Assembly: GCF_033473495.1 (NCBI RefSeq)
Contig: NC_088943.1
Location: 1,034,001-1,098,000, forward strand
Direction: 5' to 3'
Source: Cercospora beticola
Taxonomy: Eukaryota > Ascomycota > Dothideomycetes > Mycosphaerellales > Mycosphaerellaceae
Length of the DNA: 64,000 nucleotides
In this document: piece by piece, positions 1 through 64,000 of the stretch
Layout of the letters: each line of letters opens with the position of its first letter
How positions within the stretch are numbered: the first letter of the stretch is position 1
Made by a program: the position numbers and the translations under genes
The notes under the pieces: model-generated
The model's database searches: none
Told to the model about the DNA's origin: nothing
Seen by the model: only the letters and a program-made list of their open reading frames with translations

Positions 1-740
1 GGATCTCAAAGCCCGTACAGTCCGTGCGGCTCAAGCCCGTCTGTGATAAGAGTATAGAAATGTGAAGCAAAAACGCAGGTGACCTTCCAACCACGACGCA
101 AAGAGTTACCAATGAGCTCGGCGGGAAGGCCTAAAGACGCTTCGAAATTTGATCAAGTACGCCAATATGACCAGCCAGTCCACGGAGAATCAGATCTGAT
201 GGTTGATTATGCGTTCTAGGTATGAATGTGTGTAAAGAAGAAAGGAAAGCAGAGCTCGAGAATTGAAGCCGACTTTGACGAGGCTGCCGACTGTGCCAAG
301 AAACAGCGGGACGGTGCGTTCCTGCCCTGCAAGCGGCTCTGGCTGCAGCAAGTTCAAATTTCCGAAGTCTCACTGCTGCTCTTCTTCTTTTCTGCAACTC
401 GTCTGCTCTGCCGCTTCGTCTTCTTCACGCAACATTCTCCTCGCTCATGTATATTTTATCAATGCCTCGGCGCCCTTGTATGCGCCTTTCCTGCGATCCA
501 CCCTCCGCGCCAGCACGATGATCCGAGTCGACGGACTTCTCAAGCATACCTCGCCCATTCCCCTCACTCCCGGTGACCGATGAAGTCGCTCACAGCAAAC
601 GCTCTCCACGAAGCCTCTGTCAATACCTTCAAGATTTTCGGGCTTCACTTCAACACCAGTGCTACCTGCCATTGTGCAGGATTTTAAGGACACCTGTGTG
701 CACAGTTTACTCCGTTGCTCTCAAGCTTCTTCGAGGTCCT
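1..740. other. Gene-poor stretch, no gene recognised
   Basis: Only short overlapping reading frames on both strands, none resembling a known family and several of them low-complexity (Ser/Leu/Arg-rich). I see no convincing exon chain, RNA gene or intact repeat here. Confidence 0.5.
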
Positions 741-1075
741 CGAAGGCTGCCTCGTGCAGTTTCTAGTGTTTCATGAAGGCTGCCTCGTGCAACGCCAAGT
801 GTCCAGAGACCAGAGATCAATATCCAGAGATCAGAGACCAGGGACCAAATATACATGTCCAGAGTCCAGTATCCAGTGATCACGTTCAGAGTCCAGCGTC
901 CAGGGTTGCAGATGCTTCGCCCACAAGTTTTGTTGAGGAATTTCAAGGCTGCCTCGCGCAGCATCTTCGAGTTCTTTCAAGGCTGCCTCGCGCAGCATCT
1001 TGTTCTTCAAGGCTGCCTCGTGCAGCATCTTGTTCTTCAGGGCTGCCTCGCGCAGCGCCTTGTTCTTCAAAGCTG
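741..1075. repeat. Degenerate minisatellite (about 30-bp unit)
   Basis: At 941-1075 there are four near-consecutive copies of a roughly 30-34 bp unit with core ttcaaggctgcctcgcgcag followed by catcttgttc, plus a decayed fifth. Two more isolated copies of the core lie at about 741-760 and 774-794. Between them, 795-905 holds a second degenerate short motif of the ccagag(a/t)(t)cag type repeated about eight times. Copies differ mainly by C/T changes at the CG step (gcctcgcgc versus gcctcgtgc). Open frames across it give a repeated peptide and are probably not a gene. Confidence 0.75.
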
Positions 1076-2877
1076 TTATCGGAGTGAAGACTACACCTTC
1101 GGGTGTGAGTTTCTTTCCGGTGCGCAGAGAACGACTGACTATCATCCTCCAGCTAGCTGGTGCTTTCATGATGAGATCTTAACATCGCGCAGTCACCTCC
1201 GCGTGTCAAAAGACTTTCATGACTCTGCCTTCGAGCAGACACTTCCAAGTTCATGTCCGCGAGCTGCTGAGATTTCGTTGATGTTGCAGCGCTACCGCAA
1301 GGCATGCCACTCTATCGACGATATTCTTCGTGACTCTTTCGCTACTGGGGGACATTACTACACACCACGATTTGCCTGCTTTCCGGCTCATACACATAGC
1401 CTCCAAGCTACTTCATCTCAATCAGTGGAAGAAGAACTCCATTTACTTGGAGGGGATCTTAGCAGGCCCTCGTCTACTCCACCCTTCTCTGCCTTGTTTT
1501 CAAGTGGCGGTTGGAGGACTAATCACTGACGGACATTCACTTTTTCTATTCTTTCATATCTGTCTGGGATGACTTCAAAGTTGTCTTGGGCGATGAGAAG
1601 GATCTTGTCAACTTGGTGCATATTGTATGTCTTGAAGCTTGTTTTCTCTCGAAACTTACTTCCCCCTACCCACCAATCTCCCTAACTCCTCCCTGACCTG
1701 ACGCCATCAAAGATCCGCTGACTTCCGCACACTTCCCACTGAACGTCACTCGCTCGTCCGGAACCTCCGTTCGTGCTCAGCTGAAGCATACTCTACTCGA
1801 AGCCTTCCGTTCTGATCCTCAAAGCTCCAACCAATGATCTGTGGTCGCTCTGAAGGCTGATCGACAGCTTTCGCTTCGCCATTGAGTTGCTTGACAGGTA
1901 CCGCTACGTGGTGACTGTTTGTAGTGATGCGTTCTGGCTTCTTCGTCTTGCCATCGTTGCTCGCAGTGGCTGCTTTACTTCAGTCAGTCATACTGCAACG
2001 GAGGTCCATGAGCGGCTGTGAGCGCTGTGTGGGCGTGCACTTACACGAGGCACTGCTCGATGGGAGCGATGATATTGAAGGCATTGTGACCAGGTTGACG
2101 AAGGTTCGTGTACGCCGGTCTGCTGGCAATCTTGTTGTCTGCTCTGACAATTAACACGGCGGACTGAGAAACAAGATTCGCTTCCGCAGCTCCAAATGGC
2201 TTCGTCGAAGTTTGGTCTCATCCACGTTTTGTCTTATCGCTGACCAAAACGAGAGCTGCGCGAGGTAAGCACGACCAAATTCTGCATCAATAGCTTCCAG
2301 ATGCGGTGATCGCACCAGCTGCACAGCTCTCATCAGAGATAGAGGACGTCGGAAAGGCACATGAACATTTGTTTAATGTTTTTGGTGTGATATCATCGCT
2401 TGCCTAATATGCTAGCTTGGGTAGAGACCGTCAGTAGAGTTGAGTGGAATGCTCATCCTCTGTGGCAACTCGCATGCAACGTCATGCCGATGAGGCCATG
2501 ATTCAGAGCAAGGAGCGCCGTCGTAAGAAACACATACATCGCCAATAAGAGTCGAAAAACACAGGCACTCATGGGTAAACATCGAGTACCGCCGAGCCGC
2601 TCGCAATAAACGCAATATGGGGGGTTTTCAGGGCGTGATCAGGAAAGCAAACTGCATTTGTCTCCGCTTCTCAGATCCATGAGCCGCAGGCATCAAGGTC
2701 GATTTCGCTGGTGTCTTGTTGCAATTCTTCTTCTCCGTTCTGATTCATCGCATGCTAGTCTCTTATTCCACCTGATCAAGGAGGTGATGAGAAAGATGCA
2801 TCCTTCGTCCTCGCTCCCGCACTCCAACGCCAAATGAAGCGCACCTCGCTGATGACTGGTAAAAGACGAAAGCAGAC
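1076..2877. other. Non-coding or decayed region between minisatellite and 14-3-3 gene
   Basis: Only short frames without recognisable domains. The right end (about 2640-2877) is the 3' flank and UTR of the 14-3-3 gene. A decayed transposon is possible but no terminal repeats or transposase/RT motifs were seen. Confidence 0.45.
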
Positions 2878-4225
2878 TTAAGCAGCAGGCTTGGCCTCCT
2901 CAGTCGGAGGTTCGGCAGCTGGCTCAGGTGCCTTCTCCTCAGCCTTGGTCTCGCCAGCAGCAGCCTCTGGCTCGCCACCATCGGATGAGGTCCAGAGGGT
3001 AAGGTTGTCACGCAGAAGTTGCATGATGAGGGTGCTGTCGCGGTAGGACTCCTCGGACAACGAGTCGAGCTCGGCAATGGCGTCGTCGAAGGCCTGCTTG
3101 GCGAGGTGGCATGCGCGGTCGGGCGAGTTCAAGATCTCGTAGTAGAAGACCGAGAAGTTCAGAGCAAGACCCAGGCGGATGGGGTGTGTTGGGGTGAGCT
3201 CGGTCTGGGCGACATCGGTGGCGTTCTAGGACACGCGTCAGTCGCTGTCGTGCGCAGCCGTGGTTACACAATGGAGTCATACCTTGTAAGCCTCGTGAGC
3301 AGCAGTGGCAGCGGTCTTGCGCTTCTCGCCAGAGGCGAACTCGGCGAGGTAGCGGTGGTAATCACCCTTCCTGTTGTCCTGCTGTCAGCCATCGACTTCT
3401 CATGATCGAGCATTTGCTACTCCGCTGCTGTGGTATACGCACATCTTGTGATAGAAGACTTTGCTCTCGCCGGTCTCGGCCTTGGGGATGAGGGAATCGT
3501 CGAGCACGTCGAGCACATCTTGGCAGACCTTCTCGAGCTCGGTCTCGATCTTCTGGCGGTAGTCGCGGATGATGCCGACGTGCTTGTCTGAGCCCTTGGC
3601 CTCCTCCTTCTGCTCGATGCTTGAGATGATTCTCCAGGACGCGCGGCGCGTGCCGACCACGTTCTTGTAGGCCACGGACAGAAGGTTGCGCTCGTCGACT
3701 GTAAGCTCACCGCCGAGCTGCGTCAGGTGTCAGTGATCGTTCGTCGTCGTTGCGGGGAGCTGGTCTTTGCAGTCTCTTGTGCAGAAGCTGCATCGATAGC
3801 TTATCGAAAAGCTGTGTACCTTTGCGACTTCCTATCAAACCCATCAGTTTCTGTCAATGACTTCTTCATTACGCTTTGTCCGGCATACCTTCATGTACTC
3901 GACCATCTCTGCGCACCGTGTTAGCAACTGCCTCCCCGTGACCTCTGGCGGAGGGATGACGTACCATCATAGCGCTCAGCCTGCTCGCACAGTCGTGCGA
4001 GGAACGTCTTGCTGCGGGTGGTGTCAGTGAGGGGCTCGGAAGCAGACGCGACATCGTTCAAGACGGTACCTCTCGCGCTGTAGCAGTCACAAGTCAGCAA
4101 AGTGTCAATCGCAGGAGTATGGCGTGTTGAGGGAGTTTGTTGAGGCGAGGCGAAGGTCGCGCAATGCCTGCTCCTCCTAATCTGCCTGGGCGGCGGGGAA
4201 GGCTCGAACATACCTCAGTGGCCAT
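2878..4225 (-). CDS. 14-3-3 family protein
   Basis: Phosphoserine/phosphothreonine-binding adaptor that acts as a cytosolic dimer on signalling and metabolic partners. The spliced product is 269 aa, normal for fungal 14-3-3. Eight exons read on the minus strand: 4225-4214 (MATE), 4077-4070 (8 nt), 4011-3965, 3908-3889 (20 nt), 3831-3820 (12 nt), 3717-3443, 3370-3283, 3225-2878. All borders are GT..AG and phases add up. Signature [16 protein letters not shown] and the second signature region near [18 protein letters not shown] are intact, as are the phosphopeptide-binding K/R/R/Y residues ([18 protein letters not shown]). The C-terminal tail is Ala/Glu/Pro-rich and divergent, as usual. The start is fixed by the [23 protein letters not shown] reading, which only appears after splicing the tiny exons. 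The assignment is very secure; the microexon borders are inferred from family conservation. Confidence 0.96.
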
Positions 4226-5024
4226 GTCGGCGGTGTGGTCAGGGATGGGTGGGGTGGGGATCCGGCGGTGGTGGATCGAGTGCAGCGGCGGTGGGGAGGT
4301 GGTGGTGAGTGATCCGGTGGTGTTTGTTTGAAGAGCAAGCGCAGGTGCGAAGGGTTGGAAAACAAGCGGGCGGGACTTCCGTGGCTTGAGCTGTGGCGCG
4401 TGTGGAGGAGTGCTTTCGCGTTTCACCTGCTCTGACTTGCTCACTTGGCCCAATCGCTGCCCAAAACAACGTCGTTGTCGACGTGGTCGCAAGCTCTATG
4501 CCTGCTGCATTCAGCACGAAATTTTGCGCCCTTTCGTATGGTCGGCTCACCATACCCGCGGCAGCGTTGCAGAGAAACGTGGCCACCACAACGACCCTCC
4601 CATCGTCTGCCTGAGCGCAATGGGCTGTGCAGGGTAGGGACCAGCTCTGGCCGTTTCTCAAGTCACGCGACATCGACCGTTCGTCACACAACAATTTAGG
4701 GGAGCTTCTGCCGGCGTTGGCGTACGTCAACTTCACTGCACTATACAGCCTGTGTCCAAAGGAGAACGACAGCGGGGTTGTTTCAAATGTGGAGCTCATT
4801 TGCCGTCCCTTAACTCACTTTGTTAGCCAGGCATCACAAGCAAAGTCAGTACTTCACTCAGAGAATCCAATTCCGACACGGCCTGGGGAAAACACCTCCG
4901 TCTGCTCTGTCCACGCGTTCCTCAAAGCATGTCGATGTTTCCAACATCGTGATCTACCTCTGACTTATCATCATTACTCGAGGCGCCAACCAGGACACTC
5001 ACTGTTAAGCACAAGCCGCCTTGC
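4226..5024. other. 14-3-3 promoter/5' flank and intergenic DNA
   Basis: Upstream region of the minus-strand 14-3-3 gene. Several frames are open here (for example 4239-4799 minus), but they overlap the first 14-3-3 intron/UTR and have no recognisable domain. No other feature is seen. Confidence 0.5.
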
Positions 5025-5357
5025 ATGCCGAGAACGTTGCGCGAACTTCAACCGCACCTTCAAGAAGCTCTCCAGTGGTTCCGGGCCAGCGACTCTTGCA
5101 ATTCACCTACATACGCCGAAGTCCTACTAATAATACAGAGAATCTTCCGCATTGGCTTACCAACGATGAGAGATGCTTTCAAGTACCTAGCGGCACCAAG
5201 GAAGGAAAGCTCGACGGTTGGGGGCCAATCCACTGTCGCTCTCCGCAGAACATCGCAGGACATCGTGTGTCGCTACTGTACCCATCTCGCGACGGACGCC
5301 ATCACGCACTTGGAGAAGCTCGATGACAGTGGCTTTTTGTACGTGAAGCCGACTTAG
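5025..5357 (+). CDS. Doubtful hypothetical protein with Cys-rich continuation
   Basis: A 110-aa frame starting with ATG at 5025 (MPRTLRELQPHLQEAL...). No family is recognised. The composition is plausibly protein-like: an amphipathic N-terminal helix, then a CRYC pair near residue 87. Directly after the TAG stop (5355-5357) the same frame carries 18 more codons with five cysteines (CVNC, then CSECGLC) before a TGA at 5412. Alternatively, an 80-nt intron (gtaccc at 5278, ending cttag at 5357) would join this frame to the open frame that runs to 5773. I cannot choose between a short gene, a spliced gene and a remnant. Confidence 0.3.
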   Translation: MPRTLRELQPHLQEALQWFRASDSCNSPTYAEVLLIIQRIFRIGLPTMRDAFKYLAAPRKESSTVGGQSTVALRRTSQDIVCRYCTHLATDAITHLEKLDDSGFLYVKPT

Positions 5358-6509
5358 TGTGTCAACTGTGCAGCAAGGATATCGGCGCTTTGCAGCGAGT
5401 GTGGTCTATGCTGAAGCAGAAAAGAATTTTCACAGCTGCGGTGATTCGCCGGTCTTCGAAGCAACACTGCCTCCAGAAGTCACAGCTTTTGATGTTCAAG
5501 ATAGAAAGGAAGCCATTGCACGTAAATGACTCCTATAGCACCTCCAATTCGCCGAAATTCTGCCGGCCCCTGACGTTGGAAGAAGCCCCTGTGCTTTCTA
5601 TTATCGGACGAACGAACGGGCACTCATATTTTGAGCTCCCTCTCCAATATGCAAGAGATCGGTGTAGCTCTACACCAACTTATGGTCGGGACCAGGCACT
5701 GAAACGACAAGCCTGCAGATTCAAAGTGTTGGGCTTTCCATATTCAATGACTGCCTTAAATTCGCCTGAGTAAGCTCCATTTGTGGAACGCCCAGTGCTA
5801 TGATCACCATTTCAGACTCTCGTCCGCTCTCTGACCTATGCGAAACTATACAAAATCGATGTTCGTCACCCATGCTTCCCATCAGCCTCCGCGATGGCAA
5901 GACTGTTGCGAGCAGTGCGACTGTGGCACTGTCTGTGAAGCACTAACCCAGCCACCAGGTCTCACAAAGTCAGCTACAGTGTGCTGCAAGAACGCAGCTA
6001 TGGTTTAGAATATCGCGATGGTTATCTTCATCTTGCTTGTAATCAGGGATCGGCAACAAGTGTGCAGAAGCCTTCATCGTCAGCAGTTTGAGCACCAGCC
6101 TTCCCGTGAACGTTACGCTTCTCCAGAGCCTTTCGGTAGCCTGAACATGCTCAGGTCCGCCGTCGTCGTCTTGTCCATTGTGCAGTGTCTTGCTTTGAGA
6201 AGTGAAGATGCAGGCTGTTGAGAAGTGATATGTCATCCCGCACGTGGCGTTCGGCTGCTCCCAGAGGTCAATGCAGACGCCTGTTTGGCCTGTCCAGCTG
6301 GCACCTCGAAAGTCAATAGAGAGCACGACTCCAGACTCCTTTACCCGCCAACACCCACCATCACCACTAATAACGCCGTCACGACCTTCATTCGCTCCTT
6401 CGATTCTGGACGATCCATTGCAGAGCGTGTATTTCCCTTTTGCGCGCCTCACGCCGCATAATCACCGAGCGCTGCGGCGCCGCGAGACAATCAGCTGCAA
6501 ACACACAAC
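5358..6509. other. Intergenic region and 5' flank of clathrin heavy chain
   Basis: Contains open frame 5357-5773 (+), possibly a second exon of the preceding doubtful gene, and otherwise unremarkable sequence. The last about 150 bp, rich in cacc/cgcc, is the likely promoter and leader of the clathrin gene. Confidence 0.4.
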
Positions 6510-9500
6510 ATGGCGCCGCTGCCCATCAAGTTCACCGAGCAGCTGCAGCTGACGGCCGTCGGCATCGAGGTATGGTGGTCAAGGATGCGCGCGTTCTATC
6601 AGACAACATGCTAACAGGCACAATCAGCCGGCGTCAATAGGCTTCAACTCATGTACGCTCGAATCCGACAACTTCGTTTGCGTGCGGCAGAAGGTCAATG
6701 AAGCTGCACAACCTGAGGTGATCATCATCAACCTCAAGAATGGCAACTCCGTGATGAAGCGGCCCATCAAGGCCGACAGCGCCATCATGCACTGGAATAA
6801 GGAGATCATTGCGCTCAAAGCCGGAGGGAAGACGCTACAGATCTTCGACCTCGCGCAGAAGAGCAAGATCAAGAGCGCGACTATGGCGGAAGATGTTGTG
6901 TTCTGGAAGTGGTTCAGTGATACCACGTTGGGATTGGTTACGGACACCAGCGTTTATCATTGGAACATCTTCGACCCAGCCCAGGTCAGCCCGGCCAAGG
7001 TGTTCGAGCGCAATCAGAATCTCTCTGGTTGTCAGATCATCAACTACCGCGTCAGCGATGACGAGAAGTGGATGGTCGTGGTCGGCATTTCGCAGCAACA
7101 GGGACGCGTGGTTGGCGCAATGCAACTCTACTCCAAGGACAGAGGCATAAGCCAGGCCATCGAGGGTCACGCTGCTGCATTTGGCACTTTGAGATTAGAG
7201 GATGCGCCGGCAGATACGAAGCTCTTCACATTTGCGAACCGGTCGGCGACCGGTGCCAAACTGCACATCGTTGAAGTTGACCACCAGGCCACCAACCCGA
7301 CCTTCACGAAGCGCGCTGTCGACATCTACTTTCCTGCCGAGGCCACGAACGATTTCCCTGTAGCGATGCAGGTCTCTTCGAAGTACAAAGTCATCTACCT
7401 GGTGACCAAGTACGGCTTCATCCACTTGTTCGACCTCGAGACCGGTACCACGATCTTCATGAACCGCATTTCGAGCGACACGATCTTCACGACCGCAGGC
7501 GACAGCGAGGGAGCTGGGATTGTTGGCGTAAACAGGAAGGGACAAGTGCTTTCAGTGAGCGTGGACGAGACGACGATCATCAACTACCTCTTGCAGAATC
7601 CCGAGAACGCAGAACTCGCATATAAGTTGGCGTCAAGAGCCGGTCTCCCAGGCGCCGATTCGCTATACCAGCAGCGGTTTGACCAGCTTCTTTCTATGGG
7701 CGATTATCAGAATGCCGCTAAGACTGCTGCGAACTCGCCGCAAGGCTTCCTCCGCACACCTCAGACGATCGAGCGATTCAAGGCCGTGCCGCAACAGCAA
7801 GGGCAACTTTCGGTTATTCTACAATACTTTGGAATGCTGTTGGACAAGGGCAAGCTTAACCAGCACGAAACACTTGAGCTGGCACGACCTGTTCTGCAAC
7901 AAAGCCGCAAGCACTTGCTGGAGAAGTGGATGAAGGAGGGCAAGCTTGGATGCTCTGAGCAGCTCGGCGATCTTGTCCGTCTTCACGATGTTGCGCTTGC
8001 TCAGCAAATCTACCAAGAAGCTGGCGCATCCCAGAAGGTCATCGCTGCAATGGCCGAATCTGGCAACTTTGAGCAAATTCTGCCGTACTCTCGTGAAGCT
8101 GGCTACACACCAGACTTCAACGCCTTAATCCAGCATGTGGCACGTGTCAACCCGGACAAGGCTGCCGAATTCGCTACAAGCATTGCTCGCGAGGACCCTT
8201 CGCTGCTTGACGTTGATCGTGTGCTTGACATTTTCCAAGCTCAAGGCATGGTGCAGCAGGCCACGGCATTCCTTCTGGATGCTCTGTCTGCTAATCTACC
8301 TGAACAAGGACACTTGCAGACACGACTTCTGGAGATGAATCTGCAGAATGCCCCGCAGGTCGCAGATGCTATCCTTGGCAATGAGATGTTCTCGCATTAC
8401 GACAAGGCGCGCATTGCGTCGCTGTGCGAGGGCGCTGGTCTCCTGACGAGAGCTCTCGAGCACTACGAGGACCCTGCATCCATCAAGCGATGCATTGTGC
8501 AGACTGACAAGATCCCAGAAGACTGGCTCATCAACTACTTTGGCCGTCTGACTGTTGATCTCGCAATGGAATGCATGGACGAAATGCTCAAGGTCAACAT
8601 CCGCCAGAATTTGCAAGCAGTCATCAACATCTCCAAGAAGTACAGCGATCTTTTCGGTCCTACCCGAATCATCGACCTCCTCGAGAAGTACCGTACTGCG
8701 GAAGGCCTGTACTTCTATTTGGGCGGCATCGTCAATCTGGCAGAGGACAAAGAGGTCACGTTCAAATACATCGAAGCCGCGACCACAATGGGACAGCTGC
8801 AAGAGGTCGAGCGTGTCTGTCGTGAGTCGAACGCGTATGATCCTGAGAAGGTGAAGAACTTCCTCAAGGAAGCCCAGCTCACTGAGCAACTACCTCTCAT
8901 CATTGTTTGCGATCGTTTCAACTTCGTGCACGACTTGGTTCTGTATCTCTACAAGAACCAGCAATTCAAGTCTATCGAGGTTTACGTCCAGCGCGTCAAC
9001 CCTGCCCGGACTCCAGGCGTCATCGGTGGCCTTCTTGACGTCGACTGCGACGAGAACATCATCAAGGGCCTTCTCAATTCAGTATCACCTGCATCGATCC
9101 CCATCGATGAGCTCGTGTCAGAGGTCGAGTCTCGCAACCGCTTGAAGCTGCTGCTGCCATTCCTCGAGCAGAGCTTAGCTGCTGGCAACCAGCAACAAGC
9201 TGTGTACAACGCTCTGGCCAAAATCTACATCGATTCGAACAACGACCCCGAGAAGTTCTTGAAGACAAACGACCAATACGATACTTTGGTGGTCGGCAAG
9301 TACTGCGAGAAGCGTGATCCAAACCTTGCCTTTATTGCGTACTCCAAGGGCCAGAATGACCTGGAACTGATCTCCATCTGTAACGAGAACGCCATGTTCA
9401 GAGCAGAGGCTCGCTACCTCTTGGAACGCGCCGATTCAGAGATCTGGTCATATGTTCTGTCGGATAACAACATCCACCGTCGTTCGCTGGTCGACCAAGT

Positions 9501-11777
9501 CATCTCAGTTGCAGTCCCTGAGGTAAGTGCACGCCTATTACATCTACGAGCGTTGACTAACATCATACGATAGTCCACCGATCCAGAGCGAGTCAGTATC
9601 GCAGTCAAGGCCTTCATCGATGCCGACATGCCTGTCGAGCTCATTGAGCTGCTCGAGAAGATTATTCTGGAGCCCACCACTTTCTCCGATAATGCTAACC
9701 TTCAGAACCTGCTCATGCTCACCGCAGCCAAGTCGGATCGTGGTCGTGTCGCCAACTACATTCAGCAGCTCGATGCATACAGCCCAGATGACATTGCTCA
9801 GCAATGTATCGAAGTCGGCATGTACGAAGAGGCGTTCTTGATTTACAAGAAGGCCAGCAACCACGCCGAAGCTGCCAATGTCCTCGTTGATCACGTTGTC
9901 AGCATTGACCGTGCTCAGGAGTATGCCGACCAGGTCGACCTTCCTGAGGTTTGGAGCAAGGTCGCCAAGGCCCAGCTTGATGGTTTGCGTATCTCGGATG
10001 CCGTCGAGTCGTACATTCGCGCTCAAGATCCTTCCAACTACCAAGAGGTTATCGAGATCGCCACCCACGCTGGTAAGGATGAAGACCTCGTCAAGTATCT
10101 GCGCATGGCCCGCAAGACTCTCCGTGAGCCACCAGTCGACACTGCTCTCGCCTTCGCTTTTGCTAGGCTGAACGACCTCCCTGCTCTCGAGGAGTTCCTC
10201 CGATCATCGAACGTCGCCAATATCGAAGAGTCAGGTGACAAGGCCTACGCCGAAGGCTACCACGAGGCTGCCAAGATCTTCTTCACGTCTATCTCCAACT
10301 GGGCCAAGCTCGCTACGACCCTCGTCCACTTGGAGGACTACCAAGCCGCTGTGGAGTCTGCTCGCAAGGCTAACAGCGTCAAGGTCTGGAAGCAAGTCAA
10401 TGAGGCATGTGTGGCGAAGAAGGAGTTCCGTCTGGCACAGATCTGCGGTCTCAACCTCATCATTCACGCAGAGGAACTCAACGATCTCGTGCGGCAGTAC
10501 GAGCGTGAGGGCTACTTTGACGAGCTCATCAGCTTGCTCGAAGCCGGCCTTGGATTGGAGCGAGGTAAGTTCAAGTTTGTGACGTTTTCCGTTATACACC
10601 TGCTAACGTGCTTCAGCTCATATGGGCTTATTTACAAGTCTCGGAGAAGCCCTTGCTAAATACCATCCCGAGAGAGTGATGGAGCACCTCAGATTATTTT
10701 GGTCCGTACAGTCCCCAAGAGCCTGCTTCCAAAATGCCAACATCTGCTAATAATGGTCAGGGGGAGAATCAATATCCCGAAGATGATTCGCGCGGTCGAA
10801 CTGGCCCACCTTTGGCCAGAATTAGTGTTCCTTTATAGCCACTACGACGAGTTCGACAACGCTGCTCTGGCCATGATGGAGCGCGCCGCCGATGCCTGGG
10901 AGCACCAGTCCTTCAAAGAGACAATCGTAAAGGTCTCGAACCTCGAGATCTACTACAAAGCTCTCAACTTCTACTTGCAGGAGCAACCGTCGCTCATCAC
11001 GGATCTACTGCAAGTCTTGACCCCCCGCATTGACGTCAACCGGGTCGTGAAGATGTTTGAGAAGTCCGACAACATCCCCTTGATTAAGCCATTCCTGCTC
11101 AACGTGCAGCCGCAAAACAAGCGCGCTGTCAACGACGCCATCAACGACTTGTTGATCGAGGAAGAGGACTACAAGCAGCTGCGTGACAGCGTCAACAACT
11201 TCGATAATTATGAGGCGGTGGCTCTGGCGCAGCGTCTGGAGAAGCACGAGTTGGTGTTCTTCCGACAGATCGCCGCCAATATCTACCGCAAGAACAAGCG
11301 ATGGGACAAGTCGATAGCCCTGTCGAAGCAAGACAAACTCTACAAGGATGCCATCGAGACAGCGGCCATTTCTGGCAAGACCGAGGTCGTGGAGGAGCTT
11401 GTGCGATACGTGAGTCTCCCTCCAATCTCCCTTGGTCAACATCAGCTAACCTTTCATAGTTTGTGGACATCGGCAGCAAGGAATGCTACGTTGGCATGCT
11501 CTACGCATGCTACGACCTCATCCCTCTGCATACCGTTATGGAGATCTCATGGCGCTACGGCCTGACCGACTTCACCATGCCATTCATGATCAATTACTTC
11601 TCACAGCAAGCTGCCACGATAGCAGAGCTGCAGCGGGACAACGAGGAGCGAAAGGAGCGAGAAAAGGCCAACGCACCAAAGGAAGATACTGGTCCAATTC
11701 TTGGACAGTCGAGGCTCATGCTTACTCAGGGACCCATTGCCAACGGACAACCTAATGGCGGGTACAGGGGCTTTTAG
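6510..11777 (+). CDS. CHC1: Clathrin heavy chain
   Basis: Structural triskelion subunit of clathrin coats for endocytosis and trans-Golgi/endosome traffic. The spliced protein is about 1,665 aa, normal for the family. Exons: 6510-6569 (20 codons, MAPLPIKFTEQLQLTAVGIE), 6628-9522, 9574-10564, 10617-10701, 10761-11409, 11460-11777; phases agree throughout. The N-terminal part (residues 1 to about 330) is the beta-propeller, with the typical LESDNFVCVR and NPTFTKRAVDIYFP strings. It is followed by the helical linker and the CHCR leg repeats (for example KYHPERVMEHLRLFWG, RINIPKMIRAVELAHLWPEL, NKRWDKSIALSKQDKLYKDA) and a trimerisation/C-terminal segment with a charged coiled region and a Gln/Gly-rich tail ending GGYRGF. 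The fourth intron uses donor GTCCGT (TTTTG/gtccgt), needed to give FWGRINIPK. Neighbours are functionally unrelated. Confidence 0.97.
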
Positions 11778-12204
11778 AGATTTTGAGCGCGGTCGATGTG
11801 TCGAGGATGATTTTGCTCTATCGGCAAGTAGGCGACCAAGGTAACGAAGGGTTCGCTGCCTAGGTCACGACTTGCGATTGGGCGAGAGTGTATGCGGGTG
11901 GCCTCTACAGAGAAGAGGCAAAAAACTGGTTTGGTTGCTGTATATTAGACCGCTTGACGCTGCTTTGGTCTGTATGCTACATCTGTGCTATACCGATTAC
12001 TTTTACCACTATTGTGTCTCAGTCTGCCTTTTGCGACACTGTTTCGCTTCTGCGTTAGGCTTGAAGGCAGAGAAGCCCCTTGCCTTTTCGGAGAAAGAAA
12101 TGGTTTCTCGCGATCGTTCTTGCGAAAATTCGCCCCGTAGCCAACCTCGTGAGCTGGGATGCGTCCATCTCTCCAGAGAACGATATCCTTGCACCCCGCT
12201 GTGG
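11778..12204. other. Convergent 3' region between clathrin and nitronate monooxygenase genes
   Basis: The two genes converge here. The sequence contains T-rich stretches consistent with 3' UTRs; no further gene is seen. Confidence 0.6.
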
Positions 12205-13275
12205 CTAAATGGCAGCCATGGCAGCGGCGTGCTTCAACGCCTTTTTCGCATCGTCGCGGACCTCTTCTGTGATTCTAGCAGCTGACTTGACACTCTTTGC
12301 TAGACCGACGCCGGCGCCAGCGTATGTTGCTAGACGAGCTTTTGCGCCCCAGCCCTCATCGCCCTTTTTCATAGCTTCGTCGTATAGCTTCTGGTTCTCT
12401 TCAATGCTCAGGCCCTTTTCTGAATCAAACCACGTCTCATTGAGAACGCCTCTGCCACCATAGCGCTCTGGCCAATCGCGTGTACCGCGAAGAGTATCGT
12501 AGAGCTTGACGCGCTTGGTCCAGACGCCACCATCTGAAGCACTGAAGACGGCGTCTCGATACCCTTTGGCGATATTCGCCTCGGGTGCGGACAAGTATCG
12601 TGTGCCCAGGGTTACTCCACTGGCACCGAGGGCGATTGCAGCAGCTGCTCCACGACCGTCCATGATGCCACCAGTGGCAATGAGAATAGGTTTCTTGATG
12701 CCTTTGGTTTGCGCCAGATTGGTGACAGCATCGTCCACTTCTGGCACAAGCGGTACGAGGCCAGAGGCTTGTTCAAGTCCATGCCCACCAGCATCTTGTC
12801 CTTGTACGACGAGCACATCCGGCTCACACATCGTCGTCACATCAAACGCCTCCGCGACTTGGCCGACCTGAATCCAGATCTTCGTCTTGCCATCCGTCAC
12901 TCGTCTGATCTCTCTCGTCCATTCCTCAAAGTCGCCGACCTGTCGTGGCGCGAACAGCCACACCGCAGCTGGTTTATACTTAGCAAGTAGCGGCAACGCT
13001 GCATTCAACAGCTCTTCGCCAGCCCATAATAAGAAGCCAATTCCAATAGGCATAACATCCTCGACCTCTTTCAATACCTGGGCCCCAGCAATCTGCTGCT
13101 TGGCTTCCTCTAGTATTGTTTCCAAATTCGAAGCATCACTTCCGGCTCCTATGAATCCTAGACCTCCTGCTCGAGAGACTTCTGTTGCCAGACTTGCTAA
13201 GGCGATCAACCTCATTGGGGCGACACAGACCAAAGGCGCCTTTGTCCACGGGTAGTCTTTCTTGAGCTGATCCAT
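12205..13275 (-). CDS. Nitronate monooxygenase (2-nitropropane dioxygenase family)
   Basis: FMN-dependent TIM-barrel enzyme that oxidises alkyl or propionate-3-nitronates to carbonyl products, generally a detoxifying activity. Intronless 356-aa frame starting at ATG 13275 (MDQLKKDYPW). Family signs: an N-terminal strand with RAGGLGFIGAGS, the motif GQDAGGHG (residues about 165-172) carrying the putative catalytic His, and the phosphate-binding ATGGIMDGRGAAAAIALGASGV followed by LGTRYLSAPEA near residues 205-240. Length is normal for fungal members. No targeting signal is evident. The substrate cannot be deduced from sequence, and some relatives act as enoyl reductases or other flavoenzymes. 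Divergent from RPB11 with about 620 bp between start codons. Confidence 0.9.
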   Translation of the reverse strand: MDQLKKDYPWTKAPLVCVAPMRLIALASLATEVSRAGGLGFIGAGSDASNLETILEEAKQQIAGAQVLKEVEDVMPIGIGFLLWAGEELLNAALPLLAKYKPAAVWLFAPRQVGDFEEWTREIRRVTDGKTKIWIQVGQVAEAFDVTTMCEPDVLVVQGQDAGGHGLEQASGLVPLVPEVDDAVTNLAQTKGIKKPILIATGGIMDGRGAAAAIALGASGVTLGTRYLSAPEANIAKGYRDAVFSASDGGVWTKRVKLYDTLRGTRDWPERYGGRGVLNETWFDSEKGLSIEENQKLYDEAMKKGDEGWGAKARLATYAGAGVGLAKSVKSAARITEEVRDDAKKALKHAAAMAAI

Positions 13276-13892
13276 CTTGACGATTTACGGGCTTGTGCAA
13301 GGTATGTTTCTTACTCACTGGTCTACGAGGGCAGCTATTATATTAGCTGCGACTGCGACATCGGCCGAGGATGCTCAGCTTGGATGTTGCTCATCAGATT
13401 GGCTGACGTCGAACTCAGCTTTCTCCGGACCTGACTGCGTTCTACTGCCGGAAAGCACAACATAAAGTCAAGTGCCCTTCGATCCTCGTGTCTCCGCCTT
13501 GGGCAGCATAGCTAAGGCGCTCTGTGTCGACAAGCGCGGCATCTGCGGAATCCAGTTTGTGAGAGAAGTCGCTAAGTGAGTGTCCGCAACGAGTGCATCC
13601 TCGGTTTCGGATCTGCACGCGACAAAGCATCGCGACTTCCTTCACCTGCACGGTCTCCATTCACCTTCGCTCCACTTGCCGGCAAACCATTCACGCACTA
13701 GCTTTTGCCTACGGAGGGCTGTTCAACCTTCGGTCTACTCAGAAACATTCGACCCGCTCTCGAATTTACACGCATCTACGCATCGCCAGCACTCGCGACT
13801 TCGTCCACCTTCGAATTCTCTCTCTGCCGTTCGCTGCACTTTACTTTCGAGCAAACCATCGCGCCGACGCGCAGCCCATATAAGTCGCGAAG
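13276..13892. promoter_or_regulatory. Divergent promoter region, nitronate monooxygenase / RPB11
   Basis: Non-coding interval between two divergent start codons. A catataag TATA-like string lies at 13878-13885, only about 10 bp before the RPB11 ATG, so it is probably in the leader and not a functional TATA box. The interval is C/T-rich with many cgc/gcc words. No gene is seen. Confidence 0.4.
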
Positions 13893-14526
13893 ATGAACGC
13901 ACCAGACAGGTACGTACAGCACAACATTTGTTGCTTAAGTCGCAACGAGAGCAGAAAGAGACAGCAATCATGACGGACCGCACATCTCCCGTCTTGACAG
14001 GCGGTCAGCACCCGCACTTTGGTTATGATTCCAACAAGAATCGTACTGCCGTTGGGCTCGATGCCAGCAGACTACAACATGTGGGGAGCTTAATCGATAC
14101 AACTGTTGACACTCCAGACAGATACGAGTCCTTTCTCCTTGGTGAGGGCGAGAAGAAGGTCGAGGTTGAGCAGGAGACTCGTAAATACATCTTCGCTACG
14201 GCACATATGGTGTACATACTGACATTGATGCTTCAGGCGTCCCAAATGCCTCCATGTTCACTTTCAACAAAGAGGACCACACTCTAGGCAACCTGCTCCG
14301 CGCAAAGCTCGCCAAAGCCGACCACGTTCTATTCGCAGGCTACCAAGTTCCCCATCCACTCTTCGCGACCTTCAAGCTCCGTGTTCAGACTGACGGCGAG
14401 ATCACACCAAAGGAGGCGGTCGTCACTGCGTGTCAGGACCTCGTGAAAGAGCTAGGTCAACTCGACCAGGAATTCACGAAGGAAATGGAGCTGAAGAAGA
14501 TCGCTGGCGCTGGTGGGGATTTGTGA
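13893..14526 (+). CDS. RPB11: DNA-directed RNA polymerase II subunit RPB11
   Basis: Small core subunit that pairs with RPB3 as the alpha-like heterodimer for polymerase II assembly in the nucleus. Spliced from 13893-13909 (MNAPDR), 14122-14180 and 14237-14526 to 121 aa, the family's usual size. Diagnostic strings: MNAPDRYESFLLGEGEKK, VPNASMFTFNKEDHTLGNLL (the alpha-like dimerisation motif, residues about 27-46), then LFAGYQVPHPLFATFKLRVQT. Intron 1 is unusually long for the window (212 nt). It contains an ATG at 13970 whose frame is open and continues in frame into exon 2, so intron retention or an internal start would give an N-terminally extended form. A near-identical 13-nt sequence occurs at both borders of this intron (see repeat entry). 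Confidence 0.95.
13902..14126. repeat. Direct repeat at both splice borders of RPB11 intron 1
   Basis: 13902-13914 reads ccagacaggtacg and 14114-14126 reads ccagacagatacg, 12 of 13 identical. The copies are offset by exactly the 212-nt intron length. The donor GT lies in the first copy and the acceptor AG in the second. The arrangement looks like the boundary of a tandem duplication or of an insertion with target-site duplication. Confidence 0.6.
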
Positions 14527-14907
14527 CGGCGTCGCGCGCAAGACATGGTGGTTTCGTGATACGACTAGTTGATGAGCGCTGAGACTCGAATTTTGTCTCT
14601 GATCGCAAAAGCATGAGCGTGGCGTTTGGAAAGGATGGGCTGGATACGAGACATGAGAATCCGTCGCGAGACATGATGGCGCGGAACATGACGCTGCGAA
14701 AGACATGGCACGGCGCAAAAGGCATAGCGAGCACACAGCTTGCGACTTTGAGATACCCATAAACGCGCTGCGGTAAGCAGAGCAGTTTTTCTGCTTCGGA
14801 TTCTTGCGTTCCTTCCTTTTCTGTACCCCGCGTCGCCACTGAACTTGATTCAACCACTCTCACTTAGCTCCCAGATACTGTTCACATAGCAGTCTGTGCA
14901 TCTCGCG
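14527..14907. other. RPB11 3' flank and short intergenic region
   Basis: No gene seen. The stretch 14640-14730 repeats a loose gacatg...ggcgc pattern several times (degenerate short repeat). Confidence 0.5.
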
Positions 14908-16191
14908 ATGACTGCTCCACCGCAAGAGCCAGAAGGCGACCTGCCTGCTTCTGTCGACTCGCCCGCCGACGACTCTGAACATGAAGAGAAATCTGGAATC
15001 CTCTGCAACAAATCGAGCCAAACGCTTGCGCTCGCAAGTGCTTCCACTCCACAGACGGCGACCACAGCAATGTATCAACGATACCAGCCCCTGCCTGTAC
15101 TGGATATTACAAAACACAAGGCCTTACCTTCCGCAGCTCGACAGCGCGAAATCGACAGAGCTGTTCAAAAATTCTCAGGCAATGCGCAGAACATGTTTGT
15201 TCACCACGTCGAACCTGTAATTCAGCATCGACGTAAAGATCTGCGCGCCACTGGCCGAATCGAGAGACTCCATCACAAAACAGCGGCTCAAATTTGGTCT
15301 TTGATGTCGCCGGAGCAGTCTTTCTTCTGGACACAGAAGGTTACTGAGCTGCGACTGGCGCTCAAGCAAGGCACATTGAAAGCAGAAGACTGCTTGAGGG
15401 ATGCCGGGTACAATGATGAATGGTATGAGTGTCGTCGGTTTGCGGAGATGGCTGTAGCGGAGTATATGAAGCAGGAAGTGCCGGAGGAGTTCCGTGAGGA
15501 GAGATTGGATCAGGCGAGACAGGACATGGTCACTGATCGCATGAGAGACGACACCAAGAGCGGCGGTGCAGAACAAGTTACTGAAGACGACAGAGAGAAA
15601 TATGGGCAAGTTGAGAATCAGAATGAGTTCCTCCATTCGGCGACTGTTCCAACTGGTACGGGCGACGACATACCGCCTCTCGACCAAACGCTTCCCCAGG
15701 TCGATCTCGGGAAGGCTACCTGGCTGTGCACAACATCGATCACATTCGCCGCAGGTCAGACAGAGAGCTGCTAGCTGCTGGACGTACTCCCTGATCGCTT
15801 CGACTATGAACCTCGAATGATGTACGGCAATTTTGCTTACGCAGACTACAAGGAGATTCGAGCTTTGGACGGGAAACAGCAAGCTGCAAGGCTTCGACAA
15901 GTCGCAGATCTGTTTGATGCAACTGGGAGGGTCTTGTTCTACTATTACGCATACCCGCATGTGTGGAAGCGTCTCCGTCCACCCGAGGTAGACCAGACGG
16001 TGGCGAGCGTGGTGCATGAAAAGTGGAGGTGTATGAGGCCGCCGCGGAAGGGCATCTGGGAAATGCATAGCAGGCGTGTGAAGAAGCTGCTGGGGGACGG
16101 GAACGTAGACAGCCTGGATCTGCTTGAGCTGGACAGTCTGGATCCTGATGTCCTCGACTTGCATAGGATCACGGAAGAGATCTTGGGCTGA
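14908..16191 (+). CDS. Hypothetical protein, three-exon model
   Basis: Not a family I recognise. The model uses ATG 14908 (MTAPPQEPEGDL; an in-frame ATG at 14896 is also possible) with exons 14908-15655, 15700-15725 and 15775-16191, giving 396 aa. The introns (44 and 49 nt) are GT..AG and in phase. The N-terminus is acidic and disordered. Residues about 60-225 are charged and helical (for example EYMKQEVPEEFREERLDQ), and the C-terminal exon is helical with YYYAYPHVWKRLRPPEVD, suggesting a soluble intracellular protein. If the introns are not used, the first frame stops at 15774 and the last exon is orphaned. The antisense strand has a 470-aa open frame that I judge to be a shadow. Confidence 0.55.
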
Positions 16192-16738
16192 GGAGCACCA
16201 GTAGAAAATCCACGAAGGGAACATTCGATCATGAGCGCTTTCCAATGCTACTATGGCCTCGCAAAGAATTGCTAGCACGGGCCACGCATATCCCGCCGAC
16301 TCGAGTTTAGCTTTCGGGACTTGAGACAGTCTTGGCGGTGATACGTGTGTCGGTCGGTGATACCAGGTACTCGACGATGCATGAGTAGTTCTTGCCAACG
16401 AACTGTACATGTGTAATTCTGCAAGTTTTCCTTGCATTTCCGCAGTCGTGCTATTTTGATGCATGTGATGGTGACTCAAAAGTCTTAGCGCGCGGTGATC
16501 GCTGCCCAACAAAGAATCGGATGTCATCCTGCAGGTGCCCACAGCCCCCCACCAACGCCTGGTAGACATTTCTCCCGACCCAGACATCTGCCCTCCTTTT
16601 CTCGTACCACTTGCCTACAAATTTGCCTGCCACCTGGTCACTCGCAACCAGCGTCGCCGATATTCAGTACACATTGGAACGAGCCTGACACAACTTTGCG
16701 ACAACAAAGGCGACTGCCCGCGAAGAACAATCGCAACC
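16192..16738. other. Intergenic region, 5' flank of eIF3j
   Basis: No gene seen. The right part (16540-16738), rich in ccac/cgac, is the likely promoter and leader of the downstream gene. Confidence 0.5.
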
Positions 16739-17628
16739 ATGGCACCCTCCAAAACATCGTGGGACGATGAAGAGACCGATAGCACGCCCGCGTCCTCGCC
16801 ACCACCACCGACCGTCGCACGCCGCGGCAAGTTTGATGACGAAGAGGAAGAGGACGTGCTAGAGTCATGGGATGCTGCCGAGGACAGTGAGGAAGAACGC
16901 GAAAAGGCGAAAAAGGCCGCGGAAGCAAAGGCAAAGGCCGAAGCCGCGGCCAAGGCAGAGAAGAGGTCCAAGGCGCAGCGTCTGGAGGAGCTTCGCGAGC
17001 AGAGGCGACGAGAGCGTGCAGAGGCCGAGGATGGCGAGAGCAGCGAGGAGGAGGACGAGGCCTCGCGACGCGCACGACTACGGGCTCAGGAGATGGAGAG
17101 TGATCTCAAGAATGCCGAAGACCTGTTCGGTGGTGGAGGTAGCGGCCCAGCTAAGCGCGGCACGAACAAGGCCATCACCGTCCAAGCCGACTCCGAGGAC
17201 CCAACGAGCGCAATCGATCTCTCGAGCTTAAAGCTGTTCAACCCATCCTCTGCGAAGGACTTTGCCACACTCCGTGAGACTCTGGTGCCCCTTTTCAACA
17301 ACATTGCGAAGAAGCCTCAATACGAGCTCTTCATGAAGGAGTTCTCCAAGCAGATTGTCAAGGAGATGAACAGCGAGCAGGTCAAGAAGGTTGCCAGTGG
17401 ACTGACAGCCGTCAGCAATGAGAAGCTGAAGGAAGAGAAGGCTGCTGAGAAGGGCGGCAAGAAGACCAAAGCAGCGAAGACCAAGACGACGTTGAACGCA
17501 GCTAGGGACACATCACGCGCAGCGGACACGTATGCTTACGATGACGATGGACTTGATGAGTACGTATAATCCAATGCTCTGAAGTTGGGTACATCAAACT
17601 AACACAGTCTAGTGGCGACTTCATGTGA
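16739..17628 (+). CDS. HCR1: Eukaryotic translation initiation factor 3 subunit J
   Basis: eIF3j/Hcr1 associates with the 40S decoding centre and eIF3, and in yeast also takes part in rRNA processing and ribosome recycling. Two exons, 16739-17559 and 17613-17628; the second encodes only the final residues, so the product (278 aa) ends in DDDGLDDGDFM, the conserved acidic eIF3j terminus. The N-terminus begins MAPSKTSWDDEE (conserved W) followed by acidic stretches. A long Lys/Glu/Ala coiled coil spans residues about 50-115. The C-terminal part has IDLSSLKLFNPSSAKDF and LVPLFNNIAKKPQYELFMKEF, the core helices of the family. Without splicing, the frame would end in EYV and lose the family tail, which supports the intron. 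Confidence 0.94.
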
Positions 17629-18070
17629 GCGCGTCTTGGAAAGGCATTACCAAACGATGCATCTGCTTCTCGAATTTTCCATGAGTCATTACTGCGATAA
17701 CGTATCTGGGGATATGGCATGATTTCTACACACGGTGCATGAGTGGCGCGAGGGAAGGTTTGAGGGCTGAGAAGGAGCCGCAATGGAGCGAGTGCAAACT
17801 TGGCTCTCTTTCAGTTCACTTCTGCTCAATTTAGCGTTCATGATACTCGTTTAAAAAGATATCCAACTCGCCTTGTTTCTCCACTCTGTCCACAATGTCA
17901 GCTGCTACTCCTTGCGAGGGGCGCGAAAATTGGTGTAAAGGATGCACACGAGGTGACTCCGAAATTAAATAGTGAGAAGAAAGAATCACAAGTCGAACCA
18001 GCGGTGGCATGGCTTGCTGCTAAAAACCAGAGCGATCGCAGTGATTGTCCGCCTCTGTACTATCCGACAA
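17629..18070. other. Convergent intergenic region
   Basis: Between the eIF3j stop and the stop of the minus-strand questin-oxidase-like gene. No gene or notable structure seen. Confidence 0.6.
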
Positions 18071-19565
18071 TCACAATCTTGCACCCTTCCTTTCAGGCAC
18101 CTGCTCCCACGCCTCATCAAAGCCCGCACTCCTGATCCAATGATCTCCTTGCATCTCCACAGAGTCAATCACCATATGAGCAATCTTCAACCAGTCATCA
18201 CCTTCCAACGTAAACCCTTTCTTCCCCTCAAAAGGCTTCGATACCTTTTCTGCATTCGCCACAGCCCGCACCAATTTCGAAGCATGGCCATCATCATCGA
18301 ATTTACAGGCTCTCGCAAAGACTTCGTCCCAACCTGACGACTTCCTCGGTGTGTACTCTCGAATGTCGTTGAGTCTGATCTCTGGCGATTTCCGTGAAGC
18401 GTACATGGTCAAGTCCAATCGAATCTTCCATTCGAGGAGTCGGATCTTGGAAGCTTCGGAGAGCCATGTTTGACGGTTGAAAGTTGGCCAGAAAATCGAG
18501 GCGTTGACGCAGTGCATGAAGTAGAAGTCGAACTTGATGGTTTTGTTAGGACGCTGGGCGCCTGCTGTGTAGAGGATTGCAGCATTGGTCATTTCGGCTG
18601 TTTTGATTCCGAGGTCGGAGGGTTTAACGTGGACTTGGGAGATGATGTCAATGAGCGGCTTTGGGGAGCGGGCGAGGAGACCGTCGCGTATCTTGTTGCC
18701 ATCGGACCTGGAAGGTGTTAGTCTCTGCCACCACGAAAAGCTTTGCTAATTGGCTTAGTAGCCTGCGATGGCATTCGCAAGTAGTTGCATTCAGAGATAG
18801 CCAGAGTTATGCTACTCACCAGTGTGGCGCGTCGAAAATCTCCTTGTTTGAGCGAAGCTCGTCAAGCAGTTCAACGATGCTCTTGTCGTTTCCGTTCTGC
18901 TTTGCGGCTTGCTCGGCTGGCAAGAGTGCTCTTCCTATCCATTCGTCATGGCAACATGCTTGAGCGAGAGCTTCGGCGATGATGGCTGGCTGTTCGAACT
19001 CGATCCCGAATCCAAGATGGATGATAGGGTGCAAGAATCCGGCGTACATCCTGACCAGCATAGTCTCTGCTCGCTCGTCGCCGGCAAAGACGTACTCTTG
19101 CAGAACATCTTGCCAGCCTTTCGTGTCGATTTCCTCTTGAAAGAATTCGAGGAAGTCGTTGTAGTACTTTTGTGGTCCAAGATAGCTGATGAACTTCTTT
19201 GGATCGTGAAGCTCCTTCACGATAGTTGCCTGTGGCTTCTTAGCTGCTCTTTGGTAGCTTCGATTTGTGTCGTACCCACGCTGGATGTCCTCCGGACTAG
19301 CCTTCAGTGACCATATCGTGAGAAGCTGATGAGCAATGTGATTGTGGAAGCCATCCGGGTTGAAGAAGATGTGGTGCTTGTCATGGTTCTCTTGCAGAAG
19401 CTCGCTGGCCTTCTGCGTAGATGCTTGCTGGATGCCTTCGAGAGAGAATTGCGGCTGGGACGCAGATTGAAGCTGGACTGTATTTGCGGTAGCCATGGTC
19501 CTGTGGAGGTTCGTTTCGACTTGTCTGTTGGCAGTTCGCAATAATGGCCGAAGGTGTCTGAGCAT
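18071..19565 (-). CDS. Questin oxidase-like protein (DUF4243 / AflY-HypX family)
   Basis: Family of putative Baeyer-Villiger-type oxidases; characterised members cleave anthraquinones such as questin in secondary metabolism, but many ascomycete copies lie outside clusters. Exons 19565-18820 and 18707-18071 give 460 aa. An internal ATG at 19496 (MATANTVQLQ) could be the true start, since the first 23 residues are Arg-rich and might be a mitochondrial presequence. Family strings: HPIIHLGFGIEFEQPAIIAE, ALAQACCHDEW, and FDFYFMHCVNASIFWPTF with the His/Asn typical of this family. The intron (18708-18819, 112 nt) is about twice the window's usual length and carries a repeat shared with intergenic DNA. 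No polyketide synthase or other cluster genes are adjacent, so a role in a pathway here cannot be claimed. Confidence 0.85.
18739..18810. repeat. Intron-borne copy of a dispersed 72-nt element
   Basis: This segment makes up most of the intron of the questin-oxidase-like gene. It aligns without gaps to 21073-21144 at about 53 of 72 positions, with the best block at gttgcattcagag(a/g)tagcca. It resembles an introner-like element or a decayed MITE. Confidence 0.65.
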
Positions 19566-20195
19566 TGATGTTTACGCGGATGCTACAATTGAAAGGAGTT
19601 ATATAAGACGGTTCCTGATTGGCACCTTCCGTTGTACCTGAGAGCATGAGACCGCACTATCCATGCAGCTTAACCTTCCATGACATAGGAAGTACGCCAC
19701 ACAATGTCCGGCTTGGAAGCGGGGCTAGATCAAGTCAAACGACCTGATGCCAGTACAGAAAGCTTTCTGTCCAAACAAAATGAAAGTGATCGTAACGTTT
19801 CGGCCTTTCGGAGGGCCACTATGGCCGTGCTGACTATGCGAAGTCGAAGTTGGCAAATGTTCAATCCTTCGAATCTCGTCTGTGGTGCAGAGGTCGCGAA
19901 TCCGATGTGAGCTACGCCTGATCAGGATACGGACAGCGAGGTAAAGCTGCTTTCAGCGAGATATCGCTTGATCAATCCGATCACTGATGATATGTTGATG
20001 GGTACACAAACCTCGTGATCTTGTACTCCTGTCGTTGTCGTTGCTCTCAGACCGCGGCAGGCAGGAGTGGCAGCAGCTCCTTGGCATCTGAAGAGCGGGT
20101 GGATGACTCAGCAACACTTTTCGATGCACCTCACAGTTTCACTCGCCCAAAATCTCCCACTCAGGTAGCAGACATGTGAACAATATTTCCCCGCC
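19566..20195. promoter_or_regulatory. Divergent intergenic region with a TATA-like element
   Basis: Lies between the minus-strand questin-oxidase-like gene and plus-strand POP4. Read on the minus strand, cttatataac at 19599-19608 is a TATA-like box about 35-40 nt before the ATG at 19565. No gene seen in the remainder. Confidence 0.4.
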
Positions 20196-20903
20196 ATGGC
20201 TGCCCAGCCAACCGATCACATCGCCCACGAGCTCCTGTCTCGTGCGCGCGAACCCGAAATCGCAAGCAAGATCTTCAGCGACAAAGTCAAAAAGATCCCG
20301 CTCTTGCTTCGCCCAACTTCACCAGATCCAAGTGTCAACGCGCGAGCAAAACGACAGTACGAACGCCATCAGAAAGAGAAAGCGAAGCGAAAATCCAAGA
20401 AGCCCAAACCGCTCTCTGCGAAGCAGAAGCGCGCACTTGGTATCTACGACATCCCGAAAGATCAGCGAAAATATGCTATTTACGAGCCGCTGCATAATAT
20501 GTGGTGCAATTACATGCGCGAGATCCTGGGATTGAAAGATGGGAGGACACATGTTGAGCCTAATGGAGCTGGACCCATGCTTGTCACGGCTGATTATCAT
20601 GGCGCGATGATGGAGGTTGTGAGGAGCAGGTGTCCGAGCAGAGTGGGGTTGAAGGGCATTGTGGTGAAGGACACGAGATATACGTTCGAGATCATCACAG
20701 GGAGGAACGAGCTGAAGACTGTGCCGAAAGAGCACACGGTATTTCGGTTCGAGCTGCCATTCGAGGAGAAGAGTGGTGTTGAGGCGGAGGAGAAGGACAA
20801 GATGAAGCCGTTGGTGTTTGAGCTATATGGGCATCAATTTGAGAGTCGGGCTCCAGATCGTGCGAACAAGAAGTTCAAGATGCACATAGATTCCGACATA
20901 TGA
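20196..20903 (+). CDS. POP4: Ribonuclease P/MRP protein subunit POP4 (Rpp29)
   Basis: Nuclear/nucleolar protein subunit shared by RNase P (tRNA 5' maturation) and RNase MRP (rRNA processing). Intronless 235-aa frame from ATG 20196. A basic N-terminal segment (residues about 50-85, with KSKKPKPLSAKQKRALG) is followed by the Rpp29 Sm-like barrel: YEPLHNMWCNYMREILG, then GAMMEVVRSRCPSRVGLKGIV, VKDTRYTFEI and a late strand with ELYGHQFESRAPDRANKKFK. These are the conserved Pop4 motifs. Length is normal. Downstream lies a foldback repeat. Confidence 0.93.
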   Translation: MAAQPTDHIAHELLSRAREPEIASKIFSDKVKKIPLLLRPTSPDPSVNARAKRQYERHQKEKAKRKSKKPKPLSAKQKRALGIYDIPKDQRKYAIYEPLHNMWCNYMREILGLKDGRTHVEPNGAGPMLVTADYHGAMMEVVRSRCPSRVGLKGIVVKDTRYTFEIITGRNELKTVPKEHTVFRFELPFEEKSGVEAEEKDKMKPLVFELYGHQFESRAPDRANKKFKMHIDSDI

Positions 20904-21530
20904 AGAACAGATGCTCGAATGAGAAAATATGCGCATGTGCGTAGGATATTGTTCAAGCGCAACAGAATGCTGTAGAGCTACCTCATCAGCTCGGCTCTTG
21001 ACCGTGGATACCTCTGGATGCAACTGCCTCTGAGTGCAAGCGCCTGTCCAGATTGACTCTCGATCCAGAGACAGCTTCGTTGATTGGCGTAGCGACCTGC
21101 GCTTGCCCTCAGAGGCGGTTGCATTCAGAGGTAGCCACGGTTATATGTGATCCCATGCTGGACTCCTACACATCACCTCTGGATCACTCGACTCCGGATG
21201 TCATCCATCGTGTAGGATCCATGATCTGCAGCAATGACAAGATGAGGGAGACGTACAGACAACGGAGGCACAGGTAGCAAAGATAGCAAAGGGAAGGTGA
21301 CAGACGCAGTGAGGCAGTGATCGAATGGTTAAGCGGCAAAGTCACGCAGTGGTGAAGCCTCCATTGAATTGATCTTGCTCATGCTTGAGAAGAGCTCCGA
21401 TAGGCCATATTCTTATGTCTGGGTATCTACTCAAACCACCAGCAGCCGTGCTCATTTGCGCCAAGTTCCCATGCTTTTCATTGAGATTTCGTAGGCTGAT
21501 TTCTCAAGCCGTCTCTTTCGCAGAATGCAT
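20904..21530. other. Intergenic region containing a foldback element
   Basis: 3' flanks of POP4 (+) and RPL11 (-), which converge. Apart from the inverted repeat listed separately at 21001-21141, no gene is seen. Confidence 0.6.
21001..21141. repeat. Imperfect inverted repeat (foldback, MITE-like)
   Basis: Arms 21001-21043 and 21099-21141 are reverse complements at 39 of 43 positions, with a 55-nt loop between them. The right arm plus part of the loop (21073-21144) matches the intron copy at 18739-18810. The structure would fold into a stable hairpin in DNA or RNA. Confidence 0.85.
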
Positions 21531-22401
21531 TTATCGCACAATACCCTCGAAGCGGTTCTTGTACCACTTGACGGTCTCGTCGCGGGTGATGCGGTGGGAG
21601 GCACCGATTCTGGCCTTCGCTCGGCGACGCTTGGAGACACGCTCACCAGGGCGGGTCCTGTTCAGCAATGTCAGTCTCCATTCTGCTGTCCGAAGTTTCT
21701 TGCTCAGAGTATACACACATGCAGCAGTAGAAGTCCATTCCGTAGATACCGATCGCTGGGTCGTACTTGATACCCAAGTCGATGTGCTCGGAGATACCGA
21801 AGCCGAAGTTGCCAGTCTCGGAGAAGTTGCGCTTGCGGAGCTCGTACTCCTTGACCTTCAGGCCACGCTCGAGGATCTCCTCGGCCTTTGGTCCACGGAC
21901 GGTGACGTGGACGGCAATCTTTTCGTTACGACGGATACCGAAGGTACGGACAGTGTAGCGGGCCTTGCCTGTATTGACCTGTTAGTCGAGATTGCTCGGG
22001 TGGAACTTTGGCAGAACCGCATGCGATGGCTTCCGGGTGTGTACGCACTGTAGACTGGAGTCTGACCGCTCAGCTGCTCGAGCACCTTGGCGGCACGAGT
22101 AAGTCTGTCACCAGACTCGCCGACGGAGATGTTGAGGACGAGCTTTTGGATGCGGAGCTCACGCATGGGGTTGGCGGACTTGTCGCTGCCGCCCTGGGTC
22201 TTGACGGCGGAGCCATCGGCCTGCTGTGTGGAAGATTCGCCCTTTGCCTGCAATCCGCGATGGAATGGTTAGCCAATGCACTTCCTCTCCCGTACCGTAC
22301 ACCATTTTCGCATCGACAGACGCTTTTCAGATCATGTTTCAAGAGAAGCAGATCGGGTGCAGTCGTAGAGAGGCGCGCATGATGTTGGCGACACTCACCA
22401 T
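21531..22401 (-). CDS. RPL11: 60S ribosomal protein L11 (uL5)
   Basis: Large-subunit protein that contacts 5S rRNA. Exons on the minus strand: 22401-22399 (the ATG alone), 22247-22049, 21968-21719, 21657-21531. Product begins [13 protein letters not shown] (an N-terminal extension compared with many orthologues). It then has the fully conserved [77 protein letters not shown] and the tail [20 protein letters not shown]. Splicing directly after the initiator codon (ATG/gtgagt) is required because no in-frame ATG sits at the start of the second exon. Head to head with SmB; both are highly expressed RNP genes, so a shared promoter is plausible. Confidence 0.95.
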
Positions 22402-22714
22402 TGTGCTAGTGAGACGGCTGGTCACGTCCTGGGTGTGTTGTGTTAGTACGAGCAGGTGCTGAAGCAGAGCAGTCGAGGTCGCTTCGCAGCGCAAAAGTGA
22501 GGGTGCTGATTCAAAGTGGGCGCTTGGCGCCGCTAACTTCGGCACTAGCCGAGCGCAGCAAAGAACTTTGGCTGCTGCGCGGTCAGGCACATGCGACACC
22601 CGCACATCTTCGCTCCCACGTACGACTACAACTTCATATCGGAGCACACGCGTGGTCTCGCTGGAAACTTCCGATCCGGATTGAAGTCGTGCTTAGGCGC
22701 GCAACACCGCCAAG
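22402..22714. promoter_or_regulatory. Bidirectional promoter region RPL11 / SmB
   Basis: Only 313 bp separate the two divergent initiator codons, so both core promoters and leaders must lie here. The interval is GC-rich without a clear TATA box. The palindrome-like cttggcgccg at about 22530 is unremarkable. Confidence 0.55.
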
Positions 22715-23511
22715 ATGGCATCAACCCAGAAGCAGGGCAAGATGGTGAGTCTCGACCCATTTACTCCACTTCAAAAGGAGTCCTGCGTTGACAGAGACAG
22801 CTCGCTGATATGATGAATAGCAAGGCTTCGTGAGTACTCCTCAATCCCGCGACCAGAACGTCTCACTTACATGCAAATCAGATCAACTACCGAATGCGCG
22901 CAACGACGAATGATGGACGGCAGCTAGTTGGACAAATGCTTGCTTTCGACAAGGTAAATTGAGCTGTGGGAATACAACTGAATATGTGCTGACAGTAATA
23001 GCACATGAACCTCGTCCTCGCCGATTGCGAAGAATTCCGGAAGGTCAAGAGGAAGACCAAGCAAGGCGGCGCCCCAGGCGCGTCAACAGGCGCACAAACG
23101 ATCGAATCCGAAGAGAAACGTTCTCTCGGCTTGGCCATTGTACGAGGCGCCAACATCGTGTCCTGCTCGGTCGACGGACCACCTCCCGCCGATCCTTCTG
23201 CGCGACTCGGACAGAGCGCACCCGGTGGAGGACCAGCTGCAGGAGTTGTACAGGCAGGCCCAGGAATCGCGAAGCCTGCAGGCAGAGGAGCGGGTATTGG
23301 ATTGCAGGGACCTGCGGCGGGTGTTGGTGGGCCAGGTTTCCCTGGTGCTGGATTCGGTCCTCCAGGTGGATTTCCTGGCCGAGGCGGTCCTGGATTCGCA
23401 CCACCTGCTGGCTTCCCACCGGGAGGACCTCCAGGCTTTGCGCCACCTGGGTTTCAACCTCCGCCGGGTGGTAGAGGTTTCCCTCCTGGACCAGGCGGCT
23501 TTGGCAGGTAG
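22715..23511 (+). CDS. SMB1: Small nuclear ribonucleoprotein SmB (Sm-B/B')
   Basis: Core Sm-ring subunit of the U1, U2, U4 and U5 snRNPs. Exons 22715-22744 ([10 protein letters not shown]), 22821-22829 (a 9-nt microexon, QGF), 22882-22953 and 23002-23511, giving 206 aa. Sm1 motif: [20 protein letters not shown]...DKHMNLVL, residues about 14-50. Sm2: [20 protein letters not shown], residues about 83-102. The C-terminal half is a Gly/Pro-rich low-complexity tail with PPG and GFPG repeats, as in other SmB proteins. The microexon restores the aromatic residue that precedes the Sm1 strand in relatives; skipping it would stay in frame but drop three residues. Confidence 0.95.
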
Positions 23512-24002
23512 AAGGTGGAGAATGGAAGAAAGATTGGAGAAGACATTGAGACATGACACGATGAAGCCCTGGGTCTACTTTTCGCGTCGCATTCGAGGCT
23601 GCTGAAGTATTGGACTAGAGCACGCCTCTGGTCAGCCATGGCAGTAGACCAATGCACCACAAACACTAGCAGCCGGCCGAGAGCAGTCAGGAGGTCGAAT
23701 TCGAGCTAAATTGCTGCTGCGGTCCTCGAGAGAAATCTGGCATCAGGGGCAGAATTGACGACGAGCTAGGTATAGTATGACACTGCAATGCAAGGACCTC
23801 GCAGCGCTTCACCTGATAACTCGTACTGCTAATCAATCACTGTTCTACTGACTACGCTGTTCGTATTCTGTTCATAGTGCGTTGTCATGGCTTCGTAATT
23901 TTCGTCTCGCAGAAGGGTATCGGAACGCTGTGTCGCAAAGCAGATGGCAAAACTGCTCAAGACCCACAAGTCGGTGTCCGCATGCCGCCGGAAGGGCTGC
24001 TA
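23512..24002. other. Convergent intergenic region
   Basis: Between the stop codons of SmB (+) and the GPI-type protein (-). No gene or repeat seen. Confidence 0.6.
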
Positions 24003-24602
24003 TCACAAGAACAATGCGCCCAGTCCACCCAGGATAGCCACTCCAGCGAACCCGACTCCAACAGTATCTGCGGCGCCCGAACTGGTAGCGGCCGCGCTCT
24101 CAGTCATCTCGAATTCGCTCGCAGTCTCGCTCGTCGTTGTTGGCTGGGTTGTACGCGTTTGCTCAGAGGTCGAGGAAGATGGCGTGTACTGCTCCAATGG
24201 CACCGTGGTGCCTCCTACGACAACTTCACCTTGGCTTGCGACTGAAACACGAAGGCCTCCAACCAACGCGCCTGCGCCTTCTGCGGTGAGTGAGTAGCCG
24301 GCAATTTGGACGTAGCCTACACCATTGAGTCAGCTCGGTCCAAAGCGGCGGAAGCTTGGTCGCGTACCAGATTGTGAGGTTATGCCATATACACCATTGG
24401 CGCCCGCGGTGAAGACTCCAGTGTATACGTCTGTGACCTGCGACTCTGACGCCGTGGTGATCGCGCTGCTTGTAACGCCAGTGGCCATTGTCATTGGGGC
24501 TTCTTGTCGCCTAACGTTCTGGACAAGAGCTGCTGGTGCTGGGTTCGCGTGCACCACGATGTTCAGCAGAGCGAGCACGAGGGTGCTGTAGATGAGCTGC
24601 AT
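24003..24602 (-). CDS. Small secreted, probably GPI-anchored Ser/Thr-rich protein
   Basis: Exons 24602-24368 and 24316-24003 encode 182 aa. The first about 20 residues (MQLIYSTLVLALLNIVVHA) form a clear signal peptide, with NPAPAALVQNVRRQ behind it, suggesting a Kex2-type Arg-Arg site. The middle is Ser/Thr/Val-rich. Near the end a Ser/Thr/Glu-rich stretch (TSETASEFEMTESAAATSS) precedes GAADT and a hydrophobic tail VGVGFAGVAILGGLGALFL, the layout of a GPI attachment signal. A cell-wall or plasma-membrane protein is therefore likely; no catalytic domain is recognised. Typical of small fungal wall proteins, and no specific function is assigned. Confidence 0.8.
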
Positions 24603-26385
24603 TATGCTTGATGTGATCGCGTTGTAGTTCTGTTGAAAAGCTCAATGCTGATAGCTTATGCTGAAGATGCGATGTCTAGGATCTGAGGCACTTTCTGGGT
24701 AGAGGCTAAGCTCATGAGCTGGAAACTTCTGTCTTCTCAAAGGCAGGTGTGCTTGCTGGGAAACTGCCGGGGGTGCAAACAAAATGTGCAAGTTGTGAGC
24801 TGTTTTGTCAATGGGAAGCTACGAAACCTCGGAGGTCTTCTATACAGCGACCGTGCAGCATGTCCCATTGGAGCTGCCACACTCATCGCCTAAGCTATAC
24901 CGTTTGCATTCGCGAGTACGCGGCGCTGGATGGTCCTGGACACGAGGCCGCGACGCCTCTTGAAGTCTCGACGCGACTTTGGCTTAGCTGCACCCCGCTT
25001 GAGGCTGGGAGTCGTGCACTGATGTTCGCGAGTCGATCATGATCCTTATCAGTATTGTGCCTTCGCAGTTGCAAGCGCCCAGTGAGCAAGATCGGTAGAC
25101 GAGACAGGTGGAGACATACACATGCAGAAACGGAAGCTGTGATTGTCGTTCGGGGTGTAGCCCCGAGAGCTGCGAGGTGAGGTGCAAGGATCGTACGGTC
25201 GCAGTCCCACAAGCGATCTGTGGTCCCACTGCGCTACGATTTTCTCGGCATGGGGGTCGCCTTCCTTCCCAACCACACCTCATGTCTGTACGCTCTCTGA
25301 TATTCATGATGTTTTGCACAAGTCGATGATCGCCTGTCTTCGTCCCATATCATGGCAATATGGCAATGACCAGTCTTAGGCCTTCAAGCGGTGGCATGTT
25401 CGCGTGCAGCGAGACCACCACGGAGGACACAATGATGTAGCCATACTCTTTCGCGAACATGGCATGTTGCAAGACAGTGATACGGACCTTTTCCTCGGAG
25501 ACCAAACGTCAGCGAGGAACTGCAACGCGATGGGACAGGCCCTGACATCGGTTGTGGTCACGCTTCCAATTGCCACGAAGAACAATTGGTGCATAGCGCG
25601 AATATCACAACGAACCCACACAACGGAATCGAACAGCGCGCCCGTCAGGCGCACTGGCGCAGCGAATTGATATCGCATTCGAACGACATTCATGAAGCTC
25701 ACCGTCAAATCAGCTGGCAAAACAGCCATTCCCTCGCATATGTCTTGGCACGCAGGCCACCGAAACAAGAGCAAAAAGACCAACAAACAATTATTACATG
25801 CGTCGCACACCGCGCGCACAAGCTGGTTCGTACAAGTCCATTCAAAAAGCAAAAGAAATGACAAAAAAAAAACGTACACCTCCGAGGTCTTCCCGATCGG
25901 AGCTCGCAGGATCTCTTTTACTGATCAATGGAAACAGTGACAGTCCTGGGTGGAAGACTAATCCTTTGGATTCGAATGCCCTCGTGCCGGAGTCGGGTAA
26001 GCAAGTCGTCACAGTACTAATCTCGTCGTTGGGGCTCACGATCTTAGCAGCTAGGCCAAGCGTGATTTTGTCCCCGACTGTTGTGGCGTACGTGGCAGTG
26101 TAAGATTTGAAGTGCTTTATAACTGTTAAAATCGTGGCTGAGCTACTGCGGGGCAGGGAGGACGGCGGCGCGAGCGGCGGGAATGCGACGAGGGCGATGA
26201 GAGGCGGGAGGATATGCTTCGATCACAAGTTCTACATTCTGGCGAGGCGCCTGGTTATTAAGGGGAAGTGCTCGGCCATACTGGGTCGCGCTCAAGCATG
26301 TGCTACGCACGACTCGATCTCAGGCTGTTGTCTACCAATCTGCGTGGCAAGGCGAAACACTTGCGAGGGATATCATGCTGCTACC
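24603..26385. other. Gene-poor 1.8-kb interval
   Basis: Only frames with unlikely composition (for example 25376-25879 minus, starting at a non-ATG codon and Trp/Cys/Arg-rich). An A10 run lies at 25863-25872. Possible remnant DNA, but no transposon signature and no RNA gene recognised. Confidence 0.5.
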
Positions 26386-27369
26386 CTACAGCACAAGATG
26401 GGAAAGGGTTCCACCACAGTTCATCGGCCTGATAACTACTGGAGGATTCGAGCCAATATGGATCTTGCAGCTCCCAATCATATGCCCAACTCCTCCGCAT
26501 GCCACGCACTTGACAAACCCATATTCGACTCTCTTCACCTGGCTCGGCAGATGAATCTCCCACTTACAGAAACGGCTCTCTTCTGACCAAAACCTGCAGC
26601 TCAACTTCGAGAACTGCTCCTTCGGGAGGATGTAGTCCTCCACACGCAGCCAGTCGTCCTTCTTCACGACGAACTCATGATCTTTACCAGCGGCAGATCC
26701 AAACAAGAGGGCTTTCACTGGTGGCTGAGAGCCAAGCATCCTCCTCCAGCTAGCTTCAGGTCGCTCGAATGCCTGGATCTGCGACTGTCCGGCGACGAAG
26801 TGACGAGCACGGCCGTACTGAATGTTGCGTAGTAGCCACTGCTCGGCGCTGCCGAAGAGCGGATTGCTCATGACATGCACTCGCTTCGGTGCGTGCTCCT
26901 CCACCGCGAAGAAGCCATCGTAATCTGTCTCTGGGCCTGATCCTCTGAAGAAGTGCACCTCTGGTCCGGGCAGGGGCTGGAAGAAGAGCGCTTGCTGGAT
27001 CGAGGCTGAGTTGTCGATGACATCCTTGAAGTGCCTGCACACCTGTGGCATGGTGACGAGCAACTCTTTGAAGGATAATTCGAGCAAGATATTTTCCAGC
27101 AGCTCAACAATGCTGAACATCCGCTGAGCTCCGTTCCGATCTCCCGCTGCGTCGGCACTGGACGTTGCAACATCTGCATCCTCATGCTCCGGGTCGACTT
27201 CAGCTGCTGAGCTGTTCGAGGCGCTGCTCATTGCGTGCCCGGGGCCAGCACGCTTCGCAGAGAGTTCGAGCGCTGTGGCGGATGCCTTGCGCTTGAGAGA
27301 TTTCGGGTTGCATGCCTGCACGCCCGTCAGTTGATGCGAACTGCTCACTTTAAGCGAGGACCATACCAT
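26386..27369 (-). CDS. F-box protein (paralogue of neighbour at 27894-28823)
   Basis: Probable substrate receptor of an SCF ubiquitin ligase. Two start models share one frame. Either ATG 27369 is spliced straight after the initiator (intron 27366-27316, 51 nt, gtatgg..cag), giving MACNPKSLKRK and 310 aa, or it is unspliced as MVWSSLKVSS. In the spliced numbering the F-box spans about residues 67-112 (MFSIVELLENILLELSFKEL, MPQVCRHFKDVIDNSASIQQ, ALFF). It is preceded by an acidic, Ser/Ala-rich disordered region. The C-terminal half contains ASWRRMLGSQPPVKALLF and ends with a possible small metal site CVACGGVGHMIGSC. The same F-box plus SWRRML..QPP layout recurs in the next gene, so the pair probably arose by tandem duplication. 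Confidence 0.75.
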   Translation of the reverse strand: MVWSSLKVSSSHQLTGVQACNPKSLKRKASATALELSAKRAGPGHAMSSASNSSAAEVDPEHEDADVATSSADAAGDRNGAQRMFSIVELLENILLELSFKELLVTMPQVCRHFKDVIDNSASIQQALFFQPLPGPEVHFFRGSGPETDYDGFFAVEEHAPKRVHVMSNPLFGSAEQWLLRNIQYGRARHFVAGQSQIQAFERPEASWRRMLGSQPPVKALLFGSAAGKDHEFVVKKDDWLRVEDYILPKEQFSKLSCRFWSEESRFCKWEIHLPSQVKRVEYGFVKCVACGGVGHMIGSCKIHIGSNPPVVIRPMNCGGTLSHLVL

Positions 27370-27893
27370 GGTGCTCGCTCTCTCGAAAGCCGAACATTTG
27401 GTCGTGGTGCGAATGTGGGTTGCACGAGTTGGCAAGTTACGTTGTGGTGGGTGAGCAGACAGCCAACAGGGAAATCCTTGCTGTGCCAATGAAGAGCTCA
27501 GGCGTTTCACATGCAAACTCACTAGGTACATTCGCTGGGGAATTTGTAAGATCCAATCCTTTCATCGGGCTCAAATGCACAAACAACAATCTTCTGGAGC
27601 ATCTGTCTCATCACGGAATCAAGGTGTACTCAACATATTGGATTGCCTGATGGCCATGTCCTCGCCCTTGCAGGTCGGCTCAAGCGGCAGATAAGCTCTA
27701 ACATTTTGCATGGCAAACATAAAAGCTCTTCCTAGTTCTGGGCGGACATTGCGGCCGACCGAACACAATGCAGATGTAATCGGCGGCCGCAGCAGCCTTC
27801 CGCCTTGGATTGAATCGAGCGACATCTACAGCATCAAGCTCATGTCTTTCTCCTAGCCATCTCCGATCACACAGCCTTTCAGACCGCGAACGC
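27370..27893. other. Intergenic region between the two F-box genes
   Basis: 5' flank of the first and 3' flank of the second F-box gene (same strand). An upstream in-frame ATG at 27531 could extend the first gene N-terminally, but the added sequence does not look conserved-type. Confidence 0.5.
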
Positions 27894-28823
27894 TCACTTG
27901 CGTCCCTTGAAAGCTTCCAACTCCACCGGCTTGCGCTTGTAGCGATACCTCAGCTCCTGACGCAGAATCGTGTCCCAAATCAAAATTCCCTCCTCCTGCT
28001 TCGCAACCTCCCATGCATCGTACATACGATCCAACTCGTCACGCTCATCCTCAGCCTCGAGAAAGTGCACGGAAACCAGCGGCGGCTGGAAAGCGAGCAT
28101 GCGACAATAGCTCGCTCCTTCCTGGAGAAGAGCCCTTTTGCGCTGCTTCAGCAGATTCGCATGTGCAGTGCTCGCGCCGCGTTTCGTAGTCCCGTATCCC
28201 TCGAGCGCTTCAAGATCCTTCCTCAGGCGCGAAGTCATGAAGGGATTGATGGCGACTTCGATGCGCTTTGAGTCGTCGTTTTCTTCCACGAAGTAGCCTT
28301 TGCGCAGGACTGGTTTCACGTACTGTGCCCACTGCCCCTCCTCTGGGATGAAGAAGAGCTTTCGCTGTAGATCGAGCGACAATGAGATCACGGCATACCA
28401 CTGCTTGCATACTCTCGTGGCGTTGAGAAGCAGGTCTTCCGGCGACATGTTTGTGAAGATGCGTTCTGCGAGCTTGTAGATGCCGAAGACTCTTGTTTCT
28501 GGTGTACTCGGCTGTGAAGGACAGGAGTGCACTTCAAGCTGGTGACCGGCCGATGGAGAGTCTCTGGAAGTTTTGAGGAGCAGCCTCCGCGCCTGGATGC
28601 CAGCTTCTTCTGCCCGCGGGCTCTTGCGTCTGCCGCGTCCTTCGAAGATGACCTCCTCCGGGTCCAAATCGCTCTCGGTGAGTTCGAGCGCGCTGGCTTC
28701 TGAGATTTCTACCTGCGTCCGGAGATCCACTGGCGGAGGCGGCGATGGCGCCTCCCTGTCTACCATTGTGCTGGTAGTGGGCGGCGTGTCTGTTGATGCG
28801 TCAGGAAAAGCGGTCCATTGCAT
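27894..28823 (-). CDS. F-box protein
   Basis: Intronless 309-aa frame from ATG 28823 (MQWTAFPDAS); a second in-frame ATG (MVDREAPSPPPP) lies 19 codons in. The N-terminal about 100 residues are Pro/Ser/Glu-rich and disordered, with a basic patch RGRRKSP. An F-box occupies about residues 113-160 (GIYKLAERIFTNMSPEDLLL, RVCKQWYAVISLSLDLQRKL). Further on, ASYCRMLAFQPPLVSVHF matches the equivalent block of the upstream F-box paralogue. The C-terminus is charged. Likely an SCF adaptor; the target is unknown. Confidence 0.75.
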   Translation of the reverse strand: MQWTAFPDASTDTPPTTSTMVDREAPSPPPPVDLRTQVEISEASALELTESDLDPEEVIFEGRGRRKSPRAEEAGIQARRLLLKTSRDSPSAGHQLEVHSCPSQPSTPETRVFGIYKLAERIFTNMSPEDLLLNATRVCKQWYAVISLSLDLQRKLFFIPEEGQWAQYVKPVLRKGYFVEENDDSKRIEVAINPFMTSRLRKDLEALEGYGTTKRGASTAHANLLKQRKRALLQEGASYCRMLAFQPPLVSVHFLEAEDERDELDRMYDAWEVAKQEEGILIWDTILRQELRYRYKRKPVELEAFKGRK

Positions 28824-29302
28824 GGAAGAGGAGAAGACTTACTCAAGGCAGTTCTGTGGTCGTCACTGATTTGTGGAGTGGGCAACGGCGAAGTTGCTGG
28901 CGGCGAGCTTGCATTTGGAGCAATCGCGACTGGGATGCCAGCATTCGGCTGCACTTCACGCAAACGCCTTCGCCGGCGCGCATCCGCATGCCCGGTTTCT
29001 CTATACTATCTTCATTTTCTTTATTCGATCCGGATAGGCACCTGGACAGCCTTATGAGCGGATAGTCGCTGCTTGAGGCCCGGCTGCCTCTGCTAATGAT
29101 GGGGAAAGTGAAATGCAGTCTGGACCCACACTGCGTATCGTAAAGCCAATGAATTCATGCCGCTCGCGGCCAAGTCGGGGGTATCTAGGTCTAATTCTAG
29201 TCAAAGCCGCAATATGCGAGCACACCACCCAGGGTATCGAAGCGTATGTATCGTGAACAGGTCATACCACATGTTGTTGAAAATGCCATGATGCTGTGCC
29301 GC
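28824..29302. other. Intergenic region
   Basis: 5' flank of the F-box gene and 3' flank of the ornithine aminotransferase gene. No gene seen. Confidence 0.55.
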
Positions 29303-30789
29303 TCAGTTCTCAATACCAATGTGTACATTCTTCTCGCTTTCTGGGACGTGCTTGAGCTTCTTGTCTGCTTCCCATGTAGGCAGCCCGTTGACGGCGTCTT
29401 CGAGGATCTGCAGCGCGCTCTTCAGCTCGTCTTCGGTGATGACGAGAGGTGGAGCAAGTCGGATGATGTTTTCATGTGTTGGCTTGGCCTGGCAACAGTC
29501 AGTATGTTGTACGAAATGTGAGTTGAAGCATTACTCACCAATAGGCCCTTCTCCTTCATGAGCAAGCACAGCTGATACGCAGTCTTGCCTCCTGTCTTCG
29601 ATTCATCGATCACGATGGCGTTGAGCAGACCCTTGCCGCGCACCAATTGGATCATGGAATTCTTCTTCATGATCTGAGTGATACCGTCTCGGAAAATATG
29701 GCCGAGCTTTTCGGCACGCTCTGTGAGTTGCTCCTCCTCCACAATCTCCAAAGCCTTTATAGCAACAGCACTGCCGAGGGGGTTGCCTCCGTATGTGCTG
29801 CCGTGAGTGCCAGGTTCGATGGTGAGGAGCACCTCTTTCGAACCGAGAACCGCTGAGACTGGGTACATGCCTCCGCTGATCGCTTTGCCGAGCAGGACCA
29901 GATCTGGCTTGATGCCACTCCACTCGTGGCACAAAAGACGTCCTGTTCGCGCAATTCCAGTCTGAATCTCGTCACAAATGAGGAGTACATTGTGCTTTGT
30001 GCAGAGTTCCCGCACTCTTTGAAGGTAGCTCTCGTCTGGAACGACGATTCCAGCCTCTCCTTGGATAGGCTCAACCAAGAATGCAGCAGTCTCTTTGCCA
30101 TGCTTCTCCAGCACTCGCTCCAGCGCGTCTGCGTCTCCAAATGGAATTGGCTCGTTCGTGACTGGGCACACAGATCCAATGCCTGGAAGATATGGCCCGT
30201 AGTTGTCCCGGCTCTCGGGATCCGAGGACATTGTGATTGCAGCAAATGTCCTGCCGTGGAAATTGTCCTGCACACTAAAGACCAATGCCTTGTCTTGTGG
30301 AATGCCCTTCACCTTGTAGCCCCATTTTCGTGCAACCTTGACTGCAGTCTCCACAGCCTCGGCACCAGTGTTCATGGGCAGCACCATGTCGAAGCCCGTC
30401 ATCTTGGTGACCTTTTCTGCGAACTTTGGAAACACATCATTGTAGAACGCTCTGCTGGAGAGCGTCAGACGGCTCGCCTGGTCTGTGAGCGCCTGAATGA
30501 GCTTGGGGTGGCAGTGTCCTTGGTTGACTGCTGAGTACGCGGAGAGGAAGTCGAGGTAGTGCTTTCCCTCAGGATCCCATACTGAAACGCCCTTTGCTCT
30601 TGCAAAGACTATGGGCAATGGGTGGTAGTTGTGTGCCGCGAATCGGCTCTCTGAGTCGATTGCCTGCTGTGACGTTGCAGCGTGGTAGGCAGAAGCGTCG
30701 CTCGAGGGTGTGAAAGTGGCTGCTTTGGCGTTCAGCGCGCCGTTGGTCTTGCTGTCGTTCAGCATATCGTTGATTGCCATTGGCGCCAT
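29303..30789 (-). CDS. CAR2: Ornithine aminotransferase
   Basis: PLP enzyme converting L-ornithine and 2-oxoglutarate to glutamate-5-semialdehyde and glutamate, in arginine catabolism. Exons 30789-29539 and 29488-29303 give 478 aa. Class-III aminotransferase landmarks: [18 protein letters not shown] near the N-terminus, [46 protein letters not shown] (cofactor Asp), [20 protein letters not shown] (the Schiff-base Lys) and [16 protein letters not shown]. The second exon supplies the conserved end [17 protein letters not shown]; reading through the intron would replace it with unrelated sequence. About 45 extra N-terminal residues lack an obvious presequence, so a cytosolic enzyme is likely, as in yeast. 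Divergent from a Zn2Cys6 regulator. Confidence 0.95.
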
Positions 30790-31359
30790 GGTGATCGTAG
30801 GTATCGTGAGTCGTGTTCTAATTGTACCTGTGGTAATGAGTAGTGGTAGAGAAATGTCCTAGGTGAAATGATTGTGTGGAGACGTGAATGCGTAAAGTGA
30901 ACAAAGAAGGAACACAGTCGAGATATTATACTTTCCTGGCATTCCAAGGGTCGCTGGCACGCGAGCCTCTGCCTCCTAATGGGTTGACCGCCCGCCAGAT
31001 CATTTGCCCCGCGAGAAGGCTCGATGATAGTCCGGGCCCCACCGCCGGCACAAGGTTCGCCTGGTCCTGCTCATAGCGATGTGCTGGAGGGCTCGTCCTG
31101 CTTATAGAGGACAGCACGGCGTACGCCTGCACTTAGGGGTCTAGTCGGTGGCCCGAGTGTTATCATGTGGCACATGAAAACGAAGCGCTTACCACCGGCG
31201 TTGCTGATGCTATTACGTTTCGTGTCATTGGTTCTGGTTGAGGCGCGAAAAAGCCAGGTTTGCCAAGCTGGCCGCGGCACGTGCTGGACTTGCCAAGGTA
31301 ACCTCAAGTGAGGCAGCCGGACGACATCTCCTGTCATCTGTCATCAACGGAACGCGAAC
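30790..31359. promoter_or_regulatory. Divergent promoter region, ornithine aminotransferase / Zn2Cys6 factor
   Basis: 570 bp of non-coding DNA between two divergent start codons. CGG and CCG triplets, the usual half-sites of Zn2Cys6 factors, occur (for example near 31030 and 31315), but I see no clear spaced pair. Confidence 0.35.
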
Positions 31360-32711
31360 ATGGTCGTCGGCCCGGACAATCGGAAGCGCAGGGCTCACAC
31401 CAAAAGCCGGCAAGGCTGTGGGAATTGTAAGCAGCGTAGCATTAAGGTATATGGCTTGCATCCAGTGCAGTTTCTGTTGCACCCGATCCTATTGATACTT
31501 GCTCTCAGTGTGACGAGACGAAGCCTGGCTGTCAACGATGTCAGTCTTACGGACTGACCTGCAAATATGGAGACAAGACGTTGGAGATGCAGTTCCAGGG
31601 TGCGCAGAGCTTCCAGATCCATGTCCCGCCCCGGGTGGAGCAGTCTCGAGTTCCAACTCCAGACACTAAACTTGACGTCGAGGAACTGGCTAATAAGATG
31701 ATGAATGCCCCTCTACACCTCCACGTGGATCGGTGCGCAAAGTCGCCTGAGTTTATGCGTCTCGACAAATCACACGTGGGCCTGCTGCGTAAGTTTCACG
31801 ATGAATCGGTCCTTACCATAGGAACCAAGGAGTTGGTGGTTGTGTACCAAAGAGTGATGACTTTGGCTGCGACACAGTTTGCGTATGCCATGCACGCAGT
31901 ATTGAATTTCACGTTGCTGCACGCCAGATATGAACAAGAACCCTTTCAGGCCGAACAATCTCGCGCGGAAGCATATCACGGCTACCACGCGGTGGCACTA
32001 TTCGGCGATGCACTGATCAGAGAGTGTCACAGTGAAGAAGAGAAAGACGCACTCTGGGCCACTGCGGCTATTCTGGGCGCGATCTCATTCGGCAGCAGTG
32101 AAGCAACTTCAGCACAACAATCATGGCCACTTCGAAGTCCCGAGGCTGGGGATTTGGACTGGCTCAAAATGAGCGAGGGAAAGAAACAAGTTTGGAAAAT
32201 GGTCAACCCTTTGCGAGAAAGCAGTGCGTTCCATCCTGTACTGGAGCTTGAGAAGAAGAAAGACCAGGTAACATATCATCGTGCGATGGAGCCTGGCCTC
32301 GACCTACTTTTTCCTTACGTAACAAAGCTGTATGGCCTCGACGGCGTGATAGTTGATGACACAGTCAAGGACCCATATCGAGAAGTGGCTTCCATCATCA
32401 CGCGCTTGCTGCCGATTGATCCCACCCATTCGACAATCATGTGGTTCTTGGCTTTCATTGGTCACATGGAGCCAGAGTTTCGACAATTGCTCGAGGCAAA
32501 GGACCCTGCAGCACTACTCTTGCTCGCATGGTGGTATGCAAAGCTCATGCCATACGATGTGTGGTGGCTTGGCCGAAGATGTCTGTTCGAGTGTCAGGCA
32601 ATATGTCTGTATCTTGATCAAACACTCCCTGCAGATCACGAGATTCGAAAGCTGCTAGACTTCCCAAAGAGCTGCTGTATACGGAAACAACAGCTTGGAA
32701 TTCAAGCATAG
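31360..32711 (+). CDS. Zn2Cys6 fungal-type transcription factor
   Basis: Exons 31360-31446 and 31509-32711 give 429 aa from ATG 31360 (MVVGPDNRKRRAHTKSR). Splicing assembles a complete binuclear zinc cluster with spacing C-x2-C-x6-C-x6-C-x2-C-x6-C (CGNCKQRSIK / CDETKPGCQRCQSYGLTC, residues about 20-47), preceded by basic residues. The intron falls within the cluster, as is common in this family. The remaining about 380 residues are a helical regulatory region without a recognisable catalytic domain, resembling the short C6 factors with a sterol-uptake-control-type C-terminal domain. Nuclear DNA-binding regulator; targets unknown. Its divergent neighbour is ornithine aminotransferase, which could be a target but need not be. 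Confidence 0.9.
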
Positions 32712-32851
32712 ACCGCCTCGGCGGGAGTGGCTCTACACAATGACCTTCAGCATCCGGCCAAGACTCAAATGGAGCTACGACTTTGTGTGAAGTCGGCAAG
32801 TCAATACACTATGGACCTAAGCTGATACGCAGCCCGCTGTCGGATCGCAGC

Positions 32852-33136
32852 CTAGAAGTAACCTCCTGGATACATCTCTTGGCGAGGTTGCTGCATGTTC
32901 ATGAATTGATCCATGGCGCCATCCACCCATACGTTTCCAGCTGGGCCACCCCATCCACCACCATATGAGAAGTAATAATCTGGCGACTCTTGAGAGCCAT
33001 AGCGTCGCATAGCATCGACGCGAGTATTCCACGCCAGGACTTCGTTGCGACCCATGTAACCGTAGCCCGGAGGCCCACGATACGGCGTCGATCTGGAACC
33101 TGAAAAGGATCCGCGGGAGCCAGGCCAGGGCTGCAT
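32852..33136 (-). CDS. Small hypothetical Gly/Tyr-rich protein
   Basis: 94-aa frame from ATG 33136 (MQPWPGSRGSFSGS). The longer open frame begins at a TTG and has no upstream ATG. Gly/Tyr/Pro-rich first half (PYRGPPGYGYMGRNE), then YYFSYGGGWGGPAGN and a Met/Gln-rich end. No signal peptide, domain or family is recognised, and it may be only a chance frame, though the composition is not random. Confidence 0.35.
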   Translation of the reverse strand: MQPWPGSRGSFSGSRSTPYRGPPGYGYMGRNEVLAWNTRVDAMRRYGSQESPDYYFSYGGGWGGPAGNVWVDGAMDQFMNMQQPRQEMYPGGYF

Positions 33137-34095
33137 GACCTTCGTTGCGGCGTTGATTATTGTTAATTCGATAGGATGCAATACGCGGAGAGTCTAGACA
33201 CCAAAGATGCGCATGGGGAAAAGGGAGAAACATGATCGGTGTTCGCAGGCTTCATACGACTTCTTTCCTGGACGTATACAATGCATCACCGCCACACACT
33301 GCTTCAGAGGACGTTTCGATACACCGTCGCCATCATTTGCCTACCGCGATACATTGGGCTGTTTGCGCGCCACACCCTGACTGGTAGCTTGCAAGCAGCT
33401 GAGCGACTGCATTGGCGTAGCAGAAGCTGAGGATGATCAAGACGCGCCGAAACGCCGAAAAGAGGAGACTGCAGTAATGAGGCCACAAAAGATGCCCTCG
33501 CTCACATTAGTGGGGAATTACAGTACTTAGTATTGGAAGATTTTGTTTGGAATTCTGTTCTCGTAGCATTTTCTGTGCTGCCTTGTGTGGACCTCTGCGC
33601 ATTTCTGAAATAGTGAATCTCCAGAGTGCCGACTTTAGAGCACACGGGCGTGCGCATCTAGACTAAAAGATGAAGAACGATTATGTCTGAATCTCTGTTC
33701 GTGGAATGTTCTATGCTGCGCTGTGTGAAAACTTTCTGCGCGTGTCCAGGAGAATGAGTTCCATGAACGGCGCATGTAGAACACGCGGCGCGCGATTCAG
33801 CGAGCAGCAGCAAAAAGAGGAATGCGCATCGTCGTCGGATCTCCTGAGTTGACTACCTTTTCTTTCCAGATGCAAAACGCCCTCCATAAGTACAGAGCGA
33901 GGAAAATGAAAAGATCATCAGTCAGTTAAGCAACAAAAACCAGTATCAGTGTAGAACTCCTTCGCTTGCCATGCGGCCCTCTCTTTTTTGCCTCCGGTGT
34001 AAAAAATGGTCATGTCGTATCGCTTTCTTGATCTTGCTCGCTGTTTGATCGTTGTCGAAAGTAGCCGAAATCGCTGATATGTCTCTGTGTAATGT
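33137..34095. other. Intergenic region with degenerate tandem duplication
   Basis: No gene seen. 33551-33658 and 33690-33795 are diverged copies of one segment (see repeat entry). 33840-34095 is probably the 3' UTR of the SWIB gene. Confidence 0.55.
33551..33795. repeat. Diverged tandem duplication, about 140-bp period
   Basis: The first copy (ggaattctgttctcgtagca at 33550, then ttttctgtgctgccttgtgt) corresponds to the second (tgaatctctgttcgtggaat at 33689, then gttctatgctgcgctgtgtg). Both go on through ctgcgc, an agtg/agtt block and a closing acacg-gcg-gcgc. Many substitutions and small gaps separate them. Confidence 0.55.
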
Positions 34096-35167
34096 CTAGA
34101 CGGTCACCTCGTCCACGGGGTACAGGTGACTTGCGAGAAGCTTGTTCATGGTGAACATGTGCACTTTGTCGGCCTTGAAGACTGCTCGCATTTTGTCGTC
34201 GCACACGATCTGGCGCTTGTCGTTGGGGTCTTGCATGTCTCGCGCTTTGACATAGGCCCAGATTTGCTTGACTGTTTGCGGGCGTGAGAGCTGAGTTTCG
34301 CCCAACATGGCTGCGAGTGGCTCTGAAAGTGCCATGGGTTTCTGTGAAGACGTTAGTGGGCAACGAACGTACATCTCGCCTCTGATCCTACTCACGTGAA
34401 AGCCACCCTTCTTCTCCTTCACCGGCTTGTCTCCGCTCTCGACAGCACTATCGTCGTCGCTATTGACCTTGGCCGAACTCTTCTTCTTGGGCTTCTTCGT
34501 CTTCGCCGCGGGCGCTTTCCGCTTTGCGCCTCCACCGCGCGTCGAACGCGCTGATTGCGCGTTGAGTTCCACAGCCAGTCTCCTCGCCATCTCCTCATCT
34601 GTCTCAGCTTTCTTCTCCTTCTTCGCTTTCTTTGGCGCCGGAGAGTCCTCCACGTCGCTCAACTCCTCGCTATCCGCTTTGCGCTTATTCGAGGCAGATG
34701 GGGACTCTGCGTAGCCATTGCTCTCACTCGCGTCGCGTTGTCCATTGCCGTTCGCAGTAGGAGCGGGCTCACTGTAGCCACCATCCAGTCTCTGCTTCTC
34801 TTGTGCCTTGTCGAAGCGGTTCATAATCAGTTCGGTGATGGCTTGCTAGAATCGTTGTCAGCGCATCCTCGCCATCTTGCGGGCCCGAATCCCTACCTTT
34901 TGGCTAGACAGATCATGACCAACTTGCTCTTGGAGCTCCTTTCGTATGCGCTTGGCGGATATGGTATTGAGGTCGGAGTTGGCCAAGACATTGTCAATGA
35001 TGGCGCTGTAGGCCGCGTGCTGTTCGAGAGGTACTATAAAGACACTTTGGTTAGCCAGAAATGGTCCGCGGACATGGACGAGTGTCTACAGGAGCGCAGC
35101 GTATTCTTGAAGCGCAGGTGCATGCGCCTTTGATCGTGGAGGCAGAGCACTTACGAGCGTCGGTCAT
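34096..35167 (-). CDS. SWIB/MDM2-domain protein with N-terminal DEK-C-like domain
   Basis: Exons 35167-35155, 35033-34897, 34845-34396, 34341-34096 encode 281 aa starting MTDALPLEQHAAYSAIIDN. Residues about 5-65 (ISAKRIRKELQEQVGHDLSS...ITELIMNRFDKAQ) look like the DEK C-terminal helical domain found in the UAF30/TRI1 family. A long Lys/Ser/Glu-rich linker with nuclear-localisation-like runs (KRKAPAAKTKKPKKKSS) follows. The C-terminal SWIB fold has KPMALSEPLAAMLGETQLSR, VKQIWAYVKARDMQDPNDKR and MRAVFKADKVHMFTMNKLL. Such proteins are nuclear; in yeast Uaf30 is part of the RNA polymerase I upstream activation factor, and Tri1 is sumoylated. Here the function is inferred from architecture only. 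Confidence 0.88.
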
Positions 35168-35794
35168 GGTGGGCGCCTCGGTGCTTGTTCGCCGATTGTT
35201 CTGGGCCGAAGGAGAGCGCGATGGCGAGGGAGCAAGCGGGAGGTGAAGCAGGCGATGTTTGCGCGCAATGCGTCTCGCGGTTTGCTGTCGCGGTCGACAA
35301 TGGGCAGCGGGCGGTTGATTGTGCAGAAGCGGGTCTCGGCGGTGATGGTCGTGCTGTTGCGGGTTCCAGAAGCGTGACGGACGTGGCTGGAGAGAAGTGA
35401 GCCGACGTGAACTCTCAACTCAAGCAAACGCCGCCCGTCTTTCTACCGTCTGCTTGGCGACTGACAACCCATTCACCTTCCCCTCGCTGCCCCATCAACG
35501 CGATTATGTGCACGACTTGGCACATACGGGCGAGTGAACATCAGATCGGGTGGAGCAATCTTCACGTTCCGTCGTGCTGGGATCGCACGTTCCTTTGCTC
35601 GGCTACTGTGCAATGAGACAACTGTGTCACTCTCTCTGTGGAACAGGCACGCGGGCGCCGAGAGGCATCATCACCATCAAGATCGCACTGTTGTGAGATT
35701 GTATCATAGGCATCTGCGCTGTTCTACGTTGCTTGACATTGCTTTACATTATTCGTTGAAGGCGTTCAACATCCCTAAAATATGTCTAGTCCTT
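35168..35794. other. Intergenic region
   Basis: 5' flank of the SWIB gene and 3' flank of the invertase gene. No gene seen. Confidence 0.55.
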
Positions 35795-37676
35795 TTACTG
35801 CTCTCCAAACAAAGACCTCTGGCTCACGTAACCGCTGGACTGGGTCACATTGCCTTGCACGGTGCCGTTACCGTCCGCTTGCGGAGCCCAGGTATCTTTC
35901 AGACCCCAGATGCCCACGCTGCTGCTAGCATTTGCTGGAATGCCACCAACGAACACAGCCACAGTGTCCAGCTGCCTGCTTGGGAAGACGGAGAGAGTTC
36001 CGACAGCCTGGGCGCCATTCAGGAACACCTCAATGATGGAGTTGTCGTACACGACCTTAAGGTCCCAGCTTCCATCGTCAGGAACGAAGGTTCCTTCCTC
36101 GGAGAATTTGTCGGAGAAGTATGGGTTCTCGCTGAAACCCAAAAGGTTTCCACGATCGATCCAAATGCCAGGCTCACCAGCCACCTTGATTCCACCACGG
36201 ATATATTCTCCGGTCACCGAAGAGGAGATGGTGAAGTTCGCAGTGCCACGACGAGTGGTGGAGGTCAGACCAGTGATGTTGGCTTCCAAGTAGATGGCGC
36301 CGCTCTCGACCTTGTCAGCAAAGTACGAGATGACAGAACCATTGCCAAGGGAGGAGTTGTATGCCAATTCGTTGTCGAGCACAGCTTCGATATTGTATGG
36401 TGCAGAGACCAGGTCATAACCGCGCATGGAGATGTTGGCGAGCTCGAACGTGCGAGGCACAGTCATTGCAGAGCGGAACTGGCCATTCTCGATCAGACCT
36501 GTCGGGACAAGAGAAGTGTACTGCCAGTTCGATGCCCAGCCCAAAGCGATTGGTGCTTGACCAGCTTCTGTTCCGTAGAAGAACTGTGCAGCATAGTTAT
36601 CCTTGCCAAAGTCGGTCAGGCGTGTTGCGCCATCGTAAGGAACGAAGTGGGTTCCGTTGAACTCGCCTGGGAAGTATTGAGATACACTGCCACCACGAGG
36701 TCCACCAGGGTTGATGGAGATGAGAAGGAACCAAACAGGCTCATCTTGTCCACGCATGGGCACCTGTACAAGGTTGGGGCATTCGTATTGCACGCCAAGA
36801 TAGCCGTGGCTGGTGAAGTTGGAGGCAAATTCCCATTCCTTGAGATCGGGCGAGGTGTAGATGCCAATGACGAACTCGGTAGCAAATGCTACAGTCATCA
36901 CCCAACGCGAGGTAGGTGCGTGCCAGATCACATGTGGATCGCGGAATTGCGTAAGGTTGAGATTGAGAACAGGGTTGCCCTCGTAGGCCTCGAAAGAGTA
37001 TCCTCCATCTCTGCTGTAGGCAATTGCCTGGTACTGAACGCCCTGCTGGCCATTAGGGTATTCGGCTGCTGTGTAGATAGCAACCACTCCATTGTCTTGA
37101 TCGGGGAAGAAGCCTGAGGTGTTGTTGGTATCGACGACGGCAGAACCACTGAACAGGTACTAGGCGAGGTTAGCAGAGTGCTCGTAGCTTGTCAACATTC
37201 GAACACTCACAGTATAGTCGTTCGGAGGGAAGAATGGGATCTTCTGGTTCGTCCAGGTGTACAGATCCTGCGAAGTAGCATGGCCCCAATGTTGGTTGCC
37301 AGCGACTGGCGTGATGGGGTTGTATTGATAGTACAAGTGCCATGTCCCGTCTGGTGATCGATGCATTCCGTTGGGGTCTAACATCGATTAGCTTCTGTAT
37401 GCAGCCTCCAAAGCATCAAAACTCACCATTCATGAAGTAACGAGGAGGAGTGAAATGCACTCTTGGTCGCAAGTAACTCGTGTAGTTGCCCGGAATTGGT
37501 GCATCTGTAGGCACGCCAGGCGCGAAATAAGTCGCCGTGGCATTAGGGAAGACGTCTGGTAGTCCCGTTGCTGTATTCGACGTGCCAGCTGCTTGCGCGG
37601 CAGCTTCACGTGCGAACACAGCCGCCGCTGGGATAATGCTCTTGAACAACATGGTGGAAACGTAGGACCCGGACAT
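35795..37676 (-). CDS. Secreted glycoside hydrolase family 32 (invertase / fructan hydrolase)
   Basis: Exons 37676-37427, 37377-37211 and 37159-35795 give 593 aa. ATG 37676 (MSGSYVST) or, more likely for secretion, ATG 37652 ([20 protein letters not shown]) provides a signal peptide. The GH32 catalytic triad is visible: nucleophile Asp in MNDPNGM (about residue 84, formed across the first splice site), the transition-state-stabilising Asp in FRDPHV, and the acid/base Glu in YECPNL. About a dozen N-x-S/T sequons indicate heavy glycosylation. The C-terminal beta-sandwich is present ([20 protein letters not shown]). Hydrolyses sucrose and/or fructans outside the cell; the sequence does not separate invertase from inulinase or fructosyltransferase with confidence. 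Confidence 0.94.
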
Positions 37677-39224
37677 TCAGGAAAGTTTTCTGACGAGGTC
37701 GGGTCTTTTCTTACTTATGTTTTTTGCGATCTCCAGATCTACCCCACTTGTATGCACGCCGTCGACAATGTCTGACCTTGGTCCAGATAGTGGAGTGCAG
37801 AACAAGCACTTGGGGCTATACTATTTCGTGTCATCACGCTGCACTTTACGGTCCGATATCGAGATACTGCCGAGCGTCTCGTCATTGCCGCCCAGAGTAA
37901 GGCCTCGCGACGGAGAGGCGCCGTGAAGGAAAGAACCCAAAAGAGCGCTCTGGCCATATTAGTGGACGATGTTCCTGGCCTGCAGGCAAGGTGGAGTCCC
38001 CACATGGAGGCTGGCGGAGCTGAACAGGCATTGGACGCGATTCGGCGGTTTTGCGGTGGAAAAGCACGGGACTTGGCGGCGAAAGGCAGGCGTCATATTT
38101 GCTTGTATTCACAGCGTCATAACGAGGCTTTGCGGCGGCGGCCAAGGTGGGGGAGAAACGCGATCTGACTTCCATCGTGCGTGGTTGTTTACCAGAAGGA
38201 TTTGCTTTCCGTATATCGCGGGGAGATGCGGAGATGGAGTCCTGGTCCCTGGTGAAGTGTCCTGTTTGGCGGAAAACGACATGCATGCTGGAGCCATGTG
38301 ATTCCGCGCGAACAGAACGAGCAGCGTGATTTCCAGGACTCCACGTGGTCCCCACTCACTTGTTCTCGGCAGAAGCTCGACTACCGGCAGTCTGGAAAAC
38401 GGCGAAACCTTCCCATTCGGCATCGGACTAGTGATGCCGTACTGCCTCAGGCCGGGCCATTGAGATGCTTCGAGATAAAAGAAGTCAGCAGTTAGTAGCA
38501 GTCGATCGGGCAAGAGGCCACATGCGGCCCCAAGCTACTCTGAAATTTTTATGTCAGCGTTCGATGACCGTAAATTTGCTCTCCTCGCGGTTCAACCGGC
38601 ACTTGGGAGTAGGTCGTAGCAGGTCTTGTACAAAAGCAGTTACGATGCGCCGTAGTGGCTCATGCCACGCGTGTTCCTCTGGCCATCGGACTTCTGCTGC
38701 ACAGCTGTGCTGAGCGCAGCTTCGTATTTGACTCGGCAGCTATGTGGCACGCGGCACAAGAGATCCAGAGTGCATAGTCGCGTCGCGTTCACATTTTGGT
38801 TCTTGCTAGAGCCATCCCGTGAGCTCGTCATCTAGTAGATCTCGTACCACTCCAGCGAGCCAGCAATGTTCCAGCTGCTTCAGCAGTCATTGGACTGTGG
38901 CCGATGGTGCCTTCGCATCGGGGCAGAGCATCTGCAGACTAGAAGGTCTTTCTGAGCCATTGGCCGATGAGAAGTGAGCTTCCACGCTCGTTAACTGTTG
39001 CACCTTATCAGACAACACTCCTCACTTCAAACAATATGAGTGCATTGGAGTCCTTGGTCTGAGTTCAAATATCGTGTTGCACTGTCTTCCCTTTCTTTCC
39101 TCCATCTGCTCTCCAAAGTTCGCAACTGGCCCGTGCGCGGGACCCACTAAAATTTCTCGAGCTTCGAACTGCACTTCGCGACTTCGATGCCAATGTCAAC
39201 AACCACGCAAGGCGGTCCGCAGCG
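37677..39224. other. 1.5-kb intergenic region upstream of the invertase gene
   Basis: No convincing gene; several short frames of low quality occur (for example 37882-38355 minus). The invertase promoter must lie in the left part. SYGGRG-type words matching the carbon-repressor (CreA) consensus occur, but this short motif is frequent by chance. Confidence 0.45.
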
Positions 39225-41666
39225 ATGTCGAATCCACCGCAGGTAAAATGCAATTCGTACCCGCCCATGAAGATTCAAAAGACGACGCAGCTGTCAGTCA
39301 AAGATGCTCAACCCATTCTCGCGAAATTCCTTGAGCGCACCAAGACGAGACCACATTTACATCCGGACGCGTGGCTAGCGACTGAGGGAGTGCGATGGGG
39401 CTCAAAAGGAGGGCCGAACGGCGGATGGGCCATACATCATCTGAAGCGCATTGAGACCGGCATGCGAGGCGTCAGCCTGATGCCCGAGAGCAGAGAAGAG
39501 CTTGTCGCCAAATTCGGCGATGAAGCTATTCAGCATGGAGTCACTACTAGTGATCCCAACCAGATTGGCGATGATTTCGCAGTGGATGAGGCCATTGCTC
39601 AAACCGAGTCTCACTACGTGGAGGATAAGATTGACCTGACAGGCAAATCTGGCAAGGACTTGACAGCCGCCGAAAAAAAGGCTCGAAAGGAAGCAAAGAA
39701 AAAGCGCAGACAGCAAGAGCAGGCAGACGGAGAGCGAGCAGGGAAGCGCAAGAAGAAGGAGACTGACGTCACCGACCTGGACAAAGATGCGGATGCACAA
39801 TCGAAGGAGTCCTACGAGCGAGAGCAAGAGATCCTCGAGGGCGAGGTTGGCGAGCGTGATGGTGGCTCCAATTCCAAGCAGAATATCCCGCCACCTGTGT
39901 TAGTCACGCACGACTCAGATGGAGAAGTTGTGGTCCAGAAGCAAGCGCGCACTGCAGAGGAAAAGGCTGCACGCAAGGCCGCAAAGAAGGCGAAACGTCA
40001 TGACAAAATGGCTGCTAAAGCCAAGGCAAGTGCCCAAAGTAGTGAGACAGCAGGTCCGGCTGAATTGAGTGATTAGGAGTCACCCAGTTCCAACCAGCCT
40101 GACTACGATCAGCGACTACAGAGACAAATTGCGCAATGTGTCAGGGACATGGAAACTACTGACACCATCGGACGCGGATGGTATGGCGTCATCATCGTGC
40201 CCAAGAAGCAGAAAGACGAGAGCTTTCACGACAAAGCTATGCGCAAGGCCGCCAAGATCATCGTGCAGACGCGGCCAGATCTTGCAATTGGAGATTTTGG
40301 TAAGCCTGTACGGGAACGCGATCACAAGGTGGCTTTCGTGTTGGACAGCAGCGGAAACATCGTGGTACCAAAGAAGCGGAAGAACGAGAACCGAGGAGAG
40401 AAAGCTGCTCGCAAAGCTGCTGAAATGGCCGTGCGCATGCAAACGGCAAACATGGTGCGCATCAGGCAGGACGCTGCCAGTAACGGTTCTCAGGATCCTG
40501 GAGTGGTCGACCTGGCTGGTGATGACTCTCGCAGCATCATCGTGCCGAAGAAGCGGAAGGGCGAGACGCCAGAAGAAAGAGCTGTACGCAAAGCTGCGAA
40601 GAGAGCAAGCAAGGCAGTCAGACAGGCTCACGTGATTGAGGAGCCAGGTCGCAAGTCGCAGCGGCGGGGCACGACAATGGAGGAGAGGTTGGCTCGAAGT
40701 GAAGAACGCCGCAGGAAGTACCAATATGCTGAGTCGCAATTGGACCCACGATTGCAAGGCAAGGACCGCGGGGGTGACTGGGAGTCGGAAGCCTTTGTGT
40801 CCAGGCGCTTTGGCGCTCTTCCAACTCTTCAACTGAACGTCAGAGGTGTTGCGCGTCCGAAGATGGAGACTATGGAGGAGAAGTGCCATGACTGTGGCGA
40901 GACTCACGTCACCAGGAGTTGGTACTGGGCCAGAACGGTTCACGATGCATGAGTCTTACTCTGCCATTCCTGCTACAACTCGAGATATAACGGCCGTTGG
41001 AGAAAATCATGGACAGAGAGTCTTAGGCAACTTGGTGCGAAAAACGCGCCTGAAAAGATCGAATGCCAGCCGCAATACAGCAGCGATGGCCACGAGGATG
41101 CTGAAACGGATGAGACTCGTCTTCGCGATGGCCGTGGCCAGTTCGTCGTGCCAAAGAAGCGGAGAGAAGGGAAAGCAGAACAAAGAGCAGTACGGAAGGC
41201 GGCCAAGGAAGCGACCACCCTCACAGTGCAAGAGTCTGCTGGAGTGGCTCGCGACGCGAACGGTCGTGAACGCGACCGGACTCGGGACGGATGGCATGTT
41301 TCCCGTCTGCATGAGGTACGTGAGCGAAGGGAAGCTGCAGCGGCAGCGGCAGCAGCGCAGGACGGCGAAGAGATCGAGATGTTCGGCTTGGGTAGAAATC
41401 GGTATGGCAACAAGTGGCTGCCATACAAACCGAAGCTCTCCGAATTGGTGGAAGATTGCGTTGAATGCGGGGATACTGAGGCGAACCGGTATCGTTTCGC
41501 AATGCGAGGGCGCAAAACCTGGGTACTCATTTGCGATACCTGCTACCAACGTGCTTGGAGAGCCGAGAGGGCAGCCCGGAAAGGCGACAAGAAGAAGCCC
41601 CAAGCCTACTATGGCGCCCGGAGTGACTATATTCTTCAAGGGAAACTGGACAATGTGCCTTACTGA
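39225..41666 (+). pseudogene. Modular zinc-finger / VPKKRK-repeat reading frame broken by two in-frame stops
   Basis: One frame is open from ATG 39225 to the stop at 41664-41666 except for TAG at 40074-40076 and TGA at 40950-40952. The pieces (283, 267 and 172 aa if begun at the next ATG) are in the same phase. No family name is recognised. N-terminal region: WLATEGVRWG and GGWAIHHLKRIETGMRGVSL, then Lys/Glu/Ala-rich coiled sequence. A basic module recurs about five times: a (I/V)(I/V)VPKK core, then R(K)AAK, near 39930, 40190, 40356, 40530 and 41136. Two GATA-like C-x2-C...C-x2-C fingers lie at 40884-40973 and 41457-41543. The TGA sits inside the first, where the second has Trp (KTWVLIC). 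No in-phase GT..AG intron removing either stop was found. Either a recently disabled gene, a readthrough gene, or sequence error. Confidence 0.7.
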
Positions 41667-41721
41667 GCTGGTACTGCATCGCTCTGTTGCATAATATCGA
41701 GCTACGCCACTGCTTCGACGC

Positions 41722-43238
41722 CTACAATTCCTTTTTCTCGCCGTTTGCGTTCTTAGTCGCCTCCTCAGCAGCATCCTTTCCGCCAATCTTCACATCCTCG
41801 GACGAGATCCTCTTCTCACTCGTCCAACCGATAGCCTTCAATCGCTCAGTCAGGATTGGATGTGAGTAATGGAAAGCGGAATACATCCAGTCAGCATCCA
41901 TAGAGCTCAAATTCTGCTTTTGCAGCTTGATCAAAGCTGCTGCGAGTTCACTTGCATAGCCAAGCTCAAAGGAGAAAGCATCTGTACAAACGTTAGCATT
42001 GGTAGCAGAAACGAAAGTTATTGGAAAAGGTAAACCTACCAGCCTCGAACTCGAACTTTCTCGTCAGTGCGTTCATGCCGAACTTGACCAGCGAATCCGT
42101 CGGGCTCAGAACTTCGTTAAAGAGCAGGAACCCGATGAGAATCGGCCTCTCCGTCTCAAAGCCAAATGCCCTGTATAGACTATTGTTCTTGATGAACACG
42201 CTAAAGAGCGCGAAAATGTAGAATAAATGGAACGAGCTGATTCCCAACAGCTTCGCAGTGTGACCCATCTTCCAGTGTCCGAGCTCATGCGCCAAAACAG
42301 CCTCAATTTCTGGTGTCGTGCTCTTTTCAATCAAAGTATCGTAGAGGACAATCTGCTTTTGAAGACCAGGAAGACCAGTGAAGTAGGCATTGCTGTGGCT
42401 GCTTCGCTTCGAGCCATCGATGACTTGGAGTTTGCCGAGGGGGAATTTGAGCTTCGCTGCGAGGGCTTCGACGCGGTCTTTGAGGTCACCGGCGGGGAGA
42501 GGGGTGAGCTTGTTGAAGAGCGGGACGATTACGCTGGGGTAGATCGTAATTGCCAGGAGTTGGACCAGGAGCATGAAGACCCAGATGTAGAGGAAGAACT
42601 AGACGCAAAGTCAGCATGAGGAACATGATCTCTTTCCCGCGATTGGCCAAACATACGTTGTCTCCCGTCTTCTGAATAATCTTGAAGAACGCAGCACCGA
42701 TCGGTATTCCGAAGGCCAGACTCAGTGCCTGCCCCTTGATCATATCCGTGATCCATAATCCCACAGTCTGCTTATTGAACCCGAATTTCTCCTCCAGCAC
42801 AAAGTGATGATACCAGCTGAATGGCAGTCCAATGATCGTCTCAACCCACGAGTAGGAGAAAGCGAAAACCAAGGACCTCGTAATCTCTCCTCCAAACCTC
42901 GCCGGGAAGAATCGATTCACCAACAATCCACTGACAGCCCACCAGGCAGGATAGAAATCGTACGTGATGAGAGCGAGGTTCTTAAGCTGGTTGAAGGCGC
43001 CATTAACGACTCCGAATTGGGCTTTGGCACGGCCGTAGGCTTGGGATTTGTCGTGGGTTTTCTGATCGATTTCGTTTTTGAGCTGGGCGGGGATGCGCTG
43101 TGATTTGAGGATTTGGTATTGGCGGTAAGTGAGGTAGGATTCGAGGGCGTATTCGGCGACGGAGAAGGTGATGATGAGCGTTTTCCAGGGGATGTAGTCT
43201 TGATCGATAGCGGCGCCGAGGCGGCGGAGGAGGTCCAT
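41722..43238 (-). CDS. STE24: CAAX prenyl protease STE24 (M48 zinc metalloprotease)
   Basis: Integral ER/inner-nuclear-membrane protease that removes the -AAX tripeptide from prenylated proteins, and in yeast also matures a-factor. Exons 43238-42657, 42598-42040 and 41981-41722 give 466 aa, normal length. Zinc site: VLAHELGHWKMGH (HExxH), with the third ligand Glu in RKFEFEADAFSFELG, which is completed only after splicing the second intron. Several membrane segments are visible (for example LVFAFSYSWVETIIGLPFSW, FFLYIWVFMLLVQLLAITIY, LFYIFALFSVFI). DGSKRSSHSNAYFTG is the conserved Ste24 loop. The C-terminus is Lys-rich (KNANGEKKEL). Its stop lies 56 bp from the stop of the broken zinc-finger gene (convergent). 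Confidence 0.96.
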
Positions 43239-43886
43239 GGTGAGGGGCGACCTCTCTGGGTCTTCTGGGATTTCGTGGTGCTGAGAGGCGTTGTTTGCTC
43301 CCTACATACGGGATGAATGGTGGAAGTTGAGAATTATAAAAGAGCGACGGGATGTTGGAGCGAGAGAGCAATACGTGTCGTCAGTGAGAGCTTGTCCGCT
43401 GGTCCCTTTCGCATGTGCAAGGATTTCCCCACAAAAGTTGCTGACGCGACTTGTACACGTCCCTGCACTTCACTTGCAAAGCAGTGTATAAATACGGCAG
43501 AATATGTAAGACTACAGCTATCCAACATGTTGATCAAATACGGGACACGTTGCTCGCGCTGAGTCGAGAGATCGACTTTCAGACATCGGTCGGCCCTGGC
43601 CTTGAGTGGCTCGGGGCCATTTTCCCGCAAAAATAGCTTTCCTGGCAGTGATAATATACGACATTCTTGAACACAGCTTTCTGTGCTTACGATTAGAATT
43701 TTGGGACTGAGTCCCAGAAGACGCGCTTTAATTGATGCTGGGTTGAGGTAGATGTGTTGCTGTCCAGCTGGTTGCGAGGACATGAAGCAAGTCTTGGCAG
43801 AAAGACCCCCGAGCTCCGCAACCGCCTCACCTCACATCGACAGCGACACTGTCGAGCGACCACGATTAGCACACATCACCGTTACA
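43239..43886. promoter_or_regulatory. Divergent region STE24 / bL34m with TATA-like elements
   Basis: A tataaata box (43487-43494, plus strand) lies about 390 bp before the bL34m ATG. On the minus strand tttataatt at about 43334-43342 lies about 100 bp before the STE24 ATG. Neither is proven. No gene seen. Confidence 0.35.
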
Positions 43887-44287
43887 ATGCTTTGCTCACG
43901 CTGCATGCGGGCTACCACAAGCGCACTGCGCTTCTCTTCCCAATCAACACAACGGCGGTACGCCTTCTTCAATCATTAGCACTGCGCGGCGACTAATCAC
44001 CCTCTAGATCTCTCTCCCTTCTCACTACAACACTTACGCGGCCAGCGCTCACCCCCACACGACCGAGTTTACCAGCATCCTCAGTCGAGTCAACAACGTT
44101 CGCACAACCGACATCATTGACTGGTCTGTCAATATCGCAAGTACGAGGCGCGAAACGCGACACATATAACCCATCGCACGTTGTGCGGAAACGAAGGCAT
44201 GGATATCTCAGCAGGGCGAAGACACGGACGGGGATGATGATAATCAAAAGACGTAGAGCGAAGAAGAGAAGCACGATGAGCCATTGA
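43887..44287 (+). CDS. MRPL34: Mitochondrial large-subunit ribosomal protein bL34m
   Basis: Exons 43887-43957 and 44008-44287 (50-nt intron with ctaat branch site and ctag acceptor) encode 116 aa. The N-terminus MLCSRCMRATTSALRFSSQS is Arg/Ser-rich without acidic residues, an import presequence. A Thr/Pro/Ser-rich spacer follows. The last about 42 residues form the bL34 domain: YNPSHVVRKRRHGYLSRAKT, then RTGMMIIKRRRAKKRSTMSH, the K/R-rich pattern of bacterial L34 (RKRRHGF...R..R..G..vi..RRaKgR). The gene is easily missed because the conserved part is in a different frame from the ATG exon and has no nearby ATG. Confidence 0.9.
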
Positions 44288-44674
44288 TGTGTAGTTATTG
44301 TTCAGTGGGAGGAGAGTGGACGGCATAGGGTAGCTGAAGACGGGATTTTGCAATCGCATGCGCAGTGCAGGCGACACCATACAGGCGGTATCAATGGCAC
44401 CACGGGTGTTGTGACAACAGTGTAAGACATATCTATGAGCTCGCCATACAGGAATCGTGTAGGCATCACGAGGCGGCAGAGCTGGAAAAGCAGCAGGAGC
44501 ATGGAAGGAGTGCCAGAGACAACGGCTCTGCGCCTGTAAGACAATCACATTTGCAAGTGAACGTCTAAGACAGATCTCATTCACTTCGACGCCCAGACTC
44601 GCTCACTCACTACAAATTCAGTACATTCCACTGACATTTCGTTACTGACATTCTGATCTGACTCCTCCATCACA
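44288..44674. other. Intergenic region
   Basis: 3' flank of bL34m and 5' flank of the next gene. The open frame on the minus strand (44129-44584) overlaps bL34m and looks like a shadow. Confidence 0.55.
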
Positions 44675-45344
44675 ATGGAAACGATCCTGGAAGAAGATTG
44701 CTTCGACATGGCTCCAAGCTCCAGCTCAACTCCGAGTGAGTCGCCGAACGAAGAGGCCCAGGAAATTCCAATCGGAGTTGCACTGGGGTTCGCAGTAAGT
44801 AGTGATCCGACAAGGCCTTTCTACAGATGGCTAATGATCTTAGTTGAGCGCCGACAAGCGCATTGCCGAGACTACTGATCGCGCCGACACGAGTGGCTAC
44901 CCGTCGCAAGTCGCCAACGATGGAAGCGCCAATAATCAAGATACGCCGCCCACCAATTCGTCAACCCCTGGCGCCTACCCGCTTGACCAGCCAGAATCCG
45001 ACCTCGCGATCGCTCAGGCTGGCGCTCAAGATATGCTGCCGACCAGTGCCCCACCACCACGTACCCATTCGCGCCGACCATCAGAGCACGACCTTATGGT
45101 TTGTCCTACTGGACTCACAGCACTTGACGACACGGAATACAACGTAATGCTCGACGTGCTTGTCAATGCAGCAGCACAATGCGAGCTGACTCGAGAGATC
45201 TGCGACAGAATCATAAAGGGGTTCTTGAGCGACAACATGAGCTTCGGAACGGCGCTGCGGGATGTTTGCTGGAGCCTTGATGGGGTTTGCTGCGCTTGGG
45301 CTTTGCTTCTGATGATTTGGGTCTTGATGGGTACTACTGCCTGA
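44675..45344 (+). CDS. Hypothetical protein with C-terminal membrane anchor
   Basis: Exons 44675-44794 and 44844-45344 (donor gtaagt, acceptor cttag) encode 206 aa from ATG 44675 (METILEEDCFDMAPSSS). The first about 110 residues are Ser/Pro/Thr/Glu-rich and disordered. A helical segment with DDTEYNVMLDVLVNAAAQCE follows. The C-terminus is strongly hydrophobic (VCCAWALLLMIWVLMGTTA), suggesting a tail-anchored protein facing the cytosol. No family recognised. Confidence 0.65.
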
Positions 45345-45560
45345 ATTCCTGGATGTATAGCAGTAGGATTTGTTGTCTGAAGCTTTGGATTGGTAAACGG
45401 AAGGATTGCTGAAGGCCGCTGGGCCAAGTAGTAAATTTGTGCACAACCCCTTGCTCGTTTCTGCGTTTCTCGCGAATTGTCTTTGCAACTACTTGTTCGC
45501 CGAGGTCACTTTGGAAGTTCAGATACATAGGACTCCTCTGAGCAACTCTCGTCCTTGACA

Positions 45561-47162
45561 TCACGCCTCCCTCCACTTCCCCTCCGGAATCTCAACAGTA
45601 GTATTCTCATCCCTGGGCCTGCGTCTCCGCACTCTCACATCAACACCACTCTGATGATGAAACCACCCTCCAAAAACCTTCCACGTCTTCTCTTCCAACC
45701 CAACAAACTCAAAGTCCCGCAAAATGGTCGGAAGAAGTTTATACATTTCAACATTAGTGATATGCTTCCCGATACAAATCCTCGGTCCGTATCCAAATTG
45801 TAACATATGTCTCTCCATCTCATTGGCCTTCTCCACGCCATTTCGCATCCAGCGTTCGGGTATGAATCGATCTGCGTCTTCACCGAAAATGTTCGTGTTG
45901 AAGTTAATAACGCAGGCGTTCATGATTACGCCTTGACCTTCGGGGAAGAATTGGCCACAGATAATTTCGCCGCCGGGAGGGACGACTCGGGGGAGGCCCA
46001 GACCGAGGGATGAATGCATGCGCATTGCTTCGCGAACGACTGCGTGGAGGTAGGGGAGCTTGATACAGGCGCCGAATCGCAGAGGGTATGTGAGGCGACC
46101 TTCTGCAAAGGCTTGGTCGATTTCATTGCGGAGATTTTCGAGGGCTGAGGGGTTTTTGTGAAGGTGGTAGAAGATGCTCGTCAGAGCGATGGCTGTTGTG
46201 TCGCTGCCTGCCCAGATCATTGTCCAGATTTCAGCTGTGACGTCTAGTTCTGTCCAGTGCTGCTTCCGATCTGGTGATGTGTTAACGAGATCCAGCAGTC
46301 TGTTCAAAACGTCGTTCTTGGGCTTTGATTCCTGAGTCGCACGTTCTTGTAAGCGCTGTTTGACCGCCTTGTGTGATTGCGTGATGACTTCGAAAAAGCC
46401 TCTAGCTCCGACTCTTGTGCTTGGGTAGATCATCTCCGCTGCAAAGACAATTGGCCTCAATGGCTTGGAGATATATGTAATGGCAGAAGATAAGGATGGC
46501 ATCGTCACCATCAACGCACACCAGTTATTGTAATCGATGTTATCTCTGATAAACCCAAAGCCTCCTTGCCTCCCATAGAAGATATCTCCAACCACGTCGA
46601 AGGTGTATTTCCTGAGCCAGGCTGACATATCGAACTCCACTTTCGCTTCCGCTAGAAGTTCCATTCTTTCGTAGAAGAGCGCTATCAGGCGGTCTACGCA
46701 GGGCTCAAATTGCAAGATCGAAGCTTGGGTATAGAGAGGAGCCACAATCCGGCGTCTGACTGAATGCTTGGCCTCATCTCTCTCCTCGAAATTGCCAGCT
46801 CGAGGACCGATGCTGGGGTCAAAGCCAGAGTAGAATTCTGCTTTGGGAAAGACATTCGCTGGGCCGTATATCGTCTCTATCGCAGCTGGATCGGAGATCA
46901 TGATTTGACCTGGTGTGATGCGAACCAGAGATCCGTACCTCTCGTGCAGGAGGAGGTCATTGTGTCCGGCCAAGCCATGTCGTACACGCCAGAAGTACCA
47001 CAGGTCCGATATAGAGGCTAATAATGGGCCGGGAAAGCGGCTGTAAGGGTGAAAGCAGCGATTGTAGATTGCTCTGCTTACGGCATACGCAATGACACTC
47101 GCAGTGGCAATCTGAATCGCCAAAACGATTGTCGTTGAATCGAGCAGCTTGAAATATGGCAT
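45561..47162 (-). CDS. Cytochrome P450 monooxygenase (pisatin-demethylase-like group)
   Basis: Intronless 533-aa frame from ATG 47162. N-terminal membrane anchor at residues about 9-32 (TIVLAIQIATASVIAYAVSR), then the hinge FHPYSRFPGPLLASISDLWY typical of fungal microsomal P450s of the CYP57/CYP65-type assemblage. I-helix oxygen-binding motif AGSDTT, K-helix ExxR in VVREAMRM, the PERW motif (FIPERWMRN), and the heme loop FGYGPRICIGKHITNVEMYK with the Cys ligand. Length is normal and all key residues are present, so the enzyme should be active. Substrate unknown; no biosynthetic cluster partners are adjacent. Confidence 0.95.
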   Translation of the reverse strand: MPYFKLLDSTTIVLAIQIATASVIAYAVSRAIYNRCFHPYSRFPGPLLASISDLWYFWRVRHGLAGHNDLLLHERYGSLVRITPGQIMISDPAAIETIYGPANVFPKAEFYSGFDPSIGPRAGNFEERDEAKHSVRRRIVAPLYTQASILQFEPCVDRLIALFYERMELLAEAKVEFDMSAWLRKYTFDVVGDIFYGRQGGFGFIRDNIDYNNWCALMVTMPSLSSAITYISKPLRPIVFAAEMIYPSTRVGARGFFEVITQSHKAVKQRLQERATQESKPKNDVLNRLLDLVNTSPDRKQHWTELDVTAEIWTMIWAGSDTTAIALTSIFYHLHKNPSALENLRNEIDQAFAEGRLTYPLRFGACIKLPYLHAVVREAMRMHSSLGLGLPRVVPPGGEIICGQFFPEGQGVIMNACVINFNTNIFGEDADRFIPERWMRNGVEKANEMERHMLQFGYGPRICIGKHITNVEMYKLLPTILRDFEFVGLEEKTWKVFGGWFHHQSGVDVRVRRRRPRDENTTVEIPEGKWREA

Positions 47163-48107
47163 TGAAACGCCGTTTGCCCGGTGGACGACGGACTGCTTAC
47201 TCTGCTGAGGGCTGTGAGTGCTCTTCTGGTCCTCGTATTTCTGCCTCTTGTAGTGTTGCTAAGGTACTCGATTTTGAGAAGGGAGACGAGCGTGGAGTTG
47301 TCAGCAATGGCTAAAATTTGAGGCTGCAATCCAGACCGGCGAAGGCGCGAATCTGTGCTCGTCTTGCTTCAGCAGTCAAGGGGCAGCATGTATTGATTCA
47401 GATAAATTCGCCACGTTTCGCCAACTGCAAAACTTCGCTGTATAGTAAGTAGGAACCGACAGCCTAGGCGAACTGCATTAGTGGCATGCAAGACGGGCGA
47501 AACGAGCATGCAGAGGTGGGATTCTCGTCAGGGAGCTTGAATCCTCAAAAGCATATCAACTCTTATTCCAAATCATGAGTCGTCGATAGGAGGCACGTCT
47601 TTGTATTTCGTGTCCCAGACGACTCAGTACAGGATAGGCAGTCCCGACACAAATTCAAGCTGCGAAGTTCTCCAATGCTCCAGAGGGACGGGCCATCTTG
47701 AGAGACGATGCACAGCCTCGCGGAGAAGTCTTCTTCATCACGCATCCCAACCGGACTGCCTCTGTCGTGAAGTCCGAAGAAACCTTTGGGGAGTGACGCA
47801 GGAAGTTAGTGTGAAGAGATGAGCGCCATATCATCGGATAATAGAAGTCGCCGCCGAATGACGCTATGCCGATGACGCGCTAGCGCCGTTGACGTGCATA
47901 CTTCAACCTTTCCCTCCGGTGTTGTTCGTCGTGCTTACGCCTGGAAAGCGAAATCGAAACCAATACCAACATCGTATACTCTGCCCGAAGAATCTGAGCG
48001 CTCTCCCGATCCTCGCATCTCCACATCATTTAGTGTATCCGAGGCACTCCAAGAAGCGAAGAAGCGAGGCGGGTGTAATTCAAGGTCGATCGGGAACGAT
48101 TGCGATA
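47163..48107. other. Divergent intergenic region P450 / FMP52-like gene
   Basis: No gene seen. The frame of the downstream gene is open back to 47889, but the extension is Ser/Pro-rich and starts with a weak context; I treat it as leader. Confidence 0.5.
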
Positions 48108-48854
48108 ATGGCCACAGCAACAGTCTTCGGATCCACAGGTGCCGTCGGTGGCCAGATCCTGAGCACACTCCTGGGAAACGCGGCGTTCGGCTCGGTCAAG
48201 ACGATATCGCGACGAGTGCCCCAGGAACAATCAGCCAAGCTCGAAGCGATCGAGGAGACCGATTCATCCAAATGGGGAGAGCGAATCTCAAGCCTCAACC
48301 CTAAACCAGATGTTATTTTCAATGCTGTTGGCACAACCAAAGCCGCTGCCGGAGGAGTCGAAAACCAGAAGAAGATTGACCAGGACCTATGCATAGAAAT
48401 CGCAAAAGCTGCCAAGGAGGCCGGCGTGAAGACATATGTCTTCATCTCCAGTGCAGGCACAAGAGGGTTTTTGAGTGGCTACGTGCCATACTCGAAGATG
48501 AAAGTCGCAGTGGAAGATGCTGTCAAAGAATTAGACTTTGAACAGGCAATCATTCTCCGACCCGGCATGATCCTGGCACGTGAAAAGCCAAAAGCTCCGC
48601 TCGCAGAGAAGGTTGTGAGCAGTCTGCATATGATAAGTCCAGCATTTCAGGACAAAATAGGTGTGTGATAGTACTGTCGAGATTACCCGATTGCGCGAGA
48701 TACTGATATTCCTACAGGCCAAGATCAGAAGATCATCGGTAGAGCTGCTGTTGCGGCCGCCAAGCTCGCGCAGGAAGGCAAAGCACCTTCGAAGTATTGG
48801 GTTTTGGAGCAAGCAGATGTCGTAAAATATGGGCGAGATGAATGGAAAGAGTAA
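48108..48854 (+). CDS. FMP52: FMP52-like NAD(P)-binding Rossmann protein
   Basis: Atypical short-chain dehydrogenase/HTATIP2-like family; yeast Fmp52 is found at the outer mitochondrial membrane and its reaction is unknown. Exons 48108-48660 and 48718-48854 give 229 aa from ATG 48108 (MATATVFGSTGAVGGQ). Nucleotide-binding GSTGAVGG at residues 8-15, then VIFNAVGTTKAAAGG, VKTYVFISSAGTRG, YSKMKVAVEDAVKEL (catalytic-type YxxxK) and AIILRPGMILARE. The second exon contributes KIIGRAAVAAAKLAQEGKAP. Length matches fungal Fmp52. Confidence 0.9.
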
Positions 48855-49152
48855 AGAGTCTGCAATCGCGGCTCCCAGCAAGACTCGTTACTGCGGTATG
48901 AAAGATGCCCGCAACGTGTCAAAGCAGCTCCTGGATTCAGATGTGCACCCAAATCGGAGGTCGTCGACGCCATTGAGTGGAAGTACCACGATATCGACTG
49001 GTTTTGGCTTTGCACAAGCTATGGTACTGCAACATCACAATATTTTACGAATTTGAAAGGGCTACCATTTTACCACATCACTCATACTTCAAATTTTCCT
49101 GTCCGCATTACCTTCGAACTGTGCTTCGCCACGCAGATCGCCATTACCCAAC

Positions 49153-49659
49153 ATGAAGTGGACAAGAGTCCTTACTCTTGCTGCCGCGGCTAGCCACGCA
49201 TCGGCGGGATACATATTCAAGAAGAAAATCTGGTCTGGACAAGCTGAAAGAGCAAATTCTACAGCGCTTCTCCAATGCGTGGACCAGGTGCGAGCGGAGC
49301 TAGAGGAAAGTCCGACAAGTAAGTTCTCTCGCCAGACACCGAACAACACCTACTTACTACTGTCTTTTAACAAAGGGAACCGCATAAGGGGCTTTCGGTG
49401 CGCAGACCGCTGGTGGCAATGTGGAAACTTCGATGCGCAGTACAAGTCGGTCATTGAGACGAGCATGGGGGGCTTCCAGAGATGCGAAGATGATCTTTAC
49501 CAAGCAGTCTATCTTGCTAAAGATTGGTTCATGTGCAAAATAATCAAGGTCGGGATCACCATCGATAGACACGTCGCCTACTCGCCTCTGGGCTACGAAG
49601 CGTGCCCTGATCGCCACGTGCCATGCAACCCAGAGACTAGCATGAGCTACGAGAAATAA
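49153..49659 (+). CDS. Small secreted cysteine-rich protein (effector-like)
   Basis: ATG 49153 begins a signal peptide (MKWTRVLTLAAAASHASAG). The mature part has seven cysteines and ends EACPDRHVPCNPETSMSYEK. A consensus intron (gtaagt at 49319, acceptor aaag at 49375, 57 nt) lies inside the open frame and is a multiple of three. The spliced form is therefore 149 aa and the retained form 168 aa, both in frame; the intron-encoded stretch carries an N-x-T sequon. Cysteines after splicing: LQC, RC, QC, RC, MC, AC, PC. No family recognised. Size, signal and Cys content fit small secreted proteins of plant-associated fungi, but this is inference. Confidence 0.75.
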   Translation: MKWTRVLTLAAAASHASAGYIFKKKIWSGQAERANSTALLQCVDQVRAELEESPTSKFSRQTPNNTYLLLSFNKGNRIRGFRCADRWWQCGNFDAQYKSVIETSMGGFQRCEDDLYQAVYLAKDWFMCKIIKVGITIDRHVAYSPLGYEACPDRHVPCNPETSMSYEK

Positions 49660-49982
49660 GCTTTGGAACTATAACTAAGGTTGGGAAGTGGTGATCTTGT
49701 ATCTTAGCAAAGCTCGAGGCTGCAGAGATACCTAGTCTTGCCTACATAATGGCGCCGACATGCAAGGGCTGTGCTCGGGATCAGCACACGAGATCTACTG
49801 GCTCATTTCAATCAATATCATTTGCTCTGCCGGCGGCTTGCTTTCTTCTAGCTACCACTCGTAGCGCCTCATCATGTTTCCATGCTTACTGTCCTCTTGA
49901 TCAATGTGTGCGGCAACGCCGGATGCTCCACTCACGCTCGCGTCAATCCGAGAAACCACTCTGCTTCCACACTCCACCGCCC
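49660..49982. other. Convergent intergenic region
   Basis: Between the secreted-protein stop and the stop of the minus-strand hypothetical gene. Nothing notable seen. Confidence 0.55.
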
Positions 49983-50750
49983 TTATTTCGCCTCATACCA
50001 TGCCGAATCCCCTCCATCACCCAGCAGCTGATCGAAGTAGACAGACTTATCATGCCGATCATACAATATCAAATGGAACCGAATATTATAATCCCTCTCA
50101 TCCCTCCCCACCCAGTCCAGCGTCTTTGCAGCGGCGTATGCCTCCGGACATTGACTGTCATACATGATCCGGGCTCCATACCTCAACCTCTTGTCCAACC
50201 TCTTGATGCATCGCTCTCCCTCGAGTTTATGGGTTTCGGTCAAGTATTGTACCGCTTGCTCGACAATGTCTGACATCTTCGCTTGTGTACCGGGAGTCTG
50301 CAGGGCGCAGAATTGGTTCGAAAAGTCGAGGAGGTGCGAGCCTTGGAAGAATTTCCCGAGATCGATGGTGATGTCCCAGCGGAAACCTTTCTTGACTCCG
50401 AGGCGAGGAAGGACGTTTACTATCTGGAGATCCCTGAAGCCGAGCTTGGACAGGTTGCGTTAGTCGGAGACTCTCTTATTGTGAGAGGTGCGACCACTTA
50501 CTTCGATAAGAAGGGTCCCTATAGGCGGCTTCTGATCCATGAGGTTTTGGCCGTTCGTCATGATCTGCACATCTGGCAGCTCAACGTGGTGCACTTTCAT
50601 CAGAAACACCAGGAGATCGCGGAATTTTGCCGTTCTTGCGAATGTTCGCATGTTGAATTTGTTCCCATCGTGCCGGACAGGTGAGGAGTAGCCACGCAGA
50701 GGTGAGTGGATTACAACGGTAAGAATGGGCCGATATCTCACTTTCGGCAT
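49983..50750 (-). CDS. Hypothetical protein
   Basis: Model: ATG 50750 (MPKVRYRPILTVV), exons 50750-50502 and 50423-49983, 229 aa. The intron (78 nt, gtaagt..ccag, ctaac branch) is in phase and joins GTLLIE to IVNVLPRLGVKKGFRWDITI. The product is a mixed alpha/beta soluble-looking protein with HDGNKFNMRTFARTAKFRDL and KRLDKRLRYGARIMYDSQCP. No domain recognised. Because the first codons read ATG CCG AAA/gtgaga, another intron right after the start is possible. The last exon is well supported by its long coherent frame. Confidence 0.55.
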
Positions 50751-50900
50751 TGTGAATGTCGCGCTCTCTCTCTGATTCAATATTGTTGTCAAAGCTGCGT
50801 GAGAGTCAGATCCAGGTTGTTGACTGCATCCATTAGCTCAGAGTCATGCCTTCCTGCGTTATTTGATGGAAGGCATTGCCTGTCACGCACCTTCCATCGC

Positions 50901-51530
50901 TCACTGTTTCCTCAAACCGAAATACAGCCCCAGCCCCAGTCCCATCAGACTACAGAGCAGTAAAAGTACGCCACATGCCCACCACTTCAACCTCCTCGAC
51001 CGCTGCCTCGCTCTCTTCGCAGCCTCCAAATCCAGCTTCCCAGTCTCCCCACCCGTGATAGTCGTCACGGTGTGCGCAGTGGAGATAGGTCGGAAACCAC
51101 ACTTCTCGAATTCTTCGCGCTGTTCAGTCACAGAAGCCATTCTCGAAGCGCGAATCGACATAACGCCACTCGATCGCACATCCGAATTCGAGCCATTGAA
51201 ATTCATATCCAGTGGAAGAGTTTGCGATTCGTGTTTTGCGTGTTCTTTCGATGGGGATGATGCCGCGCCGCTCGATATCAGAGTTGCTGTTGTCGCCATT
51301 GTTGAGATTGAGGTTGGCGAGGTTGGAGATATTGGCGACAATGTTGTTGAGGAAGGGTTAGAAGTCGCAGAAGAATTTGAACGCGGGAAAGTTGGTCGTT
51401 TGGTAGTGGGTGGCAGCGGAGCACAGGAGTTGACGAATTTATGGAACTCCAAGTTAAGTGTTTTTAACTGAGGTTGGTGATGATGGTAGTGAGGATGATC
51501 TTGAAGTTCGATACAATCACTCAGTGACAT
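50901..51530 (-). CDS. Hypothetical tail-anchored protein
   Basis: Intronless 209-aa frame from ATG 51530 (MSLSDCIELQDHPHYHHHQP). The body is Ser/Thr/Pro-rich and disordered. Near the end there is a basic segment AAKRARQRSRRLKWWAC, then one hydrophobic helix GVLLLLCSLMGLGLGLYFGL, and the tail RKQ. This is the layout of a C-terminally anchored (type IV) membrane protein with a cytosolic N-terminus. No family recognised. Confidence 0.65.
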   Translation of the reverse strand: MSLSDCIELQDHPHYHHHQPQLKTLNLEFHKFVNSCAPLPPTTKRPTFPRSNSSATSNPSSTTLSPISPTSPTSISTMATTATLISSGAASSPSKEHAKHESQTLPLDMNFNGSNSDVRSSGVMSIRASRMASVTEQREEFEKCGFRPISTAHTVTTITGGETGKLDLEAAKRARQRSRRLKWWACGVLLLLCSLMGLGLGLYFGLRKQ

Positions 51531-52173
51531 GATGGGCTCATGTTCACTTCAGCGCAAGTGACAGGCGGTAGGGAGGACAAATGCTGAAGAAGAATGATGA
51601 AATCGCTCGGCTCGGATGTCACTGAGCCCTCGAGACCCAATTCTTATCATCACATGAAGCCTTCACGCTGATGCTGACATGAAGTCGCCCGGTTGACCCG
51701 AGCTCCGTCCGCGAGGCGTTCTACTTTTCATACCGGAGACAATCTTGAAACTGCTCGATGGGGTGGCTGGGCGGACTGCTCCAAACCGTGAGACCCCGAT
51801 TCGGTAGATGGAGTCGACCCTGTGCATGACGAAACAAACACAATCTTGGGCGTCAGTCTCAACGCATGGAAACGTCTATCGCAAGTCACAGCGATAGAAC
51901 TTTCGACACGGCACCACTGTGGGGTTAAGTTGATGTTACTTCGGAATCGTAGGCGCTCTGTCATCTGTCAAGCCGTTAGCAGGAAGGCCACGAGGTCCGA
52001 ATAGGCTCAACCGCGGTTGCAGCTCATTCCCAGTGTTTAAACTTTGGGACCCTGCTTGAAACGTGATACAGATCAGATCAGACATAATGTCGACGGGAAA
52101 ATCTCGTTCGTAAAGAGTTCGATTGCGATGTGCTGGCATGCTTAGCGAAATATGGCGTAAGCATCGTGACCGT
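51531..52173. other. Intergenic region
   Basis: 5' flank of the tail-anchored gene. Short frames only; no gene recognised. Confidence 0.5.
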
Positions 52174-52760
52174 TCACGCAGAAATGTCCTCGATGAGTCT
52201 CGAGATCATTGCAAGCTTCGAAGGTCGTCCGTCTTCCTCTTCCACGATCCCTGCAATGCCCTTCTCGCATGCTTCGACGTATAAGAAGTTTGCACTCGGA
52301 ATCAGGTCTTTCAGTGAACCCTTGACATTGTCCAGAACATCTTGGCCGGGAAGAATCGCCATGGCTCTCCAGCTTTTGGAGTTCAGACGCCAAGGACGGG
52401 AAATGGTTATGCAGAGATCGTGAACTGGATTTTTGACGCTGTGCTGTTGGACTTGTTGTGCGCTGAGAATCATGATACTGCTAACAGCTTAGCAATAACT
52501 CCATGGGCACTCTATGCTATCATCAGCGTACATTTAGTGTCTTTGGTGTCCACTGTTGTCAGAGTTAGATCCGAAGCCGTCCGTTTTGGTAATTTCTGTC
52601 CGACTTTTGTGCTCGATAACGAATTCTTCTTCAGGAATGGCGAGATTATCCAAGATCTGCCTGCGAAGCGTGAAGTCCTTGTGCCTGTTGAATATCTATG
52701 AGAATGAGAGGGGAAAGGGGAGGAGGGCGCGCAGAAGGCGAACGAAATCGCCAACGCCAT
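52174..52760 (-). CDS. Hypothetical gene, exon structure uncertain
   Basis: The clearest piece is a 99-aa frame 52473-52174 (MILSAQQVQQHSVKNPV...) containing AILPGQDVLDNVKGSLKDLI and ANFLYVEACEKGIAGIVEEE, which looks genuinely coding. Upstream, a second coherent stretch in another frame (about 52675-52545) reads HKDFTLRRQILDNLAIPEEE and FVIEHKSRTEITKTDGFGSN, preceded by an acceptor-like caacag at about 52690. An intron across about 52480-52540 (gtacgc..gttag) would probably link them, but the frames do not join cleanly by eye. ATG 52760 (MALAISFAF) is a candidate start. No family recognised. Confidence 0.4.
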
Positions 52761-52952
52761 GGTATCGCGGTCAACTCAATCAAGGACGGTGCGTGTGGCT
52801 GATGCGTACTGCGTGGGTTAATGAGTGGCTGTTCCGGCCACGCGCATTGCCCGTGGGCAGTGTGATAGTTATAGTTCGGGATGTGCGTACGTGGATCGTG
52901 GATGGTGCGAGTGAATGCGTGACTTCGCTGTCCGAAAGTTCGGCACAAATGC

Positions 52953-53396
52953 ATGAGGAGTCCTAATAGCCCGATATCCGCAGAAACTCTCATGGGTCAA
53001 ATTGGCCATCCTGGTATCACGACTTTGAGTGCTTCCATTAGTATCACAAAAAGGATGGCACGACAGGCGGCGAACAGGGCACCGCAGACGCGAGTCTTTG
53101 ATGAGAGGGAGCTTCCAAGTCATGCCGCCCCACTCCTGCGATCCCTCACTGGAAAGCGGCCAGAAATGGTCTCACTGCGTGCAATGCTGCAAGAAGGTCC
53201 CGAAAAGCATCTTCCGTCAGGTCGTGGTGGGGTCATTAGCCGACTGCGCAGAGTGTTGAATACGCGTGCAGAGAGCGACGCGTTCGATGAAGCCGACATC
53301 GTCAATGTGGCTCCTTCGCGAGAGGTCTACATTCGCGCACGACAGTCGCTAGAGGCTTCGACAGGTCGGGTGCAAAAGCGCGATCTTGAATTGTAA
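52953..53396 (+). CDS. Hypothetical protein
   Basis: 147-aa frame from ATG 52953 (MRSPNSPISAETLMGQ). Charged, with a basic middle (KRMARQAANRAPQTRVFDER) and helical C-terminal half (LRRVLNTRAESDAFDEADIV). No signal peptide, membrane segment or known domain. Kept because of its coherent length and composition, but it may be a chance frame. Confidence 0.4.
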   Translation: MRSPNSPISAETLMGQIGHPGITTLSASISITKRMARQAANRAPQTRVFDERELPSHAAPLLRSLTGKRPEMVSLRAMLQEGPEKHLPSGRGGVISRLRRVLNTRAESDAFDEADIVNVAPSREVYIRARQSLEASTGRVQKRDLEL

Positions 53397-54106
53397 AAGT
53401 CGAGGGGTTGGCCAGGAAAGGGCTTGAGAGGACGTCTGTTTGAATACCTCACCTGTCCTGTCCAAGCGCGCAATCGATCGACTCTGGCAGCAACAGCAAA
53501 CAAGACAGTTGCTCAACGCCGATGCACGGTGCGCCTCAGCAAAGGTTGTTGTTCTGGTCGCGGTGGATCATGATGATTGCTTTTGCTTTTGCTGAAAGTG
53601 TGATGCTGGAGATTGGAGATTTGCGACCGGAATCTGCCAAGACAAGACAAGCTGAGGCAGCAAGGCAGCAAGGCAGCACACCAGCACAGCTCCTTCTCCT
53701 TCTGTGTTTCTCTCTTGCAAATACCTCCTCCCTCCAAGCCACAAGCCTTGAGCACATTTGGCGATCGCATCCTTTTGTTTGCAAGGAGCAATCAGAAGAA
53801 GAGCACGGCGAAAGCATGCCGTCTGCGCCACTGCTAAGCCCTCGCCGAGGCCGCGGTGCATCCTGAATGACGACTCCAATCGCCCTACGTCACGATTGCC
53901 AACAATGCGCCGCAATGATTGTGGGGATCATGTGTGCCACTTTCTTCTGTTATATCAAAGCGGAGTCCATGCCAGAGGGCTACGAGTCGGAACGGAAGCT
54001 CTTCTCATCCATTTTATGCACAGCATACCTTAATGTTAACTGAAGCCACGACTCAAACTCTCGGCCCCATCGTAATTGTCCACCACCCGACAGCTTCTGA
54101 GTAAAC
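53397..54106. other. Intergenic region with short CAG-rich stretch
   Basis: No gene recognised. 53655-53680 has the short tandem aggcagca(ag) repeated three times. The right end is the promoter/leader of the RCR-type gene. Confidence 0.5.
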
Positions 54107-54667
54107 ATGGCCGTCCAATGTTACTATAACCGATTTGGTCAAAGAAGGTGTAGGAACAACGCATGGGGAGGCTGGGGAAGATGGGTGTTGTTGGGATGCC
54201 TCATCGCAGGAGCGCTGCTCCTGTTGATCCTGTTTGCGTAAGTTGTTGCATTCCTTGCATGTATATGGTTTCCTGACGAAACACAGTTGCATTTCCTCGA
54301 GACGCCGAAGAAAGCTTGGACGCAAGCCATTTTACGGCACAGGTAGGCCTTTTCTATGCCGCACAGAAGCATGCGATATTGACTCTTGACAGGATGGGCT
54401 GCACCTGGAACAACAGGAGGTCCTGTGAAATATAACAATAGCAACAACCCACCGCCCATGCAGCAAGGCTACAACAACCAAGGCTACAATAACTCATACA
54501 ACAACAACGCGCAGCCATACTACTCCGGTGGGCAAAACAACGACTACTACAACCCGGGTAACAACTACGGCAACTCGAACTACGGCAACAACGGGCAGAC
54601 AGGCGGATACGAGCCTCCCAACTACCCACCCCCAGCTCAAACCCGGAACGATGGCGTAATCAGATAA
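54107..54667 (+). CDS. RCR-type single-pass membrane protein
   Basis: Resembles the fungal RCR family (yeast Rcr1/Rcr2, which act in chitin deposition and plasma-membrane transporter trafficking). Exons 54107-54237, 54287-54342 and 54393-54667 give 153 aa. The short N-terminus with two Cys and CYYNRFGQRRCRNNAWGGWG precedes one membrane helix (WVLLGCLIAGALLLLILFAC). Then comes a strongly basic stop-transfer segment SSRRRRKLGRKPFYGTGW, whose YGTGW is typical of the family. The tail is an Asn/Tyr/Gln/Gly-rich low-complexity region (NNQGYNNSYNNN) followed by PPNYPPP, a PY-type motif that could recruit Rsp5-like ubiquitin ligases. All splice phases agree. Confidence 0.85.
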
Positions 54668-54767
54668 AGATGGACTATCAACGAGACATGATGAGTTACG
54701 AATGTATAATATCAAGAATGGGGATTGGAATTGGAGCAACAGAACTGGCGCCCAAATGTACAGACAA

Positions 54768-54801
54768 GAATGAAATGAAAGTTCGAATGAAATGAAAGTT
54801 C
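54768..54801. repeat. Perfect tandem repeat, 2 x 17 bp
   Basis: gaatgaaatgaaagttc occurs twice in direct succession in the 3' flank of the RCR-type gene and is followed by gaatg, the start of a third copy. Confidence 0.9.
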
Positions 54802-54864
54802 GAATGTGGCAGCGTATCGGCGCATTGCTCGAACTGCAGACGACTACGCATCGAAGTATTTCAA

Positions 54865-54891
54865 TTATAGTGAAGTCTTTCTTCACTATAA
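54865..54891. repeat. Perfect 11-bp inverted repeat (hairpin)
   Basis: ttatagtgaag / cttcactataa with a 5-nt loop (tcttt). It lies about 200 bp after the RCR-type stop codon and could be part of its 3' UTR end region; a function is not shown. Confidence 0.8.
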
Positions 54892-55315
54892 ATTTTATTC
54901 TGTAATACACATGTCCAATCTCGCGAATCTCATATGATCGTAAGGAGCGCGTGCATGAATCAATCAATGCCTAAGCGCCAGGCACCTGCAGCTAGCTGCA
55001 CAGCCCACTCTCCACTTCCGCCAAGCTATCTCGAACCTCTGAACACGACTTCGACACGGCTACCACATTCAACAAATGAATGTGCAATTGTTGATAACGT
55101 ATTCTAGGAACCATCTGACAAGTATACAATAGCATCTGCTCTTCGACGCCACAGCTTCACATAGGGTATCTTTGACCAAATAGCAAGAGAGTACGAGTAG
55201 TCGGACCAAGACCGGCGGCTATTTATCTTCGAGGACAAGAATCATTCGCGATACAGTCAAGATACAAACTGAGGCCCCCGTATCACCAGAAGCCGTCAAG
55301 ATAGGTCCTTCCGAC

Positions 55316-57033
55316 ATGTGCTCCATGGCTCCTTCCACGCACAACCAATCTCCCCACAGTTCCAACAATGAAGGCAAAGAAGAACCCTACCACCTCTTCG
55401 ACGACGTCCTCGACCTCACCTCAGCCAAATCTGCCGACCACGACCTCCACTTTCTCACCGCCCTCCGCTCAACCCATCCTGACCACATCATCACAACTAT
55501 TCCTGTGACCAACATCCCGCTCCTAGCCTTTGCCTCTGCAGGTTTCGCCACTTCGATCCTCGACCTCGAAACGGACTCTTTCGCTTCCTGGCGTGGATAC
55601 ATAGGACCTTCAGGCCAAGCGCGGAATGGAAGTCTGGCGGAGAATGTGCACTTCGCAAAGTATCGGTATTTGTGGCGGGAGAAGGAATTTGTGGTTTGGC
55701 TTGTGGGAGCAGTGCAGTATGTGGCGCATGTGAGGGAGAAGGGTGAGCATCCTTTGGGGCCGAGTAGGGTGACGGATGACTTGATTAGGGCTGTGGGTGG
55801 GTGGTTGTTGGATGGGGTGAGTTGAGACTTCCCTTTTCGTGGTCTTTTGGTTGTACTAATGTGTGCTTGATTAGGTTGTCTGGGTATACGATGGATACTG
55901 GTATCAGGACAAGAAGCTTTTCCAGCAGGTGCAGAAGGCGACTTGGGATAAAGTCATCCTGGATGAGAACATGAAGACGGAGCTGACTGAAGTCTCAGAG
56001 AAGTTCTTCAGCAGTAGGGACGTTTATGATGACCTTGGTGTGCCATGGTGAGCTCTCGGTAACAAGCATCTCAGCAATGCCTCTGCTAACGTCTCCCAGG
56101 AAGCGAGGTCTACTCTTCCACGGACCACCAGGCAACGGCAAGACGATATCCATCAAAGCTCTAATGCACACGCTGCTCAATCGAAAGGAGCCAATCCCGA
56201 CGCTATATGTCAAATCCGCACCCATGACTTACAATATCCAACAAGTATTTGGGCAAGCCCGATCATTAGCGCCATGCATGTTGATCTTGGAGGATATCGA
56301 AACCATTGTCACACCGGCAACTCGGTCGTACTTCTTCAACGAAATGGACGGCATTGAAGACAACAGCGGTCTGTTTGTCGTTGGCTCCACAAACTATCTA
56401 GAGAAGCTGGATCCAGGACTCACCAGCAGGCCAAGCCGTTTCGACAGGAAGTATCTCTTTCCACTCCCGAACGAGCACGAGAGGACGCTCTACTGTCAGT
56501 TTTGGAGGAAGAAGCTGGCCCATAATGACACAGTCGATTTCCCCGAGCTGCTCTGTCCGGCAATGGCATCCATCACTGAGGGTTTCAGCTTCGCATTCTT
56601 ACAGGAGTGCTTCGTCGGGAGCATGCTGTCGCTGGTACACAAAGCTGACGTAACGAGCGATGAAAAGCATGACAAGGACCTCGACAAGTATGAGCTCTGG
56701 CGAGCCTTCAAGCAGCAGGCAGATGTGCTGCGGAAGGAGATTCGAAATGAGTCTGAAGAAAATGCTGTGCATCAGCAGACGAAATCATTCGACACTGTAG
56801 GCCCTTTGCCAATGCCTGCAATCTCAAAGCCACCTTTCTCCAGCCCAGGGGCTCTTCACAGACCGCCACAGGGTCTGACGGGACTACTGGCGGGTGGCGC
56901 TTTTGAGCAGAGCAAAGGTCAAGATCTTCCCAATCTGATTGGCAAGCTCGATGTGCAGGATGGCGGCTCTGTTGCTCGATTGAATGCAGGAAAGCGCACA
57001 GTCATCAACCCGGCTGCGTACGAGCTGAAGTGA
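55316..57033 (+). CDS. BCS1-like AAA+ ATPase
   Basis: Exons 55316-55816, 55875-56047 and 56100-57033 give 535 aa; ATG 55325 is an alternative start. The AAA core has Walker A GPPGNGKT (just after the second intron), Walker B in MLILEDIETI, sensor-1 Asn in VVGSTNYLEKLDP and arginine finger region TSRPSRFDRKYLFPLP. The LED-I-E form of Walker B is that of the BCS1-like group. There is no N-terminal membrane segment or BCS1 import signal, so this is one of the cytosolic/nuclear BCS1-like ATPases that are abundant in ascomycetes and mostly uncharacterised. The N-terminal about 180 residues form the fungal domain that precedes the ATPase (FLTALRSTHPDHIITTIPVT). The C-terminal 100 residues are Pro/Gly-rich. 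Confidence 0.88.
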
Positions 57034-57646
57034 CAAGGACAACGGTACACTTGTGTATACGGCGAAGTAGTCGTCAGCTGAGGAGAGGCTGGTGGTGCGG
57101 GAGGACGGGAAGCTCGCTTGGAAGAGCCCGATTTGAGTGTAGGCTTCGTCAGCTGAGATAAGAGAGTTCACAGATCGTCTCTTGGCTCCTTCAAGCACTG
57201 TCGTCAAGCAGTACATATCTGCGGGTATATCGGAGTGATATTGTAGACAATTGATTGTTCGGTGGAGTAGACTCGTTCAGCCACGAATCACCGCCTCATC
57301 GGATGTTCAGACCGAGCACAAACAGCGTTTCGCAGGGATGAGAGACAGGGAAAGAGCGGAGCTTGACGTTGCTTGGCCAAGCTTGTCTGGAATTGGTGTG
57401 GCTGATCACGCCAGCATGGTGGAGAGCATCCAGCCTGCGCCTTGCATCTGCTTAGTACAGAACTCCCGCCGGCGCTTTCGATTTGGCGGTTTGCAGCCTG
57501 TGGACATGACGCCCGCCTTCCTCCCCTGCACCGATGTGTTGATATACTCGTTGCCGCACCAGTTGAGCCTCATCCACGACCAGCAGCGCGATCAGCAGCA
57601 GCGGCGGGCCGAGGAACAAGCGGGGAACACCGCGATCACCACCAAG
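57034..57646. other. Intergenic region and open 5' extension of the C2 gene
   Basis: The downstream frame is open from 57251, beginning at a TTG, with in-frame ATGs at about 57335 and 57416. The sequence before 57647 does not resemble the C2 family, so it is probably leader. Confidence 0.45.
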
Positions 57647-59608
57647 ATGTCGCGCCCCAGCGACATCGAGGACGGCGTCAAGCACAACATTCCCGGTTCG
57701 ACGCCCAAACAGCTCGACGAGAAGGCGGCGGTGCACGGTGACCTCGATCCGCAAGACATCCACAATGATGTCGCTATCACCAATGGCCGGCTGAACGCGG
57801 ACGACCACGACGGAGTGAAACAAGAGGAGGATGCTGGCGCGCAACGAACGCAGACAGCAGAGTCGAAGCCGGGCCCCTCAGGTGGCTTCGATAGCATACC
57901 CATACCCAAACGACCAAATGGCTACACGATCAAGTTCACCATACATCGAGCCGAGAACCTGCCCATAGCAGATATCAATGGCTTCTCCTCCGACCCATAC
58001 TGCCTCTCGCAGCTCAATACCGATACGCCGATGCGTCACAAGGAAGACCCCAATCTTCGCTGGCGGACAACGACCGTTCGCAAGAACACTGAGCCGACGT
58101 GGGAGGAGTGCTGGATCGTTGCGAATGTCCCCGCGTCAGGTTTCAAGCTGAAGATCCGGATCTACGACGAGGATCCAGCCGACAGAGACGATCTGCTGGG
58201 GAAAGTGCACATCTCAGTCCCGCATCTGGACGAAACATGGCAAGGCATCAAGAGCGAGGAGTACAAATTACTCGCACACGATGGCAGTATCCGAGCATAT
58301 GCGCTTCAAGGCGTGACGTGGTGTATGCGGCGAACTAAGCGTTTCCGCGGCAGCCTGTTCGTCAGCGCAGAAATGGTCGGCAGGACAGCAGAAGACGGGC
58401 AAGATGGGAGGCTATACACAATTGGCCCATGTCGATGGTTCAGACACCACTCGCCGATGCTCGGGCGACTTGCTAATATCAAGGAGCCGGATGAGGTCAG
58501 CAGCAACTCGCAACAGAATGGAAAGGACAAGACCAAGAAACAAGTGCAGAAGTATAATTTCCAAGCCAACCAGGTCCAGCTTCAGGGACCAGTCCCCGCA
58601 CAGCTTTATCACCGCTACGTTGAATTTAAGCCTTGGGTGTCTCGCATGTTCACCTCGTCTGGACTTTCTGGCGTTTTAATGGGAAAAGCGCTTCACCACC
58701 AACATGCACGTGTTTACAACTTTTCTCGCTCTACTGTCACCGGAGAATTCCCAGAAGGACCTGGCCCGGAGATGACTCAGAAGTTCCTGGACCTGGTGCA
58801 TTATGATGAAGGAGGCCGTATTTTCACCTATGTCATCACTCTGGACGCTTTATGGCGATTCACAGAGACTGGCAAGGAATTCAGCATTGACATGTTGAGC
58901 AAACATACCATGCACTCGGACGTTTCCATTTACATCGCATTTTCAGGAGAATTCTTTGTGCGAAGACTGAAACACCCGGATCGTCCTCCTCCGCCAGATC
59001 CTGTCGAGGGGAGCAGTCAATCCTCTGCTCCGAGCCATGGCGATAACCCCGAACACCCGCCAAATGATTTCTCAGGAGGACCGCCTGAGGACGAGCCGCC
59101 AAAGGATCCAAAGTACTACCAGCTCGTGATTGACAATGACTCAGGAACATATCGTCCCAATGCAGATCTATTACCTCTCCTCAAGAAATTCCTAGTGAAA
59201 CAGCTCCCCGGATTACACATCCTAACTCTCGACTGCAACAAAGACGCCGAAAGGCAACAACGCATGAAGAAAGAACAACGCGAGAGAAAGAAACGGGAAG
59301 GCAATCAGATCATCTACAGGCAAGGATCGCGAAGCTCGAGTATTTCTTCTTCGGATATTGAGGACCTGGATCGTATGGAAGCGGATATGGAGGATGAAGA
59401 CGCGGTTGCGAGGGAACATGGGCCTTATTCTACGGCTGTGAAGGATGCGAAGTTAAGGAATAAGACGAGGTTGGAGAAGCTAAGGAGGGATTATATTCCA
59501 GAGAAGAAGGAGAAGGCTGGGCAGCAAGGAGGAGGAGTGGATAATGATGAGGCGTTGCAGAGCGCTAGTCGGCCGGCGACGAGTGGTGGGGATGTGGCGA
59601 AGAAGTGA
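57647..59608 (+). CDS. C2-domain protein, fungal DUF-type
   Basis: From ATG 57647 (MSRPSDIEDGVKHNIPGS) the product is 653 aa without introns. A C2 domain spans about residues 90-205: YTIKFTIHRAENLPIADING, SSDPYCLSQL, then TEPTWEECWIV and KIRIYDEDPADRDDLLGKVH. The Asp pattern (ADINGFSSD; DEDPADRDD) fits a calcium-binding C2 that docks on acidic phospholipids. The middle has a conserved-looking region with FKPWVSRMFTSSGLSGVLMG and IFTYVITLDALWRFTETGKE. The C-terminus is charged, with coiled-coil runs (RMKKEQRERKKREGNQ) and an acidic stretch. Ascomycete proteins of this layout are known, but I know no experimental function. The start is uncertain because the frame stays open upstream. Confidence 0.82.
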   Translation: MSRPSDIEDGVKHNIPGSTPKQLDEKAAVHGDLDPQDIHNDVAITNGRLNADDHDGVKQEEDAGAQRTQTAESKPGPSGGFDSIPIPKRPNGYTIKFTIHRAENLPIADINGFSSDPYCLSQLNTDTPMRHKEDPNLRWRTTTVRKNTEPTWEECWIVANVPASGFKLKIRIYDEDPADRDDLLGKVHISVPHLDETWQGIKSEEYKLLAHDGSIRAYALQGVTWCMRRTKRFRGSLFVSAEMVGRTAEDGQDGRLYTIGPCRWFRHHSPMLGRLANIKEPDEVSSNSQQNGKDKTKKQVQKYNFQANQVQLQGPVPAQLYHRYVEFKPWVSRMFTSSGLSGVLMGKALHHQHARVYNFSRSTVTGEFPEGPGPEMTQKFLDLVHYDEGGRIFTYVITLDALWRFTETGKEFSIDMLSKHTMHSDVSIYIAFSGEFFVRRLKHPDRPPPPDPVEGSSQSSAPSHGDNPEHPPNDFSGGPPEDEPPKDPKYYQLVIDNDSGTYRPNADLLPLLKKFLVKQLPGLHILTLDCNKDAERQQRMKKEQRERKKREGNQIIYRQGSRSSSISSSDIEDLDRMEADMEDEDAVAREHGPYSTAVKDAKLRNKTRLEKLRRDYIPEKKEKAGQQGGGVDNDEALQSASRPATSGGDVAKK

Positions 59609-62451
59609 GAATCGTGAGCTGTTATTGTGAGCTTTTCGGACTCCGAAGGTGGGAGTTTTCACTTCTCATGCGGAAGCGAAGGTGTTTTCGTTGGCATGGC
59701 GAAGGGAGGTGCATGCGGCTGCGCTTCTTGTTTCTTTTGGCGAATTGATACCCGCGTGGCATTTATTCATTTTCATGTAGCATCTCCGGTCCTTTATCGT
59801 CATACTTTTCAGAGTTGTTCACACATGCGGGTCCATATACTCCTCTGAGCCTTTCGCGCCTCATTGTTGGCAAGAGTCTGCCCTCGAGCTGCTTCTCGAC
59901 GGACTAGGCCTTTCTCGCTTTCGAGATGCTTGTTACGAAGCTGGCAGTAGTTAGGGAGTCCTCTCCGACTTCCCGTGTCTTCGACCTGCCCTCCTGTGTT
60001 CATGTCTTCGCTTTCGAAGTTCTTGTTACGAAGCTGGCGGCATATAGTGCTCCCCGACTTCTTCAACAGCTGACACCAGCCAGACGTGGCGGACTCTGCA
60101 CTCTGGGATCTAATTCTGGCACGAGCTTGGGGCGGTGCACGGCGGGTCACCTGTGGCTGCCTTGCTTCGGAGCAAGCTTTTTATCTCAACGCTTAGGTCT
60201 AGCCGCCTGTGCAGTGTGTAGTGTGCCGCTGTGCGTAGGTCTACCTACTACTTGTCCGGGTTGTGATCACCATGTGACAATGTCTTGGATGAACATACCC
60301 GGGTGAGCTTTGTATTTCTCCCAAGAAGATCTGGAAGAAAGATCTTGGAAGGCGAGGTCTTCCTTGCAACGAGAAATCCAGGTGAAGATCTTGTTCATGC
60401 GAGGATGTCCTTGTATCGCGCAATCTGGGCGGAGAAGATCTTCATCATGGTCATTATATTTTTTTTCGCTGCGTACGTGTGCGGATTGCGAATCTGTATG
60501 AAGGTGATGTGTAGATGCTTGGTCGATTCTAGCCTGGTGGCTCCTGTTTCCGAGGCGTTATGCTCGAAGTAAATCTTGACTATCGGGCGGCGAGGTTTCC
60601 TTGCAAACACATACTCCACTTGAGTTTGTCGTTGAATGATGACTTTGTGCTTCTCCGTTGAATCTTGCAGCACTTGTTGGCCGTTAGGAAGTGACGCTGA
60701 CGGGAACTTATGTGTTGTGAACCGGTTCATCCGCATCCTTGATCAAAGCTTCGGCATTCTAGACGTTTGCACATAAAAAGCCTATCAACTATTTCTCTCT
60801 TTTTCTTTCTTGTTTCTTGTTCGGCGTGACGTGCAGCTTGCAGTGACCGTTGAACCTTCTCTGCTGCTGAGTACCGACGAACGACGGGCTCATGCGATTT
60901 TCCTGGAGGTATCGCAGCCTGGAGTTCAGTCCGAAGTGTGTTGGACCGTCGGAGACTGCGAATACTCTTGGACTTGCTGCGCTATCCGGTGCTTCGTCGC
61001 GGCGGTGCTGACAAAGGTCTGGCAGAGGTATTGAAGGGTCATTTCACACGTGGCATTCGGCAGGGAAGTGCTGCGTTACAACAACCTTCGTCTCATCCGC
61101 CACTGTTGGCGTTGGTCAGGCGTTGGTCAGTGAGCATTAGCCGATGGCGGTGGTTCGCCACCGTTCGCGGGCATCGAAGTGACACTTGACATGCGTGGGC
61201 TTGGGTGCGATGTGTTGCGAAATTGGTGCCTATAACTGACGGAGCGGTGATTTTGGAAGGGCTGGCGGTAAGTGATGCCGATCGTGGCTCGTGGCGTAGC
61301 GGTGGAGATGCGAATGGGGCACCGGAGTGATTGGAGGAGGCGACGCCAACATGTCTTGGGCCTTGGGTGAGGTTCTTGCCGGAGGTAGCAGCGCGAAAGA
61401 GGAGAACAGGTTTGATGTATTCTCGTCGTCATTCTCAATGAATACCGGCTGCGATCAGGCTCTGGCAATGGCGCGTCTTGGCAGGAGCAGCTGTGGATTT
61501 CGCGTCTCCGCGTCAACATCACGATCACGTCTACGAAGAACACGAGATATTGGCCAGCACACGAAAAGTCACGAAAATGTTCAACACGTTCATCAGCAAA
61601 GGCCTGCCCTGCACGATCCGGACGGTACGCAGCACAACATCGCTTCCCCATCCGCCGGTGCTCCGCGGCCAAGCTGGCGGCATCCCAGCCACAGCTCATC
61701 ACGACTCTCCACCGCTTCCCGCGAACAGGGCGAAAATAGAGCGCGAGCAGGCGACATGAGTGGCCGGTAGATGCACGCATCCTGGAGCACGATCAAGAGG
61801 CCCGAGCCGGTGCACGACATCAAAGTATGATTGTGGCTAGAAATGGGCCTGCAAAGCCTGAAACGCGGCCTCTTCTCCACTTCCATGTTGATGCAGGCCC
61901 ATCCAAGTTTCCCACACGCGTCTGCTATGGCCTCATCTCCTCCGATAGATTAGTATCGGTGGCATCCCGCTATGCACGCATTTTCGAGCGAAGTTCCGCG
62001 CTGTATCCTTTCCTTCTCATTCAACTGTCCCGACCTTGCATTTGCCTCGTTGAGTAACTGGTATCTTTCTGCATCGTCACACAAACGAAGAACTGCTCCA
62101 CACGCCGATCGTCCCGCGTGGCTCCGAAACAGCAGCAATCGTGGAACATTGAACGAGAGACCGACCGGCCACGGAATTTCGCCCTTGAGCGAGAAACCTA
62201 ACACCGGGCCTGGAGCAGTACCACTGCTTCTGCTGTCTGCAGGCGGGATCTGGTGCGAATTTCTGAGCAGAGATCTGTCTCAGACTCGCTGAGCTGGGCT
62301 AAAGCTTCCTATGTTGAGATGCTTTGAATAGCACACATACACCTGACCAGGACATTCCTATCTCCCGTGAGTGTGAAGTGCGCTCTGATCCTGGTGAACG
62401 GTTCAACTGCTGACAACTCAATCGTAGACACTCGTTTGACCCACCACGAAC
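59609..62451. other. 2.8-kb gene-poor region with degenerate repeats
   Basis: No gene recognised on either strand; open frames such as 61127-61780 minus have Arg/Cys-rich chance-like composition. A cataaaaagc TATA-like string followed by a long pyrimidine tract at 60773-60820 resembles a fungal core promoter, but no coding exon is evident after it. gcgttggtcag is tandemly duplicated at 61109-61130. The region resembles a decayed insertion, though no transposon protein motifs remain. Confidence 0.5.
59916..60060. repeat. Two diverged direct copies of a roughly 55-bp segment
   Basis: ctttcgagatgcttgttacg then aagctggcag at 59928-59949 recurs as ctttcgaagttcttgttacg then aagctggcgg at 60011-60040. 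Both copies end in a ccgacttc block (59965-59972 and 60053 onward). Offset is about 83-90 bp. Confidence 0.7.
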
Positions 62452-64000
62452 ATGCCTTTTGCGAAGCAGAGCAGGCCCAAGTTGACCAAGACACGGAGCA
62501 GTGAGAACACACCAGTGTCTGACAGCTTCGATGCCTACTTCGGCAGCAACCCATCCCGCCGCTCTTTTGCCGAATCGAAGAACGGAGGCCACCCGACACT
62601 GCCAAGGTCATTGACTTTGCCAGAGGACACAAACCCAGCACCGTTCTCGCCATCGATCCACAAGTATCGCTTGCCGAAGAGAGCCTCTGCTTCCACATTG
62701 AACATGGATGCAACGAAGAGCCCTTCCACTACGACTGTGAACAGTGTTGATACCAAAAAGGCTGGAAACGAGGCATGTCTACAGTCTCCAAGATCGCCAG
62801 GCCTGGCAGAAAGCATGAACAAGATCGACGTCGAACAGGCCATTCATCTCCTGCAAGAATTGAGGAAATCCGCTTCGCCAGAAGAACTCGTATCGTTGCA
62901 CAAAGCTCTTCTTCCCACCAAAGAGGTCTCGTCGGTACAGCAGCCTCCGCTGTCCTCAATCGATGAGCACTCCGCATACTCCTCTTACTCAGGCCGACCA
63001 CGATCGATGCGCCCTCCAGGACTGGCCACTCGTGGCAGTTTCCTTGAAGATCCACTCAGATCACAGGAAGAGGAAGCAGCGAAAACGCTCAAGCAAAAGG
63101 AATCCAAGGAGCAGCACGGAGCCTGGTTTCAAGAGACCATGTCCGCAGTTCACGCGCGAACTATGTCAATGACGAGCACAGGCACTGCACCAGAATCCGC
63201 CTACAATCGGACCAGTGGTGCTTTTGGCCTCGGCACTTTGCGAATCATCAATGGCGGATGCGCATCACCAGAGCCGGCTTCCAGATCTAATACCCGGTCG
63301 GTGTCGAATCCTACAATCACGCATGATGAAAGTCCGCCACGAACGAAACCGGGAAGACGCTCAGAAGAAGCGCCTATGCCGGCAGCGGAGACACGACTTC
63401 GTCTTGATATTGCTCGCCGCCACAGCCAGAATTCGACTGGTTCACCGACGTGCTCTCCCCTCATGCAACGTCGACAGCAGCAATGGGGACTGCGTACTTC
63501 TCAGCCAATTCGGGATCTGGCGAGCGTTGTGCGACCAGATGCGCAGAAACCTGAAGAGGTAGAAGTAAAGCCTGCGCAGCAACAAGAAGCTGTTGGTGAG
63601 GTCCAGTCTGCCAACAACGCTGCAAGTGAATATCGTGCATTGATCGGAAGTCCTCGATTTGAACAGAGATGGAAGCAGAGAAGCAGCCATTTGGTTGTGC
63701 AGCCAGTGCCCAATCTGCGACACGAACGGTCTCATGAACTATCAGCAAGTCCCGAGCGTTTGCATCCTGTCCAGTCCGACGATCTCGAGAACGGAACCAA
63801 AGCTGCTGAAGGCCCTTCGCAAGCACTGAAGCAGCTCGAGGCGCCCGTCGCAGATGCGGTCGAGCAGGAGCAACCGCTGGCCCACGACGTCGAAGGAATC
63901 TCGGCAGCTATGGACGACACAAACTCCAATGCGCCGCCTAAATTCTCGTTCGATGAATTACCGCGACCAAAGATTGTGCAGAAACAGGACAGCGGCTACG
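62452..64000 (+). CDS. Ser/Pro-rich hypothetical protein, 3' end beyond window
   Basis: Open without interruption from ATG 62452 (MPFAKQSRPKLTKTRSSENT) to the right edge (at least 516 codons, incomplete). The sequence is mostly disordered and Ser/Thr/Pro/Arg-rich, with many SP/TP sites (LQSPRSPGLAES, GSPTCSPLMQRRQQQ). One short predicted helix, KIDVEQAIHLLQELRKSASP, recurs in ascomycete low-complexity proteins and may be a protein-binding segment. No domain is visible in the part present. Such phospho-site-rich proteins are often regulatory or cytoskeletal, but no function is assigned. Confidence 0.75.
   Translation, partial: MPFAKQSRPKLTKTRSSENTPVSDSFDAYFGSNPSRRSFAESKNGGHPTLPRSLTLPEDTNPAPFSPSIHKYRLPKRASASTLNMDATKSPSTTTVNSVDTKKAGNEACLQSPRSPGLAESMNKIDVEQAIHLLQELRKSASPEELVSLHKALLPTKEVSSVQQPPLSSIDEHSAYSSYSGRPRSMRPPGLATRGSFLEDPLRSQEEEAAKTLKQKESKEQHGAWFQETMSAVHARTMSMTSTGTAPESAYNRTSGAFGLGTLRIINGGCASPEPASRSNTRSVSNPTITHDESPPRTKPGRRSEEAPMPAAETRLRLDIARRHSQNSTGSPTCSPLMQRRQQQWGLRTSQPIRDLASVVRPDAQKPEEVEVKPAQQQEAVGEVQSANNAASEYRALIGSPRFEQRWKQRSSHLVVQPVPNLRHERSHELSASPERLHPVQSDDLENGTKAAEGPSQALKQLEAPVADAVEQEQPLAHDVEGISAAMDDTNSNAPPKFSFDELPRPKIVQKQDSGY

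What the first reader, a model, noticed from the sequence alone, without database searches (positions are those of the whole stretch)
39225..41666. Modular zinc-finger reading frame interrupted by exactly two in-frame stop codons
Three open segments lie in one phase over 2.4 kb and are separated only by TAG (40074) and TGA (40950). The 24 codons after the TAG and the 65 codons after the TGA are open and coding-like. The TGA falls inside a C-x2-C...C-x2-C finger whose second half (VLLCHSC) follows directly, and the paralogous finger at 41457 has Trp (TGG) next to the matching VLIC. The protein also repeats a basic VPKK...RKAAK module about five times, a combination I do not recognise from a named family. 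Options are recent pseudogenisation, programmed readthrough, RNA editing, or assembly error. Short removable introns were sought and none fits the phase.
Basis: partly seen in the sequence, partly recalled or inferred. Interest (0 to 1): 0.75.

Follow-up and report, generated by a model that had tools for sequence, protein, structure and literature searches.

The report
Two neighbouring fungal genes, one truncated
What looked like one zinc-finger gene broken by two stop codons is most likely two adjacent genes of a leaf-spot fungus: the first stop is the ordinary end of a complete gene, and only the second looks like a real, probably recent, truncation of a young, fast-changing zinc-finger gene.

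Summary
The sequence facts hold, but the frame is not one gene. The window matches Cercospora beticola: a named protein, CB0940_11165, is 100% identical, on a contig of the same length as ours.

Gene A (39225-40076) is a complete 283-aa protein conserved in Mycosphaerellaceae. Two of its three closest relatives end in the same alignment column, so TAG 40074 looks like a normal end.

Gene B (40149-41666) has relatives in named Cercospora species and three unnamed sources. All five other models that cover its N-terminus begin at the Met matching 40149. B carries four VPKK modules and two C4 fingers and looks internally duplicated.

TGA 40950 falls where all five finger-1 orthologues have Trp. 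Public annotation hides it with a 105-nt intron that lacks a good branch site and deletes half the finger. B is disrupted elsewhere too (C. berteroae, C. zeina). Strong conservation is limited to B's first ~97 residues, all upstream of the TGA. The part after the TGA has not changed faster than in relatives.

Best reading: a recent nonsense mutation leaving a 267-aa finger-less protein. RNA editing fits the TGA poorly. The TAG lies in an editing-like hairpin loop, but it is also a conserved gene end. Interest is low to moderate.

The parts
39225..40076 (+). Gene A, complete, 283 aa, single open frame ending in TAG 40074-40076; conserved protein of unknown function in Mycosphaerellaceae and relatives
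   Evidence: 30 proteins at E<=1, the window's own included. P0002 (73%) and P0004 (69%) end in the same alignment column; P0003 (74%, N-terminus missing) ends three columns earlier; Pseudocercospora P0006 and P0007 are 281 aa.
39912..39998 (+). C-terminal basic module of gene A, homologous to the VPKK modules of gene B
   Evidence: coordinates; hhalign of the gene B and gene A alignments: probability 93%, E 3.2e-7, 36 columns, 53% identity.
40062..40090 (+). Predicted RNA hairpin with the A of TAG (40075) in its loop; could also form a 7-nt loop with the A in third position
   Evidence: 31-nt fold -9.9 kcal/mol, z -3.56, 0 of 200 shuffles as stable; 61-nt fold z -2.56, 4 of 200; 27 of 886 TAGs (both strands of the window) have the A in a hairpin loop at this stability or better; 5 of 886 are as stable and allow a 7-nt loop with a stem of 4 or more pairs. 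May be chance.
40077..40148 (+). Spacer of 72 nt (24 open codons) between gene A and gene B; not coding-like
   Evidence: chance of 24 open codons 0.35; codon score no better than another frame.
40149..41666 (+). Gene B, start shared with orthologues; in this genome interrupted by TGA 40950-40952 (267 + 237 codons)
   Evidence: the METTDTIGRGWYG-type start is shared by P0032 to P0036; P0031 (CB0940_11165) is this locus with an intron modelled over the TGA.
40149..40439 (+). Conserved N-terminal ~97 residues of gene B with basic modules 1 and 2
   Evidence: mean pairwise identity 0.84-0.93 per 20-residue block up to residue 100, then 0.30-0.57; mean 90% versus 49%.
40524..40610 (+). Module 3 of gene B; the C. 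berteroae model appears out of frame over this stretch
   Evidence: a +1 reading compatible with the C. berteroae peptide recovers TGSIVVPKKRK, score 48; best of 300 shuffles 43.
40884..40976 (+). Finger 1 of gene B (C-x2-C-x22-C-x2-C counting the stop), split by TGA 40950-40952
   Evidence: Trp at this position in 5 of 5 finger-1 orthologues and in all 10 fingers matched.
40922..41026 (+). Segment removed as an 'intron' in public model CB0940_11165 (GTACTG...TCTTAG, 105 nt); probably an annotation artefact
   Evidence: reproduces P0031 exactly; no CTRAY in it, the only YTNAY sites lie 68 and 84 nt from its 3' end.
41130..41213 (+). Module 4 of gene B
41457..41546 (+). Finger 2 of gene B, intact (C-x2-C-x21-C-x2-C, Trp before VLIC)
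   Evidence: single-finger relative P0037 matches both finger units (E 1.1e-13 and 1.0e-8).
41607..41663 (+). Conserved C-terminal tail of gene B (YYGARSDYILQGKLDNVPY)
   Evidence: nearly identical in C. kikuchii, C. berteroae and C. zeae-maydis proteins.

Best explanation
The feature is two neighbouring same-strand genes that happen to share a phase (a one-in-three chance). Gene A is complete and ends at the TAG. Gene B starts 72 nt later at ATG 40149. B is a young, fast-evolving, basic zinc-finger protein known mainly from Cercospora. It was apparently built from modules related to gene A's C-terminus plus a C4 finger, with a module-and-finger unit duplicated inside the gene. In this genome a nonsense codon at 40950 replaces the invariant Trp of finger 1. 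The likely product is therefore a 267-aa protein that keeps the strongly conserved N-terminal ~97 residues and three basic, nuclear-signal-like modules but loses both fingers. The stop is probably recent, because the sequence after it has not diverged faster than in relatives. Shown: separate genes by orthology of proteins, the Trp position, and no acceleration. Inferred: that the stop is real in the organism, that the truncated protein is made, and that it keeps some function.
For: Gene A: 30 proteins (window's own included); of the three closest, two end in the same column and one three columns earlier. Gene B: eight proteins at E<=1, six of them (P0031-P0036) starting at the same Met. Trp at the TGA position in 5 of 5 finger-1 orthologues. 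Poor splice and branch signals in the annotated intron. Related disruptions elsewhere: a frameshift signature and Cys-to-Tyr in C. berteroae, C. zeina model ending at 333 aa, and only the C-terminal half modelled in C. zeae-maydis. Conservation cliff at residue ~97. Relative rate after the TGA: 28 unique changes in beticola versus 29 in berteroae, and 23 in beticola versus 34 in kikuchii. No other match at E<=0.05 outside this locus in the own genome for either gene.
Against: All evidence on relatives is from proteins; no relative's DNA could be read, so gene models (some predicted without RNA) may be wrong and the A-B spacing elsewhere is unknown. The tail of gene A varies: by a pattern, 15 of 29 relatives end within 29 residues of the module, 11 run on for 63-251, and 3 were not matched. 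72 nt is very short for a 3' end plus a promoter, which hints at a shared transcript. The conserved C-terminal tail and intact finger 2 show that the region after the TGA was under constraint until recently, and may still be. Codon-usage signal around and after the TGA is weak, and in the first half of finger 1 an antisense frame scores better. No RNA or read data.
Confidence: 0.72

Rival explanations
1. The public model is right: a real 105-nt intron (40922-41026) is spliced out, giving a 470-aa, one-finger protein.
For: Splicing it reproduces CB0940_11165 exactly and in phase. P0031 is listed on three contigs. How that model was made is not known to me; RNA support is possible.
Against: Donor GTACTG, and no CTRAY branch motif in it. 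It removes half of a finger that the C. kikuchii, C. berteroae and C. zeina models and two unnamed relatives keep as coding sequence. A small intron wrongly introduced over an in-frame stop is a described annotation error in Fusarium CHE1 (PMC11169179, passages).
Confidence: 0.1
2. The TGA is a sequencing or assembly error, or a minority allele, and gene B is intact in the organism.
For: No decay after the TGA, C-terminal tail conserved, invariant Trp position.
Against: Nothing specific indicates an error. Disruption of B in other species makes a real lesion plausible.
Confidence: 0.09
3. The TGA is decoded as Trp or read through (A-to-I editing or programmed readthrough), so full-length B is made.
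For: Editing of UGA would give UGG, the invariant Trp. The segment after it evolves like that of relatives.
Against: The edited A would have G at -1 and lie in a predicted stem, whereas fungal editing favours U at -1 and hairpin loops (PMC11156358). TGA is followed by GTC, not the CTA readthrough context (recalled). A library search for A-to-I editing with Dothideomycetes gave one paper, whose one passage naming the class reports no editing in it.
Confidence: 0.05
4. Stop-loss editing or readthrough at the TAG makes an A-B fusion, so the reader's single-gene view is right at the first stop.
For: The A of the UAG lies in a stable hairpin loop with U at -1, G at +1 and A at +3. A and B are in phase with an open 24-codon spacer, only 72 nt apart.
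Against: Close relatives end gene A at or near the same place, and 15 of 29 within 29 residues of the module. The spacer is not coding-like. 27 of 886 TAGs in the window have the A in a hairpin loop this stable. B has its own conserved ATG.
Confidence: 0.04

Closest known systems
CB0940_11165, hypothetical protein of Cercospora beticola (P0031)
   Same: This very locus; 100% identity over 89% of segment 2.
   Different: Modelled with an intron that removes the TGA and half of finger 1.
Cercospora kikuchii CKM354_001241500 (P0032, 496 aa) and C. berteroae CBER1_01735 (P0034, 455 aa)
   Same: Orthologues of gene B: same start, module repeats, two fingers, same C-terminal tail.
   Different: Trp in place of the TGA. 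C. berteroae has a frameshift signature in module 3 and Cys-to-Tyr in finger 1. C. kikuchii's module 4 is degenerate.
Gene A family: Pseudocercospora HII31_08289 (P0006) and MYCFIDRAFT_216077 (P0007), and relatives
   Same: Orthologues of segment 1 alone, 281 aa, ending soon after the basic module.
   Different: 46% and 45% identity; no Pfam family above cut-off; function unknown.
Fusarium graminearum CHE1 (PMC11169179, passages read)
   Same: Zinc-finger protein gene with an in-frame stop that automated annotation hides with a small intron or by starting at a downstream Met.
   Different: The CHE1 stop is UAG, conserved among Fusarium species and shown to be edited. The stop inside a finger here is UGA, in a poor context, and absent from the orthologues seen.

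Membership tests
GATA-type zinc finger (PF00320) | Match to the Pfam profile at or above its cut-off | tested here: not met
   12 matches in the own genome at E<=10, none at this locus; no GATA match in the orthologues scanned at E<=10. Only a faint resemblance to a GATA-finger protein on C5 (E 0.07).
Gene A family (conserved Mycosphaerellaceae protein) | Full-length alignment to named orthologues, ending soon after the C-terminal module | tested here: met
   The end varies: 15 of 29 relatives within 29 residues of the module, 11 longer, 3 not matched by the pattern.
Gene B family (two-finger protein of Cercospora) | Shared start, VPKK modules, two C4 fingers and the conserved C-terminal tail | tested here: met
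   finger 1 interrupted in this genome.
Nonsense-disrupted gene (recent pseudogene or truncated allele) | In-frame stop where orthologues have a sense codon | tested here: met
   Trp in 5 of 5 finger-1 orthologues.
Nonsense-disrupted gene (recent pseudogene or truncated allele) | Accelerated change or further lesions after the stop | tested here: not met
   28 versus 29 and 23 versus 34 unique changes; no further stop in 237 codons. Points to a recent stop, or to continued constraint.
Fungal A-to-I stop-codon editing site | U at -1 and edited A in a hairpin loop, for TGA 40952 | tested here: not met
   G at -1, A in a predicted stem.
Fungal A-to-I stop-codon editing site | U at -1 and edited A in a hairpin loop, for TAG 40075 | tested here: met
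   permissive context only; 27 of 886 TAGs in the window fit as well.
Fungal A-to-I stop-codon editing site | A-to-G change in cDNA | not testable with these tools
   No RNA data.
Programmed stop readthrough | TGA followed by CTA (recalled motif) | tested here: not met
   TGA is followed by GTC, TAG by GAG.

The most novel reading that the evidence does not exclude
The UAG at the end of gene A is a stop-loss A-to-I editing site: an A after U in a hairpin loop that can form an anticodon-like 7-nt loop. Editing it would fuse gene A to gene B under some conditions and make a longer basic protein. That would be an editing-controlled gene fusion, and the first editing case in Dothideomycetes that I know of. 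The genome has two apparent DUF726 (Ame1-domain) loci, so a cofactor of that kind is not ruled out.
Probability: 0.04. Interest if true: 0.75.

Novelty: new member of a known kind. Interest (0 to 1): 0.27.

Why it matters
It corrects a reading that would have suggested a doubly interrupted gene or recoding. It also flags a probably wrong public gene model, CB0940_11165. Biologically, gene B keeps a ~97-residue conserved head while its finger-bearing rest changes fast and looks disrupted in more than one species; this is a small, testable example of a young gene shedding domains. If the TAG hairpin were an editing site, it would extend A-to-I mRNA editing to a fungal class where the sources read here report none.

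Tried and rejected
One gene across both stops: rejected for the TAG by orthology. In-phase introns over the TAG: the best-scoring one (39899-40144) has acceptable signals but deletes gene A's conserved module; the next (40042-40215) deletes gene B's conserved start (introns of 35-400 nt only; my scoring did not rank the annotated 40922-41026 segment in the lists printed). Gene B as a GATA factor: no profile match. Known families: no Pfam or NCBIfam match above cut-off for the gene A or B proteins scanned; Myb/HTH-type matches in the tail of the Dothistroma relative P0019 are below cut-off, two of them only just. No PDB sequence match at E<=0.05. Structures: AlphaFold models poor (mean pLDDT 67.6 for A, 47.4 for B) and Foldseek found nothing at E<=0.001, so no fold is claimed. 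Cys-rich tail of the P. eumusae gene A relative as a source of gene B's fingers: no support. DNA of relatives: none in the viral or prokaryote collections, as expected. Papers: CB0940_11165 is in no paper of the library; the listings (in 46 and 75 only part of the hits is listed) showed no title on this locus.

Results against my reading: conserved C-terminal tail and intact finger 2 after the TGA; no acceleration after the TGA; 72-nt A-B gap; weak codon signal near and after the TGA; longer gene A tails in 11 of 29 relatives.

Full report
WHERE IT IS. The window lies in a 36.07-Mb, 10-contig genome, on a contig of 2,471,293 bases. Segment 2 is 100% identical to CB0940_11165 of Cercospora beticola over the 89% that aligns, on a contig of the same length, so I take the genome to be C. 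beticola.

THE OBSERVATION. The frame 39225-41666 has exactly two internal stops, TAG 40074 and TGA 40950, and the modules and fingers are as described. By the window's stop frequency the 24 codons after the TAG are not remarkable (probability 0.35) and the 65 codons after the TGA only mildly so (0.06). The 291 codons between the stops (3e-6) and the full 237 codons after the TGA (3e-5) are. Codon scores, trained on five window ORFs, favour the true frame for gene A and for B up to the finger, do not favour it for the 24-codon spacer or the first half of finger 1, and favour it only slightly after the TGA.

THE TAG IS A NORMAL GENE END. A search with segment 1 alone gave 30 proteins at E<=1, the window's own included. 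Twenty of the 30 were aligned. P0002 (73%) and P0004 (69%) end in the same column as the TAG, and P0003 (74%, N-terminus missing) three columns earlier. Pseudocercospora fuligena and P. fijiensis proteins are 281 aa against 283 here. By a pattern, 15 of 29 relatives end within 29 residues of the C-terminal module, 11 run on for 63-251 residues, and 3 were not matched. So the end varies across genera, but not among the closest relatives. Gene A matches no Pfam or NCBIfam family above cut-off.

GENE B STARTS AT 40149. A search with segment 2 gave eight proteins at E<=1 among those of 0.55-1.75 times its length; a profile search with those eight gave the same eight (7993 best candidates scored). 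Of them, six (P0031-P0036) begin at the Met corresponding to 40149. P0037 is a distant single-finger relative from an unnamed source, and P0038 (C. zeae-maydis) holds only the second half. P0037 matches both halves of gene B (E 1.1e-13 and 1.0e-8), which supports an internal duplication of a module-and-finger unit. The module itself is homologous to the C-terminus of gene A (hhalign probability 93%, E 3.2e-7, 36 columns). That B grew from a copy of A's tail is an inference. The own genome gave no other match at E<=0.05 outside this locus (the tool scores best candidates only).

THE TGA. A pattern that does not ask for Trp found 10 fingers in the eight proteins, the window's own finger 2 (as P0031) included; five are finger-1 orthologues. 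All 10 have Trp four residues before the third Cys. The TGA takes that position. The public model avoids it with an intron 40922-41026, which reproduces P0031 exactly. Its donor is GTACTG and it has no CTRAY branch motif. A scan for strong intron-like sites (GTRNGY donor and CTRAY required) gave 50 in the window, 23 of them 49-60 nt long; this illustrates local style and proves nothing. The intron would delete half of the finger. The C. kikuchii models were predicted by BRAKER2 with protein hints (PMC8496228, passages), so orthologue models are predictions too.

DISRUPTION ELSEWHERE. In C. berteroae finger 1 has Tyr for the second Cys, and the stretch at module 3 looks frame-shifted: a +1 reading compatible with it recovers TGSIVVPKKRK, score 48 against a best of 43 in 300 shuffles. 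C. zeina's model ends at 333 aa inside module 4. P0033 and P0035 end at 321 and 310 aa, possibly by contig or intron effects. C. zeae-maydis has only a 217-aa C-terminal model. Of the seven Cercospora-type models (P0031-P0036, P0038) only C. kikuchii's is an uninterrupted two-finger protein, and its module 4 is degenerate. Pairwise identity is 0.84-0.93 per block to residue 100 and 0.30-0.57 beyond (90% versus 49% by region). The truncated C. beticola product would keep all of the conserved part.

RECENT OR BYPASSED. With C. zeae-maydis taken as outgroup (not tested by a tree), the part after the TGA shows 28 unique changes in beticola against 29 in berteroae, and 23 in beticola against 34 in kikuchii. 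So there is no acceleration: the stop is recent, or is somehow bypassed.

EDITING. Fungal A-to-I editing favours U at -1 and hairpin loops and often edits UAG (PMC11156358, parts 1-2 of 3 read). It is reported in Sordariomycetes and Pyronema, and was not found in the Eurotiomycete and Leotiomycete tested (same source). Its cofactor Ame1 carries a DUF726 domain; extra copies arose in lineages that include editing ones, and also in Leotiomycetes, where editing has not been found (PMC11087585, passages). C. beticola shows three DUF726 matches at two places, which I read as two loci; whether either is an Ame1 orthologue was not tested. TGA 40952 fits badly (G at -1, in a stem). TAG 40075 fits well (loop, U at -1, G at +1, A at +3; z -3.56 for 31 nt, -2.56 for 61 nt). 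But 27 of 886 TAGs in the window have the A in a hairpin loop at least as stable, and 5 of 886 are as stable and allow an anticodon-like 7-nt loop with four or more pairs. I had the editing idea before seeing the folds, but this is one site, and the context only permits editing.

MECHANISM. Most likely A is translated to the TAG as an ordinary basic protein, and B from ATG 40149 to the TGA as a 267-aa basic, probably nuclear protein without working fingers. The PKKRK-like stretches resemble nuclear import signals (recalled, not tested). How B is transcribed with 72 nt between the genes is open; a shared transcript is possible.

VERDICT. An ordinary gene end plus one probable recent nonsense codon in a young lineage-specific gene.

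Noticed in passing
window 40149-40439 versus 40440-40949: Sharp conservation cliff in gene B: about 90% identity among the Cercospora-type proteins up to residue ~97, about 49% right after it. Unexplained; could mark the real functional part or a constraint at nucleotide level.
   Followed up: partly
window 40077-40148: Only 72 nt separate the gene A stop and the gene B start on the same strand, very short for a fungal 3' end plus promoter; suggests a shared or overlapping transcript.
   Followed up: no
gene A relatives P0008, P0014, P0019, P0022, P0030: The tail of gene A differs by genus: Cys-rich in Pseudocercospora eumusae, Myb/HTH-like (below cut-off) in Dothistroma, other long tails elsewhere. 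Either gene-model fusions with downstream genes or real tail swapping.
   Followed up: partly
G000:C4:1776480-1777490 and G000:C1:5127666-5128765: Two places with DUF726 domains (the Ame1 domain of the fungal mRNA-editing cofactor) in this Dothideomycete genome.
   Followed up: no
window 41993-43238 (-), 45561-47162 (-), 29422-30789 (-), 6682-9573 (+): Genes in the window: CAAX prenyl protease (M48), cytochrome P450, class-III aminotransferase, clathrin heavy chain.
   Followed up: no
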